Shown piece after piece: positions 1 to 63,910 of a DNA stretch of 63,910 nucleotides. The notes beneath the pieces are model-generated. The model ran no database searches, had not been told where the DNA came from, and saw only the letters and a list, made by a program, of their open reading frames with translations. How positions within the stretch are numbered: position 1 is the stretch's first letter; every line of letters starts with the position of its first letter. The stretch comes from Clostridia bacterium (GTDB lineage Bacteria > Bacillota > Clostridia > Christensenellales > Borkfalkiaceae): NCBI GenBank assembly GCA_017626305.1, contig JAGAIW010000067.1:1-63910 (forward strand), given 5' to 3'. A program made the position numbers and the translations under genes.

Positions 1-10
1 CTACTTTCTT

Positions 11-355
11 CCATGGGATTCTTCCCTTCGGTCAGAATGACGGGGTGGAAAAATGGTATGCTATAAACGCAAGTTCGACGAAGAGTTGCGACGTATATCA
101 TTCGTTTGTAAAACGGATTAGATACGAGTAAATCAAGGAGAACACAGCTTGTCCGACGGAAGTTTACTAAGCGTAAACGCGCAAGAACAAACGCAAGTTC
201 GACGCCGAGTTGCGCAGTCTATAATTCGTTTGTAAAACGGATTAGATACGAGTAAATCAAGAAGAACGCGGCTTGCCCGACGGAAGTTTACTAAGCGTAA
301 ACGCGCAAGGGCAAACGCAAGTTCGACGCCGAGTTACGAAGTATATAATTCGTTT
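11..355. repeat. Composite intergenic repeat, copy A, with a 124-bp tandem repeat
   Basis: This stretch holds no gene. Positions 11-41 carry a 31-base block beginning CCATGGGATTC that recurs exactly at 39353-39383. From position 67 a 124-bp unit (starting ACGCAAGTTCGACG) is repeated head to tail: 67-190, 191-314 and a partial third copy from 315. Each unit contains a segment starting AACGGATTAGATACGAGT and a segment containing GTTCGACG followed by an AGTTRCG-like motif. The element ends in CGTTTTTTAG, which merges into the purA stop codon. The same blocks in the same order occur once at 39.4 kb, downstream of ybaB. Confidence 0.8.
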
Positions 356-356
356 T

Positions 357-1631
357 TTAGTACATTTCGACGTAGGCGTCTCTCTCAGCCCCCACCGACA
401 CATACTTAATTTTGCAGCCGCAAGCCTTTTCAAGATATGCGATATAGTCCAAAGCTTCTTTGGGCAAATCTTCCTTTTTACGGCAAGCGGAAATATCACA
501 GTTCCAACCCTTTACCGTTTCAAACACGGGCTGACAATCGTCCAAAACGTCGATAAACGGGAATTCGTGAATAATTTCACCGTTCAGCTTATACGCTACG
601 CAAACTTCAATTTCTTCGTAGTCGGACAAGACGTCCATTTTGGTGAGCGCAATTTCCGTTGCGCCTTGACAGCGAATCCCGTAGCGCGACGCCACGATAT
701 CAAACGGCCCTACGCGACGGGGTCTGCCCGTAGCCGCGCCGTACTCACCGCCCAAATCACGCAAGCGTTTTGCTTTATCGCCAAAGTATTCGGCGGTAAA
801 CGGCCCTTCCCCTACGCAGGTGGAATACGCTTTCATGATACCGATAGAGTTGGTGAGTTGGAGTTGCGGAACGCCTGCCCCGATAGGCGCGTACGCCGCA
901 ATCGTCGACGAAGACGACGTATACGGATGGATACCGAAATCAATATCGCGCATAGCGCCAAGCTGCGCTTCAAACATGATATTTTTTCCTTCGGCGTTTG
1001 CCTTGGTCAAATATAAACCTACGTCGCAAACGAAGGGCGCAAGCACTTTGCCGTATTCTTCAAAATACGCGATAATATCTTCCGTCTTTACCGCTTCGGC
1101 ATGATAGCCGCCAACGACGGTAAGGTTTTTCCATTCCACGATATCCGCCACGCGGGCATACAGTTTTTGGGTATTCAAAAGCTCGCCCATGCGGAAAGCT
1201 TTTTTGTAATATTTATCAGCGTAAACGGGCGCGATACCGCGACGGGTAGAACCGAACTTCTTCCCAGCCAAACGGTCTTCTTCCAAGCAATCCTGTAAAA
1301 CGTTATACGGCATGGTAATCACCGCTCTATCCGAAATTTTTAAATTATCGGGGGTAATTTTAATACCTGCTTCGCGGAGCTTGGCAATTTCGCCGCAAAG
1401 GTGCTTAATGTCCACGACCATACCCGGACCCATAACGTTGACGACTTCTTCACGCAAGATACCCGAAGGCAGCAAATTGAGAATAAATTTTCCGCGTTCG
1501 TTGATAACGGTATGCCCCGCGTTGTTCCCGCCTTGATAACGGCAAACCACGTCAAAATTTTGCGAAAGCAAATCGACCATTCTGCCCTTGCCTTCGTCGC
1601 CCCAGTTGATACCGCAAATAGATGTCAGCAT
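357..1631 (-). CDS. purA: Adenylosuccinate synthetase
   Basis: PurA joins IMP and aspartate using GTP, the first step from IMP to AMP, in the cytoplasm. The 424-residue protein has the GTP-binding GDEGKG loop at residues 11-16 and the GNNAGHT segment at about 35-41. It also has STRRGIAPVY (family form STRRGIGPAY) and a C-terminal base-recognition part. Length is normal for the family (about 430). I chose the ATG at 1631 because AAAGGAGAT lies 8 nt upstream and GDEGKG then sits at the usual distance; the longer reading frame to 1712 runs into the leader. It is transcribed alone, divergently from the Nudix gene, and ends inside repeat copy A. Confidence 0.97.
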   Translation of the reverse strand: MLTSICGINWGDEGKGRMVDLLSQNFDVVCRYQGGNNAGHTVINERGKFILNLLPSGILREEVVNVMGPGMVVDIKHLCGEIAKLREAGIKITPDNLKISDRAVITMPYNVLQDCLEEDRLAGKKFGSTRRGIAPVYADKYYKKAFRMGELLNTQKLYARVADIVEWKNLTVVGGYHAEAVKTEDIIAYFEEYGKVLAPFVCDVGLYLTKANAEGKNIMFEAQLGAMRDIDFGIHPYTSSSSTIAAYAPIGAGVPQLQLTNSIGIMKAYSTCVGEGPFTAEYFGDKAKRLRDLGGEYGAATGRPRRVGPFDIVASRYGIRCQGATEIALTKMDVLSDYEEIEVCVAYKLNGEIIHEFPFIDVLDDCQPVFETVKGWNCDISACRKKEDLPKEALDYIAYLEKACGCKIKYVSVGAERDAYVEMY

Positions 1632-1644
1632 GTATATAATCTCC

Positions 1645-1728
1645 TTTGAGTGTTTTCTCTCAAAACGAAAAAATGCGAGCGTTTTTATCTGCAATCCGCA
1701 AATAACGCCCATTTCGCCCTATTTTGAG
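1645..1728 (-). promoter_or_regulatory. purA leader with alternative pairings at the ribosome site
   Basis: On the purA mRNA, TTTTGAG (1659-1665) can pair with CTCAAA (1645-1650), which directly abuts the GGAG ribosome site. Alternatively the same TTTTGAG can pair with CTCAAAA at the very 5' end (1722-1728). The two pairings exclude each other, so the ribosome site could be open or closed. No T-run terminator is present. This is inference from complementarity only. Confidence 0.35.
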
Positions 1729-1735
1729 CATATAC

Positions 1736-1764
1736 ATTATAAAACATTTCCTTTCCCTTGTCAA
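1736..1764 (-). promoter_or_regulatory. Sigma-A promoter of purA
   Basis: On the minus strand TTGACA and TATAAT are separated by 17 nt, a perfect consensus. The predicted start at about 1729 gives a leader of about 98 nt. Confidence 0.85.
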
Positions 1765-1825
1765 GCCGAAAGCTATCCCCCGCGCGTTTTTATACAAAAT
1801 TTTCGTAATTTTTCGCAAACAGGTA

Positions 1826-1854
1826 TTGACAAACGCACCAAAAAGGGGTATTAT
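1826..1854 (+). promoter_or_regulatory. Sigma-A promoter of the Nudix gene
   Basis: TTGACA and TATTAT are separated by 17 nt, ahead of the ribosome site GATAAGGAG. Confidence 0.8.
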
Positions 1855-1909
1855 TATAGTAGTTTTGCATATAAAAAAGAAAAAGACTTATGATAAGGAG
1901 AAAAAAAAT

Positions 1910-2404
1910 ATGTATTGTAGAGAATGTGGACAAAAACTTACGCTCCGTTTTTGTGAAAACGAAGGCTTAATCCCCTATTGCGATCAATGCGAAAGCTATA
2001 TGTTTCCGCAGTTTTCCGTAGCCGTTTCCATGGTGGTTACCAACCGCGCGCAAGATAAAATTTTACTTGCCAAACACGTGGAAGACGACGATTTTATCCT
2101 GTTTGCAGGATACGTAAAAAAAGGCGAAAACGCCGAAAAGACCATTCCCAGAGAAATCAAGGAAGAGTTGGGGTTAAACGTCGTAAAAGCCAAGTATATG
2201 TCGTCAAGGTATCACGCCAAAAAAGACGTGCTGATGCTGAACTTTATCGTCGTCGTCGAAGACGAGCCTATCCGTTTACAGCAAGACGAAATTGCCCAAG
2301 CACGGTGGTGTTCTCCCGAAGAAGCGTTACAGCTCATTCGTAAAGAAACGACGGCGGAATTTTTCTTGAATAACGCGGTACGGGAATTAAAAAAGAAAAT
2401 TTAA
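1910..2404 (+). CDS. Zinc-ribbon Nudix hydrolase, NudC-like
   Basis: A 164-residue protein expected to hydrolyse a nucleoside diphosphate linked to another group, possibly NAD(H) or a related cofactor. CxxC pairs at Cys3/Cys6 and Cys24/Cys27 form a probable zinc ribbon, as in NADH pyrophosphatases. The Nudix box is complete: Gly67, Glu73, and REIKEELG at 81-88, giving the metal-binding glutamates. The SQPWPFPxS signature of true NudC is not present, so substrate assignment stays open. The start at 1910 follows GATAAGGAG; the reading frame extends further upstream but would cross the promoter. The gene ends at an intrinsic terminator and stands alone. Confidence 0.85.
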   Translation: MYCRECGQKLTLRFCENEGLIPYCDQCESYMFPQFSVAVSMVVTNRAQDKILLAKHVEDDDFILFAGYVKKGENAEKTIPREIKEELGLNVVKAKYMSSRYHAKKDVLMLNFIVVVEDEPIRLQQDEIAQARWCSPEEALQLIRKETTAEFFLNNAVRELKKKI

Positions 2405-2407
2405 GCA

Positions 2408-2438
2408 AAAAAAAAGAGATTGCAAAATCTCTTTTTTT
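2408..2438 (+). terminator. Terminator after the Nudix gene
   Basis: AAAGAGAT and ATCTCTTT arms with a short TGCAAA loop, followed by a T-run. Confidence 0.8.
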
Positions 2439-2450
2439 CGTTTAGGAAAG

Positions 2451-2479
2451 TTGACATTTTTCGCGCGATTTGGTACAAT
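2451..2479 (+). promoter_or_regulatory. Sigma-A promoter of the DUF1846 gene
   Basis: TTGACA-N17-TACAAT, about 45 nt before the start codon. Confidence 0.85.
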
Positions 2480-2524
2480 AGTTTTAATAAGGATTTTACA
2501 ACGGAACGCGAAGGAGAAAAGGAT

Positions 2525-4009
2525 ATGCACGTTATCGGATTCGACAATAAAAAATATTTATCTTTGCAATCGGAAAAGATAGAAGAACGCGTAAAGGCGT
2601 TTGGGGATAAATTATATCTCGAATTCGGCGGAAAGTTATTCGACGACTATCACGCGTCCCGCGTTTTGCCGGGGTTTGAACCCGACAGTAAAATCAATAT
2701 GCTGTTAAAGCTGAAAGATATCGCCGAAATTCTCGTCGTTATCAGCGCAAACGATATCATTAAAAATAAGTACAGAAACGATTTGGGCATTACCTACGAC
2801 GCGGACGTACTCCGTCTTATTGACGTATTCAAAAGCAAGGGCTTATACGTGGGCAGCGTGGTCATGACCATGTACCAACCCCAGCCCGCCGTAGACGCGT
2901 TTATCAAGCGTTTGCAAAATTTAGGGATTGCCGTATATAAGCATTACGCAATCGACGGCTATCCGTCCGACGTAGCGAAAATCGTATCCCAAGACGGCTA
3001 CGGCAAAAACGAATACGTACCCACTTCCCGCCGTATCGTGGTAGTTACCGCCCCGGGCCCCGGCAGCGGAAAAATGGCAACCTGTCTTTCTCAGCTCTAT
3101 CATGAAAATTTACGCGGCGTAAAAGCAGGCTACGCCAAGTTTGAAACGTTCCCCGTTTGGAATTTGCCCTTATCCCACCCCGTCAATTTAGCTTACGAAG
3201 CGGCAACCGCCGATTTGAACGACGTCAACATGATTGACCCGTATCATATGGAGCACTATCAAACGCTTGCCGTCAATTACAACCGCGACGTGGAAATTTT
3301 CCCCGTGGTTTCCGCTATGCTGGAAAGCATTTTAGGGTATTCTCCTTACAAATCCCCCACGGATATGGGGGTAAACATGGCAGGTTTTTGTATCGTAAAC
3401 GACGATGCCTGCAAACAGGCGTCCAAGGACGAAATTATCCGTCGTTACTACGCCGCACTTTGCGACGCGAGAAAGGGCAGGTTGCAAAAAGAAGTCGTTT
3501 CTAAAATCGAGCTTTTAATGCGCAAATCGGGCGTAGACGAAACACACCGTAAAACGGTAGCCCCTGCGCTTGCCAAAGCGGAAGAAACGGGCTTGCCCGC
3601 CGTAGCCATCGAACTTTCCGACGGGCGTATCGTTACGGGCAAAACGAGCGATTTGCTCGGTTCGTCCGCAGCCGCTCTTTTGAACGCCTTAAAAACGTTA
3701 GGCGGTATCGACGACGGTATCGAGCTCATCTCTCCCACGATTATCGAACCCATTCAACGCTTGAAGGTCAACCATATGGGCTCGGCAAACCCCCGACTGC
3801 ATACGGACGAAATTTTAATGGCTCTTGCCATTTGCGCCGTTACCGACCCCATGGCAAAACGCGCTTTGGCGCAGCTGGACAAGCTGAAAAACGGAGAAAT
3901 CCACTCCACCGTTATCTTATCCCACGTAGACGAGAAAACCTTCAAAACGTTGGGCATGCACGTCACGTGCGAACCGCAGCGGCAAACGACTTGCTGTTAT
4001 AATCCGTAA
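2525..4009 (+). CDS. DUF1846 family protein
   Basis: The 494-residue protein matches the DUF1846 family over its whole length, whose members are about 490-500 residues. Recognised conserved stretches include LYLEFGGKLFDDYHASRVLP (about 30-49), VVTAPGPGSGKMATCLSQLY near the middle, and YKSPTDMGVNMAGF. The GPGSGK segment resembles a nucleotide-binding P-loop. The biochemical role of the family is not established, so none is assigned here. The start at 2525 follows GAAGGAGAAAAGGAT. The gene has its own promoter and a strong terminator that also faces the convergent permease gene. Confidence 0.93.
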   Translation: MHVIGFDNKKYLSLQSEKIEERVKAFGDKLYLEFGGKLFDDYHASRVLPGFEPDSKINMLLKLKDIAEILVVISANDIIKNKYRNDLGITYDADVLRLIDVFKSKGLYVGSVVMTMYQPQPAVDAFIKRLQNLGIAVYKHYAIDGYPSDVAKIVSQDGYGKNEYVPTSRRIVVVTAPGPGSGKMATCLSQLYHENLRGVKAGYAKFETFPVWNLPLSHPVNLAYEAATADLNDVNMIDPYHMEHYQTLAVNYNRDVEIFPVVSAMLESILGYSPYKSPTDMGVNMAGFCIVNDDACKQASKDEIIRRYYAALCDARKGRLQKEVVSKIELLMRKSGVDETHRKTVAPALAKAEETGLPAVAIELSDGRIVTGKTSDLLGSSAAALLNALKTLGGIDDGIELISPTIIEPIQRLKVNHMGSANPRLHTDEILMALAICAVTDPMAKRALAQLDKLKNGEIHSTVILSHVDEKTFKTLGMHVTCEPQRQTTCCYNP

Positions 4010-4014
4010 CATAC

Positions 4015-4052
4015 AAACGGCTTTGGCAAAACGCCAAAGCCGTTTATTTTTT
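4015..4052 (+). terminator. Terminator between convergent genes
   Basis: AAACGGCTTTGGC and its complement around an AAAAC loop, followed by ATTTTTT. It ends at the stop codon of the permease gene on the other strand. Confidence 0.88.
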
Positions 4053-5181
4053 ATAAATCGAGTTTCATATCGCCTTCCTTTATCCAACCCTTTTTCCGCA
4101 TAAACTCGGAAATGCCAAGGTTCAAAAGTATAGGCAACACGAACATGAGTACGAATATTCCTACGATACCCAACGGGTCGGTGGTGTACTTGAACAAATC
4201 GAACACGCCGACGAGCCCGCTCGTACCCATACCGCCGCCCGACGCGCCGCATTTGAGTGCGAACACACAGGTGGAAAGCGGACCACAAATTGCGCTGGAA
4301 ATGATCATAGGCAACATGATAACGGGTTTTTTCATAATATTCGGGATTTGCAGCATGCTCGTGCCTACCCCTTGGGCAATTAAGCCGCCCACGCCGTTTT
4401 CACGGAAACTTGCTACGGCAAAGCCTATCATATGACAGGCGCACCCCACCGTCGCCGCGCCGCCCGCAAGCAACATAGCGGCTTGGTTTTCCGCCGATAC
4501 CTGCGTGGCTACCGCCACCCAAATCGCCGCGGAAGAAGTGGGCATGGTCAACAAAATCCCCATAATCACCGCAATCACAATCCCCATAATCAAGGGTGCG
4601 GTTTTCGTCGCAACGGCAATCAATGCGCCCAGCTGGTTGACCAGCCAAATAAACGGAAACGCTACGAACACGCCGCCAAAGGAAAGGAGCAACGCCCCAA
4701 GCGGGATTAGAATGATGTCAAGCTTGGTCTTCCCTGCGTAGAGTTCTACGATTTCCACGACGAACATGGTAACGACGTACGCGCCGATAGGATTCCCAGG
4801 CGCGCCAAGCGTGAGTCCTACAAACGGCGCGCTGCCCACCATAAGCTTATCGGCAAACGCCCCCACCATACCCGCTACGGCGGCGGAGAAGATAAGTAGT
4901 TTGTGTTTTTGTAGCGCATGGGCAATCCCCACGCCGATCCCAACGCCCATTAAAGACTTGGCGATATTTGCCACGTACAAAAGGGTGTTACCGACGTAGT
5001 TATCCCCTATCCAGCCTGCGATTTGCGCCAAAATCGTCCCTGCGATTAGGGTGACGAACAGTCCCTGCGCCATACCCGAAAAGGCGGTAATAAAATAGCG
5101 CTTAGGCAAAGCCTTCAAATAGGCAAGCGCCTTTTGCGCAAACGTAGGTTGTTGTTCAACGGGTTTCGTTTGTTCTTCCAT
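4051..5181 (-). CDS. PTS IIC-like sugar permease (PTS_EIIC_2 type)
   Basis: A 376-residue integral membrane protein with about ten hydrophobic segments rich in Gly/Ala, such as GMAQGLFVTLIAGTILAQIA and VGIGVGIAHAL. It resembles the stand-alone PTS EIIC family (PF13303-type) common in Clostridia. No IIA or IIB gene lies next to it, so whether transport is phosphotransferase-dependent and which sugar is carried cannot be told. The start at 5181 follows AGGAG with 7 nt spacing; about ten upstream codons in frame lie before this site and are excluded. A charged N-terminal tail of about 30 residues precedes the first membrane segment. It has its own promoter. Confidence 0.8.
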   Translation of the reverse strand: MEEQTKPVEQQPTFAQKALAYLKALPKRYFITAFSGMAQGLFVTLIAGTILAQIAGWIGDNYVGNTLLYVANIAKSLMGVGIGVGIAHALQKHKLLIFSAAVAGMVGAFADKLMVGSAPFVGLTLGAPGNPIGAYVVTMFVVEIVELYAGKTKLDIILIPLGALLLSFGGVFVAFPFIWLVNQLGALIAVATKTAPLIMGIVIAVIMGILLTMPTSSAAIWVAVATQVSAENQAAMLLAGGAATVGCACHMIGFAVASFRENGVGGLIAQGVGTSMLQIPNIMKKPVIMLPMIISSAICGPLSTCVFALKCGASGGGMGTSGLVGVFDLFKYTTDPLGIVGIFVLMFVLPILLNLGISEFMRKKGWIKEGDMKLDL

Positions 5182-5246
5182 AATAAAACTCCTAAAAAAG
5201 AATTTCACCATTTCCCTATTATATAAAACACGTTCGCTTTGATTTT

Positions 5247-5275
5247 ATTATACTCCCCTTTTTTATAAAACGCAA
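5247..5275 (-). promoter_or_regulatory. Promoter of the PTS IIC-like gene
   Basis: TTGCGT-N17-TATAAT on the minus strand. Confidence 0.65.
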
Positions 5276-5285
5276 GCGTATGAAT

Positions 5286-5325
5286 AAAAAAAATATCCGC
5301 TTTTTTGGAAAAAGCGGATATCCGT
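5286..5325 (-). terminator. Terminator of the DUF1540 gene
   Basis: On the minus strand GATATCCGCTTTTT pairs with AAAAAAGCGGATAT, followed by a T-run. Confidence 0.8.
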
Positions 5326-5339
5326 TACAAAAAGAAAAC

Positions 5340-5504
5340 TTATCTCTTTTCGTAACTGTCGCAGCAGGTACATTTTTCCGCGTTGCAATCGCAAACGTTG
5401 CCAACGTGAATTTTACGGAGCGTGCAGTAATCACCCGCTCTGTTGTACTTGCATTCGGTAACACCGCAACCAATGCTGGTGTTGACTTCCTGAGAGTTCA
5501 TCAT
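5340..5504 (-). CDS. DUF1540 small cysteine-rich protein
   Basis: A 54-residue protein with eight cysteines (13, 18, 27, 38, 40, 45, 47, 48) in the spacing of the DUF1540 domain (CGVTECKYN near the N-terminus, then a C-terminal CxC and CxCC group). The pattern suggests metal binding; the function of the family is unknown. AAAGGAGGAA precedes two adjacent ATG codons (5504 and 5501), and either could be used. The longer frame to 5543 runs through the ribosome site and is rejected. It is divergent from rplI and ends at a strong terminator. Confidence 0.85.
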   Translation of the reverse strand: MMNSQEVNTSIGCGVTECKYNRAGDYCTLRKIHVGNVCDCNAEKCTCCDSYEKR

Positions 5505-5558
5505 AGCAAATTCCTCCTTTTTGGATATAAGCAGTATGTACAAACTTGCAAAAGATTA

Positions 5559-5587
5559 TTGACATTTTTTAAATTTTGCTGTACAAT
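5559..5587 (+). promoter_or_regulatory. Sigma-A promoter of rplI
   Basis: TTGACA-N17-TACAAT, about 35 nt before the start codon. Confidence 0.85.
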
Positions 5588-5621
5588 ATAGTTGCAAAGT
5601 ACAATACAAGGAGAGAAACCT

Positions 5622-6062
5622 ATGAAAGTTTTATTAACCGCAGACGTGAAAGGCACGGGTAAAAAAGGCGAAGTCGTCGAAGTAGCCGACGGATTTGGCA
5701 GAAACTTCCTTTTGAAAAAAGGACTTGCCACCCAAGCTACGGCAGCAAACGTACATCAAGCCAACCAACAAAAGGCGGCGCAGGAATTCCACAAAGCCGA
5801 AGAAGTAAAAGCGCTGAAAGCGCTTGCCGCGTCGTTAGACGGAAAAACGGTCAGCGTAAAAATCAAAACGGGTGAAAACGGCAAAACGTTCGGCAGCGTC
5901 ACCCCTTCACACGTAGCGGCGGCGCTTGCGGATATCGGTTTTGATATCGACAAAAAGAAAATTAAAATGGACGCCGTTAAAACGGTGGGCTCGTTCCACG
6001 CGGAAGTCCGTCTTATGGAAGGCGTTACCGCTAAAATCACCGTCACGGTAGAAAGCTTATAA
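5622..6062 (+). CDS. rplI: 50S ribosomal protein L9
   Basis: A 146-residue protein of normal L9 length. The N-terminal RNA-binding domain has [20 protein letters not shown] and [15 protein letters not shown] long charged helix follows and then the C-terminal domain with GKTFGSVT. The start at 5622 follows AAGGAGAG; a longer frame from 5592 overlaps the promoter. In many Firmicutes rplI sits near rpsR or dnaB; here it is alone, 50 kb from rpsF-ssb-rpsR. A weak hairpin (ACGCCCT...AGGGCGT, 6072-6100) may end the transcript or let it read into the YitT gene. Confidence 0.96.
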
Positions 6063-6169
6063 GCCCCGATTACGCCCTGCATAAAAGGATAGTAGGGCGT
6101 TTCCTTCGTTTGCTTTCCTCTTGAAAATGGATTACGGTATTTTTGGAAGAATAAAATCAGGTATATAAT

Positions 6170-7117
6170 ATGGAAGAACTTCAAAACACGACCCCTAAAC
6201 CCGCAAAAAAGGAATATGATAAAAACGACCGTTGGCGTTTATTGCAAACGATCGTTATTCTCTTGGCGTCGTCCATGCTCCTTTCTATTGCAGCGTATTG
6301 CTTTATTGCCCCGAATCATTTCACCGTCGGCGGTATCGCCGGCGTTGCTATTTTAATCAATATTGCCACCAACGGCGTAGCTCCGCAAAGTATTTTGACC
6401 TTTTGCATGAACGCACCGCTCGTCGTCGTTTCCTTTTTCTTCGTAAAAAAGAGATTTGCCGTACTCTCCGCCGTACATATCGGGTTGCAGTCCTTCTGGC
6501 TGTTCGTGCTGGAAAACGTATTCCCTTATGCTCGCGTGCAATTCGCCACGGGCGGAGAAAAAATCTTCGCGGCAATCGCCGCAGGTTTGATTGTCGGTAC
6601 GGCAGTCGTAATGGCGTTTAAAATCGGCGGCAGTACGGGCGGCGCAGATATTATCGCCACGATTATCCAACGTAAATTTGCCGCAACGAGTATCGCGTGG
6701 GTGCTCTTTGCCGTTAACTGTATTCCCATTTGTGCGTCGCTGTTCGTGTTCCAAGCGGATACGCCCGCGCAAACGCTGCTCCCGATTATGATGTCCATAT
6801 TCGAGTTGTATATCGAAAGTAAAACCAACGACGCCTTGACCAACGGTTTTCAATCGGCAATCGAATTCCGTATCATTACCGATAAACCTGATGAAATGGC
6901 GCGCGCATTGATGGCTACGCTCGACCGCGGCGTAACGCATTTACCCGCGACGGGCATGTACACCAAAGAGCCGCACGCTATGCTCCTTTGCGTAGTGGGA
7001 AAACGGCAAGTGGCCACTTTAAAACGGGTGATGAAAGAAATCGACCCCGAATCGTTTGCCGTCATGGCGAACGTATCGCAAGTTTTGGGGCTTGGATTTT
7101 ATCAAGAAGAACAATAA
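6170..7117 (+). CDS. YitT family membrane protein
   Basis: A 315-residue protein with about five membrane segments (first at about 25-47; then APLVVVSFFFV, AAIAAGLIVGTAVVMAF with GGSTGGADIIA, and IAWVLFAVNCIPICASLFV). A cytoplasmic C-terminal domain of about 90 residues follows, as in the DUF161/DUF2179 (YitT) family. The molecular function is unknown. The start has only a poor ribosome site (CAGGT). A TATAAT directly touches the ATG, too close to serve as its -10 element, so transcription probably comes from upstream of rplI or from an unrecognised promoter. Confidence 0.88.
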   Translation: MEELQNTTPKPAKKEYDKNDRWRLLQTIVILLASSMLLSIAAYCFIAPNHFTVGGIAGVAILINIATNGVAPQSILTFCMNAPLVVVSFFFVKKRFAVLSAVHIGLQSFWLFVLENVFPYARVQFATGGEKIFAAIAAGLIVGTAVVMAFKIGGSTGGADIIATIIQRKFAATSIAWVLFAVNCIPICASLFVFQADTPAQTLLPIMMSIFELYIESKTNDALTNGFQSAIEFRIITDKPDEMARALMATLDRGVTHLPATGMYTKEPHAMLLCVVGKRQVATLKRVMKEIDPESFAVMANVSQVLGLGFYQEEQ

Positions 7118-7176
7118 AAGCCTTATCTTTCCCGACGATTTTACACTTTTCCCCTATTTTTTCCCTATCAGACGTC

Positions 7177-7228
7177 AAAATTGCGAAAAATCCTTGAAAA
7201 ATCAAGCTTTTTCGCAATTTTTTTTCTT
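7177..7228 (+). terminator. Terminator of the YitT gene
   Basis: ATTGCGAAAAA and TTTTTCGCAAT arms enclosing a TTGAAAAATCAA inner stem, followed by TTTTTTTT. Confidence 0.82.
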
Positions 7229-7235
7229 TGAGTAC

Positions 7236-7264
7236 TTGACAAACGACGCCCTTTCAGTTATAAT
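7236..7264 (+). promoter_or_regulatory. Sigma-A promoter of the HU gene
   Basis: TTGACA-N17-TATAAT, a perfect consensus, fitting a highly expressed gene. Confidence 0.9.
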
Positions 7265-7323
7265 AAGATTACTTAGAGATTGCCAAGTCTTTAAGAATTA
7301 AATGAAAAGGGGAACAAACTCTT

Positions 7324-7599
7324 ATGAACAAAGGCGAATTGATTAAAATTATGGCAGAAAAAGCAGGTTTCACTAACAAAGACGCGGCTATCGCTTACGA
7401 CGCATTTATTGCTACCGTTACGGAAGCTTTGAAGGCTGGCGAAAAGGTACAGCTCGTTGGTTTCGGTACGTTTGAAGTGAAAAACGTAGAAGCAAAAACG
7501 GGTATCAATCCCCAAACCAAAGAAAAGGTTGAAATCGCTGCTTGCAAGAAACCCGTTATGAAATTCGGTAAATCCTATAAGGAACTTATCAACGAATAA
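7324..7599 (+). CDS. hup: DNA-binding protein HU
   Basis: A 91-residue histone-like protein that bends and compacts DNA as a dimer. It starts MNKGELIKIMAEKAGFTNKD, has VQLVGFGTFEVKN in the saddle, and has a basic arm ending in KPVMKFGKSYKELIN. The usual arm signature RxGRNPxTG is changed to EAKTGINPQTKEKVEI, so the DNA-contacting arm is less basic than in typical HU. The ribosome site is AAAAGGGGAACAA. It is monocistronic with a consensus promoter and its own terminator. Confidence 0.95.
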   Translation: MNKGELIKIMAEKAGFTNKDAAIAYDAFIATVTEALKAGEKVQLVGFGTFEVKNVEAKTGINPQTKEKVEIAACKKPVMKFGKSYKELINE

Positions 7600-7612
7600 G
7601 CATAACATCTAA

Positions 7613-7641
7613 AAGCCGACGTAAAAACGTCGGTTTTTTTC
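7613..7641 (+). terminator. Terminator of the HU gene
   Basis: CCGACGT, AAAA loop, ACGTCGG, then TTTTTTTC. Confidence 0.85.
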
Positions 7642-7650
7642 TTTTCGCGC

Positions 7651-7679
7651 TTGACTTTCTATCTCCTATCATATATAAT
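7651..7679 (+). promoter_or_regulatory. Promoter of the phosphatase gene, leaderless geometry
   Basis: TTGACT-N17-TATAAT. The -10 element ends 6 nt before the ATG at 7686, so the predicted start of transcription falls on the start codon. No ribosome site is present. Confidence 0.75.
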
Positions 7680-7685
7680 ATTCTC

Positions 7686-8339
7686 ATGACGACATTTATC
7701 TTTTTACGCCACGGATTAAGCGTTACCAACAACACACGCCGTTTCACGGGTCAAGCCGACGCCCCTTTGCACGAGCGCGGCTTTCGCCAAGCGGAAGACG
7801 TGAAAACGTACTTCATACAGCACCACACCATTTCCGCCGTTTATTCCAGCGACCTTTCGCGGACAATGGATACCGTCCGCCCCACCGCGCAGGCTTTGGG
7901 GTTACCTATCCATACGGATACGCTCCTTCGCGAGCTGGACGTCGGCGTTTGGGCAAACCTTTCGTTTGCCGAAGTGGAACAGCTCTATCCAAAAGAATTC
8001 CGCTACCGCTTAGAACACCCCGAATTTGCCCGTTACGGCTTTGGTGAAACGTATAGCGATTTAACCGTACGCGCCTTGCAAGTAATAGAAAAGATAGCCA
8101 ACGAACACGAAGGGCAAACGGTGCTCGTTTGCACCCACGGGGGCATTATCCGCACCCTTTGCTGCGCTTTTGCAGGGCTGCCTATTGATAAGCTGTTCAA
8201 CTTCCCCATGGTATCCAACGCGTCTATTTCCATTGCGGAATACGAAAACGGCAAAGGCAGCTTTTCCCTAATCGGCTACGACGATTATTTGTCGGACAAA
8301 ACCCCCTACCTTGGCAAACGCAGCGCCCAGCCTGAATAA
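7686..8339 (+). CDS. Histidine phosphatase family protein (phosphoglycerate mutase-like)
   Basis: A 217-residue cytoplasmic phosphatase or mutase. FLRHGLSVTNN at residues 6-16 holds the RHG motif with the phospho-accepting histidine; VYSSDLSRTMDT supplies the second arginine; LRELDVGVW and VCTHGGIIRTL supply the catalytic glutamate and second histidine. The family includes phosphoglycerate mutases, alpha-ribazole phosphatases and broad phosphatases, and the sequence does not decide between them. There is no Shine-Dalgarno site and the -10 box is 6 nt upstream, so the mRNA is probably leaderless. It converges on trpS with a shared terminator. Confidence 0.88.
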   Translation: MTTFIFLRHGLSVTNNTRRFTGQADAPLHERGFRQAEDVKTYFIQHHTISAVYSSDLSRTMDTVRPTAQALGLPIHTDTLLRELDVGVWANLSFAEVEQLYPKEFRYRLEHPEFARYGFGETYSDLTVRALQVIEKIANEHEGQTVLVCTHGGIIRTLCCAFAGLPIDKLFNFPMVSNASISIAEYENGKGSFSLIGYDDYLSDKTPYLGKRSAQPE

Positions 8340-8382
8340 AAAACGTAAGCCGTATCAAAATGGATACGGCTTACGTTTTTAT
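8338..8382. terminator. Bidirectional terminator between the phosphatase gene and trpS
   Basis: An 18-bp stem (AAAACGTAAGCCGTATC and its complement) flanked by A-run and T-run, usable in both directions. Confidence 0.88.
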
Positions 8383-8383
8383 T

Positions 8384-9427
8384 TTACTCAAAGTAGTTGA
8401 TTTTCATGGCGCGCTTGACCTGTGCAAGCGTTTGCGCCGCTACGGCGCGCGCTTTGTCGCTGCCGCGCTTTAACATTTCCCATACGGCAGGGATATCCTT
8501 GGCAAGCTCTTCTCTGCGCAAGCGGATAGGTTCTAACGTTTCCTGCATAACCGCGTTGAGTAGCTTTTTCACCTTCATATCGCCCAAGCCGCCGCGCTCG
8601 TAATGCGCTTTAAGCTCGTCCAAGCTTGCGTATTCGGGCAGGTATTTGGCAAAGTGTTCGGGAGTGGAAAAGGCTTCCAAATAAATAAACGTAGGATTAT
8701 TTTTGGTGTCGCCGGGGTCGGTGACCTTGATATGGTTGGGGTCGGTGTACATGCCCATAACCTTGCGTTTGATTTCGTCCGCGCTGTCCGAGAGATAGAT
8801 ACAATTCCCCAGCGATTTACTCATTTTCGCCATACCGTCCGTACCGGGCAAGCGCAAGCACGATTTATTTTCGGGGAGTACTGCTTTGGGTTCGACCAGC
8901 GTTTCGCCGTACAAGCCGTTAAAGCTCCTGACAATCTCTCTTGCCTGTTCCAGCATAGGCAGTTGGTCTTCGCCGACGGGCACGGTATTCGCTTTAAACG
9001 CGGTGATATCCGCCGTTTGCGATACGGGATAGGTCAAAAAGCCCATAGGCAGGGACATTTCAAAATTCTTTTGTTTGATTTCCGCTTTCACGGTAGGATT
9101 GCGTTGTAAACGCGCAAGCGTTACCAAGTTCATATAATAAAAGGTAAGCTCGGTAAGCTGTTCTACGTGCGATTGCACGAAAATCGTCGACTTATTCGGG
9201 TCGATACCGCAAGCAAGATAATCCAGCGCGACTTCGGTGATATTGTCGCGTACCTTTTGGGGATTGTCAAAATTATCGGTGAGTGCCTGCGCGTCGGCTA
9301 TCATGACGTAAATTTCGTCAAATTTACCGCTGTTTTGCAGTTCCACGCGCCGTTTTAACGACCCAACGTAATGCCCGATATGCAATTTTCCCGAAGGTCT
9401 GTCCCCTGTCAAAATAATGTTCTTCAT
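8384..9427 (-). CDS. trpS: Tryptophan--tRNA ligase
   Basis: TrpS charges tRNA-Trp. The 347-residue class I synthetase has [18 protein letters not shown] at about 6-23 (HIGH motif) and [10 protein letters not shown] at about 199-208 (KMSKS loop). [20 protein letters not shown] lies between them. Length is normal. The ribosome site is CGGAGAGAAAAGT. It lies 173 nt downstream of pyrE on the same strand. I found no T-box (no GGTGG-type conserved segment) and no Trp-rich leader ORF in that gap, so its regulation is unclear; read-through from the pyr operon is possible. Confidence 0.97.
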
Positions 9428-9453
9428 ACTTTTCTCTCCGATTGTCCGCGTTT

Positions 9454-9482
9454 ACATAAACGCGCTTTTTTTTCGCATACTA
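9454..9482 (+). promoter_or_regulatory. Sigma-G/F-like promoter, leaderless geometry
   Basis: ACATA-N17-CATACTA. The -10 matches the B. subtilis sigma-G consensus CATNHTA fully, and the -35 matches GHATR except for its first base. CATACT ends 6 nt before the ATG at 9488. Confidence 0.45.
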
Positions 9483-9487
9483 CGGAT

Positions 9488-9616
9488 ATGAAACGAAATT
9501 TTTTAACGGCAATCGCCGTATTCTTCCTTTGCGCAATCGCTATCGTCTTTATCCGTTTTCATATTTTTCAGCCGCGCTCGGCTTTGCCTGCGTTTACCCG
9601 TCAATTCACCCCGTAG
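9488..9616 (+). CDS. Possible small membrane protein, forespore candidate
   Basis: A 42-codon frame in the gap between trpS and pyrE, opposite in strand to both and overlapping the pyrE 3' end by 16 bp. The predicted peptide starts MKRNFLTAIAVFFLC and has one hydrophobic segment at about residues 5-24, then a short polar tail. No ribosome site is present, but a CATACTA box lies 6 nt upstream of the ATG, the same arrangement seen at other genes here. Small single-span proteins are common in the forespore. No homology recognised. The coding call rests on the promoter geometry and hydrophobicity only. Confidence 0.35.
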   Translation: MKRNFLTAIAVFFLCAIAIVFIRFHIFQPRSALPAFTRQFTP

Positions 9617-10263
9617 GTATTGCGGTAAGCGTACATGGCGTCAAGGTGCTCTTTACCGTCGATTACGCCCTTTTCAATGGCGTCGATAATATCGTTCATG
9701 GTAACGACGGAATATACGTCGATACCGTATTCGGCTTTTGCCGCGGCAACGGCGGAAAGCTCGCTTTCCAACGCCTTTTCCATACGGTCTACCGAAATAA
9801 TCATACCCACGACGTTTACGTTCGCAGCCGCAGCCAGCTTAGGTAAAATCTCTTTAAGAGCTTTGCCCGACGTCATAACGTCTTCAATGATAATGACGCG
9901 TTCGCCGTCGACGAGTTGTTTGCCTACGAACAGTCCGCCTTCGCCGTGGTCTTTCACTTCCTTTCTGTCAAAGCAGTAATTGAATTCCTTTTCATAGTCG
10001 TTATACAGCGCGATTGCCGTCGTAACCGACAAGGGAATCCCCTTATACGCAGGCCCGACCAGCGTATCCGCTTCTAAGCCGTTTTCGTGAATACAAGCGG
10101 CGTAGTATTGTCCAAGCTTAGCCAGCTGTTTACCCGTTTTATAGTTACCCGTATTGATGAAATACGGGGCTTTTCTGCCGCTTTTTAAGGTAAATTCCCC
10201 AAACTTCAACACGCCGTTGGAAACCATGAAACGGATAAATTCTTCTTTGTACGTATATTGCAT
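9601..10263 (-). CDS. pyrE: Orotate phosphoribosyltransferase
   Basis: PyrE joins orotate and PRPP to give OMP, the fifth step of UMP synthesis. The 220-residue protein has FGEFTLKSGRKAPYFINTG at about 21-39, LVGPAYKGIPLS at about 68-79, and the PRPP-binding loop IIIEDVMTSGKAL at about 124-136. It is the last pyr gene of the operon, 14 nt downstream of pyrD, with an AAGGAGAAACATT ribosome site. No clear terminator follows. Confidence 0.97.
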   Translation of the reverse strand: MQYTYKEEFIRFMVSNGVLKFGEFTLKSGRKAPYFINTGNYKTGKQLAKLGQYYAACIHENGLEADTLVGPAYKGIPLSVTTAIALYNDYEKEFNYCFDRKEVKDHGEGGLFVGKQLVDGERVIIIEDVMTSGKALKEILPKLAAAANVNVVGMIISVDRMEKALESELSAVAAAKAEYGIDVYSVVTMNDIIDAIEKGVIDGKEHLDAMYAYRNTYGVN

Positions 10264-10277
10264 AATGTTTCTCCTTT

Positions 10278-11195
10278 TTATTTTCCGTTGAGTTGTAACG
10301 TCCCCGTCAGCTCGGTTACGTTTTGTATCGAGTGTCTATCGCACCATTCGTTTAAGCCCTTGATAATTTTGGGCATAGCGTACGGGTCGGTGAAGTTTGC
10401 CGTACCCACCTGCACGGCTACCGCCCCTGCCATTAAAAATTCAATGGCGTCTTCCGCGCAAGTAATACCGCCCATACCGATTACGGGGATTTTCACCGCC
10501 TGCGCCGCTTCGTACACCATGCGCACGGCAATCGGCTTGACCCCTGCGCCCGACACGCCGCCCGTATTGTTGGCGATAATCGGTCTTCTTCTTTCGATAT
10601 CAATTGCCATACCCGTCAGCGTATTGATGAGCGACACGCAATCCGCGCCGCCGTTTTCCGCCGCTTTGGCGTTGGTAGCAATACTTTCGACGTTGGGCGA
10701 AAGCTTGACGATAAGCGGTGTATTTTTCGCGCCGCTTTTTGCCACGCGCGTTACTTCTTCCACCGTTTCGGGCTTAATCCCAAACGCCATACCGCCGCTT
10801 TTGACGTTCGGGCAGGAAATATTCAGCTCGATCATATCCACCTTACCGTCCAAGCGTTGACAAATGCTTTGATAATCGTCCAAAGTCTTGCCCGCGACGT
10901 TGGCAATCACGCGCGTGCCCGTAGCTTTCAACCATTCCAAATCGTTTTGGATAAAATATTCCACCCCGGGATTTTGCAAACCCACGGCGTTTAAAATCAC
11001 GCCGCGCGATTCCGCGATACGCGGTACGGGGTTACCAAGGCGCGGCTCTAACGTAAGCCCCTTCGTCGATACGCCGCCGATTGCGCCGATATCGTATAAT
11101 TCGTTAAATTCCCGTCCAAAACCGAACGTTCCCGACGCGGCAATAACGGGATTTTTTAATTCTACGCCGCAAATATGAACTGCTAAATTCGCCAT
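10278..11195 (-). CDS. pyrD: Dihydroorotate dehydrogenase B, catalytic subunit
   Basis: The FMN subunit (type 1B) that oxidises dihydroorotate to orotate; with PyrK it passes electrons to NAD+. The 305-residue protein has NPVIAASGTFGFGREF at about 15-30, VGLQNPGVE, IELNISCPNVKSGG at about 127-140 with the catalytic cysteine, VKLSPNV, and NNTGGVSGAGVKPIA in the FMN phosphate region. The catalytic cysteine rather than serine and the adjacent pyrK both mark the 1B class. It sits 14 nt after pyrK. Confidence 0.96.
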   Translation of the reverse strand: MANLAVHICGVELKNPVIAASGTFGFGREFNELYDIGAIGGVSTKGLTLEPRLGNPVPRIAESRGVILNAVGLQNPGVEYFIQNDLEWLKATGTRVIANVAGKTLDDYQSICQRLDGKVDMIELNISCPNVKSGGMAFGIKPETVEEVTRVAKSGAKNTPLIVKLSPNVESIATNAKAAENGGADCVSLINTLTGMAIDIERRRPIIANNTGGVSGAGVKPIAVRMVYEAAQAVKIPVIGMGGITCAEDAIEFLMAGAVAVQVGTANFTDPYAMPKIIKGLNEWCDRHSIQNVTELTGTLQLNGK

Positions 11196-11209
11196 ACTTC
11201 TTCCCCTAT

Positions 11210-11965
11210 TTACAACACCACTTCGCTTGCGTTAAACACAGGCCCGTCCTTGCAAACACGCGCCTTTTTACCGCTTGTCAAATCGCACACGCACACCACG
11301 CACGCGCCAAAGCCACAGCCCATACGCTCTTCCAAAGAAACGTAGCAGGACAGGTTTTCTTTTTCCGTCACCGCCTTTAACGCGCGGAGCATAGGCGTAG
11401 GTCCGCACGCAAGCACCACGTCGGGGCGATTGCCCTTAGCAAGGTCGGCGGCAAACGCTTGCACGGCGTTCATTTTCTCGCCGTAGCTGCCGTCGTCCGT
11501 GACGGCGACGAATTTGTTCGCCTTTTGAAAATCTTCCACACCGCATACCGCGCCCTGATTGCGATAGCCGATATACGCCGAAATCTCTTTGGTTTCGCCG
11601 TACGCGCGAAGGACGGAAATCAAGGGGAATACCCCTACGCCGCCGCCGACAAGCGCCACCTTTTTTTCGGTGTCTTCTACGTAAAAACCGTTCCCAAGCG
11701 GCATCAGCACGTTGCACGTTTCGCCTATCTTTTTCTCTTTCAAAAGGCGAGTACCTTCCCCTTTGAGTTGATAGCAAAAGGTAACTTGGCGTTTATCCGC
11801 TTTACAAATGGCGATCGGACGGCGAAGTAGATGCGTACCACCCACGGCAATATTGCCGAATTGTCCTGCGCGAATGGTTACGTCTTCGTCAAGCGCAAAC
11901 GTTACCGCGTAGATATTTTCAGCAATTTTTTCATTTTTAACGATTGTTGCAATATAATCTTTCAT
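11210..11965 (-). CDS. pyrK: Dihydroorotate dehydrogenase B, electron transfer subunit
   Basis: PyrK carries FAD and a 2Fe-2S cluster and passes electrons from PyrD to NAD+. The 251-residue protein has RRPIAICKAD (FAD site), GNGFYVEDTEKKVALVGGGV (NAD-binding entry), ACGPTPMLRAL, and the cluster ligands near the C-terminus in RMGCGFGACVVCVCDL plus RVCKDGPVF. It starts 4 nt after pyrF and precedes pyrD, the usual clostridial order. Confidence 0.95.
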   Translation of the reverse strand: MKDYIATIVKNEKIAENIYAVTFALDEDVTIRAGQFGNIAVGGTHLLRRPIAICKADKRQVTFCYQLKGEGTRLLKEKKIGETCNVLMPLGNGFYVEDTEKKVALVGGGVGVFPLISVLRAYGETKEISAYIGYRNQGAVCGVEDFQKANKFVAVTDDGSYGEKMNAVQAFAADLAKGNRPDVVLACGPTPMLRALKAVTEKENLSCYVSLEERMGCGFGACVVCVCDLTSGKKARVCKDGPVFNASEVVL

Positions 11966-11969
11966 AGCC

Positions 11970-12878
11970 TTATTTTCTCATTGTTCCGATAACGCTTGCT
12001 AAGTCCTTTTGCATAGCAACCGTCGCCGCGCGCGCCGCTTCGTAGTACGTGCCGCCGTTCTTTTTATACGCGCACAAAATCCCGCGGGAGTTGTTGACGA
12101 CGCCGCCCAAGCCGTTTTCCTTAAAACAGCTTTTCAGCATTTGCGCGTTGCCGCCCTGCGCGCCGTAGCCGGGAATTAAGAAGAAGGTATGGGGCAACAC
12201 TTCACGAAGGCGAGCCGCTTCGGTGGGGTGCGTTGCGCCGACCACCGCGCCCACCGCCGAATAGCCGTATTGACCGATAGTGTTTTCTCCCCATTTCTCC
12301 ACCAAACCGCCCATAACTTCATACATGGGTTTACCGTTTTCCAAAATCAGGTTTTGCACTTCCGCGCCCGAAGGGTTGGACGTTTTGACAAGGACGAATA
12401 TCCCCTTGTCGTTCTTTTCACACTCGTCGACGAACGGCGCGATACCGTCCGTACCCAAATACCCGTTTACGGTAACGTAATCGGCGGGGAAGGCTTTGCT
12501 TTCCGCGGCGTTTACCGCCGTTTGCCCTAAAAACGTCTTGGCATAGCAAGCCGCCGTCGAACCGATATCGTTTCTCTTAGCGTCCGCAATCACCACCAAA
12601 TCTTTTTCCGCCGCGTATTTCAGCGTTTCTTCGTACGCTTTCATACCCGCTACGCCGTACATTTCATAGTACGCAATTTGCACCTTAACGGAAGGAATGA
12701 TATCGCAAAGGGTATCTATCAGCTTTTTGTTGAATTCAAACACGCGTTCTGCTGCGCCGTCGAACGTCATAACCCCTTCCTTCATATTATCAGGTAAATA
12801 GTCGAACAGCGTATCCAAACCCACACAGGTGGGGTTTTGTAAATCGATAATTTTTTCAATAAGTCTATCGGTAATCAT
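11970..12878 (-). CDS. pyrF: Orotidine 5'-phosphate decarboxylase
   Basis: PyrF decarboxylates OMP to UMP, the last step of the pathway. The 302-residue protein belongs to the long (type 2) form, with CVGLDTLFDYLP at about 18-29, the catalytic VIADAKRNDIGSTAA at about 95-109, VTVNGYLGTDGIAPF, and IPGYGAQGG near the phosphate site. It overlaps nothing and sits 3 nt after pyrC. Confidence 0.96.
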   Translation of the reverse strand: MITDRLIEKIIDLQNPTCVGLDTLFDYLPDNMKEGVMTFDGAAERVFEFNKKLIDTLCDIIPSVKVQIAYYEMYGVAGMKAYEETLKYAAEKDLVVIADAKRNDIGSTAACYAKTFLGQTAVNAAESKAFPADYVTVNGYLGTDGIAPFVDECEKNDKGIFVLVKTSNPSGAEVQNLILENGKPMYEVMGGLVEKWGENTIGQYGYSAVGAVVGATHPTEAARLREVLPHTFFLIPGYGAQGGNAQMLKSCFKENGLGGVVNNSRGILCAYKKNGGTYYEAARAATVAMQKDLASVIGTMRK

Positions 12879-12881
12879 TTT

Positions 12882-14147
12882 TTATTTCTCCTGTTGATAT
12901 TTCACTTCGCCGTCGACGATAGTATACGCCACCGCGCCGTTTAACTTCCAACCCTTAAACGGATTGTTCTTGCCCTTGCTGACAAACGTAGCGGGGTCTA
13001 CTATCCATTCCTTTTCCAAATCGACAACCGTCAAATCGGCAACCGCTCCTTCGGCAATTTCACCGCCGTCCAAGCCCAAGATACGGGCAGGCGCAGCGGA
13101 CATTTTTTCTGCAATTTGCGGCAGCGTAAGCACTCCTGCTTTATACAAATAGGTAACAGCAAACCCCAGCGACGTTTCAATGCCGCTAATGCCGAACGCC
13201 GCAAGGTTGTACTCCACGTTTTTATCGTTGGTATGGTGGGGCGCATGGTCGGTGACGATACAATCCAGCGTACCGTCCTTCAAGCCTTCCAAAATCGCTT
13301 GCTTATCCACTTCTTCGCGAATGGGCGGATTCACTTTGGTAAACGTATCAAACGTACGCACGATATTGTCCGTCGCCGCAAAGTAGTGCGGACAGGTTTC
13401 CGCCGTCACCTTCACGCCTGCGCGCTTAGCGTCGCGGATTAAACGTACGCCGCTATGCGTAGAAACGTGACAAATATGCACGGGCATATCCAAGCTTTCC
13501 GCCAAAGCGATATCTCTTGCAATCATGATATCTTCCGCCGCACGGGGAATCCCTTTCAAACCCGCTATCGTCGAGCTTAACCCTTCGTTGACGACGCCGC
13601 CGTCCACTAAATTTTTATCTTCGCAATGGCAAAGGCATTTGATATCAAAGCCCTTAGCGTATTCCATAGCCAAATACATTAAACGGGAGTTATTCACCGA
13701 AACGCCGTCGTCGGAGATCGCTACCGCGCCCGCCGCTTTCATTTCACCGATTTCGGCAAGCTGTTCGCCCTTTTCCCCTTTGGTGATTGCGCCGATCGGG
13801 TGAATTTTGCAAAGTCCCACTTCCTTGGCTCTGTTTTTAATATAGCTGACTACCACTTTATTGTCCGCTACGGGATAGGTGTTGGGCATACAGCAAATTT
13901 GCGTAAATCCGCCCTTCACCGCCGCCTTTGCGCCGCTTTCGATATCTTCTTTATGTTCAAAGCCCGGTTCTCTCAAATGCACGTGCATATCGATAAGGCC
14001 AGGGAAGATATGCAAGCCGCTTGCGTCGATTTCGTTATCCCCTTTGGGGAGTTTATCCGCAATTTGAACAATTTTCCCGTCCTGAATAAGAATATCTTTC
14101 TTTTCCACAGAGTTTTTCAATACTACGTTGCCGTTTCTGATAATCAT
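12882..14147 (-). CDS. pyrC: Dihydroorotase
   Basis: PyrC cyclises carbamoyl aspartate to dihydroorotate with two zinc ions. The 421-residue class I enzyme has the metal motif FPGLIDMHVHLREPG at about 48-62. ADNKVVVSYIKNRAK, HCEDKNL, and HICHVSTHSGVRLI carry further metal ligands, and IVTDHAPHHTNDKN supplies the catalytic aspartate. Length and motif order are normal. It lies 12 nt downstream of pyrB, with a ribosome site AAGGAGAAAAGGAT. Confidence 0.96.
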   Translation of the reverse strand: MIIRNGNVVLKNSVEKKDILIQDGKIVQIADKLPKGDNEIDASGLHIFPGLIDMHVHLREPGFEHKEDIESGAKAAVKGGFTQICCMPNTYPVADNKVVVSYIKNRAKEVGLCKIHPIGAITKGEKGEQLAEIGEMKAAGAVAISDDGVSVNNSRLMYLAMEYAKGFDIKCLCHCEDKNLVDGGVVNEGLSSTIAGLKGIPRAAEDIMIARDIALAESLDMPVHICHVSTHSGVRLIRDAKRAGVKVTAETCPHYFAATDNIVRTFDTFTKVNPPIREEVDKQAILEGLKDGTLDCIVTDHAPHHTNDKNVEYNLAAFGISGIETSLGFAVTYLYKAGVLTLPQIAEKMSAAPARILGLDGGEIAEGAVADLTVVDLEKEWIVDPATFVSKGKNNPFKGWKLNGAVAYTIVDGEVKYQQEK

Positions 14148-14159
14148 ATCCTTTTCTCC

Positions 14160-15086
14160 TTATTTACTGTTTCTGTAATCGTTGAGCAGTTTCAACGCCG
14201 CCATACGCACCGCAATCCCCGAAAATACCTGTTCTTCGATACGGCTTTGGTCGTGGTCGATTACCTTACCCGTAAGCTCTACGCCGCGATTGACAGGCCC
14301 GGGGTGCATGACGATTGCGTGGGGTTTGGCAAGCTTTAAATCGTTGGCGCTTACGCCGTAAAAATGCGCGTATTCGCTAAGCGACGGGAAGTTGCCCGCC
14401 TGTTGGCGTTCGAGCTGTATGCGCAGTCCCATCACGACGTCTGCGTCTTGTAACGCTTCTTCTTTCGTCTTGCAAAGCTTTGCGCCCAGCCGGTCAATGC
14501 CCTTGGGGATCAGCGTTTCAGGTGCGTACATATACACTTCCGCGCCCATGGTGCGCAGCCCAAACAGGTTGGATTTCGCCACGCGCGAATGTTTGATATC
14601 CCCTAAAATCGCCACCTTTAAGCCCTGCAAATTGCCAAACGATTCCGTCATGGTCAGCATATCCAAAAGCGCCTGCGTGGGGTGTTCGTTCATGCCGTCG
14701 CCTGCGTTGAGTACGCTAGCGTTGACGACCTTGGAAAGCAGGTAATGCGCGCCGCCCATAGGGTGACGCATGATAAGGAAATCGTTGAGCTGCGCGTCCA
14801 ACGTCTTGCCCGTATCCACCAGCGTTTCGCCTTTTGCCACCGACGACGTCCCCGCCGCGATATTGACGACCTGCGCGCCCAAGTACTTTGCCGCAAGTTC
14901 AAAGCTTGTCCGCGTACGGGTGCTGTTTTCGTAAAAGAGAATGGTCGCCGTTTTGCCTTTGAGCTCCGACAGACATTTATCGCCTGCTTTGAGCTTTGCC
15001 TTCATATGGGCGGCGACGTCCAAAATCTCGCTCAACTCGTCTTTACTGACGTCGATTAAGCCTAACAAATCCTTTCTTTTGAGCAT
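14160..15086 (-). CDS. pyrB: Aspartate carbamoyltransferase, catalytic subunit
   Basis: PyrB makes carbamoyl aspartate, the committed step. The 308-residue protein has the carbamoyl phosphate site FYENSTRTRTSFELAAKYLG at about 51-70, DFLIMRHP at about 104-111, NAGDGMNEHPTQALLDMLT at about 127-145, and VMHPGPVNRGVE at about 260-271. No pyrI regulatory subunit gene is nearby, so allosteric control through PyrI is not expected. It is first in the operon, with ribosome site AAGGAGAAAGCT, behind an attenuator-like leader. Confidence 0.96.
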   Translation of the reverse strand: MLKRKDLLGLIDVSKDELSEILDVAAHMKAKLKAGDKCLSELKGKTATILFYENSTRTRTSFELAAKYLGAQVVNIAAGTSSVAKGETLVDTGKTLDAQLNDFLIMRHPMGGAHYLLSKVVNASVLNAGDGMNEHPTQALLDMLTMTESFGNLQGLKVAILGDIKHSRVAKSNLFGLRTMGAEVYMYAPETLIPKGIDRLGAKLCKTKEEALQDADVVMGLRIQLERQQAGNFPSLSEYAHFYGVSANDLKLAKPHAIVMHPGPVNRGVELTGKVIDHDQSRIEEQVFSGIAVRMAALKLLNDYRNSK

Positions 15087-15193
15087 AGCTTTCTCCTTGA
15101 TTTATTCCGTAAAAAAGCGTCCAAGGCACGAAACGCCCAAGACGCAATGTTTCCAAACGACAGTTTGCCGATGTCCGTTGTTTCGTTTTATCG
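15087..15193 (-). promoter_or_regulatory. Attenuator-like leader of the pyr operon
   Basis: The predicted leader of about 107 nt contains an intrinsic terminator just before pyrB. Upstream, ACGAAAC (15180-15186 on the plus strand as its complement) can pair with GTTTCGT, which spans the terminator loop and the start of its 3' arm (15128-15134), giving a possible antiterminator. A smaller CAAAC-TGTC-GTTTG hairpin lies between. No Tyr-like or other leader peptide and no clear PyrR-binding loop were recognised, and no pyrR gene is in the window. Confidence 0.6.
15111..15145 (-). terminator. Intrinsic terminator in the pyr leader
   Basis: On the minus strand GCGTCTTGGGCG pairs with TGCCTTGGACGC (one mismatch, three G-T pairs) around a TTTCG loop, followed by TTTTTT. 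It sits between the promoter and pyrB, which is the attenuator position. Confidence 0.7.
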
Positions 15194-15199
15194 GCTATT

Positions 15200-15228
15200 A
15201 TTATACCACTTTTTTTGCGCATTGTAAA
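15200..15228 (-). promoter_or_regulatory. Sigma-A promoter of the pyr operon
   Basis: TTTACA-N17-TATAAT on the minus strand; predicted start near 15193. Confidence 0.8.
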
Positions 15229-15285
15229 GGATAACGCGCCGACTTTTTCAAATCCGAAAAGGATTTCGTTGATTTTTTATAAAAA

Positions 15286-15981
15286 TCAATACACGCGCAC
15301 CAAGGAAAACCCAACCTTATCGCAGGAGCTAAGCACGTAGTTTACTCCGCGCTTTTGCGTTTTCAAGGGAAAATACGTCGGGCCGTGCAAATGCCCAAAC
15401 ACCGCCGTGTCCACCCCTTCCTTTTCAAAAATCTCCGTAAACAGCGTTTCTTCGTTTTTCAAGGTAAACGGCGGATAGTGGATAAGCGCCACCAGCGTAT
15501 CCCCTTCTTCCATGAGCTTTTTCGCTTCGGTAAACGCCAAGCGAAAGCGCTCCGCTTCGCGAAGATACAGCTTTTGGTCCTGCTCGGTAAAATCGGGACT
15601 TCCAGGACACGTCCAACCGCGAGAGCCGACGAATACGAAGTTCCCTATCTTCACGCCGTCCGTTTGCAAAAAGTGAAAGGTGCTATCGGGCGCAACGGCG
15701 CGCAGCTTGCCTATCCCGTTCCACCAGTAATCGTGGTTGCCGCGAATAAACACCTTTTGTCCGGGGAGCGTAGCGATTTGCGTAAGGTCTTTTTCCGCGC
15801 AAGAAAGTTTCATTGCCCAGCTAATATCCCCAGGAATGAGCACTACGTCTTCGGGCGCGACCTTTTGCAGCCAGTCCGTTTTAATTTTCTCAAAATGCCC
15901 TTCCCAGTTCCCACCGAAAATATCCATGGGCTTATCGGCGGAAAAGGACAGGTGCAAATCACCGATGGCAAACACTTTCAT
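15286..15981 (-). CDS. Metallophosphoesterase
   Basis: A 231-residue calcineurin-like phosphoesterase with a two-metal site. Motifs in order: FAIGDLHLS at about 3-11 (DxH), LIPGDISWAM at about 53-62 (GD), FIRGNHDYWW at about 81-90 (GNHD), VALIHYPPF (H) and VFGHLHGPTY (GHxH). The substrate is unknown. The ATG at 15981 places DLH at the usual N-terminal position. Its -10 box TATAAT ends 6 nt upstream, so the mRNA may be leaderless; an AAAGG within that 6-nt gap is too close to be an ordinary ribosome site. It is divergent from mscS. Confidence 0.88.
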   Translation of the reverse strand: MKVFAIGDLHLSFSADKPMDIFGGNWEGHFEKIKTDWLQKVAPEDVVLIPGDISWAMKLSCAEKDLTQIATLPGQKVFIRGNHDYWWNGIGKLRAVAPDSTFHFLQTDGVKIGNFVFVGSRGWTCPGSPDFTEQDQKLYLREAERFRLAFTEAKKLMEEGDTLVALIHYPPFTLKNEETLFTEIFEKEGVDTAVFGHLHGPTYFPLKTQKRGVNYVLSSCDKVGFSLVRVY

Positions 15982-15987
15982 GCCTTT

Positions 15988-16016
15988 ATTATACCATTCT
16001 TTTTTGCAAAAGGCAA
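15988..16016 (-). promoter_or_regulatory. Promoter of the metallophosphoesterase gene, leaderless geometry
   Basis: TTGCCT-N17-TATAAT; the -10 element ends 6 nt before the ATG at 15981. Confidence 0.65.
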
Positions 16017-16035
16017 GCTTATATCCTTTATTCAC

Positions 16036-16064
16036 TTGCAATATTCGTCGAATTATGATATAAT
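16036..16064 (+). promoter_or_regulatory. Promoter of the MscS gene
   Basis: TTGCAA-N17-TATAAT, about 33 nt before the start codon. Confidence 0.75.
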
Positions 16065-16097
16065 CATAAATAATTTATTACAAAGGGAGTTTTACTT

Positions 16098-16910
16098 ATG
16101 GACTGGAATGCTATTCTCCACAACGTCGTCAATTGGGCGACAACCTCAGGCGTTCGCCTTTTGATTGCGCTTGTCGTAATGTTTATTTCCTTTAAGCTAA
16201 TCAACGTAATCGGTAGAAAAATTGAAAAAAGCGCCGAAAAGAAAAACGCAGACAAAACGATTATGAAAACGCTGGCGTATATCTTTAAGCTGGGTATGAA
16301 AATCGTCATCACAATCTGTCTTGTCGGGTACGTCGGTATCGACACCAGCGGGCTGACAGCTTTGGTTACTTCTCTCGGCGTGTGCGTAGGCTTGGCAGTA
16401 AACGGCGCGCTTTCCAACTTGGCAGGCGGCGTACTTCTCATTCTTACCCGTCCTTTCCGCATCGACGATTATATCGAAGCACAAGGATATGCAGGTACGG
16501 TTTTGGATATTCATATCACCAACACCAAGCTGCTCACCCCCGATAATAAAGTGATTTATCTTCCAAACGGCGCGCTTGCCAACGGCAATATCGTCAACTA
16601 TTCCGAAAAAGATACCCGTCGCGTAGATTTCTCGTTCTCTATTGCGTATGACAACGACCATGAAAAAGCCAAAGCGATTTTGCGTGAAATTTGTGAAAAT
16701 CACGAGTTGATACTCAAAGACCCCGCGCCCTTTATCCGTATGGGCGAACACGGCGCGTCGTCTATCAATATTACCACGCGCGTTTGGGTAAAAAGCGCGG
16801 ATTATTGGACGGTGCACTTCGACGTTCTCGAAAAAGTCAAAACGGAATTTGATAAAAACGCAATCGAAATTCCCTTTGAACAGTTGGACGTGCATATCCG
16901 CAACAATTAA
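16098..16910 (+). CDS. mscS: Small-conductance mechanosensitive channel (MscS family)
   Basis: A 270-residue membrane channel that opens under osmotic downshock. Three membrane segments lie at about 13-33, 63-80 and 86-115. The third, pore-lining helix is rich in Gly/Ala (SLGVCVGLAVNGALSNLAGG), as in MscS TM3. The beta domain follows with PFRIDDYIEAQGYAGTVLDI and LPNGALANGNIVNYS, the family signature. Length is close to E. coli MscS (286). The ribosome site is AAAGGGAG. It is monocistronic with a strong terminator. Confidence 0.93.
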   Translation: MDWNAILHNVVNWATTSGVRLLIALVVMFISFKLINVIGRKIEKSAEKKNADKTIMKTLAYIFKLGMKIVITICLVGYVGIDTSGLTALVTSLGVCVGLAVNGALSNLAGGVLLILTRPFRIDDYIEAQGYAGTVLDIHITNTKLLTPDNKVIYLPNGALANGNIVNYSEKDTRRVDFSFSIAYDNDHEKAKAILREICENHELILKDPAPFIRMGEHGASSINITTRVWVKSADYWTVHFDVLEKVKTEFDKNAIEIPFEQLDVHIRNN

Positions 16911-16916
16911 AATTCA

Positions 16917-16951
16917 CCCCCAAGCTCCGCAGAGCTTGGGGGCTATTTTTA
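16917..16951 (+). terminator. Terminator of the MscS gene
   Basis: CCCCCAAGCTC, CGCA loop, GAGCTTGGGGG, then CTATTTTTA. Confidence 0.85.
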
Positions 16952-17608
16952 TTTATTGCAGCACGGCGTGCCCTTTCCTTGCGGATATAAAGGCAGCTCG
17001 AAGAACCCTGCGCACACTTCTTGCGAATAGTCTTGCGCGGTGGGAATAACGCAATAACCGTAGGTAGGAACGAGCAATTCCACGGGCATTGCAATCTTCA
17101 AGATAACCGTTACGCAAAGAGTAGCGGTAAAGCCCTGCGTTTCCGCATTATACGTCGCTTCGGGCGAAACGACGCTTGCCACAGCCTTGACGGTGAAGGG
17201 CATAATGGACGGGGACGGAACGTACAAAAGCACGTCTTGATTGATAGACACAATCGCCGTTGCGCTGCCTTCCACGCCCGCCGCGTCGGTGTACAGCACT
17301 TCCACGGGTACGCTAACGGTCGCCTGTACTCTCGCGCAGGGTTTATCCGTTTGGCGTTCTACGTTCAAGTTGGTGACGGTGGCTTCCGCCGTCGTCGAAC
17401 GCGCGCTGATAAAGGTTAAAGGATATGTAACAGTAGCCGGCGTAGGATCGGTAAGCGTCAACGAATAGTTTTCAATTTGCGTTTGCTTAATACACGCGTC
17501 GAAAATCTTTTCCGCTTGAATACATACCTTTTCCGTTAAGCCGTTCAACGGATTGCCCGTCATACTGCCGGGACATTTATCCGATTGACAATTAGAATAA
17601 AAGGACAT
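16949..17608 (-). CDS. Conserved clostridial protein, possible spore-surface protein
   Basis: A 219-residue protein, not assigned to a named family with confidence. It begins MSFYSNCQSDKCPGSMTG and has KVCIQAEKIFDACIKQTQIE at about 27-46. A beta-rich, Thr/Val-rich body and a Cys-containing C-terminus (CCNK) follow. I recall similar hypothetical proteins in Clostridia with a VCIQxxKVFDxC motif. There is no signal peptide or membrane segment. The start follows AGGAGG at 8-nt spacing. Neighbours are a LysM protein and spoVB, and a CATACGAT box (17772-17779) lies about 165 nt upstream, so a role in the spore outer layers is plausible but inferred. Confidence 0.7.
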   Translation of the reverse strand: MSFYSNCQSDKCPGSMTGNPLNGLTEKVCIQAEKIFDACIKQTQIENYSLTLTDPTPATVTYPLTFISARSTTAEATVTNLNVERQTDKPCARVQATVSVPVEVLYTDAAGVEGSATAIVSINQDVLLYVPSPSIMPFTVKAVASVVSPEATYNAETQGFTATLCVTVILKIAMPVELLVPTYGYCVIPTAQDYSQEVCAGFFELPLYPQGKGTPCCNK

Positions 17609-17672
17609 GGTATACCTCCTGTTTACGAAAATCGCCAAAGCGGCGTTTTTGCGTTCGCGCTTGTCGGGGGTC

Positions 17673-17702
17673 GGCAGGCGGCGGCGCTACCCGCCGCCTG
17701 CC
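17673..17702. other. Strong GC-rich hairpin between the coat-like and LysM genes
   Basis: A perfect 12-bp inverted repeat (GGCAGGCGGCGG, CGCTAC loop, then its complement). No T-run follows on either strand, so it is not a typical intrinsic terminator. It would lie in the 5' leader of the coat-like gene if transcription begins at the CATACGAT box, or after the LysM gene. Confidence 0.7.
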
Positions 17703-17771
17703 GCCTTCCCCTTTTCACGCCGAGCGTTTTCGCCGCGGTTTACGGTCTTTCGCATAATCATTACTTACTAT

Positions 17772-17779
17772 ATCGTATG
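17772..17779 (-). promoter_or_regulatory. Sigma-E-like -10 box upstream of the coat-like gene
   Basis: CATACGAT on the minus strand matches the sigma-E -10 consensus CATACAHT at seven of eight positions. No matching -35 is visible 13-15 nt upstream, so support is weak. Confidence 0.25.
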
Positions 17780-17797
17780 CCCAAAAACCAAAACGCG

Positions 17798-18079
17798 TTA
17801 CAAAATGACGCGCATACCGGGGTATAAAATATCCGTTCCGTTTTTTTCTTCATAGCGCTTATCGCTGCCGCAGCAAAGCGCTTTCGTCGCCTGCTCGTGC
17901 GCGGTAAACGCGTTTCCCCTTTGCGTAGGAATACGCAAAATTTGACCTTCGCAAAGCTCTGCGCGCAAACGATTTTCTTTGACGATTAACCGCTCCGCCA
18001 CGCAAAAGGTTTTCGCCACCTTTGCAAGCGTTTGTCCTTTTTGCACCTTATAATATACGATAAACTCTAATTCCAACAT
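17798..18079 (-). CDS. LysM domain protein
   Basis: A 93-residue protein. Residues about 7-51 form a LysM domain (YYKVQKGQTLAKVAKTF, then the ENRLRAELCEGQILRIPT end), which binds peptidoglycan or chitin-like glycans. The C-terminal 40 residues contain CC and end in GTDILYPGMRVIL, which looks like a second, partial LysM repeat. No signal peptide is present, so it is either a mother-cell spore coat or cortex protein or exported by an unknown route; SafA-like spore proteins also have N-terminal LysM. There is no ribosome site, and CATACGAT ends 5 nt upstream of the ATG. Confidence 0.82.
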   Translation of the reverse strand: MLELEFIVYYKVQKGQTLAKVAKTFCVAERLIVKENRLRAELCEGQILRIPTQRGNAFTAHEQATKALCCGSDKRYEEKNGTDILYPGMRVIL

Positions 18080-18084
18080 AGTCT

Positions 18085-18113
18085 ATCGTATGCAAAAAAC
18101 AGGCGAAAAAGAC
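18085..18113 (-). promoter_or_regulatory. Sigma-E-like promoter of the LysM gene
   Basis: CATACGAT (18085-18092) ends 5 nt before the ATG. The -35 region GTCTTTT, 14 nt upstream, matches the KMATATT consensus only partly. Confidence 0.35.
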
Positions 18114-18133
18114 CGTTTTTCTCTACACCGTCG

Positions 18134-18162
18134 TTCTATTTTTGGTGTTTTTCCCATACGAT
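18134..18162 (+). promoter_or_regulatory. Sigma-E-like promoter of spoVB, leaderless geometry
   Basis: TTCTATT-N14-CATACGAT. The -10 ends 6 nt before the ATG at 18169. The -10 matches consensus at seven of eight positions and the -35 at five of seven. spoVB of B. subtilis is a sigma-E gene, which agrees. Confidence 0.5.
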
Positions 18163-18168
18163 ATCTAT

Positions 18169-19752
18169 ATGAAAAACACACGCGTTTCTTCTCCCGCTTA
18201 TATCTCCCCCACGCTACGCACGGCGCAAGCGTCGGTTGCCGCCACCGCGTCTATCGTTACCTTTTTATCCGTCGCCGAACGCGGCTTGGGCTTTTTATAC
18301 CGTATCGTCCTTTCCCGCCTAATCGGCGCGGAAGGGCTTGGACTGTATCAAGTCGCCCTGTCCGTATTCGCCGTCTTTCTCACAATCGGCACGGGCGGAC
18401 TCCCCACCTGCGTTTCCCGCTTGATTGCCAAAAGCAAGGCGGAAAATAATCCGCTTGCCGCTCGACAAGCCGTTTCTTCGGGACTGACCATCAGCCTACT
18501 TTGCACGCTGCCCGTTTGTATTTTCCTTGGACTGTTTGCCGAAAAACTCCCCTTTTTGTTTTCGGATACGCGGTGCATACCGCTGTTTAAGCTACTGCTT
18601 TGCGGTTTGACCTTTTCTTCGCTGTACGCCGTACTTCGGGGGAGTTTTTGGGGACATAAGCGGTTTTTGCTGCCGTCTGTTTTAGAGCTTACCGAAGAAA
18701 TCGTCATGGTCATTTCAGGCGTATTGCTTTTGCAAAACGTGCAAGGCGCAACGGACGGCGCTACCAAAGCGGTATACGCCGTCGTCATTTCCTATCTCTT
18801 TTCCTTTACGGCAGCCAGCGTCGGTTTTTTTATCACCAAAGGCAAATTATCTTCTCCGCGCCCCATGCTTAAACCGCTGTTGTTCTCTTCCGCGCCTATC
18901 ACCGCCGTCCGCGCAAGCGGTTCGCTTATCAATTCGGCAATCGCCGTACTGTTGCCCGTTATGCTCATTCGCGCGGGATTCACCCCGTCCGACGCCGTAA
19001 AGGCGTTTGGCGTCGTTTCGGGTATGGCAATGCCCGTACTCATGATCCCCGCCACCGTAATCGGTTCGCTTGCCCTTGTGCTCGTACCAAGGCTTTCGGA
19101 AGATTTTTACGCCAAGAATACGCAAAGGCTGTATAGCAATATCCGTCGCGGACTTTCCGTTGCCTTTTTTATCGCGTGCTTTTTATCGCCGCTGTTTTTC
19201 GTACTCGGCAAGGACTTGGGGCTTATCGCCTTTGGCAATACGCAGGCGGGCGAGCTTATTCAAGCAGGCTGTCCGTTGCTCATTCCCCTTTCCTTGACCA
19301 TGATTTCTACCAGCACGCTCAATTCCATGGGCTTTGAAAAGCAGACCTTTTTCTTCTTTTTTATCTCCGCCGCCGTGCAGCTTGTTTGCATTTTATTTTT
19401 GCCGTCCGTTTGCGGCGTTTACGCCTATCTTATCGGACTGGGCGCAAGCTATACCGTTAACGCCGTATGTAATATCGTTTTTATCAGCCGTCAATGCCCG
19501 TCGCTCTTTCATTCTTCAACGCCGATTTTGAAAAGCAAAGCTTTTCATGCCGTGTGCGCGTCTATTTTTACGGGCGTATTCGGGTATCTTCTTGCGCCCG
19601 TTTGTCGCACGTATTTAGGCGAATGGCTTTCCCCCGTTTGTATCGGCGCTTGCATGCTGACTATCGCTATTCTTTTATATACGCTGTGCGGTATTTTTTC
19701 TTGGCACGGCGCAATCGACGCCTTTTTGCGACGAAAGCAAAAATCAAGATGA
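18169..19752 (+). CDS. spoVB: Stage V sporulation protein B / polysaccharide flippase family
   Basis: A 527-residue membrane protein with about 14 hydrophobic segments, of the MOP/MurJ-like superfamily of lipid-linked oligosaccharide flippases. The N-terminal signature AERGLGFLYRIVLSRLIGAE and GLGLYQVALSVFAVFLTIGTGGLP is typical of SpoVB/YkvU. Such proteins are thought to carry cortex peptidoglycan precursors across the outer forespore membrane. The ATG at 18169 has no ribosome site; a CATACGAT box lies 6 nt upstream. It is divergent from the LysM gene. A second paralogue role in vegetative polysaccharide export cannot be excluded. Confidence 0.85.
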   Translation: MKNTRVSSPAYISPTLRTAQASVAATASIVTFLSVAERGLGFLYRIVLSRLIGAEGLGLYQVALSVFAVFLTIGTGGLPTCVSRLIAKSKAENNPLAARQAVSSGLTISLLCTLPVCIFLGLFAEKLPFLFSDTRCIPLFKLLLCGLTFSSLYAVLRGSFWGHKRFLLPSVLELTEEIVMVISGVLLLQNVQGATDGATKAVYAVVISYLFSFTAASVGFFITKGKLSSPRPMLKPLLFSSAPITAVRASGSLINSAIAVLLPVMLIRAGFTPSDAVKAFGVVSGMAMPVLMIPATVIGSLALVLVPRLSEDFYAKNTQRLYSNIRRGLSVAFFIACFLSPLFFVLGKDLGLIAFGNTQAGELIQAGCPLLIPLSLTMISTSTLNSMGFEKQTFFFFFISAAVQLVCILFLPSVCGVYAYLIGLGASYTVNAVCNIVFISRQCPSLFHSSTPILKSKAFHAVCASIFTGVFGYLLAPVCRTYLGEWLSPVCIGACMLTIAILLYTLCGIFSWHGAIDAFLRRKQKSR

Positions 19753-19788
19753 TTTTTTTATTTTTCCTTAGTTTTTCCTTTCCGTTCC

Positions 19789-19817
19789 TTGACAATATAC
19801 GTATTTCCGTGTAAAAT
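19789..19817 (+). promoter_or_regulatory. Sigma-A promoter of pgi
   Basis: TTGACA-N17-TAAAAT, 35 nt before the start codon. Confidence 0.8.
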
Positions 19818-19852
19818 AATAACGTAAACAAATTTTTACAAGGAGAACTATA

Positions 19853-21286
19853 ATGGGCTACAAAACCAGAGAATGGCGCAATTCCATGCGCGTAACGCTT
19901 GACTACAACAACATGACGGATACTTTCCTTGGAAAGCAAGGCTTTTCCGCGAAAGATTTGTCGGCTTATTCGTCCAAAGCCGCAGCGGCTTTCCGCTACG
20001 TAAAAGAAAACCGCGGTAAGGACGAACTGTATATGGGTTGGACGGAACTCCCTTACAACCAAGACGAAATCGTTGCCGATATTTTAACGACGGCAAAAGA
20101 AGTGAGAAAGAACTTCCAGTACTTCGTCGTACTCGGTATCGGCGGCAGCGCGCTCGGCCCGATTATGGCGTTTAACGCCCTGTGCCACTTGCACTATAAC
20201 GATTTACCGAAATCCAAGAGAAAAGGCCCTAAATTCTACGTAGAAGACAACGTAGACCCCGTGAGAATGCGTGATTTACTCGACGTAATCGAGCCCGAAA
20301 AGACCTGCTTTAACGTCATTTCTAAATCGGGTGCGACCAGCGAAACCATGACGCAATACTTGATTATTTTGGATCTTCTCACCAAAGCGGGCGTCAACGT
20401 AAAAGACAACGTTATCTTCACCACCGACGAAAAGAAAGGGAACTTGAAGAAGATTTCCGACGAGCTTGGCGGGATTAAAAGCTACATTCTCCCCGACGGC
20501 GTAGGCGGTAGATTTTCGCAGCTTTGCCCCGTAGGTCTTCTTCCTGCGGCGGTGCTTGGCATTGACATTAAGGGCTTGCTTGCAGGCGCGGCGTATATGG
20601 ATTATCTTTGCCGTCAGCCGTCCATGCGTAAAAACCCCGCCCTTATGTGCGCGGTATTACAAATTGCAGCAATGGACCAAGGCAAGAATATCGGCGTCAT
20701 GATGCCCTATTCGGACAACTTGAAATATATCGCAGACTGGTATTGTCAGCTTTGGGCGGAAAGCCTTGGCAAAAACGTTACGTTGGACGGAAAGCCCTGC
20801 AACGTTGGGCAAACTCCCGTTAAATCGCTTGGCGTTACCGACCAGCACTCCCAAGTTCAACTGTACACCGAAGGTCCTTACGACAAAGTCGTAACCTTCC
20901 TGTCCTTGAAAAAATACGGTTGTGAAATGCCTATCCCCCACGGCTGTGAAAATATCCCCGACGTAGCCTTCCTTGGCGGACATACTATGGAAGAGCTTAT
21001 CCAAGCGGAAAACGCGGCTACCGCGTACGCTTTGACGAAGGCAGGCAGAATGAACTACACGCTGTGGTTGCCCGAGCTCAACGCTTTCACCCTTGGTCAG
21101 CTTTTGTTCTTATTTGAACTGCAAACGGCGTACGCAGGCGCAATGCTGAATATCGATACGTTCAACCAACCGGGCGTAGAAGAAGGCAAAAAGGCGACGT
21201 TTGCGTTGCTTGGCAAAGCAGGTTATGCGGAAAAGAAAAAGGAACTTGACTCCCTTCCCGAAAAGGACGTCAACTGCATTATCTAA
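19853..21286 (+). CDS. pgi: Glucose-6-phosphate isomerase
   Basis: Pgi interconverts glucose 6-phosphate and fructose 6-phosphate in glycolysis. The 477-residue protein has VVLGIGGSALGPI at about 85-97, VISKSGATSETMTQY at about 160-174, and GVGGRFSQLCPVGLLPAA at about 219-236. The catalytic glutamate lies in AESLGK, and a conserved histidine and lysine follow later. It is of the shorter Firmicute/archaeal-like bacterial form rather than the 550-residue E. coli type. The ribosome site is AAGGAGAAC. It is monocistronic. Confidence 0.95.
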   Translation: MGYKTREWRNSMRVTLDYNNMTDTFLGKQGFSAKDLSAYSSKAAAAFRYVKENRGKDELYMGWTELPYNQDEIVADILTTAKEVRKNFQYFVVLGIGGSALGPIMAFNALCHLHYNDLPKSKRKGPKFYVEDNVDPVRMRDLLDVIEPEKTCFNVISKSGATSETMTQYLIILDLLTKAGVNVKDNVIFTTDEKKGNLKKISDELGGIKSYILPDGVGGRFSQLCPVGLLPAAVLGIDIKGLLAGAAYMDYLCRQPSMRKNPALMCAVLQIAAMDQGKNIGVMMPYSDNLKYIADWYCQLWAESLGKNVTLDGKPCNVGQTPVKSLGVTDQHSQVQLYTEGPYDKVVTFLSLKKYGCEMPIPHGCENIPDVAFLGGHTMEELIQAENAATAYALTKAGRMNYTLWLPELNAFTLGQLLFLFELQTAYAGAMLNIDTFNQPGVEEGKKATFALLGKAGYAEKKKELDSLPEKDVNCII

Positions 21287-21303
21287 ATGATGATAACAAT
21301 CGA

Positions 21304-21332
21304 CCGACCGTAGAAAATACGGTCGGTTTTCT
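21304..21332 (+). terminator. Terminator of pgi
   Basis: CCGACCGTA, GAAAA loop, TACGGTCGG, then TTTTCTTTT. Confidence 0.88.
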
Positions 21333-21384
21333 TTTGCAAAAAAGGGCGTATAAAAAACGACGTTTTCGGCAATACTCCATGCGT

Positions 21385-21443
21385 AAACCGAACGATTAGC
21401 CATCTCTTTTACATATACTGTGGTAAGGGAGTTTGTTCGGTTT
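21385..21443 (+). promoter_or_regulatory. Inverted repeat flanking the mazF promoter region
   Basis: AAACCGAAC (21385-21393) and GTTCGGTTT (21435-21443) are perfect inverted copies. Between them lies TATACT (21414-21419), a possible -10 box. The arrangement would suit an operator or a leader hairpin controlling mazF. No -35 is clear. Confidence 0.4.
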
Positions 21444-21457
21444 CCAAAAGAGGTGCT

Positions 21458-21829
21458 ATGATGAACGTAAAACGCGGTGAGTTATATTATGCCGATCTTT
21501 CCCCCGTCGTGGGGAGTGAACAAGGGGGTATCCGCCCCGTGCTAGTCGTACAAAACGACGTGGGGAATAAGTATTCCCCTACCGTGATTGCCGCCGCCGT
21601 GACAAGCAAAATCAATAAAGCCAAGCTCCCTACCCATATCGAGCTGCCGCCCGCTTTTGGGCTCGCCAAAGAAAGCGTGATTTTGTTAGAGCAAATCCGA
21701 ACGCTGGATAAACGCCGTTTAAAGGAACGTATCGGCGAGCTGCCGCCCGCCACCATGCACCGCGTCAACCGCGCCATTTTAATCAGTCTTGGCTTTCCCG
21801 TGGACAATCGAACGCCGACGGACGACTAA
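21458..21829 (+). CDS. mazF: MazF/PemK-type endoribonuclease toxin
   Basis: A 123-residue protein of the MazF fold: [20 protein letters not shown] at about 4-23 (the conserved GE and SEQGG), [20 protein letters not shown], and [13 protein letters not shown] near the C-terminus. It aligns with the B. subtilis EndoA/NdoA type that cleaves mRNA at short sites. No antitoxin gene is adjacent: the 170 nt upstream hold no ORF longer than about ten codons. The antitoxin may be encoded elsewhere. AGAGGTG precedes tandem ATG codons at 21458 and 21461. Confidence 0.9.
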
Positions 21830-21923
21830 AACCGCACGAAAACCTTCTTTTTTGGTAAAAAGGACAAATTCCGCGCGGTTTTTTGTTGTATACTCAAAGG
21901 ACAAACTGTTCTTGGAGTAGCCT

Positions 21924-24233
21924 ATGACTATTAGAAAACCCTTCCCTTACGCTCGAATGGGCGTATACGCGCTGTATCTTTTCGCCGCCCTTTGCTTTCG
22001 CCATATCGGCGACAACGGCGAACCGTTTGCCCTTGCCCTTTGTTACGCTTTTTGCTCCGCGGGGTTTTCCCCTATCGTATGCGGCGGCGTATATACCGCA
22101 AGCGCGCTCTTTGGCGGAACACCAACCGAAGTACTTATTTGCGCCGTGCAGGCGTTTTTACTTGCCGTCGCTTTCTTCGCGCAACGGAAAAACGAGCGAT
22201 TACAAAAAAGCAATCTCTTGCCCCTGCTTGCCCTGTCCCTTTCCTTGGGCGGATACGTGGGACTGATTGCGTTTACTCCTTACGTATTGCCGATAGATAT
22301 TCCCTTTCTCTTAGACGCTTTAACGCAAAAGGTACTGATTTGCGCCGTTATCTTTTTGCTTTCAGCTAGCTTTTCCGTGGCGGTAAAATGTTTACTCAAA
22401 AAGGTGCTGCGTTGCCGTTTGCGCATGGACGAAGTGGTATTTTGCGTACTGCTATTCGTCTTTTTTGGTATAGGCATATGTCGGTTTTTAGGTTTCAACG
22501 CATACATGGGTATGGCATTTTTTGCTTTGTTGCTCTTTGCTGCCGCCACGAAGGACAGCACCGTTCTCTTTTGCGCGTTTACCCTTTCCCTACCGCCTCT
22601 ATGCGTCCTAGGTTTTTCGTTAAAGCGGTTTTTTATCTACGGCATTATCGTCGCTTTGTTTATCCGCTCGGGTCGGCTTGCGGCGGCGCTTGCGCTGTTG
22701 ACGGTATTTTTCGCCTATGCGTTTTTTGACGGGACGTACGCTTTGGAAACGCCCTTTCTCGTGCAAAGTATACTCTCCGCCGTCGTACCTGCGCTTTTGT
22801 TTATGCTTATCCCGACGTCGCTGATTCGGGAATTAGAAAACCGCGTGATTTTCTATCGGGAAAAGCATTTATCGCGTATCGCCATCAACCGTAACCGTGC
22901 GGCAATCGGTAAACAGCTTTATGAAATCTCGTCCGTTTTTCGGGAAATACAATGCACCTTTACCGCGCTTGGCGAAACGGGCGCGGAAGAAAGCGCAAAG
23001 AGTTATATACGCGCTTGCGCGGTAGAAGAAACGTGCAAAAACTGCGGAAAGCTTAGCGTTTGCCGTCGCAAAAACGTGTGGGCGGAATTTGATAAACTGA
23101 TTGACGTCGGCTGCTTAAAAGGCAAAATAAGTTTAATTGATTTGCCCGCTAAGCTCTCCGAAACGTGCATCGAGCAAAACCGCATGATTTATGCCATCAA
23201 CCGTCAGCTTGGCGATTACCGTAAGCATATGTTGGAAACGGAAAACGCCGCAAACGGCAGAACGCTGCTTGCAGGACAAGCCCAAGGGGTAAGCGAAATT
23301 TTGAAAAACCTTGCCTTAGAACAAAGTCAACCCTTACGTATTTATACGGATAAGGAACGCGCGCTAAACGCGGCGCTTTTAAACGTGGGGATCGTTTGTG
23401 GCGAAGTACTTATCTACGGCGAAGAAAACGATATCACCCTGTCCTTGACGACCTTTGGACAAACGGACGTCAAAAAGATAGCCGCCGTTGCAGAGCATTT
23501 GTTTTCCATTCCCTTAATGATTTCTAGCCGTTTACCCCTATCGGGCGATAAATTTTGTTGCATTTTGCGCAAAAAACCGCTATACGACGCAGCGTTTGGC
23601 GTTTCTACCGTGAAAAAATCGGGCGAAGTTGCCAGCGGCGATACCCATTCCGTAATAAAGATTGACGAACGGAAATTTATGGTTGCATTATCCGACGGCA
23701 TGGGCAGCGGCGAATACGCAAGGCAAATTTCTGAAAGTACCATTTCCCTTCTGGAAAGTTTTTACCGTGCAAAAATGCCGTCCGATTGCGTGCTTAATAC
23801 CGTGAATAAACTTTTAACGTTTAGCCGCGAAGAAACGTTTGCCTGTGTGGATATCGCTATCGTCGATTTAGACGACGGGCGGACGGATATCGTCAAAATC
23901 GGCTCTCCAAGCGGATTTATTCTTTCTGGGAATACGGTGAAAATTTTAGAGAGCACGTCCCTGCCGCTTGGCATTTTGGACGGCTTACGCCCCGACGCCG
24001 CCAGCTACGAACTGCTAGAAAACGACGTCTTGCTGTTTTTGAGCGACGGTATCACGGGCGCGTTTGCGTCCACCACCGATTTATACGACGTATTAAAAAC
24101 CATGCCGACGGGCAATCCCCAACAGCTGACCGACCAGCTTTTAGAGCGCGCTTTGCAAGCGTACGGCGGGGTAGCCAAAGACGACATGACGGCAGTAGCC
24201 GTACGGTTATTCCGCGGCATAACCGCAGCTTAA
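21924..24233 (+). CDS. spoIIE: Stage II sporulation protein E (serine phosphatase)
   Basis: SpoIIE dephosphorylates SpoIIAA to release sigma-F in the forespore and sits at the polar septum. The 769-residue protein has about ten membrane segments in residues 1-310, a cytoplasmic linker (with a Cys group VEETCKNCGKLSVCRRK at about 370-386), and a C-terminal PP2C-type phosphatase domain. That domain shows VALSDGMGSGEYARQISEST, LFLSDGITGAF and VAKDDMTAVAVRL, which carry the metal-binding aspartates. B. subtilis SpoIIE is 827 residues with the same layout. The ribosome site is TTGGAGTAG. It ends at a bidirectional terminator. Confidence 0.95.
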   Translation: MTIRKPFPYARMGVYALYLFAALCFRHIGDNGEPFALALCYAFCSAGFSPIVCGGVYTASALFGGTPTEVLICAVQAFLLAVAFFAQRKNERLQKSNLLPLLALSLSLGGYVGLIAFTPYVLPIDIPFLLDALTQKVLICAVIFLLSASFSVAVKCLLKKVLRCRLRMDEVVFCVLLFVFFGIGICRFLGFNAYMGMAFFALLLFAAATKDSTVLFCAFTLSLPPLCVLGFSLKRFFIYGIIVALFIRSGRLAAALALLTVFFAYAFFDGTYALETPFLVQSILSAVVPALLFMLIPTSLIRELENRVIFYREKHLSRIAINRNRAAIGKQLYEISSVFREIQCTFTALGETGAEESAKSYIRACAVEETCKNCGKLSVCRRKNVWAEFDKLIDVGCLKGKISLIDLPAKLSETCIEQNRMIYAINRQLGDYRKHMLETENAANGRTLLAGQAQGVSEILKNLALEQSQPLRIYTDKERALNAALLNVGIVCGEVLIYGEENDITLSLTTFGQTDVKKIAAVAEHLFSIPLMISSRLPLSGDKFCCILRKKPLYDAAFGVSTVKKSGEVASGDTHSVIKIDERKFMVALSDGMGSGEYARQISESTISLLESFYRAKMPSDCVLNTVNKLLTFSREETFACVDIAIVDLDDGRTDIVKIGSPSGFILSGNTVKILESTSLPLGILDGLRPDAASYELLENDVLLFLSDGITGAFASTTDLYDVLKTMPTGNPQQLTDQLLERALQAYGGVAKDDMTAVAVRLFRGITAA

Positions 24234-24310
24234 CCGTTGCGTCGCAACGTATGTAATCACGGCGAAGTCGCGCATGCAATCCCCATAGGCGTATGGTAAT
24301 CCACAAAAAC

Positions 24311-24350
24311 AATATACGCCCTGTACCAAACGGCACAGGGCGTATATTTT
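24311..24350. terminator. Bidirectional terminator between spoIIE and the ABC ATPase gene
   Basis: A 13-bp stem (ATATACGCCCTGT and its complement) with a ten-base loop; ends in TATTTT on the plus strand. Just upstream, at 24235-24249, is an unrelated short palindrome CGTTGCG-T-CGCAACG of unknown meaning. Confidence 0.85.
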
Positions 24351-24372
24351 ATAAGGAAACTATAAAAGCAGA

Positions 24373-25794
24373 TTAGTCTTCTTTCTTTTCTTCCACGGGC
24401 GCTTCTTCTACGGGAACTTCCACGTTTGCTTCTTCTACGGGAGTTTCTTGCGCAGCTTGGGCAGCAGCCTGCTTAGCAGCGAGTTTTGCCATTCTTGCGT
24501 CCTTTCTCTTTTGCGCTTTCATTTCCTTCGTTTCGATACGAGCCGCATCAATACGAGCGCGCATTTCTTGGGGTGTAGGCGGTACGAACGCCGAACCTTC
24601 TGCGTTTTCTTCGATTACTTCGTAGCCTTCATCTCTTTCCAAAAGGGTAGCTTCCGTTTCGCCGTCGAACAGGTGAATGTGGTGCGCGTCGAACGCAAGG
24701 TCAACAACGTCCTTCAACGCAACGACTGCACGGCTGGAAATCTTCGCGATCATTTGCGTGGAGTTATCGATAACGGACGATTCTTTACCTTCGTGGTCAA
24801 GTTCGCAGTAGATTTGCGTTTCAGCACCGAGCTTTTCGATAACTTCGATACGAGCGCTTACAACCGTTTCGGGCGAGCTGGAAATGAACATTTGATCCTG
24901 ATGGATATCTTCGGGACGAACGCCAAGCGTTACCGCTTTGCCGGTGTCAAGATATTCGTTGATGTTCTTAATCCTTGCAGCAACGCTCTTCGGAAGAAGA
25001 ATCTTGTTGCCTGCAACGAATTCCACGAAAACCTTACCCTTGTTGGACGTAAGCGTAGCGTCCTTGAAGAAGTTCATTTGCGGCGTACCGATAAAGCCTG
25101 CAACGAACAGGTTTACGGGATAATCGTACAAGTTTTGGGGGGTATCTACCTGTTGCATGAAACCGTCTTTCATAACGACGATTCTCGTACCCATGGTCAT
25201 AGCTTCGACTTGGTCGTGGGTAACGTAGATGAACGTAGTAGCAAGACGTGCGTGGAGCTTGGAAATTTCCGTTCTCATAGATGCACGGAGCTTAGCGTCC
25301 AAGTTGGACAAAGGTTCGTCGAGCAAGAATACCTTGGGTTCACGAACGATCGTACGGCCAAGCGCAACACGTTGACGTTGACCACCCGACAAAGCCTTGG
25401 GTTTTCTCGACAAATAATCGGTGATACCGAGAATTTCAGCGGCTGCTTTTACCTTTTGGTCGATAATTTCCTTGGGTACTTTTCTAAGTTTCAAACCAAA
25501 CGCCATGTTGTCGTAAACGGACATGTGGGGATACAACGCGTAGTTTTGGAATACCATCGCGATATCTCTGTCCTTAGGAACAACGTCGTTTACAAGCTTA
25601 CCGTCGATATACAGTTCACCGGAAGAAATTTCTTCCAAACCTGCAATCATACGGAGCGTGGTGGATTTACCGCAACCGGAAGGGCCTACCAAAACGATAA
25701 ATTCTTTGTCTCTGATATCCAAGCAGAAATCAAATACGGCCTGTACACCGGAAGGGTATACTTTGTTAATGCCTTTCAGCAAAAGTCCTGACAT
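24373..25794 (-). CDS. Sugar ABC transporter ATP-binding protein, UgpC/MsmK type
   Basis: A 473-residue ATPase that would power one or more carbohydrate importers. Walker A GPSGCGKSTTL at about 38-48, signature LSGGQRQRVALGR at about 135-147, Walker B VFLLDEPLSNLD and switch VTHDQ are intact. The C-terminal regulatory TOBE domain (TLGVRPEDIH) follows. Family members are about 365-375 residues. Here about 90 extra residues follow: a basic segment rich in KxAKR, then an acidic Ala/Glu/Pro/Val tail. No permease or binding-protein gene is nearby, fitting a shared MsmX-like ATPase. The start at 25794 follows GGAGGAAAAAG. Confidence 0.93.
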   Translation of the reverse strand: MSGLLLKGINKVYPSGVQAVFDFCLDIRDKEFIVLVGPSGCGKSTTLRMIAGLEEISSGELYIDGKLVNDVVPKDRDIAMVFQNYALYPHMSVYDNMAFGLKLRKVPKEIIDQKVKAAAEILGITDYLSRKPKALSGGQRQRVALGRTIVREPKVFLLDEPLSNLDAKLRASMRTEISKLHARLATTFIYVTHDQVEAMTMGTRIVVMKDGFMQQVDTPQNLYDYPVNLFVAGFIGTPQMNFFKDATLTSNKGKVFVEFVAGNKILLPKSVAARIKNINEYLDTGKAVTLGVRPEDIHQDQMFISSSPETVVSARIEVIEKLGAETQIYCELDHEGKESSVIDNSTQMIAKISSRAVVALKDVVDLAFDAHHIHLFDGETEATLLERDEGYEVIEENAEGSAFVPPTPQEMRARIDAARIETKEMKAQKRKDARMAKLAAKQAAAQAAQETPVEEANVEVPVEEAPVEEKKED

Positions 25795-25834
25795 AATCTT
25801 TTTCCTCCAAATGGAAACATATTTTGATACTACT

Positions 25835-25863
25835 ATTTTACTATATTTAGCCAAAAATTACAA
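25835..25863 (-). promoter_or_regulatory. Promoter of the sugar ABC ATPase gene
   Basis: TTGTAA-N17-TAAAAT on the minus strand. Confidence 0.65.
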
Positions 25864-25946
25864 TGGACAAAATAGCCAAACTTGTCCCGTTCGATTGTAT
25901 ACTTTGCACAAGTTTTGTGCCCTTTCGTTCATTTTGTACATAAACG

Positions 25947-25978
25947 AACGGCTTTGCCGTCCGCAAAGCCGTTTTATA
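25947..25978 (-). terminator. Hairpin after darA
   Basis: AACGGCTTTGC, CGTCC loop, GCAAAGCCGTT. The tail is T-rich on the plus strand and weaker on the minus strand, so as a darA terminator it is only moderately supported. Confidence 0.55.
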
Positions 25979-25986
25979 CTCTTTAT

Positions 25987-26310
25987 TTACATCTTTTCAA
26001 AACGCTCAATCGCCGATACGAATATCGTCGCGCCACCAACGAGCACTTCCGTTTTATAATACCCAAAAGCGGGTACGCCTGCGTTGACCACCGAAGGCAT
26101 AGGCTCCATACGCTGCGCACAATGCTTGCGGATAATTTCAATCGCCTGTTCCACTTTATCGTCTTCCGTACCGATAAGCAACGTCATGTTTCCCGCTTTC
26201 AAAAAGCCGCCCGTCGTCGCCATCTTGGTAAAGGAAAATTTTTCTTCCGCCAAAGCGTCGCACACTTCCCCTGCGTCTTTCTTGTTGATAATCGCCGTAA
26301 TCATTTTCAT
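25987..26310 (-). CDS. darA: Cyclic-di-AMP receptor, PII-like (DarA)
   Basis: A 107-residue PII-like trimeric protein that binds c-di-AMP in Firmicutes (DarA/PstA). It starts MKMITAIINKKDAGEVCDAL, then FTKMATTGGFLKAGNMTLLI at about 28-47 (the conserved TTGGFL ligand segment), and ends with GGATIFVSAIERFEKM. The length agrees with B. subtilis DarA (109). The downstream target is not established. GGGGGGAAAC serves as ribosome site; the frame continues upstream into the promoter and is excluded. Confidence 0.93.
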   Translation of the reverse strand: MKMITAIINKKDAGEVCDALAEEKFSFTKMATTGGFLKAGNMTLLIGTEDDKVEQAIEIIRKHCAQRMEPMPSVVNAGVPAFGYYKTEVLVGGATIFVSAIERFEKM

Positions 26311-26347
26311 ATTCGTTTCCCCCCGAAACTTGCTTTTTCTACTGTAT

Positions 26348-26376
26348 AGTATAGCAGATTTTCCTTTTTTTGTCAA
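26348..26376 (-). promoter_or_regulatory. Sigma-A promoter of darA
   Basis: TTGACA-N17-TATACT on the minus strand. Confidence 0.85.
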
Positions 26377-26424
26377 TACCTTTGACGAAATTTATTTATT
26401 CCTTAGTCATTACGGAGTAAATGG

Positions 26425-27051
26425 CTAAAACGGTGCGTAATATTCCCCGCCGCGCCGATAGGAAATTTTGCCTTGCATATAATCGACAAACGCCGAAACG
26501 AACGATTCTTCTTCCGTTTTTTTCACGGCGACTTTCAAATGCACCTTTTCCCCGTACTGACAATCGAGCAGCGTACAAGGCGCGCCTGCAATATATTTTT
26601 GCGCCCCGTCTATCCCCGTATATTCCACGGTAAAAACGTACTCAACGCACACCTGCAAGCTACGGATATCCGCGCCGTCCAAACACTCCGCCACGCACGA
26701 AGAATAGGCGCGCACAAGTCCGCCTGCGCCCAGCTTAACGCCGCCAAAGTAGCGCACCACCGCCACCGCCGTTTCAAACAGCTTTTTGTTTTTGAGCACT
26801 TCCAGCATAGGCACACCCGCCGTGCCCTGCGGTTCTCCGTCGTCCGAAAAGCGTTGTAAATTGCCCGCCTTATCCGCAATAAACGCATAACAAACGTGCG
26901 TAGCCAACGTGTGCTTGCTACGGATTTGCGCGATAAAGGCGCGCGCCTGTTCTTCACTTTCCACGTGCGCGCAATAGGTGAGAAAGCGCGAACGCTCGAT
27001 TATCTTTTCGCTTTCATGCTCGGCATACACCGTGCGGACGGATTTTTCCAT
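26425..27051 (-). CDS. YigZ/IMPACT family protein
   Basis: A 208-residue protein of the UPF0029 (IMPACT/YigZ) family. The N-terminal domain has RSRFLTYCAHV, HVCYAFI, and the signature FSDDGEPQGTAGVPML at about 67-82, followed by AVVRYFGGVKLGAGGLVRAYS. A C-terminal domain (DUF1949-like) follows. The bacterial function is unclear; a role near translation is only suggested by eukaryotic IMPACT. The start at 27051 follows AAAGGAAAGCTT. It lies 45 nt downstream of tyrS on the same strand, beyond a hairpin terminator. Confidence 0.92.
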   Translation of the reverse strand: MEKSVRTVYAEHESEKIIERSRFLTYCAHVESEEQARAFIAQIRSKHTLATHVCYAFIADKAGNLQRFSDDGEPQGTAGVPMLEVLKNKKLFETAVAVVRYFGGVKLGAGGLVRAYSSCVAECLDGADIRSLQVCVEYVFTVEYTGIDGAQKYIAGAPCTLLDCQYGEKVHLKVAVKKTEEESFVSAFVDYMQGKISYRRGGEYYAPF

Positions 27052-27063
27052 AAGCTTTCCTTT

Positions 27064-27092
27064 GAAAATACGGGCGGTATGCACCGCCCGAT
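27064..27092 (-). terminator. Terminator of tyrS
   Basis: On the minus strand ATCGGGCGGT, GCAT loop, ACCGCCCGTAT (one bulge), then TTTTC. Confidence 0.7.
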
Positions 27093-27095
27093 ATT

Positions 27096-28292
27096 TTATT
27101 TGATAACAATTTTAAGGTGTACTTTTTTACCCTTATGCAAAACGAATTCGCGTGCGGGAAGTCCTGCATTGACGTCGGTAACCTTATCTTCGTTGACCGA
27201 AACGCCGCCCTGTTCGATAAGTCTTCTCGCTTCGCCCTTGGATTTGGCAATCCCTGCCGCAACCATAACGTCGACGACGGTAGCGCAGTTTTCCACTTCC
27301 TTCGTCAACAGCTCTGCGTCGCCGCCGCCAAACGCGGCTTTCGCCTGTCCTTGGGCAAGCTTAGCCTGTTCTTCGCCGTGCACTTCCTTGGTAAGTTCAA
27401 ACGCAAGCGCGTCCTTTGCCGCGTTAATGCGTTCGTCCTTGTAACGGCACAGCTCTTCAATTTGTTCTAAGGGCAGGAAGGTGAGCAGTTTTAAGCACTT
27501 CTCCACGTCTTCGTCCGCCGTGTTGCGCCAGTATTGATAAAATTCGTACGGCGTGGTTTTGTTTTCGTCCAACCAAACCGCGCCCTTCGCCGTCTTGCCC
27601 ATTTTCTTACCGTCCGACGTCGTCAAAAGGGTAAACGTCATGGCAAACGCCGGCTTTTGCTCCTTGATACGGATTAAGTTTGCCCCTGCCAAAATATTGC
27701 TCCATTGATCGTCGCCGCCAAGCTCTAAACAACAGCCGTACTTTCTGTACAGCACCAAAAAGTCGTACGCTTGCATGAGCATGTAGTTGAATTCCAAAAA
27801 AGACAATCCGCGTTCTAAGCGTTGCTTAAAGCACTCCGCCGTCAGCATACGGTTGACGGAGAAATGCGCGCCCACTTCACGCAGGAAATCGATATAGTTC
27901 AAATCGAGCAGCCAGTCCCCGTTATCTACGATAACCGCCGCGTTTTCCCCTTCAAAGCTGACGAAACGGGACATTTGTTTTTTGAAACATTCCACGTTAT
28001 GGCGAATGGTTTCCTTGGTCATCATAGAGCGCATATCCGTTCTACCCGAAGGGTCGCCAACCATAGCCGTACCGCCGCCGATAAGAATAATCGGCTTATG
28101 CCCTGCCTGCTGCATATGGTGCATGGCAATCAGCTGCATAAAGTGCCCTACGTGCAACGAATCCGCCGTGGGGTCAAAGCCGATATAGAAAGGAACGCTT
28201 TCCTTGCCAAGCATATCGTACAGTTCTTCTTCAAACACCGTTTGTTTGATAAAGCCCCTTGCGCGTAAAACGTCCATTGCATTCGTTTTCAT
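27096..28292 (-). CDS. tyrS: Tyrosine--tRNA ligase
   Basis: TyrS charges tRNA-Tyr. The 398-residue class I enzyme has [19 protein letters not shown] at about 36-54 (HVGH form of HIGH), [31 protein letters not shown] with QWSNI, and [13 protein letters not shown] at about 227-239 (KMGKT, the family's KMSKS). It ends with an S4 RNA-binding domain ([19 protein letters not shown]). It is of the TyrZ-like longer group. Ribosome site AAAGGAGATACT. It is preceded by an attenuator with a Tyr-rich leader peptide. Confidence 0.97.
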
Positions 28293-28311
28293 GATAGTAT
28301 CTCCTTTGATA

Positions 28312-28345
28312 TAAAAAACGGTTTGCTTATCTTAGCGCAAACCGT
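28312..28345 (-). terminator. Attenuator terminator in the tyrS leader
   Basis: On the minus strand ACGGTTTGC, a ten-base loop, GCAAACCGT, then TTTTTT, ending about 20 nt before tyrS. Upstream, AAACCCGT (28369-28376) can pair with the 5' arm (ACGGTTT, one bulged C) and so form an antiterminator. Confidence 0.85.
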
Positions 28346-28384
28346 CCGTTTTTCTTTGTGATTTGAGTACGGGTTTTTTGCGCG

Positions 28385-28462
28385 TCAAATAGTCGTATCG
28401 CCGTAATAATAGGCGTACGCATACGTTTGATAATATTCCTTTTGCCGCATAAAACCTTTCAT
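28385..28462 (-). CDS. Tyrosine-rich leader peptide of tyrS
   Basis: A 25-codon ORF lies between the tyrS promoter and the attenuator terminator. Seven tyrosines fall at residues 10, 11, 14, 16, 18, 19 and 20, in the run EYYQTYAYAYYYG. The stop codon is 9 nt before the antiterminator strand AAACCCGT. A ribosome that finishes the peptide would cover that strand and permit termination; one stalled at Tyr codons would leave it free and prevent termination. The ATG lies 9 nt after the -10 box, so the leader mRNA has almost no untranslated 5' end and no ribosome site. Confidence 0.82.
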   Translation of the reverse strand: MKGFMRQKEYYQTYAYAYYYGDTTI

Positions 28463-28471
28463 AGTACTTTC

Positions 28472-28500
28472 ATTGTACACGCTTTTTATTTCTTTGTCAA
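28472..28500 (-). promoter_or_regulatory. Sigma-A promoter of tyrS and its leader
   Basis: TTGACA-N17-TACAAT on the minus strand, 200 nt before tyrS. Confidence 0.88.
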
Positions 28501-28569
28501 GCATTTGAAAGGTTTTTCTATGAAAAAAGAACGATTTGGAAAAACCAAACCGTCCTTTTGCTTTTCATT

Positions 28570-30369
28570 TTACGCCGTCTTTTTAATGCCCCATTTCCTG
28601 TACTGCTGCACACCGCTTTCCGTCGCGTATTTCGCCGTAACCGTCAGCGTGTTCCCGTCAATTTCAAAATCCGCCCAAGAGCTGACATTAGAAGACAGCA
28701 CGTATTTATACAACGCCCCTTCTTCCATGCTATACGGCGAACGAGTTTGATTGCCCGCAGGTCCGTTCATTAAGTACAAAACGCCATCGGGGTTTACCGA
28801 ATACTCTATACCGTTTACCGTTTCCCACGTTTCCGTGGTCGTTTCACAATCCTCGTTAATGGGTAGCGTACGGGAAATCAAATGGTCGTGTCCTTGCAAA
28901 ACGACGTCCACACCGTACTGAGCAAAAAGCTTGCTAAGCTGATTGCGCAACGCCATCGATTGCGGTTTTCTGTCTGGTCTAATTCCCCATTGTCCGGCGG
29001 AGTACATTGGACAATGCATAGCCACAAACGTCCACGTACAGGTATTATTTTTTAATTCGTTTACCAACCATTCATACTGCGCGCCGTCCAGCCCACCGCT
29101 GCCGTTTGTGTTGGTGTTCAGCAGCAAGAATTTGGCGTTGCCGTACTCAAAGCTGAAATAATATCCCGTAGTCGTTGTTTGCTCGGGAAATTTGTTATGG
29201 AAATGCTCGAACATTTCGTTTTCTCCACCATACCACGCCATTTGTTCGTGATTACCCGAAACAGGCATAACAGGCAATTTAGACAAGTAAGAAAAATTAC
29301 TATCCACCATATTATCCCATTGCCATTCGTATTTGGGATTATTCGTCATGTCCCCCGTATGCACGGCAAAATCGGTTGCGCCGACAATATTTGAAAGCAC
29401 CTGCTTATAATATGCACCGCTCCCGTCCGACGCGGTATCTACTTGCGAATCGCTGACGTGAGTAAAGGTAAATTTGGTAGCGTTGGGGTCTTTGGTTTGT
29501 ATACCCGTTGTCTCCGTACCGATTTCCGCATATTTATCGTACGCCCTGTACGTATACGTAGAAGACGCGTCTAATTTTATATCCACCTTAGATACCCAGT
29601 AGGCGAGCTGTTGGTCGTTTTCGTCGTACGTTTTATATTGCTTAGATATCAGCGTATACTCTTCCCAGCTCCCTGAAAGCGTATCGCCTTTTTTTATTTG
29701 AATTACGGCGCGCAAGGGTTTCTCGTCCGTATTGTACGTAAAGCCGTATACCGATTGCTTGGAATCGTACATGGTAACCGTCAAGGAAGTCGCCTTATAT
29801 TGCGGCTTATCCGCATCAGGTATCGGGGTCAACGGTTCGCCTGCCCAAAAGGTTTCTCCGTTCCCCTTTGCACCACATACGCACGATTTATAATATTCGG
29901 TATTCTTTTCTAGCGTAGGCTCGGTCTTTATGTATTGCGGTTCGGCAACTTCTTGGTTATATACGCAATCTCCCAGCTCATCGTCATAAAATACGTGATA
30001 ATCCAGCCCTTTTTTTCCGCAACGCACGCACGATAAATAATACTCTGCGCCCCGTTGACAGTTTGCAGGAGCTTTAAAATATTCGTCCGCCATTACTTTT
30101 TCCGTATAGGAATGCCAAAGCTGCTTGCCCTCCGCAAAGCTTTCTTCGCCTTTTTCGCCACATTCACAGCTATAATAATATCTTGCGGCATTCTCGCAAT
30201 CCGGTTCCGATTTGAGATATTCCTCTGCTACGTTTTTTTCGGTAAATGCATGCGTATGCGACGAATTGCCGAAAGAGCTGCCGTCGTTTCCGCCGCCGCA
30301 GGCCGTCATAAACAAGCTGCCCGCCGCTAATAACAACGCCAAAATTCGACTTGCTTTGTTTGCTTTCAT
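28570..30369 (-). CDS. Surface metallophosphoesterase lipoprotein
   Basis: A 599-residue exported lipoprotein. The signal peptide (about 1-24) ends in the lipobox FMTAC with a GGG linker. Residues about 35-215 hold three repeats of about 60 residues with a Tyr/Cys pattern such as YYYSCECGEKG, YYLSCVRCGKKG and YYKSCVCGAKG. A purple-acid-phosphatase-type beta domain follows. The calcineurin-like phosphatase domain has FTHVSDSQ, VHTGDMTNN, VSGNHEQM, VAMHCPMYS and LQGHDHL with all usual metal ligands. The substrate is unknown; surface location suggests phosphate scavenging or nucleotide cleavage. The start follows AAAAGGAGAG. Its promoter spacer contains a 12-base homopolymer. Confidence 0.88.
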   Translation of the reverse strand: MKANKASRILALLLAAGSLFMTACGGGNDGSSFGNSSHTHAFTEKNVAEEYLKSEPDCENAARYYYSCECGEKGEESFAEGKQLWHSYTEKVMADEYFKAPANCQRGAEYYLSCVRCGKKGLDYHVFYDDELGDCVYNQEVAEPQYIKTEPTLEKNTEYYKSCVCGAKGNGETFWAGEPLTPIPDADKPQYKATSLTVTMYDSKQSVYGFTYNTDEKPLRAVIQIKKGDTLSGSWEEYTLISKQYKTYDENDQQLAYWVSKVDIKLDASSTYTYRAYDKYAEIGTETTGIQTKDPNATKFTFTHVSDSQVDTASDGSGAYYKQVLSNIVGATDFAVHTGDMTNNPKYEWQWDNMVDSNFSYLSKLPVMPVSGNHEQMAWYGGENEMFEHFHNKFPEQTTTTGYYFSFEYGNAKFLLLNTNTNGSGGLDGAQYEWLVNELKNNTCTWTFVAMHCPMYSAGQWGIRPDRKPQSMALRNQLSKLFAQYGVDVVLQGHDHLISRTLPINEDCETTTETWETVNGIEYSVNPDGVLYLMNGPAGNQTRSPYSMEEGALYKYVLSSNVSSWADFEIDGNTLTVTAKYATESGVQQYRKWGIKKTA

Positions 30370-30398
30370 AGTTATCTCTCCTTTTTCTTTTTGACTAC

Positions 30399-30431
30399 AT
30401 TTTAAACCGTACCCCCCCCCCCCGTTGTCAA
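30399..30431 (-). promoter_or_regulatory. Promoter of the phosphatase lipoprotein gene with a homopolymer spacer
   Basis: On the minus strand TTGACA (30426-30431) and TAAAAT (30399-30404) are separated by 21 nt, of which 12 are consecutive G. Loss of four G would restore the ideal 17-nt spacing. Confidence 0.6.
30412..30423. repeat. Homopolymer tract C12 (G12 on the coding strand)
   Basis: Twelve consecutive C, the longest such run I saw. It lies inside the -35/-10 spacer of the lipoprotein promoter. Tract length may be uncertain in assembly. Confidence 0.9.
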
Positions 30432-30498
30432 GGGAAAAACGTAAGGATTTTTCGGTAATTTGATAAGATTGCGGACGTTTAAAAGCTTTTTCCAAAAC

Positions 30499-30527
30499 TT
30501 GACAAATCGCGGTTTGTATGATAGAAT
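30499..30527 (+). promoter_or_regulatory. Promoter of the WYL regulator gene
   Basis: TTGACA-N17-TAGAAT, 31 nt before the start codon. Confidence 0.75.
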
Positions 30528-30558
30528 AGACAGCGCAATAAAAAGGAGCAACGTATTT

Positions 30559-31470
30559 ATGAAGTTTACCGTACTTTTAGATATTTTATCCGAGCTACTT
30601 CGCAAGCGCCGTATCACGGCGGCGGAAATTGCCGAACAACACGGCGTATCGGCTCGGACCGCCTATCGGTATATCGATTTAATCGCCACGGCAGTACCCG
30701 TCAGCGTGCGTACGGGCAGAAACGGCGGCGCGTATATCTCGGATAGCTATAAACTCCCGTCGGGATATCTGTCCCAAGAAGAATACGACGCGGTGTCCCA
30801 AGCGCTTGCCGCGGCGTACGCGCAAACGCCCGAAGAACGGTTTTTATCCGCCAAACGCAAGCTGTTTGCAGAGCAAAAACAGGAAAAACGGGAAGTGGCT
30901 ATGACGGGAGATATTACTTCCGTTCAAATACAAGCGTCTTCCCCTGCCGTTACGCAAAAACTCAACCTGCTTTCGGAGTGTATCCGCCATAAATACGTCG
31001 TAGAACTCACCTATTTAGGGGACGATAACAAACGCGCGCAAACCAAAGCCGAACCGCACGCGCTTATCTTTTATCACGGCAGCTGGCAGATATTCGCCTT
31101 TTGTCATACCCGTCGGGATTTTCACTTCTTCACGGTGGGTAAGCTGCTTTCGTGCGTCAAAACGGAAACGCGTTTTCGTAAACGTCCGTTCAAAAAAGAA
31201 CACTTGCTTACCAAAGCGCCTACGCCCCTTGTCGACGTACGCTTAGAGCTTGACGCGGCGGCTTTACCGTTGGCGCAAGACGCGCTTGGCGCGGAAAACT
31301 GCTATAAGCGCAGCGGAAAATGGTACGCGTCCGCCCCCTTGCCCGACGACGAAAAAACGTACGCGCTTATCTTATCGTTAGGGGTAGGGGTAAAGGTGCT
31401 CTCTCCCCTTTCTTTACAGCGCAAAATAGCCGACGCCGCCGCAAAAATCGTCGAAAACTATTCCGTTTGA
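30559..31470 (+). CDS. HTH/WYL domain transcriptional regulator
   Basis: A 303-residue regulator. An N-terminal winged helix of the DeoR/HTH_11 type covers about 1-60 (ITAAEIAEQHGVSARTAYRY then GRNGGAYISDSY). A WYL domain covers about 140-220 (VVELTYLGDDNKR, PHALIFYHGSWQIFAFCHTR with the family Trp/Tyr context, DFHFFTVGKL). WYL domains bind nucleic acid or nucleotide ligands. It is divergent from the phosphatase lipoprotein, with the two promoters 67 nt apart, so it may regulate that gene or itself. The start at 30559 follows AAAAGGAGC. Confidence 0.9.
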   Translation: MKFTVLLDILSELLRKRRITAAEIAEQHGVSARTAYRYIDLIATAVPVSVRTGRNGGAYISDSYKLPSGYLSQEEYDAVSQALAAAYAQTPEERFLSAKRKLFAEQKQEKREVAMTGDITSVQIQASSPAVTQKLNLLSECIRHKYVVELTYLGDDNKRAQTKAEPHALIFYHGSWQIFAFCHTRRDFHFFTVGKLLSCVKTETRFRKRPFKKEHLLTKAPTPLVDVRLELDAAALPLAQDALGAENCYKRSGKWYASAPLPDDEKTYALILSLGVGVKVLSPLSLQRKIADAAAKIVENYSV

Positions 31471-31472
31471 TA

Positions 31473-31501
31473 GAATATCCGTCCCCTTTGCCGTCTATAA
31501 T
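31473..31501 (+). promoter_or_regulatory. Possible sigma-E promoter of murG-yunB
   Basis: GAATATC-N14-TCTATAAT: the -35 matches KMATATT at six of seven positions, the -10 matches CATACAHT at five of eight. A sigma-A reading of TATAAT is equally possible but has no good -35 at 17 nt. Confidence 0.35.
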
Positions 31502-31522
31502 AAATAGTAGAAGGAGACGGAC

Positions 31523-32566
31523 ATGAAAAAAATACTCTTCACGGGCGGCGGTAGCGCAGGCCACGTCGTACCGAATATCGCACTCATGGACGATTTGCTC
31601 ACCACGGGCAAAGCAGAAGTGTGCTACATGGGCACGGACGGCATTGAAAAACGGTTGCTTTCGGGGAAAAATATCCCCTATTACACCATTTCCTGTCCAA
31701 AGCTAATCCGCGGTGGCGGGCTAGCGGGCTTGAAAAATAATTTACGTATTCCTTGGGCATTTTTCAAGGCGGTAAAAAACGCGCAAAAGGGTTTGGAGCT
31801 ACTCCGTCCCGACGTCGTGTTTTCCAAAGGCGGCTACGTCGCCCTGCCCGTCGTGTTCGCGGCAAAGCGCTTGCGTATTCCCTGCTACGCCCACGAAAGC
31901 GATTTTTCCCCGGGGCTTGCCAACAGGCTTTCCGCAAGCAAGTGCCAAAAGACGTTTACGTCTTTTCCCGAAACCGCCAAGCGATTACGCCGCGGGGAAT
32001 ACAGCGGCGCGCCCATGCGCCGTTCCGTTTTATACGCGTCCAAAGCCGCCGCGCGCAGCTCTATGGACATACCGCCGAATCGTAAAACGTTGCTCGTATT
32101 CGGCGGCGGTTCGGGCAGTCAAGCTATCAACGACGCCGTTCGCGCGCAGTTGAAAAAGCTGACGGAAAAGTATCTCGTTTTACACGTTTGCGGTAAGGGC
32201 AATCTTATCGAAAGCAACGCCAAAAATTACAGACAGTTTGAATATATCGCCAGCATGGGCAAGGCGTACGCTTGCGCGGACGTCGTGGTAAGCCGCAGCG
32301 GCGCAGGCGCGGTATTTGAATTGATGTGCTTAAAAAAACCCACGCTGTTTGTCCCCTTAGAAGGGCAAACGCGCGGCGACCAAATAGAAAACGCGGAATA
32401 TTTCCAAAAGAAAGGACTTTGCCGTATTCTTTGGCAATCGTCTTTAAGCAGGCTTTCGGAATGTGTAGACGAAACGTTTGAAGATAAGGCTTTGCGTCAA
32501 CGGCTTGCCGCGTCGCATATCACTCCTGCCAACGAACGCATTATACGGGAATTGTTACGCCCGTGA
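31523..32566 (+). CDS. murG: MurG-type UDP-GlcNAc:lipid I glycosyltransferase
   Basis: MurG adds GlcNAc to lipid I to give lipid II on the inner membrane face. The 347-residue GT-B protein has the N-terminal G-loop FTGGGSAGHVVPN at about 6-18, VFSKGGYVALP, YAHESDFSPGLANR, the second G-loop VFGGGSGSQAIND at about 192-204, and the donor site SRSGAGAVFELMCLKKP with QTRGDQIENAEYF. It is not in a mur/fts cluster but overlaps yunB, so it may supply peptidoglycan precursors during sporulation or be the only MurG; the sequence cannot decide. Ribosome site AGAAGGAGACGG. Confidence 0.9.
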   Translation: MKKILFTGGGSAGHVVPNIALMDDLLTTGKAEVCYMGTDGIEKRLLSGKNIPYYTISCPKLIRGGGLAGLKNNLRIPWAFFKAVKNAQKGLELLRPDVVFSKGGYVALPVVFAAKRLRIPCYAHESDFSPGLANRLSASKCQKTFTSFPETAKRLRRGEYSGAPMRRSVLYASKAAARSSMDIPPNRKTLLVFGGGSGSQAINDAVRAQLKKLTEKYLVLHVCGKGNLIESNAKNYRQFEYIASMGKAYACADVVVSRSGAGAVFELMCLKKPTLFVPLEGQTRGDQIENAEYFQKKGLCRILWQSSLSRLSECVDETFEDKALRQRLAASHITPANERIIRELLRP

Positions 32567-33261
32567 GCGCCTTTCACCACTACGATTTGCCGTCCTATCC
32601 GCCTAAAAATAAAAAGCGCAAAAGAAAAAAACGGCTGTTGTACGTACTTATCGGGATTGCCGTAACGGCGATTATCGTCTTTTTCTACTTCCAACGCAAC
32701 GTTACGCGCGTGCTCATTTCCATTAGCGAAGCTACCATGCGCGCCAGTACCGCAATCGCCGTCAACGACGCCGTATATTATACGCTGAGCGACACCATGC
32801 GCTACGACGACCTTGTGACGGTAACGCGCAACGATACGGGGGATATCGTCGCTATATCCGCTAACTCCTTAAAAATCAATAAAATCGCAAGAGATACTGC
32901 GTCCATATCGCAATCCAACTTAAAAAATTTAAGTCTGAACGGCATTCCCGTACCCCTTGGGGCATTGACGGGCATTGAAGCGTTTGCAGGGCTTGGACCG
33001 AGTATTCATTTCCGCATCATTCCCGTCAGCAGCGTTTCGTGCGGGTTTTCGTCGTCCTTTGAGAGCGTAGGAATCAACCAAACGAAACATTCTATCTACT
33101 TAAACGTGGTGGCGGATATCAGTATCGTCATGCCGTCCAGTACGGAAAATTTCGCCGTAACGACGGACATTTTAATCGGAGAATCGATCGTCGTCGGCGC
33201 AATCCCCGACACCTATTTACAATCGGATATCTTCGGCGGAAAGCCCAACCTTTCCCCGTGA
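32563..33261 (+). CDS. yunB: Sporulation protein YunB
   Basis: A 232-residue protein with a basic N-terminal tail (about 14-24), one membrane anchor at about 25-44 and an extracytoplasmic domain, matching YunB of spore formers, whose gene is under sigma-E in B. subtilis. Conserved parts include MRASTAIAVNDAVYYTLSD and the GIPVPLGALTG segment. It begins with GTG, and the start overlaps the murG stop by four bases (GTGA), so translation is coupled. The molecular role is unknown. Confidence 0.88.
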   Translation: MSAFHHYDLPSYPPKNKKRKRKKRLLYVLIGIAVTAIIVFFYFQRNVTRVLISISEATMRASTAIAVNDAVYYTLSDTMRYDDLVTVTRNDTGDIVAISANSLKINKIARDTASISQSNLKNLSLNGIPVPLGALTGIEAFAGLGPSIHFRIIPVSSVSCGFSSSFESVGINQTKHSIYLNVVADISIVMPSSTENFAVTTDILIGESIVVGAIPDTYLQSDIFGGKPNLSP

Positions 33262-33290
33262 AAAAACACTCCGTTTGGAGTGTTTTTCGT
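33261..33290. terminator. Bidirectional terminator between yunB and spoVAE
   Basis: AAAAACACTCC, GTTT loop, GGAGTGTTTTT. Confidence 0.85.
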
Positions 33291-33674
33291 TTAGTTTTTC
33301 TTACTGCGAGAGCGGAAAATAACCGCCATTAAAAAAGAAAAAATCACCGCTGCCGAGATGCCTGCGCTTGCCGCAGACAGCGCGCCCGTCAGCGCGCCGA
33401 ACAGCCCCTTTTGCGCGCCTTTTATCGCGCCGTTCGCAAGTAGATATCCAAAACCGCTTATGGGCACGGTAGCGCCTGCCCCTGCAAAATCAACAAGGTA
33501 TTGATACAGCCCAAGCCCTTGCAGCACGACCCCTGAAAGCATGAAAATAACGAGTATTTTCCCCGCCGTCAAATCGGTAAAATTGATGACGATTTGCGCC
33601 AGCATACAAATTGCGCCTCCGACCAAAAACGCTTTGGCAAAGCCCCATAAAATTTCTATATACTGTTCAAACAT
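33291..33674 (-). CDS. spoVAE: Stage V sporulation protein AE
   Basis: A 127-residue membrane protein of the SpoVA channel that moves Ca-dipicolinate into the forespore. It starts MFEQYIEILWGFAKAFLVGG, has VVLQGLGLYQYLVDFAGAGA and TVPISGFGYLLANGAIKGA, and a C-terminal membrane segment ending in basic residues. Four hydrophobic segments are visible. Ribosome site AAAGGGGAAAG. In other spore formers spoVAE follows spoVAD directly; here about 3.3 kb with three other genes separates them. Confidence 0.93.
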   Translation of the reverse strand: MFEQYIEILWGFAKAFLVGGAICMLAQIVINFTDLTAGKILVIFMLSGVVLQGLGLYQYLVDFAGAGATVPISGFGYLLANGAIKGAQKGLFGALTGALSAASAGISAAVIFSFLMAVIFRSRSKKN

Positions 33675-33717
33675 AGCTCTTTCCCCTTTGTAGTATTTTG
33701 GGGAATTTACGATAAGA

Positions 33718-34800
33718 TTATGCTTGACTCAGGGGAATTCTTCCTTCCTTTTCCTGTACGTACCTTTTAAACGCGCGAGCAAAGCACCTACCAAGCTCGA
33801 TCATGTTGTCTTGGGATATCGGATTTTCGGGCGTACCGTAATAACTCGTTTCAAAGGAAAACGCCACTTCGTTACCCTTCCAAGAAATCATATACGTGTT
33901 AAAGCAGGTCGACGGCAAATTCCATTCTTCCATAAACGGCAGATCGTCTTTTGTTTGATAGGCAAAAGACGTAGGCGTGATTTCTTCTTCCAAAAGCGAA
34001 CCAAAGGCACGCAGCCTATCCGTTTTAGTAAAGAGCTTATGCACGATAAACGCATGGTCGTTTGAACCGCCGATATGCCAAGGCGAATGAAAATCAAAGC
34101 CGTATTGACAACCGTTTTTCTCTACGTATTCGCGTATCTTCGCCGTTTCGGGATAAATGGACGGCTCTTCCATACGATAGTCGCGGTTATAATCAAACGG
34201 CGCGCGCTCCTTGCCCTGATCGCCGTCCAAAACGCCGTCCAAATCGACAAACGGCACACACAAAATCTCCGTGTCGGCTATCGGAGCTTTTAACCATTCG
34301 TCAAGCACCCCTTCCAGCACGTAATTGCCCGTAGCTTCACAGGCATGATGTCGGGCAGACAAAATAACCTTTCGTTTCCCCTTGCCGATTGTGAAATAAG
34401 GCACGGGTCTGCCCCGTTTACTCTTACAAAATTCTTGTAGCGTTAAGCCTTTTTCCGCAGCAAAAGCAAAAAAGCGGTCGGGGTGATAGAGCATATCGTG
34501 TGCAAAATACACCTTGGTTTCGTTTATCCCAAACGTATAGGTAAACTCGTTTTCGCCGCAGCTGCCCAGCCATTTCCACGTTTTTAAATCGTGGCTTACG
34601 GCAGGGCCGAAGTACCCGAGTCTGTTCTTTTGAAAACGGAAGGTAACCGTTTGTCCTTGCGCGCCTTCTACACAAAACGCCCAGTAAAACCAGTCGACGC
34701 CTTTATTTGTATCACGCATTTCATTTTCCACGTATACCGTGTTTTCGTCTTGACTGACTATCTTTATGTTTCCACCGACAAAATTTTTATGAATAATCAC
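33718..34800 (-). CDS. M14 family zinc carboxypeptidase-like protein
   Basis: A 360-residue protein with an N-terminal beta-rich domain (about 1-115) followed by an M14 carboxypeptidase domain, like the layout of cytosolic carboxypeptidases. Zinc ligands appear as HHACE (about 152-156) and a later histidine in FDFHSPWHIGG. The substrate-carboxylate site DYNRDY and the catalytic glutamate in VAFSFETSYYG are present. There is no signal peptide. The start codon is GTG with an AAGGAGAT site about 13 nt upstream, a long spacing. It lies 9 nt downstream of the FAD oxidoreductase gene and is probably co-transcribed. Confidence 0.82.
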   Translation of the reverse strand: MIIHKNFVGGNIKIVSQDENTVYVENEMRDTNKGVDWFYWAFCVEGAQGQTVTFRFQKNRLGYFGPAVSHDLKTWKWLGSCGENEFTYTFGINETKVYFAHDMLYHPDRFFAFAAEKGLTLQEFCKSKRGRPVPYFTIGKGKRKVILSARHHACEATGNYVLEGVLDEWLKAPIADTEILCVPFVDLDGVLDGDQGKERAPFDYNRDYRMEEPSIYPETAKIREYVEKNGCQYGFDFHSPWHIGGSNDHAFIVHKLFTKTDRLRAFGSLLEEEITPTSFAYQTKDDLPFMEEWNLPSTCFNTYMISWKGNEVAFSFETSYYGTPENPISQDNMIELGRCFARAFKRYVQEKEGRIPLSQA

Positions 34801-34809
34801 TTTTCTTTT

Positions 34810-36072
34810 TTATCTCCTTATGATTTTTTGAATTTCTTTCGCCGTGATATCACGTACCTTTCTACCCGTTTTTACCGCCAAAGCCGCCGCTACGCCGCAC
34901 GCTTCGCCCGTGCCTACGCAAATGGGCATTACTCTAAAACTGGAATGTGCCAAATGCGTACCCGAAATATTCCGTCCCGATAAAAGCAGTCCGTCTATCT
35001 TTTCAGGCACAAGACACCCATAGGGAATGGTGTACGGCTGCTTTTGCTTAAAGTGGTGCTGTACGCCCGTTTTATCCAAGCCCGCGCCCGTAATATTATG
35101 TACGTCAAAGTTGAAATGCGCACCGTAAACAACGTAATCTTCAAACTGCTTGGCTTCTAAAATATCGTATTCCGTCAGTTGCCGCACGCCCTTGAAATGC
35201 CGCGTTTCGCGTATGCCGATTAAAGACGCGCTGCCGATAATATAGCAGTTTTCATACCCTGGCACGTATTCCCGCAAAAACGCTACGATAGGCTGCATTT
35301 GCTTGCGGCAAATACACTCTGCTTTGGTCAAATCTTCCGCTTTCGTGCCGTCTACGTCAATCGCGTTGGTCATATTGACCGTAACGATACCTTTGACGGG
35401 CGAACGGTACAACAAAACGTGACCCGCAGGGTGGGGCAATAACCGTTTGGCAAGGGCTTGCAACTCCCCTTTTTCCGTGGGAACAAGCGTTTCAAAGCTC
35501 CCAGGGAAGACTGCGCGCTCGGTATCTACGCCGGCGATTTTGAACATGAGCGTAGCCGGCTGCATTTTACCGTCCGTTTCCCTGCCCAAAATATATTCCG
35601 CGCCCGCTTTATACGCCACGTCGCCGTCGCCGCTGCCGTCGATAACGACCTTAGAACGGTATACCGTCAAGCCGTTTTTGTTACAACAAACGACGCCTTT
35701 GACCGTATTCTTCTCCACGAGCACGTCACAAACGGTGGTATACAGCAAGCAATCCACGCCCGTTTCTTCCAACATTTCAATATACGTAACGGTCAACCAG
35801 TCAGGGTCTATATAAATGGAACGCGCGTCTTCCCCCGTTTTTTTATTCGAGCGTTCAAGAATTTCCCAGTACGTCTTATTCCCGACCGTGCCCGTCCAAT
35901 GGCTCATATAGCCTGCCGTGGAGATACCGCCCACTCTGCCAAGCGCTTCGATAAGCAACGTTTTTACGCCTTGTCTGCCTGCGTTGATTGCCGCCGCCAC
36001 GCCCGCAGGACCTGCGCCGACGACAATAACGTCGTACTCGCCCTTCTCTATTAAATCCCATTCTCTTTTCAT
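34810..36072 (-). CDS. FAD-dependent oxidoreductase (FAD_oxidored family)
   Basis: A 420-residue flavoprotein. The N-terminal Rossmann motif VIVVGAGPAGVAAAINAGRQ lies at about 16-35, then GRVGGISTAGYMSHW. VVIDGSGDGDVAYKAGAEY is the second FAD contact, and LLLSGRNISGTHLAHSSFRVMPICVGTGEACG closes the FAD site (only part quoted as family signature: the RNISGTHLAHSSFR core). The family acts on diverse carbohydrates and xanthan-like substrates; the substrate here is unknown. The start at 36072 follows AAGGAGTTATC. It is divergent from an AraC-type regulator that probably controls it and the peptidase. Confidence 0.88.
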   Translation of the reverse strand: MKREWDLIEKGEYDVIVVGAGPAGVAAAINAGRQGVKTLLIEALGRVGGISTAGYMSHWTGTVGNKTYWEILERSNKKTGEDARSIYIDPDWLTVTYIEMLEETGVDCLLYTTVCDVLVEKNTVKGVVCCNKNGLTVYRSKVVIDGSGDGDVAYKAGAEYILGRETDGKMQPATLMFKIAGVDTERAVFPGSFETLVPTEKGELQALAKRLLPHPAGHVLLYRSPVKGIVTVNMTNAIDVDGTKAEDLTKAECICRKQMQPIVAFLREYVPGYENCYIIGSASLIGIRETRHFKGVRQLTEYDILEAKQFEDYVVYGAHFNFDVHNITGAGLDKTGVQHHFKQKQPYTIPYGCLVPEKIDGLLLSGRNISGTHLAHSSFRVMPICVGTGEACGVAAALAVKTGRKVRDITAKEIQKIIRR

Positions 36073-36095
36073 TTTTGATAACTCCTTAAAAACCG

Positions 36096-36124
36096 TTGAC
36101 ATTTTTTCTTCGTCGTGTTATAGT
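36096..36124 (+). promoter_or_regulatory. Promoter of the AraC-type regulator gene
   Basis: TTGACA-N17-TATAGT on the plus strand, in the region divergent from the oxidoreductase gene. Confidence 0.7.
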
Positions 36125-36204
36125 AATCACAGTATAGCACAAAAATATAAGTCTTTCATGTAACTTTGTCTATAAAATCATAAATTTTGTGCAATTTTTT
36201 TTCT

Positions 36205-37047
36205 ATGATATATGATACCACACCTATTAAAAATTACATTTTGTATTTAAAAAAAGAGTGCAATCTTTCGATTACACTCCACCCCACCGACGCGTTACTG
36301 TATGCGACGGATTTGATTACTTTTAACATTCACGATAACCCCTATTGTATTTACGTGAAAACGTGCAAACAAGCGCAAGAGCATTGTATCAAAAAACAGT
36401 CCGCCGTCGTAGCGGCGTGCGCTTGCGGCAGCTACTCGGGCACTTGTCACGCAGGCGTACGAGAATACGTATACCCCATTATGGGAAAAGGAATGGTAAA
36501 GGGCTTTATTTCGGTAAGCGGCTACGCAGACAAGCACGGAGAAGAATACGTTTCGGCGATCAGCCGTAAATACGCTTTTCCCAAAAAAGAGCTGTCGGCG
36601 GCGTACTGCACGTTGAAAACGCAAATGCCTGATAAAAAGATAGTCGACACTCTTTTGATTCCCCTTTGTCAAATGTTAGAGCTTTTCTATCTGCAAGCAG
36701 ATACGACGGCACAGGACGAATCGTTCATATCCAAGATACTTCGGTTTTTGAAATGCAATTACACCCAAGCAATCACGTCTAAAACGCTGTGCAAGGAGTT
36801 TGCTTGTAGCCGTTCGCATTTAAGCCATACGTTTAACCAAACCATGGGTACGACGCTGAAAGACTATCTCAACGTACTGCGTGTAGAAGGAGCAAAACAG
36901 CTGTTGCACAGCTCGGAACTGAATATCACCGAAATTGCGTTTTCGACCGGATTTTCGGACAGCAATTATTTTGCCAACGTATTTAAAAAACACACGGGTA
37001 TGTCCCCGTCAACGTACCGCAAATACATACGCAGCGAACAGCTTTAA
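36205..37047 (+). CDS. AraC family regulator with PocR sensor domain
   Basis: A 280-residue regulator. The N-terminal sensor (about 1-165) has the cysteine pattern of PocR domains: CKQAQEHC, ACACG and GTCHAGVREYVYPI, which may bind a metal or small ligand. The C-terminal AraC domain has two helix-turn-helix units (SKTLCKEFACSRSHLSHTF and ITEIAFSTGFSDSNYFANVF, then MSPSTYRKY). I chose the ATG at 36205; a TTG at 36187 is also in frame. Neither has a ribosome site, which is unusual. It likely regulates the divergent oxidoreductase-peptidase pair. Its stop overlaps the spoVAD stop on the opposite strand. Confidence 0.88.
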   Translation: MIYDTTPIKNYILYLKKECNLSITLHPTDALLYATDLITFNIHDNPYCIYVKTCKQAQEHCIKKQSAVVAACACGSYSGTCHAGVREYVYPIMGKGMVKGFISVSGYADKHGEEYVSAISRKYAFPKKELSAAYCTLKTQMPDKKIVDTLLIPLCQMLELFYLQADTTAQDESFISKILRFLKCNYTQAITSKTLCKEFACSRSHLSHTFNQTMGTTLKDYLNVLRVEGAKQLLHSSELNITEIAFSTGFSDSNYFANVFKKHTGMSPSTYRKYIRSEQL

Positions 37048-38033
37048 ACGTTTTCTATCGCCACTACGTGGGAAATACAGGGAATACTCTCCCCCTGACC
37101 GCTGGAAACGGTAGACAGCAACGCTCCCGTTGCCGCAAAGAGAACTTTGTTGAGTTCTCTTTTTTTTATTTTATCAAGGATATACGAATTGAATACGACG
37201 GCGCTACACCCCGCGCCGCTCCCCCCTTGGAATTCGTCTTCGACGACGTTATAAATAATTTCGCCGCAATCGACGTGGTTGGGCTGGATATCCACCCCTT
37301 TTTCCCACGTCAAATCCTTCAAAAGTCTACTGCCCAGCGCCCCTAAATCCCCCGTTACGATTAAGTCGTAATACTCGGGCTTTCTGCCCGTATCGCGGAA
37401 GTGTTGCAACAAACTTGACGCCACCGCGGGACACATGGCTGCGCCCATGTTATTTACGTCGGTAATACCGAAATCCACCACTTTACCAAAGGTAGCGCAA
37501 GTGATGGCGATATCGCTCCCTTGGTTGGCTATCAGCGTTGCGCCTGCGCCCGTTACCGTCCATTGTGATTGCGGCGGACGGGTATTGCCCAGCTCTAAGG
37601 GATAGCGATACTGCCTTTCGGCAGAAGAGAAATGACTGCCCGTAGCCGCGACGATTTTTTGAAAATATCCCCCGTCAATCAAGCTTGCCGCCACAGCCAT
37701 GCTCTCGGACATGGTCGAACACGCGCTGTATACGCCGAGAAAGGGAATATTGAAATCCCTTGCCGCAAAGGACGCGGAAATGATTTGATTGAGCAAATCC
37801 CCCGAAATGAGCATATCGATATCTTCTTCTTTGCAGGCGGCGTTTTCCATAGCTTTGGAAATGGCGTAGGTCAGCATTTTACATTCGGCTTTTTCGTACG
37901 TGCTTTCCCCAAAGGTATCGTCGGGCAACGCTTTATCCACGTATTGTCCCACTATCCCCGCACATTCTTTCGGCCCTGCAATCGTGCCCGTGGAAATAAT
38001 CCGCGGTTTGTTTTTAAAAAAAATGGTGTGCAT
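37044..38033 (-). CDS. spoVAD: Stage V sporulation protein AD
   Basis: A 329-residue soluble protein with a thiolase-like fold; SpoVAD binds dipicolinic acid and works with the SpoVA membrane proteins in its uptake. Motifs include ISTGTIAGPKECAG at about 14-27, GVYSACSTMSESMAVAASLI at about 100-119, SAERQYRYPLELGNTRPP, WTVTGAGATLI and GGSGAGCSAVVFNSYIL. Length is normal. It lies 9 nt after spoVAC. Confidence 0.95.
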   Translation of the reverse strand: MHTIFFKNKPRIISTGTIAGPKECAGIVGQYVDKALPDDTFGESTYEKAECKMLTYAISKAMENAACKEEDIDMLISGDLLNQIISASFAARDFNIPFLGVYSACSTMSESMAVAASLIDGGYFQKIVAATGSHFSSAERQYRYPLELGNTRPPQSQWTVTGAGATLIANQGSDIAITCATFGKVVDFGITDVNNMGAAMCPAVASSLLQHFRDTGRKPEYYDLIVTGDLGALGSRLLKDLTWEKGVDIQPNHVDCGEIIYNVVEDEFQGGSGAGCSAVVFNSYILDKIKKRELNKVLFAATGALLSTVSSGQGESIPCISHVVAIENV

Positions 38034-38042
38034 ATCCGCTCC

Positions 38043-38534
38043 TTATAAGAAAAGATAAATCAGTCCGACGAGCGTGCCTGCCAAAACGCCAAATACGATA
38101 ATCGGCCCTGCGACGATAAACATTTTCGCCGCCATACCGTAAATCATGCCTTCCGTTTTGAACTCAATAGCAGGGGACGCTACGCTGTTGGCAAAGCCCG
38201 TAATGGGCACGATAGAACCTGCCCCTGCGTTGCGCCCTATCCTATCGTACACGCCAAAGCCCGTCAAAAGCGTACCCACGAAAATAAGCAATATACTGAC
38301 CGTACCAGCCAGTTCGTCGCCGCTTAAAGAAAACGCGCTTTCTAAGATATAGCGAAAAAATTGCCCGACGCAACAAATCAATCCACCGACCAAAAAGGCG
38401 CGAAAACAGTTTTTGAAATGCTTGGTAGGCGGTTCAAACGAATGTACGTAATCGATATAATTTTTGTTGTAATTTTGTCTGTTTTTTCCCGTCACTCTAT
38501 ACATGCCCCCTTGTTTTTTGCGCTTGGAAAACAC
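38043..38534 (-). CDS. spoVAC: Stage V sporulation protein AC
   Basis: A 163-residue membrane protein of the SpoVA complex; SpoVAC of B. subtilis behaves as a mechanosensitive channel. It has FRAFLVGGLICCVGQFFRYI at about 45-64, VGTLLTGFGVYDRIGRNAGA, SIVPITGFANSVASPAIEFK and two C-terminal membrane segments. The start is uncertain: GTG at 38534 with a weak GCGGGA site, or ATG at 38504, directly after AAGGGGG and overlapped by a small upstream ORF. A sigma-G-like promoter precedes that ORF. Confidence 0.92.
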   Translation of the reverse strand: MFSKRKKQGGMYRVTGKNRQNYNKNYIDYVHSFEPPTKHFKNCFRAFLVGGLICCVGQFFRYILESAFSLSGDELAGTVSILLIFVGTLLTGFGVYDRIGRNAGAGSIVPITGFANSVASPAIEFKTEGMIYGMAAKMFIVAGPIIVFGVLAGTLVGLIYLFL

Positions 38535-38590
38535 GTTTCCCGCTCTTCTCTCGTCTTTCCGTCCCCTTGGAATATCTTTACTTTTTTCAT
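38492..38590 (-). CDS. Possible small leader ORF of the spoVA operon
   Basis: A 32-codon ORF starting MKKVKIFQGDGKTREE, very charged, in a different frame from spoVAC and ending 12 nt past the alternative spoVAC ATG at 38504. It has no ribosome site, but the -10 box CATAGT ends 6 nt before its ATG. It could be a leaderless peptide that couples translation into spoVAC, or a chance frame. Confidence 0.35.
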   Translation of the reverse strand: MKKVKIFQGDGKTREERETCFPSAKNKGACIE

Positions 38591-38595
38591 GCTAT

Positions 38596-38624
38596 TACTA
38601 TGTGGAAAGCTAAAAAAAATATAC
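38596..38624 (-). promoter_or_regulatory. Sigma-G-like promoter of the spoVA operon, leaderless geometry
   Basis: GTATA-N17-CATAGTA on the minus strand. The -35 fits GHATR; the -10 fits CATNHTA except G at the H position. spoVA is a sigma-G operon in B. subtilis. The -35 touches the T-run of the recR terminator. Confidence 0.55.
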
Positions 38625-38653
38625 GAAAAAGCCGACGCAGTTTGCGTCGGCTT
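38624..38653 (-). terminator. Terminator of recR
   Basis: On the minus strand AAGCCGACGC, AAACT loop, GCGTCGGCTT, then TTTTC. Confidence 0.82.
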
Positions 38654-38668
38654 GTCTGTATCGCGTAT

Positions 38669-39262
38669 TTATAAGCGGTTGCGTTCGATAAACGCCCTTG
38701 CCAAGGTCACGTCGTCGGTATATTCAATTTCCGAACCCACGGGAATCCCGTGCGCCAAACGGGTAACGGGAATATCCAACGGCTTGATAAGTTTAGCAAT
38801 ATACATAGCGGTGGCGTCCCCCGATACGTCGGGGTTAGTGGCGATAATCACTTCCTTCACGTCGCCCCCTTGTATGCGCGCAAGCAATTCACGAATACGA
38901 ATATCGTTCGGCCCAACTCCCGAAAGCGGATCGATTACCCCGTGCAATACGTGATACACACCCTTAAATTCACGCAGTTTTTCAATCGCCGCGACGTCCT
39001 TGGGTTCTTTGACAACGCAAATCACGCTCTTTTCCCGCGTACGGCAAATGGCGCACTCGTCTTCTTCGGTGAAGTTACCGCACACCTTGCAATAGCGCAC
39101 CTTGCGTTTGACGCCGATAATCGCGTCGGCAAACGCGCGCGCTTCACTTTCGGGCATATCGATAATTTTGTAGGCGTAACGCTGCGCCGTCTTTTTCCCC
39201 ACTCCGGGGAGCTTGGAAAACTCGTTGACGAGTTTGCCTATCGGTTCGATAAAAATATCCAT
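38669..39262 (-). CDS. recR: Recombination protein RecR
   Basis: RecR helps load RecA at gaps together with RecO (and RecF). The 197-residue protein has the HhH region [14 protein letters not shown] at about 18-31. The zinc finger is [16 protein letters not shown] at about 57-72, and the Toprim domain contains [27 protein letters not shown] and [16 protein letters not shown]. Length is normal. The ribosome site is AAGGAAC. In most Firmicutes recR directly follows ybaB; here 322 bp with repeat copy B separate them. Confidence 0.96.
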
Positions 39263-39352
39263 GTTGTAGTTCCTTATAGTAATGAATGGTAGCCCTAACG
39301 TCGTATTGAGCGTCAGCGAAATATCCCTTGATACGTAAATCCGTAATCTCGT

Positions 39353-39592
39353 CCATGGGATTCTTCCCTTCGGTCAGAATGACGTTTGGGAAAACGGTCG
39401 ATTAAAACGTCGCCCATTTGAAATGGAAAAACGGTTCAAATGCTGCTCGTTTGAAATGGGAAAAACGGATTAGATACGAGTAAATCAAGGAAAAGGAGTA
39501 TTTGTTGCAGGGAGCGTACATAGACGTACGTGACCAAAACAAAACGGAGTTCGACGAAGTATTGCGAAGTATTTCAACCGTTTTTTAGAGTA
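39353..39592. repeat. Composite intergenic repeat, copy B
   Basis: This gap between recR and ybaB holds no gene. Blocks shared with copy A at the left end, in the same order: the 31-base CCATGGGATTC block (39353-39383), the AACGGATTAGATACGAGT block followed by AAATCAAGG, the GTTCGACGA...TTGCGAAGTAT block, and the terminal CGTTTTTTAG. The last block runs into the ybaB stop codon, as copy A does for purA. To the left (about 39300-39352) a sequence complementary in part to the CCATGGGATTC block would allow a large imperfect hairpin. Confidence 0.75.
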
Positions 39593-39917
39593 AGCCGCCT
39601 AAGCCACCCATCTCCCCATACTTACCCATCTTTTCTTCGTAGACTTTGTCCGCTTTTGCGTACCCGTCGTTGATGGCAGCCATGATAAGATCTTCTAACA
39701 TTTCGACGTCGGTAGGGTCAACGATACTTTCATCAAGCTCGATACCGTTGATAATTTTTTTCGCGTTCATATAGACGACCACGGCTTCCCCAGCCGCCGT
39801 ACCTACCACTTCCCAGTCGTCCAAAAGCGCCGCAGTTTTTTCCATTTCTTCCTGCATTTTTTGCGCTTGGCGCATGAGATTTTGCATATTGTTGTTTCCA
39901 CCTTTAAAACCAGCCAT
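39585..39917 (-). CDS. ybaB: YbaB/EbfC family nucleoid-associated protein
   Basis: A 110-residue DNA-binding protein. It begins MAGFKGGNNNMQNLMRQAQK, has a Met/Gln-rich helix, then a central beta sheet with EVVGTAAGEAVVVYMNAKK and IDESIVDPTDVEMLEDLIMA-type helix (quoted in part), and a glycine-rich tail. The family forms dimers that bind DNA without strong sequence preference. It follows dnaX by 25 nt, the usual order. Ribosome site AGGAGAAAA. Confidence 0.95.
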   Translation of the reverse strand: MAGFKGGNNNMQNLMRQAQKMQEEMEKTAALLDDWEVVGTAAGEAVVVYMNAKKIINGIELDESIVDPTDVEMLEDLIMAAINDGYAKADKVYEEKMGKYGEMGGLGGLL

Positions 39918-39942
39918 TATTTTTTCTCCTGTTTATTTTACT

Positions 39943-41703
39943 TTATTTAACGTCGATTTTTACACCGCCGAACGTTTCCTTGATGATTTCAAGCCCGTCC
40001 TTCACTCCGTCCGATTGCTTACCCTTTAAGCGCAGAGAAAAGCTTTCCTTTTCCACTCCAACGCCCGATAACGCCTGCAAAATCAAACTGTAATGCTCGT
40101 CTTTGGTAAGCGAGTTATAAATGGTTTGACTATCCGTCGAAAGCACGAATATATCGTTTTCGTACGCGCTGTCTAAATCCATACACATGGCAAATACCAC
40201 ACCGCTTGAACCCGTTTTTCGCAAATACCGCAAAAACGCCCCAAACGTTGCTTGCGCGTTGCCCTTATTCGCGTTATGCACGTTGGGCGCAACGGGCGTA
40301 GGAGCAGGTTTTTCCACGGGTTTTTCTTCCTTGACTACGGGTTTCTCCACGGATTTTGCCTTGGGAAAGTAGCCGCTAAAATACGCCGTACCGCCCGTTT
40401 CCGTATCGTCAGGTGGAATATCCAAATCAGGCGGAATATCCATATCCGCCACTTCCATTTCTTCCCGTTCTTCCACAACGGGCGCGGGTTTTTGCACGGG
40501 TTTTACTTGCTGTTTTGCCTGTTCTACGGGTGCAGCTTGCGCCGTAAAGTTCCCTTCTTCTAAACGTTTTTCCAACGCCGCAATACGGGTCAGCAAGCTT
40601 TCGATATCGTAATCTTGGGCAGGCATACTCACTTTGAGCACCGCCGTTTCAAACAAAATACGGGGCGAAGTGGAATATTTAAGCGCCTGTTCGGTTTGCG
40701 CAAAAATTTCCGTCGCGCGAAGTAACGCGTGCCCGTCGGTATTTTTAGCAATCCGCGCGGCTTCGGTATACGTCGTATCGGGCAGAGCCAACAGCGTTTT
40801 CGCGTCACGGCACATTTTGACGATAGCGCAGGTATTCAAAAAGCCGAGCACGTCTTTAATCAACATACCCACGCTTTTGCCTGCCGCTAAAAAGCTTTCC
40901 GCGCGTTCAAACGCAGCCGCCGCGTTTCCGACGAGCGCCGCTTCACAAAAGGCGGCAACCGCTGAAAAATCCACGCCGCCAAGAACGGCGGTAACGTCGT
41001 CGTAGGTCAGCTTACCGCTGGTATACGATACGCAGGTATCGGCAATAGAAAGCATGTCGCGTACACTTCCTGCGCCTGCGCGGGCAATAGCGGCAATCGC
41101 TTCCTTGTCGTACGTTTTTCCGATACTGTCAAAGACGTAGCGCAAGCGTTCTTCCAAATCCGCTTGCGGAATCAACTTAAAATCAAACCGCATACAACGG
41201 GAAAGAATGGTGGCAGGGATTTTTGCCGACTCCGTCGTCGCCAAAATGAACACGGCGTGCGTAGGCGGTTCTTCCAGCGTCTTTAACAGCGCGTTAAACG
41301 CGCCGGGCGAAAGCATATGCACTTCGTCGATAATATATACTTTATACTTGCCTGCTACGGGTGGATATTGCACCTTTTCGCGCAAATCGCGCATTTCGTC
41401 CACACCGTTATTCGACGCCGCGTCGATTTCCGTTACGTCCAAATTCGACGCGTCGGCAAGCGCCTTACAGGTGGCGCACACGCCGCAGGGCGAACCGTCC
41501 TTGGGCGTTTCACAGTTGATTGCCTGCGCAAAGATTTTGGCTATACTCGTTTTCCCCGTTCCGCGCGGACCGCAAAAAAGATAGGCGTGTCCTATCCTGC
41601 CCGTCGCAATTTGATTTTTGAGTACGGTTACGATATGTTCTTGCCGTACGACGTCCGAAAGGGTTTTGGGACGAAACGCACGGTATAATGCCAAATACGC
41701 CAT
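39943..41703 (-). CDS. dnaX: DNA polymerase III subunits gamma and tau
   Basis: DnaX is the clamp-loader ATPase. The 586-residue protein has LALYRAFRPKTLSDVVRQEH at about 4-23. Walker A is FCGPRGTGKTSIAKIF at about 43-58. The zinc module has cysteines in NCETPKDGSPCGVCATCK, Walker B is IIDEVHML, and sensor 1 is FILATTESAKIPATILSRC. After domain III, a Pro/Lys/Glu-rich linker (about 390-480) leads to a C-terminal tau domain. No obvious slippery A-run for a gamma form was noted. Confidence 0.96.
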   Translation of the reverse strand: MAYLALYRAFRPKTLSDVVRQEHIVTVLKNQIATGRIGHAYLFCGPRGTGKTSIAKIFAQAINCETPKDGSPCGVCATCKALADASNLDVTEIDAASNNGVDEMRDLREKVQYPPVAGKYKVYIIDEVHMLSPGAFNALLKTLEEPPTHAVFILATTESAKIPATILSRCMRFDFKLIPQADLEERLRYVFDSIGKTYDKEAIAAIARAGAGSVRDMLSIADTCVSYTSGKLTYDDVTAVLGGVDFSAVAAFCEAALVGNAAAAFERAESFLAAGKSVGMLIKDVLGFLNTCAIVKMCRDAKTLLALPDTTYTEAARIAKNTDGHALLRATEIFAQTEQALKYSTSPRILFETAVLKVSMPAQDYDIESLLTRIAALEKRLEEGNFTAQAAPVEQAKQQVKPVQKPAPVVEEREEMEVADMDIPPDLDIPPDDTETGGTAYFSGYFPKAKSVEKPVVKEEKPVEKPAPTPVAPNVHNANKGNAQATFGAFLRYLRKTGSSGVVFAMCMDLDSAYENDIFVLSTDSQTIYNSLTKDEHYSLILQALSGVGVEKESFSLRLKGKQSDGVKDGLEIIKETFGGVKIDVK

Positions 41704-41721
41704 ACTGTTTTCTCCTTCGTG

Positions 41722-42285
41722 TTATTTTTTAAGCCACGCTTGTATTTTATTTTTCGCGCGTTGCAGGGCGTTGTCCACACTCTTGTATTCCTTGCCCGTC
41801 GACGAACAAATCTCCACAAGGTTCATACCGCCAAGGTACAGCGTAAATACGCGAAACTCTAAATCGGAAAGGATTCCGCCTATTTTTTGCATGAGCTCGT
41901 TTTGTTCGTCAATGTAAATCATTTGCGCGTCGGGGTCGGGGATACTGGGAATAAAATCCAGCTCCGAAGAAAAGACCAGCTTACCCGACGGCTGTTTTTT
42001 TGCCGCAAGCTTGACCGCGTCCATAATCCGACGGCAAATGCATAAATATGCAAAGCTTTTAAAGGTTGCGCTTGCGTCTTGCTTATAGGTATTCATGGCT
42101 TGCAACAACCCCATCATACCTTCCTGTATCAAATCTTCCGTTTCCCCCCCGACAAGGAAAAACTTTCGCGCGCAAAATCGCACGAGCTTTTGATAACGAA
42201 GGAGCAGCTGCTCTTGCGCCTGTTTATCGCCCTGCTGCGTGAGCTCCGCCAACCGTTCGTCGGTGATTGTTTTCTTCTCCGTCAT
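41722..42285 (-). CDS. sigH: RNA polymerase sigma-H factor
   Basis: A 187-residue sigma-70 family factor that in Bacilli and Clostridia directs early sporulation genes. Region 2 has LLLRYQKLVRFCARKFFLVG, TEDLIQEGMMGLLQAMNTYK (about 48-67) and FKSFAYLCICRRIMDAV; region 4 has SDLEFRVFTLYLGGMNLVEI and EYKSVDNALQRAKNKIQ. It is shorter than B. subtilis SigH (218). It lies 3 nt after rlmB, with ribosome site GGGGTGAGCT inside the end of rlmB. The mrnC-rlmB-sigH order supports SigH over other sporulation sigma factors. Confidence 0.92.
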   Translation of the reverse strand: MTEKKTITDERLAELTQQGDKQAQEQLLLRYQKLVRFCARKFFLVGGETEDLIQEGMMGLLQAMNTYKQDASATFKSFAYLCICRRIMDAVKLAAKKQPSGKLVFSSELDFIPSIPDPDAQMIYIDEQNELMQKIGGILSDLEFRVFTLYLGGMNLVEICSSTGKEYKSVDNALQRAKNKIQAWLKK

Positions 42286-42288
42286 AGC

Positions 42289-43008
42289 TCACCCCAAGCG
42301 ACGGCGCACCACTTCGTACGCCGCAATCCCCAGCGCCACGGACGCATTCAGCGAATTGACCTTTCCCTGTAAGGGCAACGACAGCACTTTATCGCACTTT
42401 TCTTTCGTAAGTCTTTTCACGCCGCTGTCTTCCCCGCCGACGATAAGAGCAACGTTTCCGCTAAAATCTTCTTTGTAAATATCTTCGCCGCCCGCTTCCA
42501 AGGCGTATACCCAGTAACCGTTTTTTTGCAGCGTTTCCACCGCTTGGTTTACGTTGGCTACCTTGGCGACCTTTATATGCTCCGCCGCGCCTGCGGAAAT
42601 ACGGATAACGCTTTCGGTAACGGACGCGCTGCCCGATTTAGGAATTACGACGCCGTCTGCGCCTGCGCACTCGGCTACACGCAAAATGCTGCCTAAATTA
42701 TGCACGTCTTCAATCCCGTCGCAAAGAACGACGAAACCGCCCTTTTCGCTCTTTTTCTCAGCGATAATATCTTCCAAATCGAAGTATTCGTAATCGGTGG
42801 TAAACGCGATTACCCCTTGATGCCGACGGGTAACGCTCTCTTTATCCAACACCTGTTTATCGACGAATTGCACGCGGATATTTTTCTTTCTCGCCTGCGA
42901 AAAAATAAGCGAAAGCGTACCCTGCCCGCCCTTTTCTAACAGGATTTTGTCTATATTTTTATCCGTTTTCAAAAGCTCGATAACGGCGTTTCTTCCTTCT
43001 GTTTTCAT
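42289..43008 (-). CDS. rlmB: 23S rRNA 2'-O-methyltransferase RlmB (SpoU family)
   Basis: A 239-residue TrmH/SpoU methyltransferase with the knotted fold. The N-terminal substrate-binding domain (about 1-75) starts MKTEGRNAVIELLKTDKNID. Then come DGIEDVHNLGSILRVAECAG (motif 1, about 97-116), VNSLNASVALGIAAYEVVRR (motif 3) and LIVGGEDSGVKRL (motif 2). Position 2251 of 23S rRNA is the usual target. It follows mrnC by 10 nt. Confidence 0.93.
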   Translation of the reverse strand: MKTEGRNAVIELLKTDKNIDKILLEKGGQGTLSLIFSQARKKNIRVQFVDKQVLDKESVTRRHQGVIAFTTDYEYFDLEDIIAEKKSEKGGFVVLCDGIEDVHNLGSILRVAECAGADGVVIPKSGSASVTESVIRISAGAAEHIKVAKVANVNQAVETLQKNGYWVYALEAGGEDIYKEDFSGNVALIVGGEDSGVKRLTKEKCDKVLSLPLQGKVNSLNASVALGIAAYEVVRRRLG

Positions 43009-43018
43009 ATTCTTCTCC

Positions 43019-43450
43019 TTACGGCTTAAACGGCTTTGCGACGGCTTGTCCTTTGAGCTCTTCTTCTCTCGTGAGCGACAAAAGCGTTTCGATTCTATCT
43101 ACGTCCCCGATAAGATACAAATACCCCAGCACCGCTTCAAACCCCGTCGAACGGTTATATTCCGCGGCGGTGGCGTGCTTGCTTTTGGTGGGTTTTTTGG
43201 CGTTTCTACCCCGACGGAAAATCTCTTCTTCTTCCTGCGTTAAAAGGGGCAAAACCCGTTCTAAAAACGCGCTTTGTCCACGCGCGGAAAGCACGTTTGC
43301 CGCCGTACGGTTGAGTTCGGACAGCTTACCGTCGCCAAAGCGCACCAACCGTTCGCGCACCCACAAGGCGTACACGGCGTCCCCCAAAAACGCAAGCGTT
43401 ACGGGACTGAGCTGTTTAACTTCGGTTGTCGACATAGGCGTTTGAAACAT
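43019..43450 (-). CDS. mrnC: Mini-ribonuclease III
   Basis: Mini-III trims 23S rRNA precursors. The 143-residue protein is an RNase III catalytic domain without a dsRNA-binding domain: LAFLGDAVYALWVRERL at about 19-35 holds a catalytic aspartate, then KPTKSKHATAAEYNRSTGFE and AVLGYLYLIG with the second acidic site. An alternative start lies five codons later. It heads a minus-strand operon mrnC-rlmB-sigH-dnaX-ybaB, with its promoter at 43486-43514. Confidence 0.93.
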   Translation of the reverse strand: MFQTPMSTTEVKQLSPVTLAFLGDAVYALWVRERLVRFGDGKLSELNRTAANVLSARGQSAFLERVLPLLTQEEEEIFRRGRNAKKPTKSKHATAAEYNRSTGFEAVLGYLYLIGDVDRIETLLSLTREEELKGQAVAKPFKP

Positions 43451-43485
43451 ACGCGCGCACCTTACCTTATATTATCGCACGTATC

Positions 43486-43514
43486 ATTATACCACACGCA
43501 AACGCAAAAGACAA
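43486..43514 (-). promoter_or_regulatory. Promoter of the mrnC-rlmB-sigH-dnaX operon
   Basis: TTGTCT-N17-TATAAT on the minus strand. Confidence 0.7.
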
Positions 43515-43529
43515 GCAATTCTTTACGCT

Positions 43530-44237
43530 TTACGCCGAAATCCCCGCAAAAAAGTCGGTTATCCCCGCAGCGATTACCCCCGCAAGCCGCTTACGAAACG
43601 CCGCGTTTGACAAAAGCTGTTCGTCCTTTTGACTGGATAAAAAACCGCACTCTACCAAAACGCTGGGTACAGGCGAGCACTCTAAAATAAAATACTCGGC
43701 GGACATGGCGTTTCTTGCCTTTGCGCCCTGCTGGGCGTACAGCGCGTTTAGCCGTTTTTGCACGCACAGGGCAAACGTCTTGCCGTCCTTTGCGCCCTTT
43801 TCATAAAACACCTGTCCGCCGCGCGTCGTCTTAGACGGATAAAAGTTTTGGTGAATGGACACGAGCAGGTCGGGTTTTTCCGCTTGAATGATTTGCCTGC
43901 GTTTTTGCATGTCCCTGTTTTTAAAGCCCTTCGTCGCCGTATCGTATAAGCCCGCCTGCGTTTTACGCGTATACGCAACGGCAAACCCCATGTCCGTCAA
44001 AATATCGCCAAGCGCCAAGGTAATAGACAGGTTGATATCACTCTCTTTTATTCCCGTCGTTTGCCCCGTTACGCCGCCGTCCATTCCCCCGTGCCCAGCG
44101 TCGAGTACGATTTTCATTTTGTTTTCCGACGACGCAAACACCGCTTGCGGCAAATACAACGCCTGTACGCATAAAACGATAGCCAAAACAAACCCCGTCG
44201 CCACGGCGAAAAACGCCGCCAAATATCCCTTCTTCAT
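43530..44237 (-). CDS. cwlD: Germination-type N-acetylmuramoyl-L-alanine amidase CwlD
   Basis: A 235-residue Amidase_3 enzyme; CwlD makes muramic-delta-lactam in the spore cortex. A signal anchor covers about 1-35. The zinc site appears as IVLDAGHGGMDGG at about 45-57 (His) with GIKESDINLSITLAL (Glu), and VSIHQNFYPSKTTRGGQVFY (His, Asn; family SIHaN). The C-terminal VLVECGFLSSQKDEQLL has the catalytic Glu. The ATG has no ribosome site; a near-perfect sigma-E promoter ends 6 nt upstream. cwlD of B. subtilis is a sigma-E gene. Confidence 0.92.
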   Translation of the reverse strand: MKKGYLAAFFAVATGFVLAIVLCVQALYLPQAVFASSENKMKIVLDAGHGGMDGGVTGQTTGIKESDINLSITLALGDILTDMGFAVAYTRKTQAGLYDTATKGFKNRDMQKRRQIIQAEKPDLLVSIHQNFYPSKTTRGGQVFYEKGAKDGKTFALCVQKRLNALYAQQGAKARNAMSAEYFILECSPVPSVLVECGFLSSQKDEQLLSNAAFRKRLAGVIAAGITDFFAGISA

Positions 44238-44243
44238 ACCGTT

Positions 44244-44272
44244 ATCGTATGAACAAAACGCCGAAAATATGC
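44244..44272 (-). promoter_or_regulatory. Sigma-E promoter of cwlD, leaderless geometry
   Basis: GCATATT-N14-CATACGAT on the minus strand: the -35 matches KMATATT fully and the -10 matches CATACAHT at seven of eight. The -10 ends exactly 6 nt before the ATG at 44237. Confidence 0.75.
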
Positions 44273-44303
44273 AAAAAACGCCGCAACGTAGCGGCGTTTT
44301 TTT
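44273..44303. terminator. Bidirectional terminator after the DeoC-like gene
   Basis: AAAAAACGCCGC, AACGTA loop, GCGGCGTTTTTTT. On the minus strand it ends the DeoC-like transcript. Confidence 0.82.
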
Positions 44304-45153
44304 AATAAAATAACAATTTATTCCCTTCTAATCTACAACGGTAATCCGTTTCGTCATTCGCCGTTTTATCCATGCGTTTTTCTATCTTCGGCGTTACGCG
44401 CTCTATCGTCGTTTTCGGCTTTTGCATATCGGCAAGCCATTCGTTATAAATCTCCCAAGCCTGCGAAGTGACCACCCGCCCCACGCCGAACGAAAAGAGT
44501 TTATTGCACGTTTCCGCGGAATTTACACCGCTCACCTGTAAGCGGCACTTGCCCGTGAGCTCTAAGCGCAGCCGTTCGCAACCCGTAAAGTAGGGTATGC
44601 AAAAATACGCCGCGCCCACTTCGGACGCAATACGAGCCACTCGTACGAGCGAAGTGGAAACTTCGTTTTTTTCCACCGCTACTTTCCACGGCTTTTTCCC
44701 CGCAAGCCTGCGTATCCGTTTCAGTTCTTTCTTGATTTCCGCAAACCGACAGCCGTCGATAAAAGACGGGGCAATCCGCACGGTCAATTCCTTCGCGCCG
44801 TTTTTTAAGGCAAGCCGCGCTTCGTAGGCTTTGACCTTGGTCAGCGTTTCCCCCGTGCCGCCCACCACGCAATCGAGCGCAACGTCGCTTCCTGCAAGAT
44901 AGTATTTTGCCTGCGCCATTTTCGTAAGCGGTAAACGCACGGCAGACTGCTTTAATCTACGCGCCCGTTCGCATACCCGTTGCATATCGTCGGTATCGCC
45001 AAGCTCGGCTTCCATCGCCGAAGTCAGACGGTAAATTTCACTCATGCGCTTGCGTTTTTGAAAATCGCGAAATTCTTCCGCTTCTACGCGACTTAAAGTC
45101 ACCCCTTCGTTTTCCGCCTTGGTAAGTGCCTGTTTAATCGTTTGCTGTTCCAT
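44302..45153 (-). CDS. DeoC-like TIM-barrel protein lacking aldolase residues
   Basis: A 283-residue protein. After an N-terminal helical part (about 1-60), the sequence follows the pattern of deoxyribose-phosphate aldolase: VALDCVVGGTGETLTKVKAY then EARLALKNGAKELTVRI in the position of the DeoC ETKVxEAxxAIxxGAxEID segment. The catalytic lysine segment VKTSTG is replaced by YFCIPYF, and the second lysine segment GVKxSGG by RLQVSG. It should not work as an aldolase. The start at 45153 lacks a ribosome site and has a CATACT box 6 nt upstream with a sigma-G-like -35. Location beside cwlD suggests a sporulation-time role; function unknown. Confidence 0.6.
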   Translation of the reverse strand: MEQQTIKQALTKAENEGVTLSRVEAEEFRDFQKRKRMSEIYRLTSAMEAELGDTDDMQRVCERARRLKQSAVRLPLTKMAQAKYYLAGSDVALDCVVGGTGETLTKVKAYEARLALKNGAKELTVRIAPSFIDGCRFAEIKKELKRIRRLAGKKPWKVAVEKNEVSTSLVRVARIASEVGAAYFCIPYFTGCERLRLELTGKCRLQVSGVNSAETCNKLFSFGVGRVVTSQAWEIYNEWLADMQKPKTTIERVTPKIEKRMDKTANDETDYRCRLEGNKLLFY

Positions 45154-45158
45154 GCTTT

Positions 45159-45188
45159 GAGTATGCGACAAACGCCTGCAAATTATTC
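45159..45188 (-). promoter_or_regulatory. Sigma-G-like promoter of the DeoC-like gene, leaderless geometry
   Basis: GAATA-N18-CATACTC on the minus strand: the -35 fits GHATR, the -10 fits CATNHTA except its last base. CATACT ends 6 nt before the ATG. Confidence 0.45.
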
Positions 45189-45222
45189 CCGTAATTTCCA
45201 AATTATGACAGTAAAAAATCCG

Positions 45223-45228
45223 TATACT
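45223..45228 (+). promoter_or_regulatory. -10 box of the small membrane protein gene, leaderless geometry
   Basis: TATACT ends exactly 6 nt before the ATG at 45235. No convincing -35 is visible. Confidence 0.4.
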
Positions 45229-45234
45229 TTCCGT

Positions 45235-45510
45235 ATGAATATTTTTTTCTTATTATCTGCGCATCTTTGGGGCTTGGTTTGGCTGGGCGTTTTATTCGGC
45301 GTCAGCTTTTGTCTTGTGTTGATTGCTAAACTCGTCTATTTTGGCAGAATATACCAAAAACAGCAATCGCAACCGTCTACGCCACAAAAGACGGAAGAAA
45401 AACAAAATTCTCCCGCCCAAAAGACGGAAGAACCCGTTTATTATATCGTTGAGCGAAAAAAGCGCGTAAAATCCAGCTTTTCCGAGCCCAAGCAAATCCG
45501 TTTTAAATAA
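45235..45510 (+). CDS. Small membrane protein, unknown
   Basis: A 91-residue protein with one or two hydrophobic stretches at about 3-34 (LLSAHLWGLVWLGVLFGVSF), then a polar tail rich in Gln, Lys, Pro and Glu containing two copies of QKTEE, ending with basic residues. No family recognised. There is no ribosome site; TATACT lies 6 nt upstream. It is divergent from the DeoC-like gene, the two starts being 81 nt apart, and converges on rsfS. Confidence 0.6.
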   Translation: MNIFFLLSAHLWGLVWLGVLFGVSFCLVLIAKLVYFGRIYQKQQSQPSTPQKTEEKQNSPAQKTEEPVYYIVERKKRVKSSFSEPKQIRFK

Positions 45511-45557
45511 AAACGGACGGTATTTTGCGCGAAAAACGCGCAAACGGTTGTTGTTTT

Positions 45558-45944
45558 TTATGCCAACGGCACTAATTTTTCCGCTTTATCGTCGTATTTT
45601 TCGACGTTTGCGCCGTCCTGCCACAACCGCTCTAAATGATAGAACAGTCGGGTTTCGTCGTTGAAAATATGCACGATAACGTCGCCGTAATCAATCACCG
45701 CCCAACGCCCGTCGCGTACTCCTTCGGTGCGGGTAGGCACTACCGCCAAATCTCGTTCGACAAGCTCTTCCACACGTTCGCCCATGGCGCGGATTTGCGG
45801 CGCGTTAGAACCGCTTGCGATAATAAAATAATCGCAAAGGTCGGTCTTTTCACGCACGTATAACGCCACGATATCCTTACCGCGTTTATCGGCAAGCGCC
45901 TTACATACCACGTCTACAAGTTCTCTCGATTTTACTTCTGCCAT
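45558..45944 (-). CDS. rsfS: Ribosomal silencing factor RsfS
   Basis: RsfS binds L14 and blocks subunit joining under starvation. The 128-residue protein has DIVALYVREKTDLCDYFIIA at about 24-43, SGSNAPQIRAMGERVEE at about 44-60, and GRWAVIDYGDVIVHIFNDET followed by the YHLERLW end. It sits 5 nt downstream of nadD-yqeK, the common Firmicute order nadD-yqeK-rsfS. Confidence 0.95.
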   Translation of the reverse strand: MAEVKSRELVDVVCKALADKRGKDIVALYVREKTDLCDYFIIASGSNAPQIRAMGERVEELVERDLAVVPTRTEGVRDGRWAVIDYGDVIVHIFNDETRLFYHLERLWQDGANVEKYDDKAEKLVPLA

Positions 45945-45949
45945 ATTCT

Positions 45950-47122
45950 TTACTCCCTGTTCGTTTTATCTTCATAATACTTTGCCGCGCGTACCGTCAA
46001 CGGATAGACGTACGCGTTTTTACTTTGTAAATAGTCCACCGTACGGTTAAGCGCTTCGCTAAGACAAGCGTCCAACCGTTTTTCTATCGGCAGCGACGTA
46101 TCGTTTTCCCAAAAGAGCCTACGCAATACGTCTACGCCGTCGTAGTTTCTACCGCTCTCCACCATATCCGCAAGGAAAATAAGCTTTTCCAAAAGCCCCA
46201 TGTTTTCCCTGCCGCTGGTGTGATAGCGTACGGCGTTTACCACTTCTTCGTCCGCGCCAAACACCTTCTCCGCCAAATACGCCCCTGCAAATTGATGGGC
46301 AACAGACGGCGGTACTTCTCCCCAAGTATCGGGCAAAACAAACTCGTCCAACAGCGCGCCGCAACGCTCGGGATATTTCGCGCAATCGTGCAGCAGCGCG
46401 GCTTGCACCGCCTTACGCTCGGGAATTTGCAAGCCCACGGCGCGTTTTGCCGCCGTTTCCGCTACGCGAAGTACGTGCGCTTTGCGTTCTTCTTTCATAA
46501 GCGATAATGCCCGTTTTGCTCCGTCAATACGGTATAAGCCGTTTTCCGTTATATACTTTTCCACCAAAGGCGGAACATACGCGCCGATATCTTCTCCCGC
46601 CGCCGCATGCACGCGGATACGGGTAGACGAAACGTCCGCTCCGTGATAATCGATTACGGCAAACGCTTTTCCAAATCGCGCGATAAAGTCCGTTTGTTCC
46701 TTTTGCAACCACTCCGATTTTTCAGCGCGTGCGCAAACGGCAAGCGTGGCGTTGGATAAGATATTTTCAGGATTTTTCCAAGTGGGAAAATCGCGCAGCA
46801 TATCCGTCCCCACCAACCAAAATAACTCCGCTTGCGAATATTCTTCTTTGAAATATTGACAGGTGAGATAGGTATAGCTTACGTCCTGTTTTGCGATTTC
46901 ATAATCGGACACGACGACGTTTTTCTCGTGCAAAAACGCCAAACGGCACATTTCCAAACGGTGGCTATCCGACGAAAGCACTTTACCCTTTTTATGGGGC
47001 GGCGCATAGGCAGGCATGATAAATAGCGTGTCGAGCGCCAAGCTTTGTACCGCCGCGCGCGCCAGCGCGACGTGCTCTTTATGCACGGGGTCAAACGAAC
47101 CGCCGAATACGCCTATTCTCAT
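45950..47122 (-). CDS. nadD: NadD-YqeK fusion: nicotinate-nucleotide adenylyltransferase and HD phosphohydrolase
   Basis: A 390-residue fusion. Residues about 1-195 are NadD, which makes nicotinate adenine dinucleotide: GVFGGSFDPVHKEHVALAR at about 4-22 (the GxFxPxHxGH site, here with KEH), PPHK, WLVGTDMLRDFPTW, and SSTRIR. Residues about 205-390 are a YqeK-like HD domain, which hydrolyses Ap4A: KAHVLRVAETA, ALLHDCAKYPE (HD), HQFAGAYLAE and VRYHTSGRENM. In B. subtilis these are two adjacent genes. The ribosome site is AGGGAGAGCG. Confidence 0.93.
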   Translation of the reverse strand: MRIGVFGGSFDPVHKEHVALARAAVQSLALDTLFIMPAYAPPHKKGKVLSSDSHRLEMCRLAFLHEKNVVVSDYEIAKQDVSYTYLTCQYFKEEYSQAELFWLVGTDMLRDFPTWKNPENILSNATLAVCARAEKSEWLQKEQTDFIARFGKAFAVIDYHGADVSSTRIRVHAAAGEDIGAYVPPLVEKYITENGLYRIDGAKRALSLMKEERKAHVLRVAETAAKRAVGLQIPERKAVQAALLHDCAKYPERCGALLDEFVLPDTWGEVPPSVAHQFAGAYLAEKVFGADEEVVNAVRYHTSGRENMGLLEKLIFLADMVESGRNYDGVDVLRRLFWENDTSLPIEKRLDACLSEALNRTVDYLQSKNAYVYPLTVRAAKYYEDKTNRE

Positions 47123-47154
47123 ATTTTTGCGCTCTCCCTGTCTTACTTACTATC

Positions 47155-47183
47155 ATTATACTACATATTTTTATTTTTTTCAA
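47155..47183 (-). promoter_or_regulatory. Promoter of nadD-yqeK and rsfS
   Basis: TTGAAA-N17-TATAAT on the minus strand. Confidence 0.75.
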
Positions 47184-47218
47184 GTTTAAGAAGGCAAAAA
47201 AACGGCAAAAATGCAAAT

Positions 47219-47971
47219 ATGAAAAAATCAGCTTTTCTTTCGGATATCCTGTTCACCTTTTTTTGCGTAGCTCTATTTACTCTGTGTTTATTCCGTTTTT
47301 TGAAAATTTCCCTTGGCGTGAGTATCGTTTTAAGCGGTGTTTGCGGCATACTTGCCGCCGCGGCGATTGCCGCGCTATTGCAAAACCGCCGAAAACACTT
47401 CTTCTTAAAAAAATCGGACGAAGCGCAAAAACAACGGCTGATGACCCACCTTTGCCTGCTTTCCCCAAAGCAGGTAACCTGTTTTTTTACCGACTTTTTC
47501 CAAAAAAGCGGACTGATTCCTAAGCCGTTTGGTTCACTCCGCGTGTATACGGACGAAGAATTTTACTTCCTACGGTTTGGCTTTTTACCCGTTAACGCCG
47601 ACGACGTCGCCGCCATGTCCCGTTTGAAAACGTCCAAGAAAAAGATACTCCTTTGTCGGGATATCGAACGGGAAGCGGACGAGCTTTGCCGTCGCTTGGA
47701 TATCGCCGTACGCCCTGCCGCCGACGTGTATACCGCCGTCAAGGCGGCGGAATGTTTACCCCAAACCTACGTAGGCGAGCCGCAGGGCAAAGAAAAAAAG
47801 AAAAGGCGGTTAAAGCTTTGCTTTGCCAAAACCAACGCCCGACGGTTTTTCGTTAGCGGTACGCTGATTCTGCTCACTTCGCTGTTGACGCCCTTTCCTT
47901 ATTATTATCTCGTTTTCGGTTCGATTTTATGCTTTTGCGCCCTGCTTGTCCGTTTCTTCGGCTACGAATAA
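47219..47971 (+). CDS. Four-span membrane protein, unknown
   Basis: A 250-residue protein with two N-terminal membrane segments (about 7-27 and 31-53), a soluble middle part of about 150 residues with many Cys and Arg/Lys, and two C-terminal segments (about 208-248, LLTSLLTPFPYYYLVFGSIL). No family recognised. No good ribosome site precedes the ATG at 47219. The frame stays open upstream, but that part is antisense to nadD. It overlaps the end of nnrD on the other strand by 45 bp. Divergent from nadD. Confidence 0.65.
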   Translation: MKKSAFLSDILFTFFCVALFTLCLFRFLKISLGVSIVLSGVCGILAAAAIAALLQNRRKHFFLKKSDEAQKQRLMTHLCLLSPKQVTCFFTDFFQKSGLIPKPFGSLRVYTDEEFYFLRFGFLPVNADDVAAMSRLKTSKKKILLCRDIEREADELCRRLDIAVRPAADVYTAVKAAECLPQTYVGEPQGKEKKKRRLKLCFAKTNARRFFVSGTLILLTSLLTPFPYYYLVFGSILCFCALLVRFFGYE

Positions 47972-48901
47972 AAACGCTTCGCCTAAAAACTTGACCGTAT
48001 CGCTGGGCGTCACGGCGTATTCGCCGTATTCCCAAGCCGCCGTTTGTCCCGCTTTTCCGCACAGCCACGCCGCGCAAATCGCCGCGGCAAACGCCTTCAT
48101 GCCAAAGCCGCACAGTCCTGCGCAAAAGCCCGATAATACGTCGCCGCTACCTGCTTTTGCCATACCCGAGCTGCCCGTAGTATTCAACGCGACGTTCTTC
48201 CCGTCCGTAACGATAGACACCGCGTGTTTCAAAAGCACGACGCACTTCCATTTTTGCGCAAGCGCCATTGCCGTTTCTATCGGCTGAGTTACCACTTCTT
48301 CCACGGGTTTCCCCGTCAAACGCGAACATTCCTTTCCGTGCGGCGTCAAAATCACGTCGCACTTTTTTTCGCGCATATATTTTTCGACCCTTTCCCCGTC
48401 CATGTTCGCCAGCGCGTTTAATCCGTCGGCGTCGATTAAGAGCGTTCCCGTATAACGTTCCAGCAGCCAAATAAGTCCTTTCCCAACGTCTTCGCCTGCC
48501 CCAAGCCCCATGCCGTACGCTACGGCGGAATAGCCAAGCACGCTTTCAAATACCCGTTCGTCAAAAGCGAGTTCCGCCCCGTCGCCTATCGGGCAAAGCA
48601 AGCCTTCGGGCGCTTTCCAAACCGCGCGGTCTAACACCCATTCGGGGGTATATAAAGCGGTATATCCCACACCCGAGCGCAAGCACGCGGAAAGAGCAAG
48701 CAACGCCGCGCCCGAATACCGTTTACTCCCTGCGACGATTGCCGTTTTTCCGTAGTCGCCTTTATGCGAAATGCGCTTGCGCTTAGGCAGCAGCTTTGCC
48801 ACCGCCGTTTCGTCCGTTACGATAACGTCCACGCCGTCGGGAATGGCAAACCCCGCCTTTTTCGCGCACGCCTTAGCCGTATCCTTTTTAGTCGTTTTCA
48901 T
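47927..48901 (-). CDS. nnrD: ADP-dependent NAD(P)H-hydrate dehydratase
   Basis: NnrD repairs hydrated NAD(P)H. The 324-residue protein has a ribokinase-like fold: HKGDYGKTAIVAGSKRYSGA at about 46-65, CLRSGVGYTALYTP, DADGLNALANM, VILTPHGKECSRLTG and the catalytic NTTGSSGMAKAGSGDVLSG at about 239-257. Most bacterial genes also encode the epimerase domain (NnrE) at the N-terminus. Here it is missing, although residues about 20-45 resemble the linker between the two. The start overlaps the end of birA by 14 bp. Confidence 0.92.
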   Translation of the reverse strand: MKTTKKDTAKACAKKAGFAIPDGVDVIVTDETAVAKLLPKRKRISHKGDYGKTAIVAGSKRYSGAALLALSACLRSGVGYTALYTPEWVLDRAVWKAPEGLLCPIGDGAELAFDERVFESVLGYSAVAYGMGLGAGEDVGKGLIWLLERYTGTLLIDADGLNALANMDGERVEKYMREKKCDVILTPHGKECSRLTGKPVEEVVTQPIETAMALAQKWKCVVLLKHAVSIVTDGKNVALNTTGSSGMAKAGSGDVLSGFCAGLCGFGMKAFAAAICAAWLCGKAGQTAAWEYGEYAVTPSDTVKFLGEAFLFVAEETDKQGAKA

Positions 48902-49610
48902 CTGTTTTTTCCTTATCTATATTGATACGCAGAGAAATCTCCGCCGCCGAAAAACGGCGCTCTTCCCCGTCTATTTGCGCAACCAAATTGCCTTGGTTAT
49001 CCACCGAATGTAATCGCGCAAAAATGCGCTTATCGTCCTGTAAAATCATAATGGGTTCGCCTATCCAGCCCAAGTAAGAAAAATAAGCTTTTGCCGTGTT
49101 TTCGTCGTACAAATATCCCAAAAGCTTTTGCGCAAGCTCGTCCACATCATACCGTTTCCCCGTTTGCTTGAATACCGAAGTAGCGATATCCTGCAACTCT
49201 TGGGGCAATTCGTTGAAAATATTCAAGCCGATACCCACGATAGAACAGCGCACCCTATTTCCCGAAAAGGTATTTTCAATTAAAATACCGCAAATCTTTT
49301 TCCCGCCCACGTACACGTCGTTTGGCCACTTGATTTTGGGGGTGAGCCCGATATCTTCCAACGTTTTACATACCGCTGCCGCCGCCGTCGTCATGACGGT
49401 AAACGCACGGCTTGCAGGTAAGTTTGGATAAAAGCGGAGCAGGGTCAAATACAATCCGCCAAGTTCGGAAGAAAAGCTGCGCCCTTTCGTTCCCTTACCG
49501 CCGCTTTGCCTATCGGCAAGCACAGCCATATCCCGTCCCAAAGCTCTTTGTTCTTTGGCGTAATCGTTGGTAGACGGCAAACATTCAAAACGGCGTAAAA
49601 TAACGTTCAT
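48888..49610 (-). CDS. birA: Biotin--[acetyl-CoA-carboxylase] ligase
   Basis: BirA attaches biotin to carboxylase subunits. The 240-residue protein has LPSTNDYAKE at about 11-20, the adenylate loop ADRQSGGKGTKGRSFSS at about 32-48 (consensus QxxGRGRxGRxW, here changed), IKWPNDVYVGGKKICGILIE at about 92-111, and a C-terminal SH3-like domain. No N-terminal HTH is present, so it is not a repressor. The ATG at 49610 sits 10 nt after AAGGGGG; the ATG at 49619 is only 1 nt from it. Confidence 0.93.
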   Translation of the reverse strand: MNVILRRFECLPSTNDYAKEQRALGRDMAVLADRQSGGKGTKGRSFSSELGGLYLTLLRFYPNLPASRAFTVMTTAAAAVCKTLEDIGLTPKIKWPNDVYVGGKKICGILIENTFSGNRVRCSIVGIGLNIFNELPQELQDIATSVFKQTGKRYDVDELAQKLLGYLYDENTAKAYFSYLGWIGEPIMILQDDKRIFARLHSVDNQGNLVAQIDGEERRFSAAEISLRINIDKEKTDEND

Positions 49611-49631
49611 CTTATACATACCCCCTTGTTT

Positions 49632-50255
49632 TTAGTCTTCGTCCAGCTCTCCAAACGCCGTCAAGGCGGATTTTGCCACGTCGTATTCAAAGCCCTTTCC
49701 CATTAAATAACGGAAAGCCTTTGCAAGCGTTTCCCTATCCGCGGTTTTTCCGCGCATATACTTTCCAAGCAGCGCGCTTGCGCCGTCGAGCTGCGCGCGT
49801 TCGTCCATACCCGAAAACGCGGCGTCAATTTGCATATCGTCTACGCCCTTGTTTTTGAGCTCCATTTTCATAAGCCGTACGCCCTTTTTCGCGCCCAAAC
49901 TTTCCACGTACGCCTCGGCGTATTCTCCGTCGTTGACGAAGTTATAGCCGCGCATTTTTTCCAAGACGTATTCAATAACGTCCGCAAGATAACCCTTTTG
50001 CGTGAGAAAATCACGCACCTGTTTTTCCGTTTTTCTCGTCGTGGACACGTGCAAGAGCGCCTTATCCAAAGCGGTATCCTTCTCGCTTTCCAACTGCATA
50101 GCCGACAGCGTTTCGGGGGAAATTGCCATACCCACCTTCAAACGGTTTTTGACCGCCGTTTCCAAGGTCAAGCCACAGCAAAACCTACCGTCGATATAGA
50201 TATTGCACCGCCGCTTGTCTTTAACCTGCGGCGTAATCGAAGTAATCTCGTTCAA
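49632..50255 (-). CDS. recX: Regulatory protein RecX
   Basis: RecX modulates RecA filaments. The 207-residue protein has three-helix repeats: LDKALLHVSTTRKTEKQVRD with FLTQKGY at about 75-101, NDGEYAEAYVES with KKGVRLMKMELKNKG, and the C-terminal repeat FRYLMGKGFEYDVAKSAL. I chose a TTG start at 50255, 8 nt after AAAGGGGG; the frame open to 50321 begins within the promoter and cannot be the start. It precedes birA by 21 nt. Confidence 0.9.
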   Translation of the reverse strand: MNEITSITPQVKDKRRCNIYIDGRFCCGLTLETAVKNRLKVGMAISPETLSAMQLESEKDTALDKALLHVSTTRKTEKQVRDFLTQKGYLADVIEYVLEKMRGYNFVNDGEYAEAYVESLGAKKGVRLMKMELKNKGVDDMQIDAAFSGMDERAQLDGASALLGKYMRGKTADRETLAKAFRYLMGKGFEYDVAKSALTAFGELDED

Positions 50256-50292
50256 ACGCTCGTCCCCCTTTCGCCTTATATTTTTCGTCCAT

Positions 50293-50321
50293 ATTGTACC
50301 ACGAACGCCAAAAAATGTCAA
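50293..50321 (-). promoter_or_regulatory. Sigma-A promoter of recX-birA-nnrD
   Basis: TTGACA-N17-TACAAT on the minus strand. Confidence 0.85.
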
Positions 50322-50391
50322 CCGCCCGCACGTTCGTTTGCCAAAAAAGGACGGCTATCTAAAAATTTTTGAACTTTTTCTCCATAATCCG

Positions 50392-50420
50392 TTTACAAGC
50401 ACAAAAAAATATGATACAAT
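50392..50420 (+). promoter_or_regulatory. Promoter of the phosphoribosyltransferase gene
   Basis: TTTACA-N17-TACAAT, about 48 nt before the start codon. Confidence 0.8.
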
Positions 50421-50467
50421 ATATAATGACGTGTAATACGTACGCACACGTCAGAAGGAGAACGATT

Positions 50468-51010
50468 ATGAAAACGTATAAAGTAGATATTCAAGGCTTT
50501 GAAACGGAACTTCCCGTTATGCCTTTACCTAGTGGAATTTCCATTGCCTTTTTCAATTTACACGGCGATAGCACGCTTACCGAACATTGCGGTAAACAAC
50601 TCGCCAAGCTGCTTACCGATTGCGACGTACTGCTCACGGCGGAAAGCAAAGGCTTACAGCTCACCCATTGCGTAGCAAGAGAGCTTGGTCATAGATATTA
50701 CGCCGTAGCGCGCAAATCCAAAAAACTGTACATGCAAGACGGTATTGAATTGACGGTTGAACCCACCATTACGACGGGCAAACCGCAAACGTATTATCTT
50801 TCCAAACACGACGTAGACCTGTTGACGGGCAAGCGCGTAGGGATCGTGGACGACGTCGTTTCCACGGGCGCGTCCTTGCAGGCTTTGGAAGGGCTCGTGA
50901 AAATGGCAGGCGGTAAAATACATAAAAAAGCGTTCGTTTTGGCGGAAGCAGACGCCGCGGACAGGGACGACGTCGTTTATCTTGCGTCTATCCCCATTTT
51001 TAAGGACTAA
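50468..51010 (+). CDS. Purine phosphoribosyltransferase family protein, APRT-like
   Basis: A 180-residue type I phosphoribosyltransferase. The PRPP loop is VGIVDDVVSTGASLQALEGL at about 122-141. LLTAESKGLQLTHCVARELG at about 59-78 and YYAVARKSKKLYM match the adenine phosphoribosyltransferase-like group. It probably salvages a purine base. It lacks PyrR features that I could recognise and lies 35 kb from the pyr operon. The ribosome site is AGAAGGAGAAC. The next gene, a giant repeat protein, starts 42 nt downstream and may be co-transcribed. Confidence 0.82.
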   Translation: MKTYKVDIQGFETELPVMPLPSGISIAFFNLHGDSTLTEHCGKQLAKLLTDCDVLLTAESKGLQLTHCVARELGHRYYAVARKSKKLYMQDGIELTVEPTITTGKPQTYYLSKHDVDLLTGKRVGIVDDVVSTGASLQALEGLVKMAGGKIHKKAFVLAEADAADRDDVVYLASIPIFKD

Positions 51011-51052
51011 GCATAATCCCCTTCTAAATTTTCCCAAAAGGAGTATATCAGC

Positions 51053-54000
51053 ATGAGAGAACGCGATATGGATTACGAAACGAACAAAAGACCCCGCGTA
51101 AAGGTCGTTAAAAAAGGGAGCTTTTTTGGTAAACTGCTCGCCGTATTTTTAGGCTTTTTGTTAGGGCTTATTTCCTGCCTTGGCGGTATCGTCGGTATCG
51201 GCTACTACGTCGTAGGCGTTATGAAAATTGAAGACGGCGCGGAAACGGTCAACGGTTTTGGGTTAGATTTCGACTATACCGACTACATAAGCGCAAATTT
51301 TGGCGACAAAACGCTGATTGACTATCTCACGGCGGTAACGGGCGTCTTTGGCGAAATTGCCGAAGGTACGGGTACGCTCAACGATTTAAACGAGCTCTCC
51401 CCTTACGTCAAAACGCTGCTTGCAGGCGACCCGTCCGTCAGCGCGGCGCAGGGTGAATTCAACGGTATTTTGCCCATGCTGGAATCGCTTGGGCTCGTCC
51501 TTGACGTCGACGAGTTTATGAGTAAAATTCTCGTTGGCGGCGGCGGTGACAATCCCGACCCCACCAAATATTTAACCGACTACGTCATGGAAGAAACGTA
51601 TAAATTGCCCGTGGGCGATTTGCTTTCTTTGGCAGGCATGAACCCCGAAGGGTTGATTGCCACCCTTTTCTACGGTGAAAAGGGTATCGACTGGGAAGAA
51701 GACGCAAACGGCAAAATCGTTCCCGTAGAAGGCGGTACGCCTTGGGTGACCATTTCCGACGTAATGTCGGGCGCGATTAGCGAGAGAATTAGCTCTATCC
51801 CCATTTACACCGTTATGGAGCCCGAAGACAAATCGGACGCCCTTATGATGTCGCTCGTTTACGGTTCGTCCAACCGTTATACCGTAAAAGATAACGAAGT
51901 GGAAATGAATCAACAATCCTACACCAAGGACGGCGATATCTTCTACGACGATACGGATAAAGCCGTGGCGGCTACGGCGGAGCAGCAAACGGACGGTTCG
52001 TATAAGCTCACGTTTGCCGAAAGCGGAAAGGTGCAATACGTCAAGGCGGAAACGCAAACGTTTGCCGCAAGCAACGCGCAAACCAAATGGTTGGTATACA
52101 GCGATAAAGAATGTACCGCGCCTGTGAAATACAGAGCCAAAACGCTCAACGACTTTACCAACTCCGACGGACTTCTTGATTCGCTCACGATTGCGGACGT
52201 ACTCAAAGTAAACGCACAGTCCAACAAAATTATCATTTCCCTTGCGTACGGCACGCTGCACGAAGACTACGAAATCGTCAAAATCAACGGCGTAGACACC
52301 ATTCAAACGCTGAACGGCGCAAAGCCCCGTACGCTTAACGACCTTACCGATACCCAAAAGGATATTATCGGGCAAATTCGCCTTGCGGACGTCATGGATA
52401 TTGACACGCAAAGCAACGTTATGATGTATCTTATGTACGGTGTGAAAGGCGTTCATTTCAAGCTGGAAAACGACAAACCCGTTCCTTTGACCAAGCAAAT
52501 GGTTATTTTGGAAAACGACGGTAATAAAATTGCCTATAACGAATACGGCGACGAAACGCTGAAAGGCACGACGGACGGCGTTACGTACGTGGAAGACGGC
52601 GTTACCTATTACCTTGCGCCCGTTATGGTGGAAGGCGAAAACGGCGAAACGCAAAGAATGGTCGACGTTAGAATAACTGCGAACAACGAAACGCAAAAAT
52701 TCCCTTCCAAGGCGTATTATCTCTACGAAGACCAAGCCAAGACGACTCCCGTCCTTTTCAAGCCCACGAAACTTATGACGTTGATGGACGACCACGTGTT
52801 TATTTCGGGCTTGACGGGTAGATTGACGTTAGAGCAAACCATGGGAATTATCAGCAAAGATAGTCCCCTTTACGCCTTAAAAGACGTTATCGTCGACGAC
52901 CTGCCCGACGAAATCGACAGCTTAACGATTGACGATTTATTTGACGACGACGATTTTGAAAATAACAACATCTTGGACGCCTTGCGTGGAAGTCAGTTGG
53001 CGGAATTATCCGACAATATCAACAACTTAAAAGTAGAAGATTTGTTTGACGCAACCGTATTCCAAAAAGACCACGACGATTACAATCCTATTTTGACGGC
53101 GTTAAAAAATAACAACGCAACCATAGATACTTTGTCCGATACCATGAACACGATTACCATCGGGGAAATTTTCGAAGATTCCATTTATAAAACGGACGAA
53201 AACGGGGACTTCGTCTTGGACGAGAATGACAACAAAATCGTAGACAACCGAATCCTGTACGCGCTCCGTACAAGCACCATGGAAAACATGGCGGATAACG
53301 TCAATACCTTAAAGATTGAAGAATTATTCGACGAGAAGTATTTCGACTCTACTCACGCCGATTATAACCCCATTTTCAAAGCCTTAAAGGATAAGCAAGC
53401 TACGGTTACCAACTTACCCGAAAAGATTGACGAGATGACGATCGAGGATATGTTCAAGCCCGAAGATTTGGCGAAGAACGACCTGCTTGACGCATTAAAA
53501 GGTCGCACGTTGGATACCCTTTCCGACGATATCAACAATCTGTCCATCCGCGACATGTTCGACGACAACGTATTTGATCCCGAGCACGAAGATTACAACA
53601 AAATCCTGTCGGCGCTTGCCAACAAGAACGCGACGTTTGATACTCTTTCGGATAAGATTAACGAGCTGAAATTTAGCGACGTTTACAGCGCGGACGAAAT
53701 TTACAAGAAAAACCCCGACGGCAGTTTTGTTATGGAAGACGGCAAATACGTAGCCGAAAATCCCGTTTTGGGTTACTTGTACGAAAGCGATAAGGCAATC
53801 ACCGAACTGACGACTATCATGGACGAAATGACGGTGAAAGACGTCTTCCACGAAGACGATATCAACGCAAATCCCCTTTTGAAGACGCTCGCCGAAAAGG
53901 AAGTTCCCGTCAAGAGCTTAGGCGAAGAAATCAATAAGCTTACCGTTGGCGAAGTGTTTGAAGACTCTATTTATAAGACGGACGGCGACGGCAATTTCGT

Positions 54001-55363
54001 CTTAGACGAAAACGACAACAAAATCGTAAAAAGCCAAATTCTTTGGGCGCTTAGAGCCGAAAAGATTACCGACATGGGCGACGCCGTCAACGATTTAACA
54101 CTTAACGGCGTATTCACCGACAAAGAAATTGAAGACAACCCCATTTTGCGTGCTTTGCATAAGCGCGAAGTAAAAATTAGCGAAATGGGCGACGTTATCA
54201 ACGAGCTTACCGTTGGCGAAGTGTTTGAAGACTCCATTTATAAGACAGACAGCGAAGGCAACTTCGTCTTAGACGAAAACGACAACAAAATCGTAGAAAG
54301 TCAAATTCTTTGGGCGCTTAGAGATAGCAAAATCAATGAAATGGGTACGGCTGTAAACGAGCTGTACGTCAAAGACGTATTGCCCAAAGATCAAATTGAA
54401 GGCAGCCCTATCTTGAAGGCGTTGGTAGAAAAAGAACCGCCCGTCAAGGTAAACCAGCTTGGCGCGCGTGTGGACGATTTGACGATCGGCGATATCTACG
54501 GCGACCTTATCTACGTGAAAGACACGGAAACGGGCGAATGGGCAACGGACGAAAACGGCAACCTGCTCATCTCCACCAACGCCAACCACGTACTTGCTAC
54601 CCTGCACGATACGAAGATTGTCGATTTAGACGCGCGTATGGATAGCTTTACCGTCGGCGATATGTTCGTCCATGAAATCTATTTGGAAAAAATCAAGGCG
54701 GACGGCTCAACGGATAATTACCACTTCGTCCAAGACGAAAGCGAGCTCAAAGGCTATAAGGTCGACCCCGACGCCAACCCTATTTTGGTACATCTTCGCG
54801 ATACGCGCGTCGACAAAATGAGTGAGGCGGTTGCCGAGCTTACGGTACGTCAAATTTTCGAAAAAGAAATGTTTGAAACAAAAGTAGACCAACTAACGGG
54901 CGAAACATATTTTATAGACGAAAACGGCGTCAAAACCGAAGACCCCGACGAATACGTTTTGAAGGGCTCGTGGTACTATCTTTTGAAAGAAACCCGTCCC
55001 GACCACCGCAAGTACAACAGCGTGCATTACGATTATAAGTTGACCGACGAAATGGACGATATGATCAACAATATGATCAAAAACATGCCAAAAGCCGAGC
55101 TTTGGGAACTGCATGAAAAGAAAATCATTGATTTGTCTGAACACGACGAATTGCTTTCGGAAGGCGATAGCGGTTTAATTGCTTACTTGCCCGCGGCGCA
55201 AAAATATTACTTCCCCGCGGACCACGAAAAGTTCCCTGCAAAAGAAGAATTAAAGTCTGCGGAAAACCCCGAAGGACTTCAACTCAAAGAATATTTCCGT
55301 TATTTGACCGTCAGCGAATTGCTCGGCTACGTAGGCGATATTATTCACGTCGTTCGTCCCTAG
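51053..55363 (+). CDS. Giant membrane-anchored repeat protein, unknown
   Basis: A 1436-residue protein with no family recognised. A basic N-terminal tail (about 12-22) precedes one membrane segment at about 26-57, then an acidic extracellular part (or cytoplasmic, if reversed). From about residue 619 to 1330 there are about 15 modules of 35-75 residues. Each begins with a pattern such as INxLTVGEVFED, has a variable insert, then NxILxALxxK, and ends with a short helix. Earlier modules (residues about 120-500) are a divergent form with LxVGDLL and LxYG. Two modules near 53942 and 54209 are almost identical at DNA level, 267 bp (89 codons) apart. No cell-wall sorting signal is seen. Ribosome site AAAAGGAG. 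Confidence 0.75.
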   Translation: MRERDMDYETNKRPRVKVVKKGSFFGKLLAVFLGFLLGLISCLGGIVGIGYYVVGVMKIEDGAETVNGFGLDFDYTDYISANFGDKTLIDYLTAVTGVFGEIAEGTGTLNDLNELSPYVKTLLAGDPSVSAAQGEFNGILPMLESLGLVLDVDEFMSKILVGGGGDNPDPTKYLTDYVMEETYKLPVGDLLSLAGMNPEGLIATLFYGEKGIDWEEDANGKIVPVEGGTPWVTISDVMSGAISERISSIPIYTVMEPEDKSDALMMSLVYGSSNRYTVKDNEVEMNQQSYTKDGDIFYDDTDKAVAATAEQQTDGSYKLTFAESGKVQYVKAETQTFAASNAQTKWLVYSDKECTAPVKYRAKTLNDFTNSDGLLDSLTIADVLKVNAQSNKIIISLAYGTLHEDYEIVKINGVDTIQTLNGAKPRTLNDLTDTQKDIIGQIRLADVMDIDTQSNVMMYLMYGVKGVHFKLENDKPVPLTKQMVILENDGNKIAYNEYGDETLKGTTDGVTYVEDGVTYYLAPVMVEGENGETQRMVDVRITANNETQKFPSKAYYLYEDQAKTTPVLFKPTKLMTLMDDHVFISGLTGRLTLEQTMGIISKDSPLYALKDVIVDDLPDEIDSLTIDDLFDDDDFENNNILDALRGSQLAELSDNINNLKVEDLFDATVFQKDHDDYNPILTALKNNNATIDTLSDTMNTITIGEIFEDSIYKTDENGDFVLDENDNKIVDNRILYALRTSTMENMADNVNTLKIEELFDEKYFDSTHADYNPIFKALKDKQATVTNLPEKIDEMTIEDMFKPEDLAKNDLLDALKGRTLDTLSDDINNLSIRDMFDDNVFDPEHEDYNKILSALANKNATFDTLSDKINELKFSDVYSADEIYKKNPDGSFVMEDGKYVAENPVLGYLYESDKAITELTTIMDEMTVKDVFHEDDINANPLLKTLAEKEVPVKSLGEEINKLTVGEVFEDSIYKTDGDGNFVLDENDNKIVKSQILWALRAEKITDMGDAVNDLTLNGVFTDKEIEDNPILRALHKREVKISEMGDVINELTVGEVFEDSIYKTDSEGNFVLDENDNKIVESQILWALRDSKINEMGTAVNELYVKDVLPKDQIEGSPILKALVEKEPPVKVNQLGARVDDLTIGDIYGDLIYVKDTETGEWATDENGNLLISTNANHVLATLHDTKIVDLDARMDSFTVGDMFVHEIYLEKIKADGSTDNYHFVQDESELKGYKVDPDANPILVHLRDTRVDKMSEAVAELTVRQIFEKEMFETKVDQLTGETYFIDENGVKTEDPDEYVLKGSWYYLLKETRPDHRKYNSVHYDYKLTDEMDDMINNMIKNMPKAELWELHEKKIIDLSEHDELLSEGDSGLIAYLPAAQKYYFPADHEKFPAKEELKSAENPEGLQLKEYFRYLTVSELLGYVGDIIHVVRP

Positions 55364-55404
55364 TAAAAATGGGGCAAAAATTCCCAAAAACCGTGTAAAA
55401 TCGG

Positions 55405-55433
55405 TTGACTAATTGTCAAAAAATAGATATAAT
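55405..55433 (+). promoter_or_regulatory. Promoter of rpsF-ssb-rpsR
   Basis: TTGACT-N17-TATAAT, about 78 nt before rpsF. Confidence 0.85.
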
Positions 55434-55440
55434 AGTTTAG

Positions 55441-55490
55441 CATGGTTAAAACCGTGCGAAAAAAACCTTGCGCGCTTTGGCGCGCCGAAT
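55441..55490 (+). promoter_or_regulatory. rpsF leader with two hairpins
   Basis: CATGGT-TAAA-ACCGTG (55441-55456) and GCGCGC-TTTG-GCGCGC (55470-55485), the latter followed by CGAA. S6/S18 autoregulatory leaders are known in this position and contain a CCG element; this leader may be of that kind, but I could not verify the conserved core. Confidence 0.4.
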
Positions 55491-55511
55491 AAGACCAGGA
55501 GGTGCAAAAGT

Positions 55512-55793
55512 ATGGCTAAATACGAAATGCTGTATCTGATCAACAACGATTTGACGGACGAAGCAAAAGACGCCGAAATTGCGAAGTATGAAGGCATCGT
55601 TAATTCGATGGGCGGTAGCGTGGCTTCCACCGATAAGTGGGGCACGAAGAAAACTGCATATCCTATCAACTTCAAAAACGAAGCGTACTACGTTCTCATG
55701 ACGTTCGAAGCAGACGGAAAAGTAGTTGAAGAGCTCAAACGTGTTGCGGGTATCGACGCAGACGTTGTTAGACGCTTGATCACGAAACTCTAA
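55512..55793 (+). CDS. rpsF: 30S ribosomal protein S6
   Basis: A 93-residue protein of normal S6 length starting MAKYEMLYLINNDLTDEAKD, with KWGTKKTAYPINFKNEAYYV at about 43-62 and the VRRLITKL end. S6 pairs with S18 on the platform of the small subunit. AGGAGG lies 10 nt upstream of the ATG. The frame open from 55413 covers the leader and is rejected. First gene of rpsF-ssb-rpsR. Confidence 0.96.
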   Translation: MAKYEMLYLINNDLTDEAKDAEIAKYEGIVNSMGGSVASTDKWGTKKTAYPINFKNEAYYVLMTFEADGKVVEELKRVAGIDADVVRRLITKL

Positions 55794-55811
55794 TCAGATA
55801 AGGGAAAAATT

Positions 55812-56234
55812 ATGAATAAAGTATTTTTAATCGGAAACTTAACGCGTGACCCCGAAATCCGTGAAACGGCTTCGGGTGTGGCTATGTGCCGCTTTGCTAT
55901 TGCGGTGCAACGCCCCTATTCTTCGCAAGACGGCGAACGTCAAACGGACTTCTTTGAATGTACGGCTTGGCGTGGGCTTGGCGAAACGATCGCGCGCTAC
56001 ACCAAAAAAGGCAAAAAGGTAGCGGTTACGGGCAGCGTACAAATCCGTAACTATGAAGACAATCAAGGCGCAAAACGCACCGCTGTCGATATTATCGTAC
56101 AGGATTGCGAATTCCTTTCGCCCAGAGACAGCGAAGACTCGTTTGACGACGTCAACGACGCTCCGCGCGCGTCCACCGCAAAGCGTAAACCCGTTTTGCA
56201 GGAAATGGACGACGATTCCGATATTCCTTTCTAA
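55812..56234 (+). CDS. ssb: Single-stranded DNA-binding protein
   Basis: A 140-residue SSB with an OB fold (MNKVFLIGNLTRDPEIRETA, FFECTAWRGLGETIARYTKK, GKKVAVTGSVQIRNYED). A Ser/Asp-rich linker follows, and the acidic tip DDDSDIPF recruits partner proteins. The linker is short. It sits 18 nt after rpsF with only a weak AAGGGAAAA site. Confidence 0.96.
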   Translation: MNKVFLIGNLTRDPEIRETASGVAMCRFAIAVQRPYSSQDGERQTDFFECTAWRGLGETIARYTKKGKKVAVTGSVQIRNYEDNQGAKRTAVDIIVQDCEFLSPRDSEDSFDDVNDAPRASTAKRKPVLQEMDDDSDIPF

Positions 56235-56273
56235 TAGCGGGAATATCAAAAAATAATTCAAGGAGTTACTATC

Positions 56274-56525
56274 ATGGAAGAAGTAAAAGCACCCGTAAAA
56301 AAGGTATTTAAGAAAGCGCCCCGTAAAAAGGTATGCGCATTCTGCCAAGAAAAGCTTGAAGCGATTGATTATAAAGACGTAAACCGTCTTAAAAAATTCA
56401 TCACCGAAGGCGGCAAAATTTTGCCCCGCAGAATGAGCGGTACGTGCGCAGCGCACCAAAGACTTCTTGCTACCGCAATCAAGCGCGCAAGAATCACGGC
56501 TCTTCTCCCCTTCAAAGGTGAGTAA
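56274..56525 (+). CDS. rpsR: 30S ribosomal protein S18
   Basis: An 83-residue S18 with a lysine-rich N-terminal extension, [20 protein letters not shown] at about 18-37, [20 protein letters not shown] and [21 protein letters not shown] CxxC plus a later cysteine may bind zinc. The ribosome site is AAGGAGTTAC. Last gene of the operon, before a strong terminator. Confidence 0.96.
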
Positions 56526-56540
56526 GCTTATCTAAAACGT

Positions 56541-56573
56541 AAACACCCGAAACGCTTGTTTCGGGTGTTTTTT
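56541..56573 (+). terminator. Terminator of rpsF-ssb-rpsR
   Basis: AAACACCCGAAAC, GCTT loop, GTTTCGGGTGTTT, then TTT. Confidence 0.9.
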
Positions 56574-56582
56574 ATGCATATA

Positions 56583-56620
56583 AAAAGCGCGCTACGTTTT
56601 TTCAAACGCGGCGCGCTTTT
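56583..56620 (-). terminator. Terminator of the uronate operon
   Basis: AAAAGCGCGC and GCGCGCTTTT arms with a longer inner loop, T-rich on the minus strand (after SDR gene). Confidence 0.75.
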
Positions 56621-56643
56621 ATACAGTCTAAAATATCAAACGA

Positions 56644-57489
56644 TTATACACCGCTATACGCCGCAAAACCGCAGTCGATAGGCAGTACGACGCCCGTGAT
56701 TGCCGACGCCGATTTATCGTCGCACAAAAAGAGCGTTGCGCCAAGCAATTCTTCCGCGTCTACAAAACGTTTACAGGGCGTACCGTTCAAAATCTTCGCC
56801 GAGCGCGCCGTGGGCGTCCCGTCTTCGTTGAACAAAAGCGCCTTATTTTGCGCGGACACCAAGAACCCGGGCGCGATTGCGTTGCAACGGATACCCGTGC
56901 CTGCAAAGTGCGTCGCAAGCCATTGTGTGAAGTTGGAAATACCAGCTTTCGCCGCCGAGTACGCAGGAATTTTCGTCAAGGGCGTGTATGCGTTCATGGA
57001 CGAAATATTCAAAATGCAGCCCTTCTTTTTATCCACCATGTCTTTGGCGAACGCTTGCGTGGGCAACAACGTACCTTGGAAGTTGAGCTTGAACACGAAG
57101 TCTACGCCGCTTTGATCCAAATCAAAGAAAGATTTGCCGCCTTCTTTTGCTTCGTGCTGATATTCGTTATCCGTTGTCGCGCGGGGATTGTTTCCGCCCG
57201 CGCCGTTGACGAGAATATCGCAAGGACCAAGGTCGTTTAACACCGCTTGGTGCACTTCTTCCAAAGCCGCCATTTCTAAAACGTTGGCTTTATAGCCTTC
57301 GCAAATATAGCCTTCCGCTTTCAGTTCCGCGGCAAGCTTTTTCACCGCTTCTTCGTTCAAGTCCAGCGCCGCAACCTTCGCGCCGCTTTGCGCAAACGCG
57401 CGCGCCATTGCGCCGCAAATCAAACCGCCTGCACCCGTAACGACGACTACTTTTCCACTAAAATCAATATTCAAGGGTAAATTTATCAT
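56644..57489 (-). CDS. SDR family oxidoreductase, probable fructuronate/mannonate oxidoreductase
   Basis: A 281-residue short-chain dehydrogenase: VVVVTGAGGLICGAMARAFA at about 14-33 (TGxxxGxG), ILVNGAGGNNPRATTDNEYQ (NAG region), and NISSMNAYTPLTKIPAYSAAK with the Ser, Tyr and Lys of the active site. The insert after NNPRATT and the position directly after uxuA match SDR proteins that reduce fructuronate to mannonate (or act on D-mannonate) in place of UxuB. It starts 1 nt after the uxuA stop, so it is translated as part of that operon. Confidence 0.85.
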   Translation of the reverse strand: MINLPLNIDFSGKVVVVTGAGGLICGAMARAFAQSGAKVAALDLNEEAVKKLAAELKAEGYICEGYKANVLEMAALEEVHQAVLNDLGPCDILVNGAGGNNPRATTDNEYQHEAKEGGKSFFDLDQSGVDFVFKLNFQGTLLPTQAFAKDMVDKKKGCILNISSMNAYTPLTKIPAYSAAKAGISNFTQWLATHFAGTGIRCNAIAPGFLVSAQNKALLFNEDGTPTARSAKILNGTPCKRFVDAEELLGATLFLCDDKSASAITGVVLPIDCGFAAYSGV

Positions 57490-57490
57490 A

Positions 57491-58585
57491 TTATTTATTC
57501 TCCGTTTTTAATTTGTCTAACATATCCCACACGCCCAGCATATACATGATACCCAAAGCGCGGTCGTACAAGCCGTAGCCGGGGCGTACCGTGCCGGGCT
57601 TTTCGCCCCATAAATGTCTACCGTGGTCGGGACGGATATAGCCTTCAAAGCCGCAATCGTGGTAGGCTTTTAAAATATTGAGTATGCCCGTATCCCCGTC
57701 GCAATCCCTATGGCTTGCTTCGGAGAAATCGCCGTTTGCAAAATGTTTCACGTTACGAATATGCGCAAACGCAATTCTATCGCAATGCTTTCTTACAATC
57801 GCCGCCACGTCGTTTTCGGGGTTGGCGTTCAAGCTACCCGAACAAAGGGTAAGACAGTTATAAGGATTGTCCACCATTTTCAAAAATCTATCGATATTTT
57901 CTTCATTGACAAGCAAGCGGGGCAACCCGAAAATATCCCAAGGCGGATCGTCCATGTGAATAGCCATCTTGATGCCCGTTTCTTCGCAAGCAGGCATAAT
58001 GGCTTCCAAGAAATACTTCAAGTTCGCCCAAAGCTTTTCATGGTCCACCCCTTCGTATGCCTTGAACAGCTCGTCTAACTTCGCCATACGTTCAGGCTCC
58101 CAACCGGGGAAGGACATGTTGTATTTTTCCGTGAAATCAAGGATATACTTCGCCATAGCGTTGTAATCTTCTTGAATCATACCCTTTTCATAGAACAACG
58201 CGGTAGAACCGTCGCCTACTTCATGGAAAAGATTACTTCTCGTCCAGTCGAAAATAGGCATGAAGTTATAACAGATTACTTTTACGCCAAACTTGGCAAG
58301 ATTATAAATCGTTTGTTTATAGTTTTCAATATATTTATCGCGCGTGGGTAAGCCGATTTTAATATCGTCGTGTACGTTGACCGATTCCACAACGTCCATA
58401 TTAAAGCCGTACTTATCCAGCTGCGCTTTTACTTTTGCAATTTCGTCTATCTCCCAAACTTCCCCGGGCATTTTATCATGCAACGCCCAAACGATACCCG
58501 TTACGCCGGGAATTTGTTTGATATCTTGCAAACTAATTTTATCGTTTCCTTCGCCGTACCAGCGAAAAGTCATTTGCATCGGCAT
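57491..58585 (-). CDS. uxuA: Mannonate dehydratase
   Basis: UxuA dehydrates mannonate to 2-keto-3-deoxygluconate in glucuronate breakdown. The 364-residue protein has MTFRWYGEGNDKISLQDIKQ at about 5-24, GIVWALHDKMPGEVW at about 30-44, VICYNFMPIFDWTRS, and later metal ligands in MAIHMDDPPWDIFGLPR, LTLCSGSLNANPEND and HIRNVKHFANGDFSEASHRD. Length is a little below E. coli UxuA (394), as usual in Firmicutes. The ribosome site is AAGGGAGAGAAC. Confidence 0.95.
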   Translation of the reverse strand: MPMQMTFRWYGEGNDKISLQDIKQIPGVTGIVWALHDKMPGEVWEIDEIAKVKAQLDKYGFNMDVVESVNVHDDIKIGLPTRDKYIENYKQTIYNLAKFGVKVICYNFMPIFDWTRSNLFHEVGDGSTALFYEKGMIQEDYNAMAKYILDFTEKYNMSFPGWEPERMAKLDELFKAYEGVDHEKLWANLKYFLEAIMPACEETGIKMAIHMDDPPWDIFGLPRLLVNEENIDRFLKMVDNPYNCLTLCSGSLNANPENDVAAIVRKHCDRIAFAHIRNVKHFANGDFSEASHRDCDGDTGILNILKAYHDCGFEGYIRPDHGRHLWGEKPGTVRPGYGLYDRALGIMYMLGVWDMLDKLKTENK

Positions 58586-58599
58586 AGTTCTCTCCCTTT

Positions 58600-60852
58600 T
58601 TATTTTTTCTTGTTTTTGGGCTTACGGATACGGTTGAGCTGTTTATTCATCTTCAAAAGCTCTTCCTTCGTCCAGGAAATATTCATGTTGCCCATCAGGT
58701 TGGTCATACGAAGTACGGAGAATCCGCCCATCATTTGCATCATGCCCTCGTTGACTTCAAAACCGCCCATTACTTTGCCGCCGTCGCTGCTCAAAGCCTT
58801 CTTGATTTTCTTCGCCATCTTCAAGAACCAAAGCTTACCCCAGAAAGATTGCAATATATCCCCCATCTTATCGTTGAGCGAGAATCTGCCTTCCACTTCG
58901 GTAACGTCGAACCAGTTCAAAATTGCGCCCTTTTCTTTGAGCACGTAGTCTTGGTTCATTTCGTCGACTTTACGGATTTTGCCTTCGTCCTTCCATTCGC
59001 CTGCAACCGCAACGATTTCGCTTTCGCCTACGTTGGGTACGTCGAAATAGAAGAAGTGTTCGGGGCTTTGCTTTTTACCCAAGCTCTTGCCGTTGACGAA
59101 CAGCTCTACTTCGGGTTGGTTGGAATATACCGTTACTTTGGTAACGTCTTCCACACGGTCGATATATCTCTTACCGCAAAGGTGAACGAACGGTTCGTCC
59201 GAAAGCCATGCTTTGTAGGCATAGAACGCGTCCTTTTTATACTTACGGTCAAAGGTCATCAGACCCTTGTGGTTCTGTCCGTTTTCGCCGCCTTCCGCAC
59301 GCGCGTCCGCGCCAAAATCGAACATGTTCCATACATGGGTAGCCCAAAGATACTTTCTCGTGAACAGCTGTTTGATAAGCTCTTCGTGATAGTACGCTTG
59401 ATATTCTTCGGTGTAGTCCCCTTGAACGGGCTTAGACGTATGCCAGTTGAGCGCTTCACAGCCGTATTCGCTAACGCCGATCGGCTTGTTGGGGAAGGTT
59501 TCGTGGAATTTATCAAACCAAGGGCCGTTCATAGACGTGTCGCCGCCGTACCAACCGAAGTAGTGGTTATAGGAAACAACGTCGGGAATTTGCACGTACG
59601 GTTCGTTCATGTCACACATGGATACGCAAGCCATCGTGGTAAGACGGGTCTTGTCCATTTCGTGTACCAAGTCGTTAAGGACGTGGTGATTATCCAAAAG
59701 GTCAGGGTCTTTTGCACCGCTCATGGTAATTTCGTTGGAAAGCCCCCATACGACGATAGACGCGTGGTTGTAGTTTTGCACAATCAGCTCTTTCATTTGC
59801 GAAATGGTGTTTTCTCTACCGTTTGCCATATGACGGGAAATATACGGAATTTCCGCCCAAATAACCAAACCGTTTTCGTCGCAAAGATCGTAGAAATACT
59901 GGTCGTGTTGATAGTGTGCCAAACGAATGGTCGTCGCGCCCACTTCCATAATATAGCCGATATCTTCTTCGTGGTGCTCGGGCAACAGAGCGTTACCAAA
60001 TCCCCATCTGTCTTGGTGACGGGAAACGCCGCGCAAGGGATATTCTTCACCGTTTAAAATAAAGCCGCGTTCGGGGTCGATAGCAAACGTTCTGCAACCA
60101 AAGCGCGTGGATACTTCGTCTACCGTTTCGCCGCCGCGAACGATTGCCGCTTTCAACGAGTACAGATACGGGTCTTTACGACCGTTCCAAAGACGTACGT
60201 TTTCCAAAACGAATTTTGCGGAAGTTTCCGCGCCGCTTATCTTAGCAAGCTCTTTGCCGTCTTTTTCGTATACCGTATAGACGATTTCGTCGCCTTCTTG
60301 TAAATCCTTCACGTAAACGGTAACGTCGACGTTGGCGTTTTTACCGTCTACGATAGGCGTAACCATCAACCCTTCGCCGCCGAAATAGTCCAAATCAAAA
60401 TGGGTTTTGGGTACGCAAATCACGTTGACGTCACGGTATAAACCGCCGTAGAACGTGAAGTCCGCCGTTTGGGGATATACTCTATCGTTAGGAGCGTTAT
60501 CCACTACGATAGCAATTTCATTTTCATCTTGCAACTTATCGGTAAAGTTGACGCGCCACGTGGAATAACCGCCGTCGTGGTGCGCTAATTTTTCACCGTT
60601 GACGTATACGTCCGCCGAAGAATTCGCGCCGCGGATTTCTAAATAGTATTCGTTATCTGCGGGAAGTTCCGCCTTGGAAATGGTTTTCACGTACAAGCAG
60701 CTGCCACGGAAATAATCGTTGCCGCCGTCCTGTCCGTCGACAGCGTTCCAGCTGTGGGGCAGGTTGACTTGTTCACCCCCTTCTTTTGCGGAAATATCCG
60801 CTACGCCCTTATAAAAGAGCCAGTTTTTATTTACGTTAAGTTTGGTTCGCAT
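58600..60852 (-). CDS. Glycoside hydrolase family 2 enzyme, probable beta-glucuronidase
   Basis: A 750-residue cytoplasmic GH2 enzyme (no signal peptide). It has the sugar-binding domain (NLPHSWNAVDGQDGGNDYFR; EIRGANSSADVYVNG), an immunoglobulin-like domain, and a TIM barrel with RLAHYQHDQYFYDLCDENGL, the acid/base motif VVWGLSNEI at about 378-386 and the nucleophile GVSEYGCEA. The NHKG triplet (N-x-K) in GGENGQNHKGLMTFDRKYKK matches the motif that beta-glucuronidases use to hold the carboxylate, though other GH2 also have it. The C-terminal 90 residues are Met-rich (MMQMMGGFSVLRMTNLMG) and not recognised. It heads the operon with uxuA and the SDR gene. Confidence 0.85.
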   Translation of the reverse strand: MRTKLNVNKNWLFYKGVADISAKEGGEQVNLPHSWNAVDGQDGGNDYFRGSCLYVKTISKAELPADNEYYLEIRGANSSADVYVNGEKLAHHDGGYSTWRVNFTDKLQDENEIAIVVDNAPNDRVYPQTADFTFYGGLYRDVNVICVPKTHFDLDYFGGEGLMVTPIVDGKNANVDVTVYVKDLQEGDEIVYTVYEKDGKELAKISGAETSAKFVLENVRLWNGRKDPYLYSLKAAIVRGGETVDEVSTRFGCRTFAIDPERGFILNGEEYPLRGVSRHQDRWGFGNALLPEHHEEDIGYIMEVGATTIRLAHYQHDQYFYDLCDENGLVIWAEIPYISRHMANGRENTISQMKELIVQNYNHASIVVWGLSNEITMSGAKDPDLLDNHHVLNDLVHEMDKTRLTTMACVSMCDMNEPYVQIPDVVSYNHYFGWYGGDTSMNGPWFDKFHETFPNKPIGVSEYGCEALNWHTSKPVQGDYTEEYQAYYHEELIKQLFTRKYLWATHVWNMFDFGADARAEGGENGQNHKGLMTFDRKYKKDAFYAYKAWLSDEPFVHLCGKRYIDRVEDVTKVTVYSNQPEVELFVNGKSLGKKQSPEHFFYFDVPNVGESEIVAVAGEWKDEGKIRKVDEMNQDYVLKEKGAILNWFDVTEVEGRFSLNDKMGDILQSFWGKLWFLKMAKKIKKALSSDGGKVMGGFEVNEGMMQMMGGFSVLRMTNLMGNMNISWTKEELLKMNKQLNRIRKPKNKKK

Positions 60853-60891
60853 TTTTCCCTCCGTTAAAATGATATAGTTTTCTTGAAAAAA

Positions 60892-61011
60892 GCGCAAACT
60901 GCTTTTATCGCATTTGTTTGCATTCTATATTATAAAGTATAAATCGGTTTCTGTCAAGAGTTCAGAAGTTTTTTCTTTGAAAAAGCTTATAATTATGTTG
61001 AAAACGCAAAC
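60892..61011. promoter_or_regulatory. CGCAAACT/GTTTGC motifs in the divergent uronate control region
   Basis: CGCAAACT occurs at 60892-60899 and 61004-61011, and the reverse GTTTGC within GCATTTGTTTGC at about 60911-60922, just after the GH2 -10 box. The third copy lies between a TTGAAA and a TATAAT on the plus strand (60998-61025). These could be operators of a local regulator, none of which is encoded in the window. Confidence 0.35.
60929..60957 (-). promoter_or_regulatory. Sigma-A promoter of the GH2-uxuA-SDR operon
   Basis: TTGACA-N17-TATAAT on the minus strand. Confidence 0.88.
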
Positions 61012-61068
61012 TATTTGTATATAATTTAGTCGTTATCAAACAAATTTTGTTAATTCTGAAAAAAAACA

Positions 61069-61097
61069 TTGACAGTTCTTCATTTTTGTAATATAAT
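61069..61097 (+). promoter_or_regulatory. Sigma-A promoter of the GPH symporter gene
   Basis: TTGACA-N17-TATAAT on the plus strand. A second possible promoter (TTGAAA-N16-TATAAT) lies at 60998-61025. The leader contains an AAGGACG...CGTCCTT hairpin (61118-61147). Confidence 0.85.
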
Positions 61098-61168
61098 ATT
61101 ATCACAAACCTATCACAAGGACGGCAAATGCGGTTTCGTCGTCCTTAAAATATGATAAGGAGGTTATT

Positions 61169-62692
61169 ATGGAAACCGTTCAACAAAAACGTCCTTTCGG
61201 TATGAGGGACAAGATTTCCTACGCAGCCGGTGACCTTGGCTGCAATATGAGCTTTGCGCTGAAAAGTTCCATCATGGCGCTTTTCTGGATGCAATTTATG
61301 TTACTTGGCGAAGAATTATACGCCACCTTGTTGTTAGTCGTTCAAGTTTGGGACGCTATCAACGATCCCCTGCTTGGCTCTATGTTCGACGCGGACAAGA
61401 GAAAATATAAGCACGGCAAATTTAAGACCTACATCTTTATCGGTGCGCTCGGTCTTTTGTTCTCGGGCTTATTCTTCTTCCTTCCTATTCCTAATGCGGA
61501 AACTTGGGTAAAAGGTATCATGTTCGTACTCGGCTACGTGCTTTGGGACGCATTCTATACGTTTGCAAACGTTCCTTACGGTTCCATGATGTCCGTCATC
61601 ACCGACAACGGCTCGGAAAGAGCGCAGCTCTCCACATGGCGTTCTATCGGTTCTATGATCGGTAACATCTTACCTATGGTTCTTCTTCCCTTTATCGTAT
61701 ACGACGCAAGCAACAATCTTATCGGTCAAAACGTATTTATTGCCGCTATTGTAATGGGCGTTATCGGTCTTGGTTGCTTTATCTTCATGTTAAAGACCAC
61801 GACCATTCGCGTAGAAGAAAATACGGTAAAAATCAGCGAACCTTCGCAAAAGTTCAACGTCTTCAAGGCAATGAAGAACTTTATCAAAAATCCCGCAGCA
61901 GTCGGCGCAACGCTTGCCGCTATGGCAATGTTTATCGGTATGCAAAGCTCCGCTACCGCTACCGCCGTATTGTTCCAGTCCTATTTCAAGAACTCACAGG
62001 CGTCGGGTATCGTACAGCTTATCGCATATTTGCCCATGTTCCTGTTTATGCCTTTCATCAAGAAAATCGTAGACAAATGGGGCAAAAAAGAAGGCTGCGT
62101 AGTAGGCGCAGGCGTTTCCGCAATCGGTGGCATCCTTCTTTTCAATCCCTTGATTACTCCTGACCTCACAGGTGTTGTCTTCTACGTGCTTGCACAGGTA
62201 TTCTTCGGCTTTGGTCTTGGTTTCTACACCTGCGTTAGCTGGGCGCTTATGGCGGACGCTATCGACTATAACGAATGGAAAAACGGCACGAAAGAAGAAG
62301 GTACGGTTTACTCCTTACACTCCTTCTTCCGTAAACTCGCGCAAGGCGTTGGCCCTTCGCTCGTCGTATTGATTATGGCTGCGCTTGGTTATAACAGCGA
62401 GCTCGGTGCGGAACAACCTTTGTGGGTTGCCACGAATATGCGTTGGCTCGTTGCAGGCTTGTACGCATTCAGCGGCATCGTTATGTTCCTTTCTATCACC
62501 TTCATTTATAACCTTGATAAGAAGACGGTTGCTAAGATGACGGAAGAACTCAACGCTCGCAGAGCGGCTGCCGCAGCGGAAGTATCCGAAACGGTAGAAA
62601 ACGCGGAAATCGCGCAAGAAGTCAACGAAGTCGTTGACAACGCAACGCCCGACGAACCGCCCGTTGAAAACGAAGACAAAAAACAAGAATAA
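61169..62692 (+). CDS. GPH family sugar:cation symporter (MFS)
   Basis: A 507-residue transporter of the glycoside-pentoside-hexuronide family with 12 membrane segments. Signatures: DKISYAAGDLGCNMSFALKS at about 14-33, VVQVWDAINDPLLGSMFDA at about 53-71, and ANVPYGSMMSVITDNGSERA at about 131-150. YTCVSWALMADAIDYNEWKN and RKLAQGVGPSLV lie in the C-terminal half. It is divergent from the uronate operon, so it probably imports glucuronides or uronates. The C-terminal 50 residues are an acidic Ala/Glu/Asn/Val tail. Ribosome site AAGGAGGTTATT. Confidence 0.92.
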   Translation: METVQQKRPFGMRDKISYAAGDLGCNMSFALKSSIMALFWMQFMLLGEELYATLLLVVQVWDAINDPLLGSMFDADKRKYKHGKFKTYIFIGALGLLFSGLFFFLPIPNAETWVKGIMFVLGYVLWDAFYTFANVPYGSMMSVITDNGSERAQLSTWRSIGSMIGNILPMVLLPFIVYDASNNLIGQNVFIAAIVMGVIGLGCFIFMLKTTTIRVEENTVKISEPSQKFNVFKAMKNFIKNPAAVGATLAAMAMFIGMQSSATATAVLFQSYFKNSQASGIVQLIAYLPMFLFMPFIKKIVDKWGKKEGCVVGAGVSAIGGILLFNPLITPDLTGVVFYVLAQVFFGFGLGFYTCVSWALMADAIDYNEWKNGTKEEGTVYSLHSFFRKLAQGVGPSLVVLIMAALGYNSELGAEQPLWVATNMRWLVAGLYAFSGIVMFLSITFIYNLDKKTVAKMTEELNARRAAAAAEVSETVENAEIAQEVNEVVDNATPDEPPVENEDKKQE

Positions 62693-62710
62693 TCGTTTGA
62701 GCTAAAATAA

Positions 62711-62745
62711 AAAGCTCTCGCTTGTCATAAGCGAGAGCTTTTTTG
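62711..62745 (+). terminator. Terminator of the GPH symporter gene
   Basis: AAAGCTCTCGCTT, GTCAT loop, AAGCGAGAGCTTT, then TTT. Confidence 0.9.
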
Positions 62746-62798
62746 GTTTGTCTTCTTATAAAAAGAAATCTATTCGTCAATAGGTTTCTTTTTATTTT

Positions 62799-62987
62799 TT
62801 AAGTACATACTTCTTCAAGAGTCAAGCGAAAGTATCTTCCGTCTACAAATCTCATTAGCAATGAATTTTCGCTTTCTTTTTTATAAGTAGCAACATAATT
62901 TTCCCTTATCGTTTTTGCTATCCTTTCAAAAACAACCCTTTCGCTAGGTTTTCTCGTTGCATCAGCTTTTTGCTTATTGTTTTGCAT
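62799..62987 (-). CDS. Small basic protein, unknown
   Basis: A 62-residue protein rich in Lys, Arg and Glu, with no signal or membrane segment. It starts MQNNKQKADATRKPSE and ends RYFRLTLEEVCT. No family recognised. AAGGAGG lies 6 nt upstream of the ATG, and a TTGCTT-N18-TATAAT promoter is possible around 63044-63073. It is divergent from the XRE regulator and might be its partner. Confidence 0.7.
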   Translation of the reverse strand: MQNNKQKADATRKPSERVVFERIAKTIRENYVATYKKESENSLLMRFVDGRYFRLTLEEVCT

Positions 62988-63123
62988 ATTAACCTCCTTC
63001 CTTTGTTCGTTTTACAGTTTTGCGCGCGAATACTGTATATATATTATACCTCACGACGTTTGATGAAAGCAAATGTTTTGTACCAACATCGTAGATAATA
63101 TTTTGTAGAAAGGGGTCTAATTT

Positions 63124-63567
63124 ATGAGAATTTTGTCGAAATTGCCTGAATAACTTTCAGAACTCATGAAAGAACATAATTTAACGCCCGTTCTTTTAGC
63201 AAACGAAATCGGCGTAACCCGTAATGCCATCACGCGTTATTTATCAGGCGCGCATTTACCCTCTTTTTCTGTTTTTGTAAAGCTGGTAGAAAGATTTAAT
63301 TGCTCCGCAGATTATCTACTCGGTTTAATAGAGTATCCGCCTGCTAATGTTGTTTTTCATCCTATTCCACCCTTTCAAAAACGTTTTCGGGAACTTTTGA
63401 CAATGTACAATATGTCACAATACGCCCTTCACCACAAAACCAATTTTTCATATGATAATTTCAATAAATGGTTAAAGGGAATCACTTCTCCTTATATGGA
63501 TAATCTTATTAAACTTGCGCAAGCCTTTGATTGCTCTATCGATTATCTTATAGGACATGTTTTATAA
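63124..63567 (+). pseudogene. XRE-type regulator interrupted by a stop codon near its start
   Basis: The natural start appears to be the ATG at 63124, 8 nt after AAAGGGG. It reads MRILSKLPE, then an in-frame TAA at 63151-63153, then LSEL and the ATG at 63166, from which 133 residues continue. The main part has an HTH_3 motif (LLANEIGVTRNAITRYLSGA) and a second similar unit (MSQYALHHKTNFSYDNFNKW), each followed by a CSxDYLxG segment. The TAA could be a CAA-to-TAA change. Re-initiation at 63166 would give a nearly complete regulator, but that ATG has no ribosome site. Confidence 0.65.
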
Positions 63568-63576
63568 TGAATCTCA

Positions 63577-63606
63577 CAAAACCGAACGGGTACCGTTCGG
63601 TTTTTT
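63577..63606 (+). terminator. Terminator after the XRE gene
   Basis: AAAACCGAACGG, GTA loop, CCGTTCGGTTTT, then TT. Confidence 0.9.
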
Positions 63607-63625
63607 ATATCTTAAAAACTACTTT

Positions 63626-63904
63626 CGACGTCTTCCCCGTTACATAGGAGTTCAAACCTACGGCGCACACAAAAGCAAAAGCCCACGGCGTATTGCCGTG
63701 GGCTTTTGCTGGTGCAACCAGTCTGAACTTAAATCGGATTTTCGAACTCCTTTCTCGCGCAAAGTGCGGTTATCTTTGCGCTCGGTCACCGCAAACGCAG
63801 ACATATGCGTTTGCTCATCTCGCCCCTACAAAGCATTATCAATGCTTTGCTTAACGGGCAGCTCATCCTTCCGTTCCGACGTCTTCCCCGTTACATAGGA
63901 GTTC
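63626..63904. repeat. Hairpin-rich repeat unit, 251-bp period, continuing past the window
   Basis: A 28-base block (CGACGTCTTCCCCGTTACAT followed by AGGAGTTC) occurs at 63626-63653 and again at 63877-63904, 251 bp apart. Between the copies are at least four hairpins: AAAAGCCCACGGC with its complement (63679-63709), CGCAAAG...CTTTGCG, CAAACGCA...TGCGTTTG and CAAAGCATT...AATGCTTTG. An inverted TTCGAACTCCT lies near 63739. No gene or tRNA is recognised. Confidence 0.75.
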
Positions 63905-63910
63905 GAAACC

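Follow-up and report, generated by a model that had tools for sequence, protein, structure and literature searches.

A putative tyrosine-codon attenuator on a near-leaderless mRNA upstream of tyrS in a family of Clostridia

The tyrS gene in the window, the whole 63,910-nucleotide stretch of DNA that was analysed, is probably under ribosome-mediated transcription attenuation, charged tRNA-Tyr being sensed through the Tyr codons of a short ORF on a near-leaderless mRNA. We give this reading a probability of about 0.88. The ORF, its Tyr content, its placement, the terminator and two competing helices are borne out by sequence and by comparison among relatives, and the element appears to work like a classical leader-peptide attenuator, all of the sequence-level features tested being present. 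An earlier reading of the same DNA, made without database searches (the sequence-only reading), had described a consensus promoter and, behind it, an ORF of 25 codons, seven of them Tyr codons within residues 10-20. Inspection of the window sequence confirms each of these and adds that the whole feature, 28500-28292, lies on the minus strand. Its parts are as follows.

28495-28500, minus strand: -35 box TTGACA, a consensus match seen in the sequence
28472-28477, minus strand: -10 box TACAAT, seen in the sequence with a 17-nt spacer from the -35 box
28385-28462, minus strand: leader peptide ORF MKGFMRQKEYYQTYAYAYYYGDTTI, 25 codons plus TGA, from sequence and comparison
28446-28456, minus strand: strand 1, GGUUUUAUGCG, codons 3-6, from the minimum-energy fold; predicted to pair with strand 2 when uncovered
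28403-28435, minus strand: Tyr-codon run, codons 10, 11, 14, 16, 18, 19 and 20, from sequence
28369-28383, minus strand: strand 2 (antiterminator strand), GCGCAAAAAACCCGU, duplex p 0.013 in the window leader
28335-28345, minus strand: strand 3, the terminator 5' arm, ACGGUUUGCGC, from sequence and the duplex test
28313-28326, minus strand: strand 4, the terminator 3' arm, GCAAACCGU, with the U run, from sequence
28301-28305, minus strand: tyrS Shine-Dalgarno AGGAG, from sequence
27096-28292, minus strand: tyrS, tyrosine--tRNA ligase, 398 aa, TIGR00234 at 425 bits (cut-off 114)

The leader ORF opens with an ATG at 28462, 9 nt past the -10 box, and closes with a TGA at 28387-28385; Tyr makes up 7 of its 25 residues. 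Strand 2 starts 19 nt past the last Tyr codon. The intrinsic terminator (ACGGUUUGCGC...GCAAACCGU plus U run, 28345-28313) has a folding energy of -12.7 kcal/mol and lies 20 nt before the tyrS ATG, where the sequence-only reading had placed it, and TIGR00234 secures the identity of the gene. That reading had also paired a segment behind the ORF with the 5' arm of the terminator. The antiterminator itself stands, but its main helix is formed by GCGCAAA (28383-28377) with UUUGCGC (28341-28335), and the CCGU:ACGG pairing within AAACCCGT is an extension of this helix only. Taken alone, the strand-1 duplex of the window leader reaches a p of 0.066.

For the comparison, 61 relatives and public species genomes supplied tyrS loci, of which 80 were kept, and 60 upstream regions were added by a search across 301 genomes of the family, 281 of them with tyrS. 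In all, 170 loci gave 151 distinct tyrS upstream regions after removal of 17 duplicates and 2 that were too short. Leader ORFs were chosen by position only, as those with an ATG 4-12 nt past a sigma-70-like -10 box, at least 10 codons and an end before tyrS. A promoter was seen in 99 of the 151 regions and a position-picked ORF in 35, which encode 33 distinct peptides. At least three Tyr residues are found in 31 of these 33, and Tyr accounts for 149 residues or 19.4% of the peptides compared to 2.8% in frames +1/+2, a 6.8-fold enrichment; the second most enriched residue, Asn, reaches 2.6-fold. The statistics include L060, which has no Tyr, and L100, which has four but comes from an AT-rich Clostridium outside the tree, and neither is taken as a member. 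L089, a weak case with two Tyr, was kept in the tests of the RNA switch, and L148, the peptide of which is identical to that of L046, was dropped from them.

The distance between the -10 box and the ATG is 9 nt in 14 leaders, 6 nt in 14 and 7 nt in 5, which covers all 33 although 4-12 nt had been allowed, and so leaves about 0-3 nt of mRNA before the start codon. Judged by this spacing, the leader mRNA would be near-leaderless, and what had been proposed from the window alone is a regularity of the 33 distinct cases. Seventeen of the leaders align without gaps over codons 1-18, with ATG at codon 1 in 17/17. An internal ATG at codon 5, which has AAAGG just upstream, was considered as the start and rejected, being present in 3/17. 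Tyr occupies columns 11, 16 and 18 in 17/17 aligned leaders and column 14 in 16/17. The codons TAT and TAC are mixed at columns 14 (8/8), 16 (5/12) and 18 (11/6), while column 11 is TAT in all 17.

Because an automatic search overlooked the terminators of three leaders and misplaced others, terminators were set by eye in 33 leaders; some of them, such as those of L011 and L057, have poor U runs. Against dinucleotide shuffles, the antiterminator duplex between the post-Tyr segment and the terminator 5' arm has a mean z of -1.76 and the duplex of the ORF strand with strand 2 a mean z of -1.43, pooled values that overstate independence because the leader sequences are related. The antiterminator duplex is significant by itself (p<=0.05) in 18/33 leaders and misses this level in 15/33, with z >= 0 in L089, L128, L133, L138, L140 and L166; a first automatic version of the test was weaker and was passed in 6/31. 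For the ORF strand and strand 2, the level is reached in 10/33 leaders and missed in 23/33.

A permutation test was performed on 23 representatives with less than 70% identity, using 20,000 permutations. Own 2:3 duplexes average -13.7 kcal/mol versus -11.6 kcal/mol for permuted partners, and own 1:2 duplexes -15.8 versus -12.1 kcal/mol, with P = 5e-5, the permutation floor, in both cases (n=23); a leader's own partner ranks best in just 4/23 for each of the two helices. The covariation can be read from the letters of the 2:3 helix, which are GCGCAAA:UUUGCGC in the window, GAGCAAA:UUUGCUC in L141, GGUAAAC:GUUUACC in L164 and GUGCAGAC:GUCUGUGC in L057. The two mutually exclusive pairings are kept despite changed sequences, and the pairing of the ORF strand with strand 2 makes the layout that of a 1:2 / 2:3 / 3:4 attenuator.

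The spacing of the leaders provides a further line of evidence. In the 33 leaders strand 2 starts at a median distance of 20 nt past the end of the Tyr run, with a median absolute deviation (MAD) of 2 and an interquartile range (IQR) of 17-21, whereas its distance from the stop codon has a MAD of 10 and an IQR of -13 to +6. The standard deviations differ little, 13.3 nt for the Tyr run and 16.6 nt for the stop, and are large because three misplaced rows inflate them: in L027, L128 and L137, strand 2 was placed inside or before the Tyr run owing to self-complementary GCG stretches, and these rows were kept in the medians. When strand 2 was sought only beyond the front of the ribosome in the 23 representatives, the MADs were 2 (Tyr run) and 8 (stop). 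A fixed distance between the Tyr run and strand 2 is what would be predicted for a ribosome that stalls just short of strand 2. Aligned relatives had been expected from the window sequence to share the Tyr-rich ORF, the position of its stop and both pairings; the ORF is retained in part of them and both pairings are kept, but the stop drifts.

Stalling was modelled on the window leader by masking 13 nt from the first base of the A-site codon. Whichever Tyr codon occupies the A site, the modelled antiterminator segment has -15 to -25 kcal/mol compared to -12.7 for the terminator, and once the ribosome is past codon 23 (codon 24 on) it has -4 kcal/mol. With the assumed footprint, a ribosome at the stop codon costs the antiterminator more than 2 kcal/mol in 29/33 leaders, an energy loss that illustrates the model and does not test it, as it was computed without a shuffled control. 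In the exceptions, L057, L143, L146 and L155, the stop-bound ribosome would fall just short of strand 2, and the larger loss is not seen because strand 2 starts at or beyond the edge of the assumed footprint.

The attenuator reading of the leader is therefore supported by Tyr enrichment, by the helices, to which the 1:2 pairing is an addition of ours, and by the distance ruler; from these we infer the transcription start, translation, stalling and a response to tyrosine. The transcript would start at the leader AUG or no more than about 3 nt from it, and ribosomes would therefore load on an almost leaderless RNA. If charged tRNA-Tyr were scarce, the ribosome would stall in the Tyr run and strand 2, lying just ahead, would stay free to pair with strand 3, and tyrS would be transcribed. 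With plentiful charged tRNA-Tyr the ribosome would move on and cover strand 2, and strands 3 and 4 would form the terminator. If no ribosome were present, strand 1 would bind strand 2 and the terminator would form as well.

Some residues other than Tyr are also kept among the 17 aligned leaders, namely Phe4 (17/17), Asn8 (16/17), Gly9 (13/17, encoded by four different Gly codons), Ile13 (15/17) and Ala15 (15/17). This conservation outside the Tyr codons would fit an arrest peptide, in which stalling would depend on the nascent chain as well as on empty Tyr codons, perhaps as a way to sense free tyrosine, and the RNA switch downstream would be unchanged. We regard this as unlikely. The conservation of Phe4, Asn8 and Ile13 is limited to the 17 aligned leaders and absent from more distant ones, the window peptide itself has QKE and no Asn-Gly, and L045, L046, L054, L141, L143, L145, L146, L150 and L155 share little besides the Tyr run. 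Moreover, strand 1 can account for part of the N-terminal conservation, and the chain would be merely about 10-20 residues long at the stall.

Because a ribosome halted before strand 2 would be enough, the switch could also act as a general sensor of translation rate, in which any slow ribosome, whether through an antibiotic or stress, would open tyrS and the Tyr codons would be incidental. This is less likely still, given that Tyr alone is strongly enriched and that the downstream gene is the matching synthetase. At 30 trpS, 30 hisS and 30 pheS loci no promoter-anchored short ORF was found, which argues in the same direction, but this absence is soft because the crude routine saw promoters at 1 trpS, 0 hisS and 4 pheS loci and, when applied to 30 tyrS loci (L006-L035), saw 19 promoters and recovered 6/10 known leaders.

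The attenuator would be an exception in its own genome (2.55 Mb in 189 contigs), which appears to use T-boxes at five other genes. Five T-box matches were found in the genome at E <= 0.001, one above and four below the gathering score, before leuA, thrS, pheS, cysE and ileS, and the window contig carries none of the five. Nothing in the window matches an Rfam family at its gathering score, and the T-box (RF00230) is absent from 28200-28620 at E up to 5. A T-box in the window leader was accordingly rejected on the gathering score, on E up to 5 and on the whole-genome search, in agreement with the sequence-only reading, which had seen no T-box core there. With four of five own-genome matches below the gathering score, a weak T-box, or another tRNA-binding leader too diverged for Rfam, could hide, and G039 and G058 have distant matches upstream of tyrS; we nevertheless hold such a leader to be extremely improbable, since these searches found none and the ORF nearly fills the leader. 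Among relatives, 20 outgroup loci and 20 family loci showed no tyrS T-box at the gathering score, a strict threshold below which four of the five own-genome T-boxes fall, and none lies within 1 kb upstream of tyrS among the matches listed for 61 genomes at E <= 0.001. The matches in G039:C115 and G058:C6, from two other families of the order, are on the tyrS strand, some 1.2-1.3 kb upstream of the gene, and perhaps belong to an operon in which tyrS comes later.

Among named records, the nearest relatives of the genome are uncultured Clostridia, several of them from deer and sheep guts. A profile of the 17 aligned peptides, searched against 57 genomes of the genus, gave some match at E <= 5 in 38. 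In 12 genomes the match has E <= 2.7e-10 and lies before tyrS, all 12 peptides being part of the profile, as is the window peptide, matched at E 2.7e-10. G001, the peptide of which is not in the profile, has a match before tyrS at E 0.02. All 13 convincing matches (13/13) among the 57 genomes thus precede tyrS, and the profile found no leader at other genes of the genus in these genomes; the weaker matches (E >= 0.029) are on another contig than tyrS or 60 kb off, where the position of tyrS is known. The remaining 44/57 genomes have no convincing leader, and the leader is therefore dispensable; in relatives that lack it, tyrS is preceded by a promoter and a short 5' UTR. Lack of conservation in relatives, which had been named at the outset as speaking against an attenuator, does apply to these 44 genomes, where we read it as loss, while the leader is kept elsewhere.

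In a quick tree of 98 TyrRS proteins, from which L071-L115 were left out and in which the named outgroup does not form one side, 33/33 leader rows fall into one 78-row clade (SH-aLRT 99) of the Clostridia family. Within this clade they are interspersed with rows that lack the leader, and at least 15 changes are needed, a count that cannot separate gain from loss. We favour one origin with many losses, because leader rows are basal in several subclades and because terminators appear to have been left behind without an ORF. The number of apparent losses in a single genus makes it possible to test the worth of attenuating an essential synthetase. In L021, L055 and L058 a promoter and a CGGUUUG-type hairpin precede tyrS and the Tyr ORF is gone, and in L055 the U run is apparently lost too; these are possibly decaying attenuators. 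Two tyrS matches per assembly are present in G009 (L011 and L135, one with the leader and one without) and in G008, which may reflect binning contamination.

In six leaders of other genera (L138, L139, L164, L165, L166 and L169), a TTGCNN-N17-TANAAT pair lies between the terminator and tyrS, which suggests a basal tyrS expression that would bypass the switch. These promoter-like pairs, and the many close relatives with just a promoter and a short 5' UTR, would also suit a chance short ORF before an ordinary terminator with tyrS read some other way, but the Tyr enrichment of 31/33 position-picked ORFs and the 20 nt between terminator and tyrS ATG in the window, too little for another promoter, leave this hardly credible.

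The near-leaderless start of the attenuator may belong to a wider pattern. The own genome has 32 instances of the arrangement TTGACA-N16-18-TANNNT-N5-9-ATG versus 4 of the backwards pattern, and at 12/27 readable sites a frame of 96-501 codons opens at that very ATG (e.g. L176, L183, L185, L186 and L194). Leaderless genes therefore look common here, as do leaderless mRNAs in this Clostridia lineage. Leaderless genes in Firmicutes are reported to be concentrated in Lactobacillales and Mycoplasma (PMC3160421), and a conserved near-leaderless start would therefore add a lineage. A bolder proposal is that the leaders form a leaderless class of their own, in which 70S loading on the 5'-terminal AUG keeps the first ribosome close behind RNA polymerase and the nascent chain (with its conserved F..ENG.YYIYAY) aids stalling, such that both Tyr-tRNA charging and the state of leaderless initiation would be sensed by an element that sits where other Firmicutes have the tyrS T-box and that has been repeatedly lost. 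We consider this tentative and rather doubtful; if true, such a dual-sensing class would let the family serve as a natural series of comparisons before and after the loss.

Classical leader-peptide attenuators include those of E. coli trp and his. In the available part of a survey of Actinobacteria, a pheST attenuator is named and attenuators of trpS and leuS are predicted in Streptomyces (PMC1262725). As far as that part goes, these systems and the tyrS leader have in common an ORF with cognate codons, an antiterminator and an intrinsic terminator that exclude each other and, in several cases, a synthetase gene downstream. The tyrS leader differs from them in its Tyr codons, its near-leaderless start and its occurrence in Clostridia. 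According to the same part of the survey, no conserved RNA structure was found for the tyrosine genes of Actinobacteria, T-boxes serve tyrosine elsewhere, and the candidate Cys leaders of Mycobacterium are without conserved terminators (PMC1262725). In bacilli, according to the sections seen of another study, a His leader peptide precedes hisS*/hisZ and replaces a T-box (PMC2965389). Like the tyrS leader, this system, to judge from those sections, places an ordinary leader peptide instead of a T-box before a Firmicute synthetase gene, but the two are unlike in the amino acid, the gene and the class concerned, and no leaderless start is mentioned there for the His leader.

For mycobacteria, attenuators with polycysteine leaderless ORFs were reportedly described by Canestrari in 2020. 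Judging by the title of that work, they resemble the tyrS leader in having a leaderless short ORF with a codon run of the sensed amino acid; the run is of Cys in the mycobacterial system and of Tyr in the tyrS leader, which has no Cys run. In Firmicutes, tyrS counts as a founding T-box gene; the B. subtilis gene was the subject of a 1992 paper. T-box control is given for tyrS of B. subtilis and Enterococcus durans in the accessible parts of two reports (PMC2494555, PMC3315439), which describe, like the reading preferred here for the Tyr leader, a tyrosine-responsive control of tyrS by a choice between terminator and antiterminator. T-box RNA binds the tRNA directly, whereas in the window leader a ribosome would read the Tyr codons. 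The tyrS decision apparently falls to a ribosome that reads Tyr codons, in a genome where T-box matches precede pheS, thrS, ileS, leuA and cysE. No Tyr leader peptide for tyrS was found in the part of the open-licence PMC literature that was surveyed. What would be new is the Tyr specificity and the near-leaderless start joined to an intrinsic terminator; the kind of system is already known.

Three further observations concern the window itself. An 11-bp inverted repeat, AAAACCTTTCA / TGAAAGGTTTT, at 28451-28461 and 28506-28516 flanks the leader promoter and is either an operator or chance; it is the longest among the 33 leaders, the next being 9 bp in L045, and is therefore not a feature of the family. 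At 60921-60957 on the minus strand, a consensus promoter has an ATG 5 nt downstream that opens a 19-codon ORF, and this ORF ends right before a Shine-Dalgarno sequence and a further ATG. Upstream of the leader, a 641-aa ORF (28570-30495, minus strand) has no NCBIfam match at E <= 0.001. It has a lipoprotein-like start and contains GNHE and GHDH, which we take to be metallophosphatase-like motifs.
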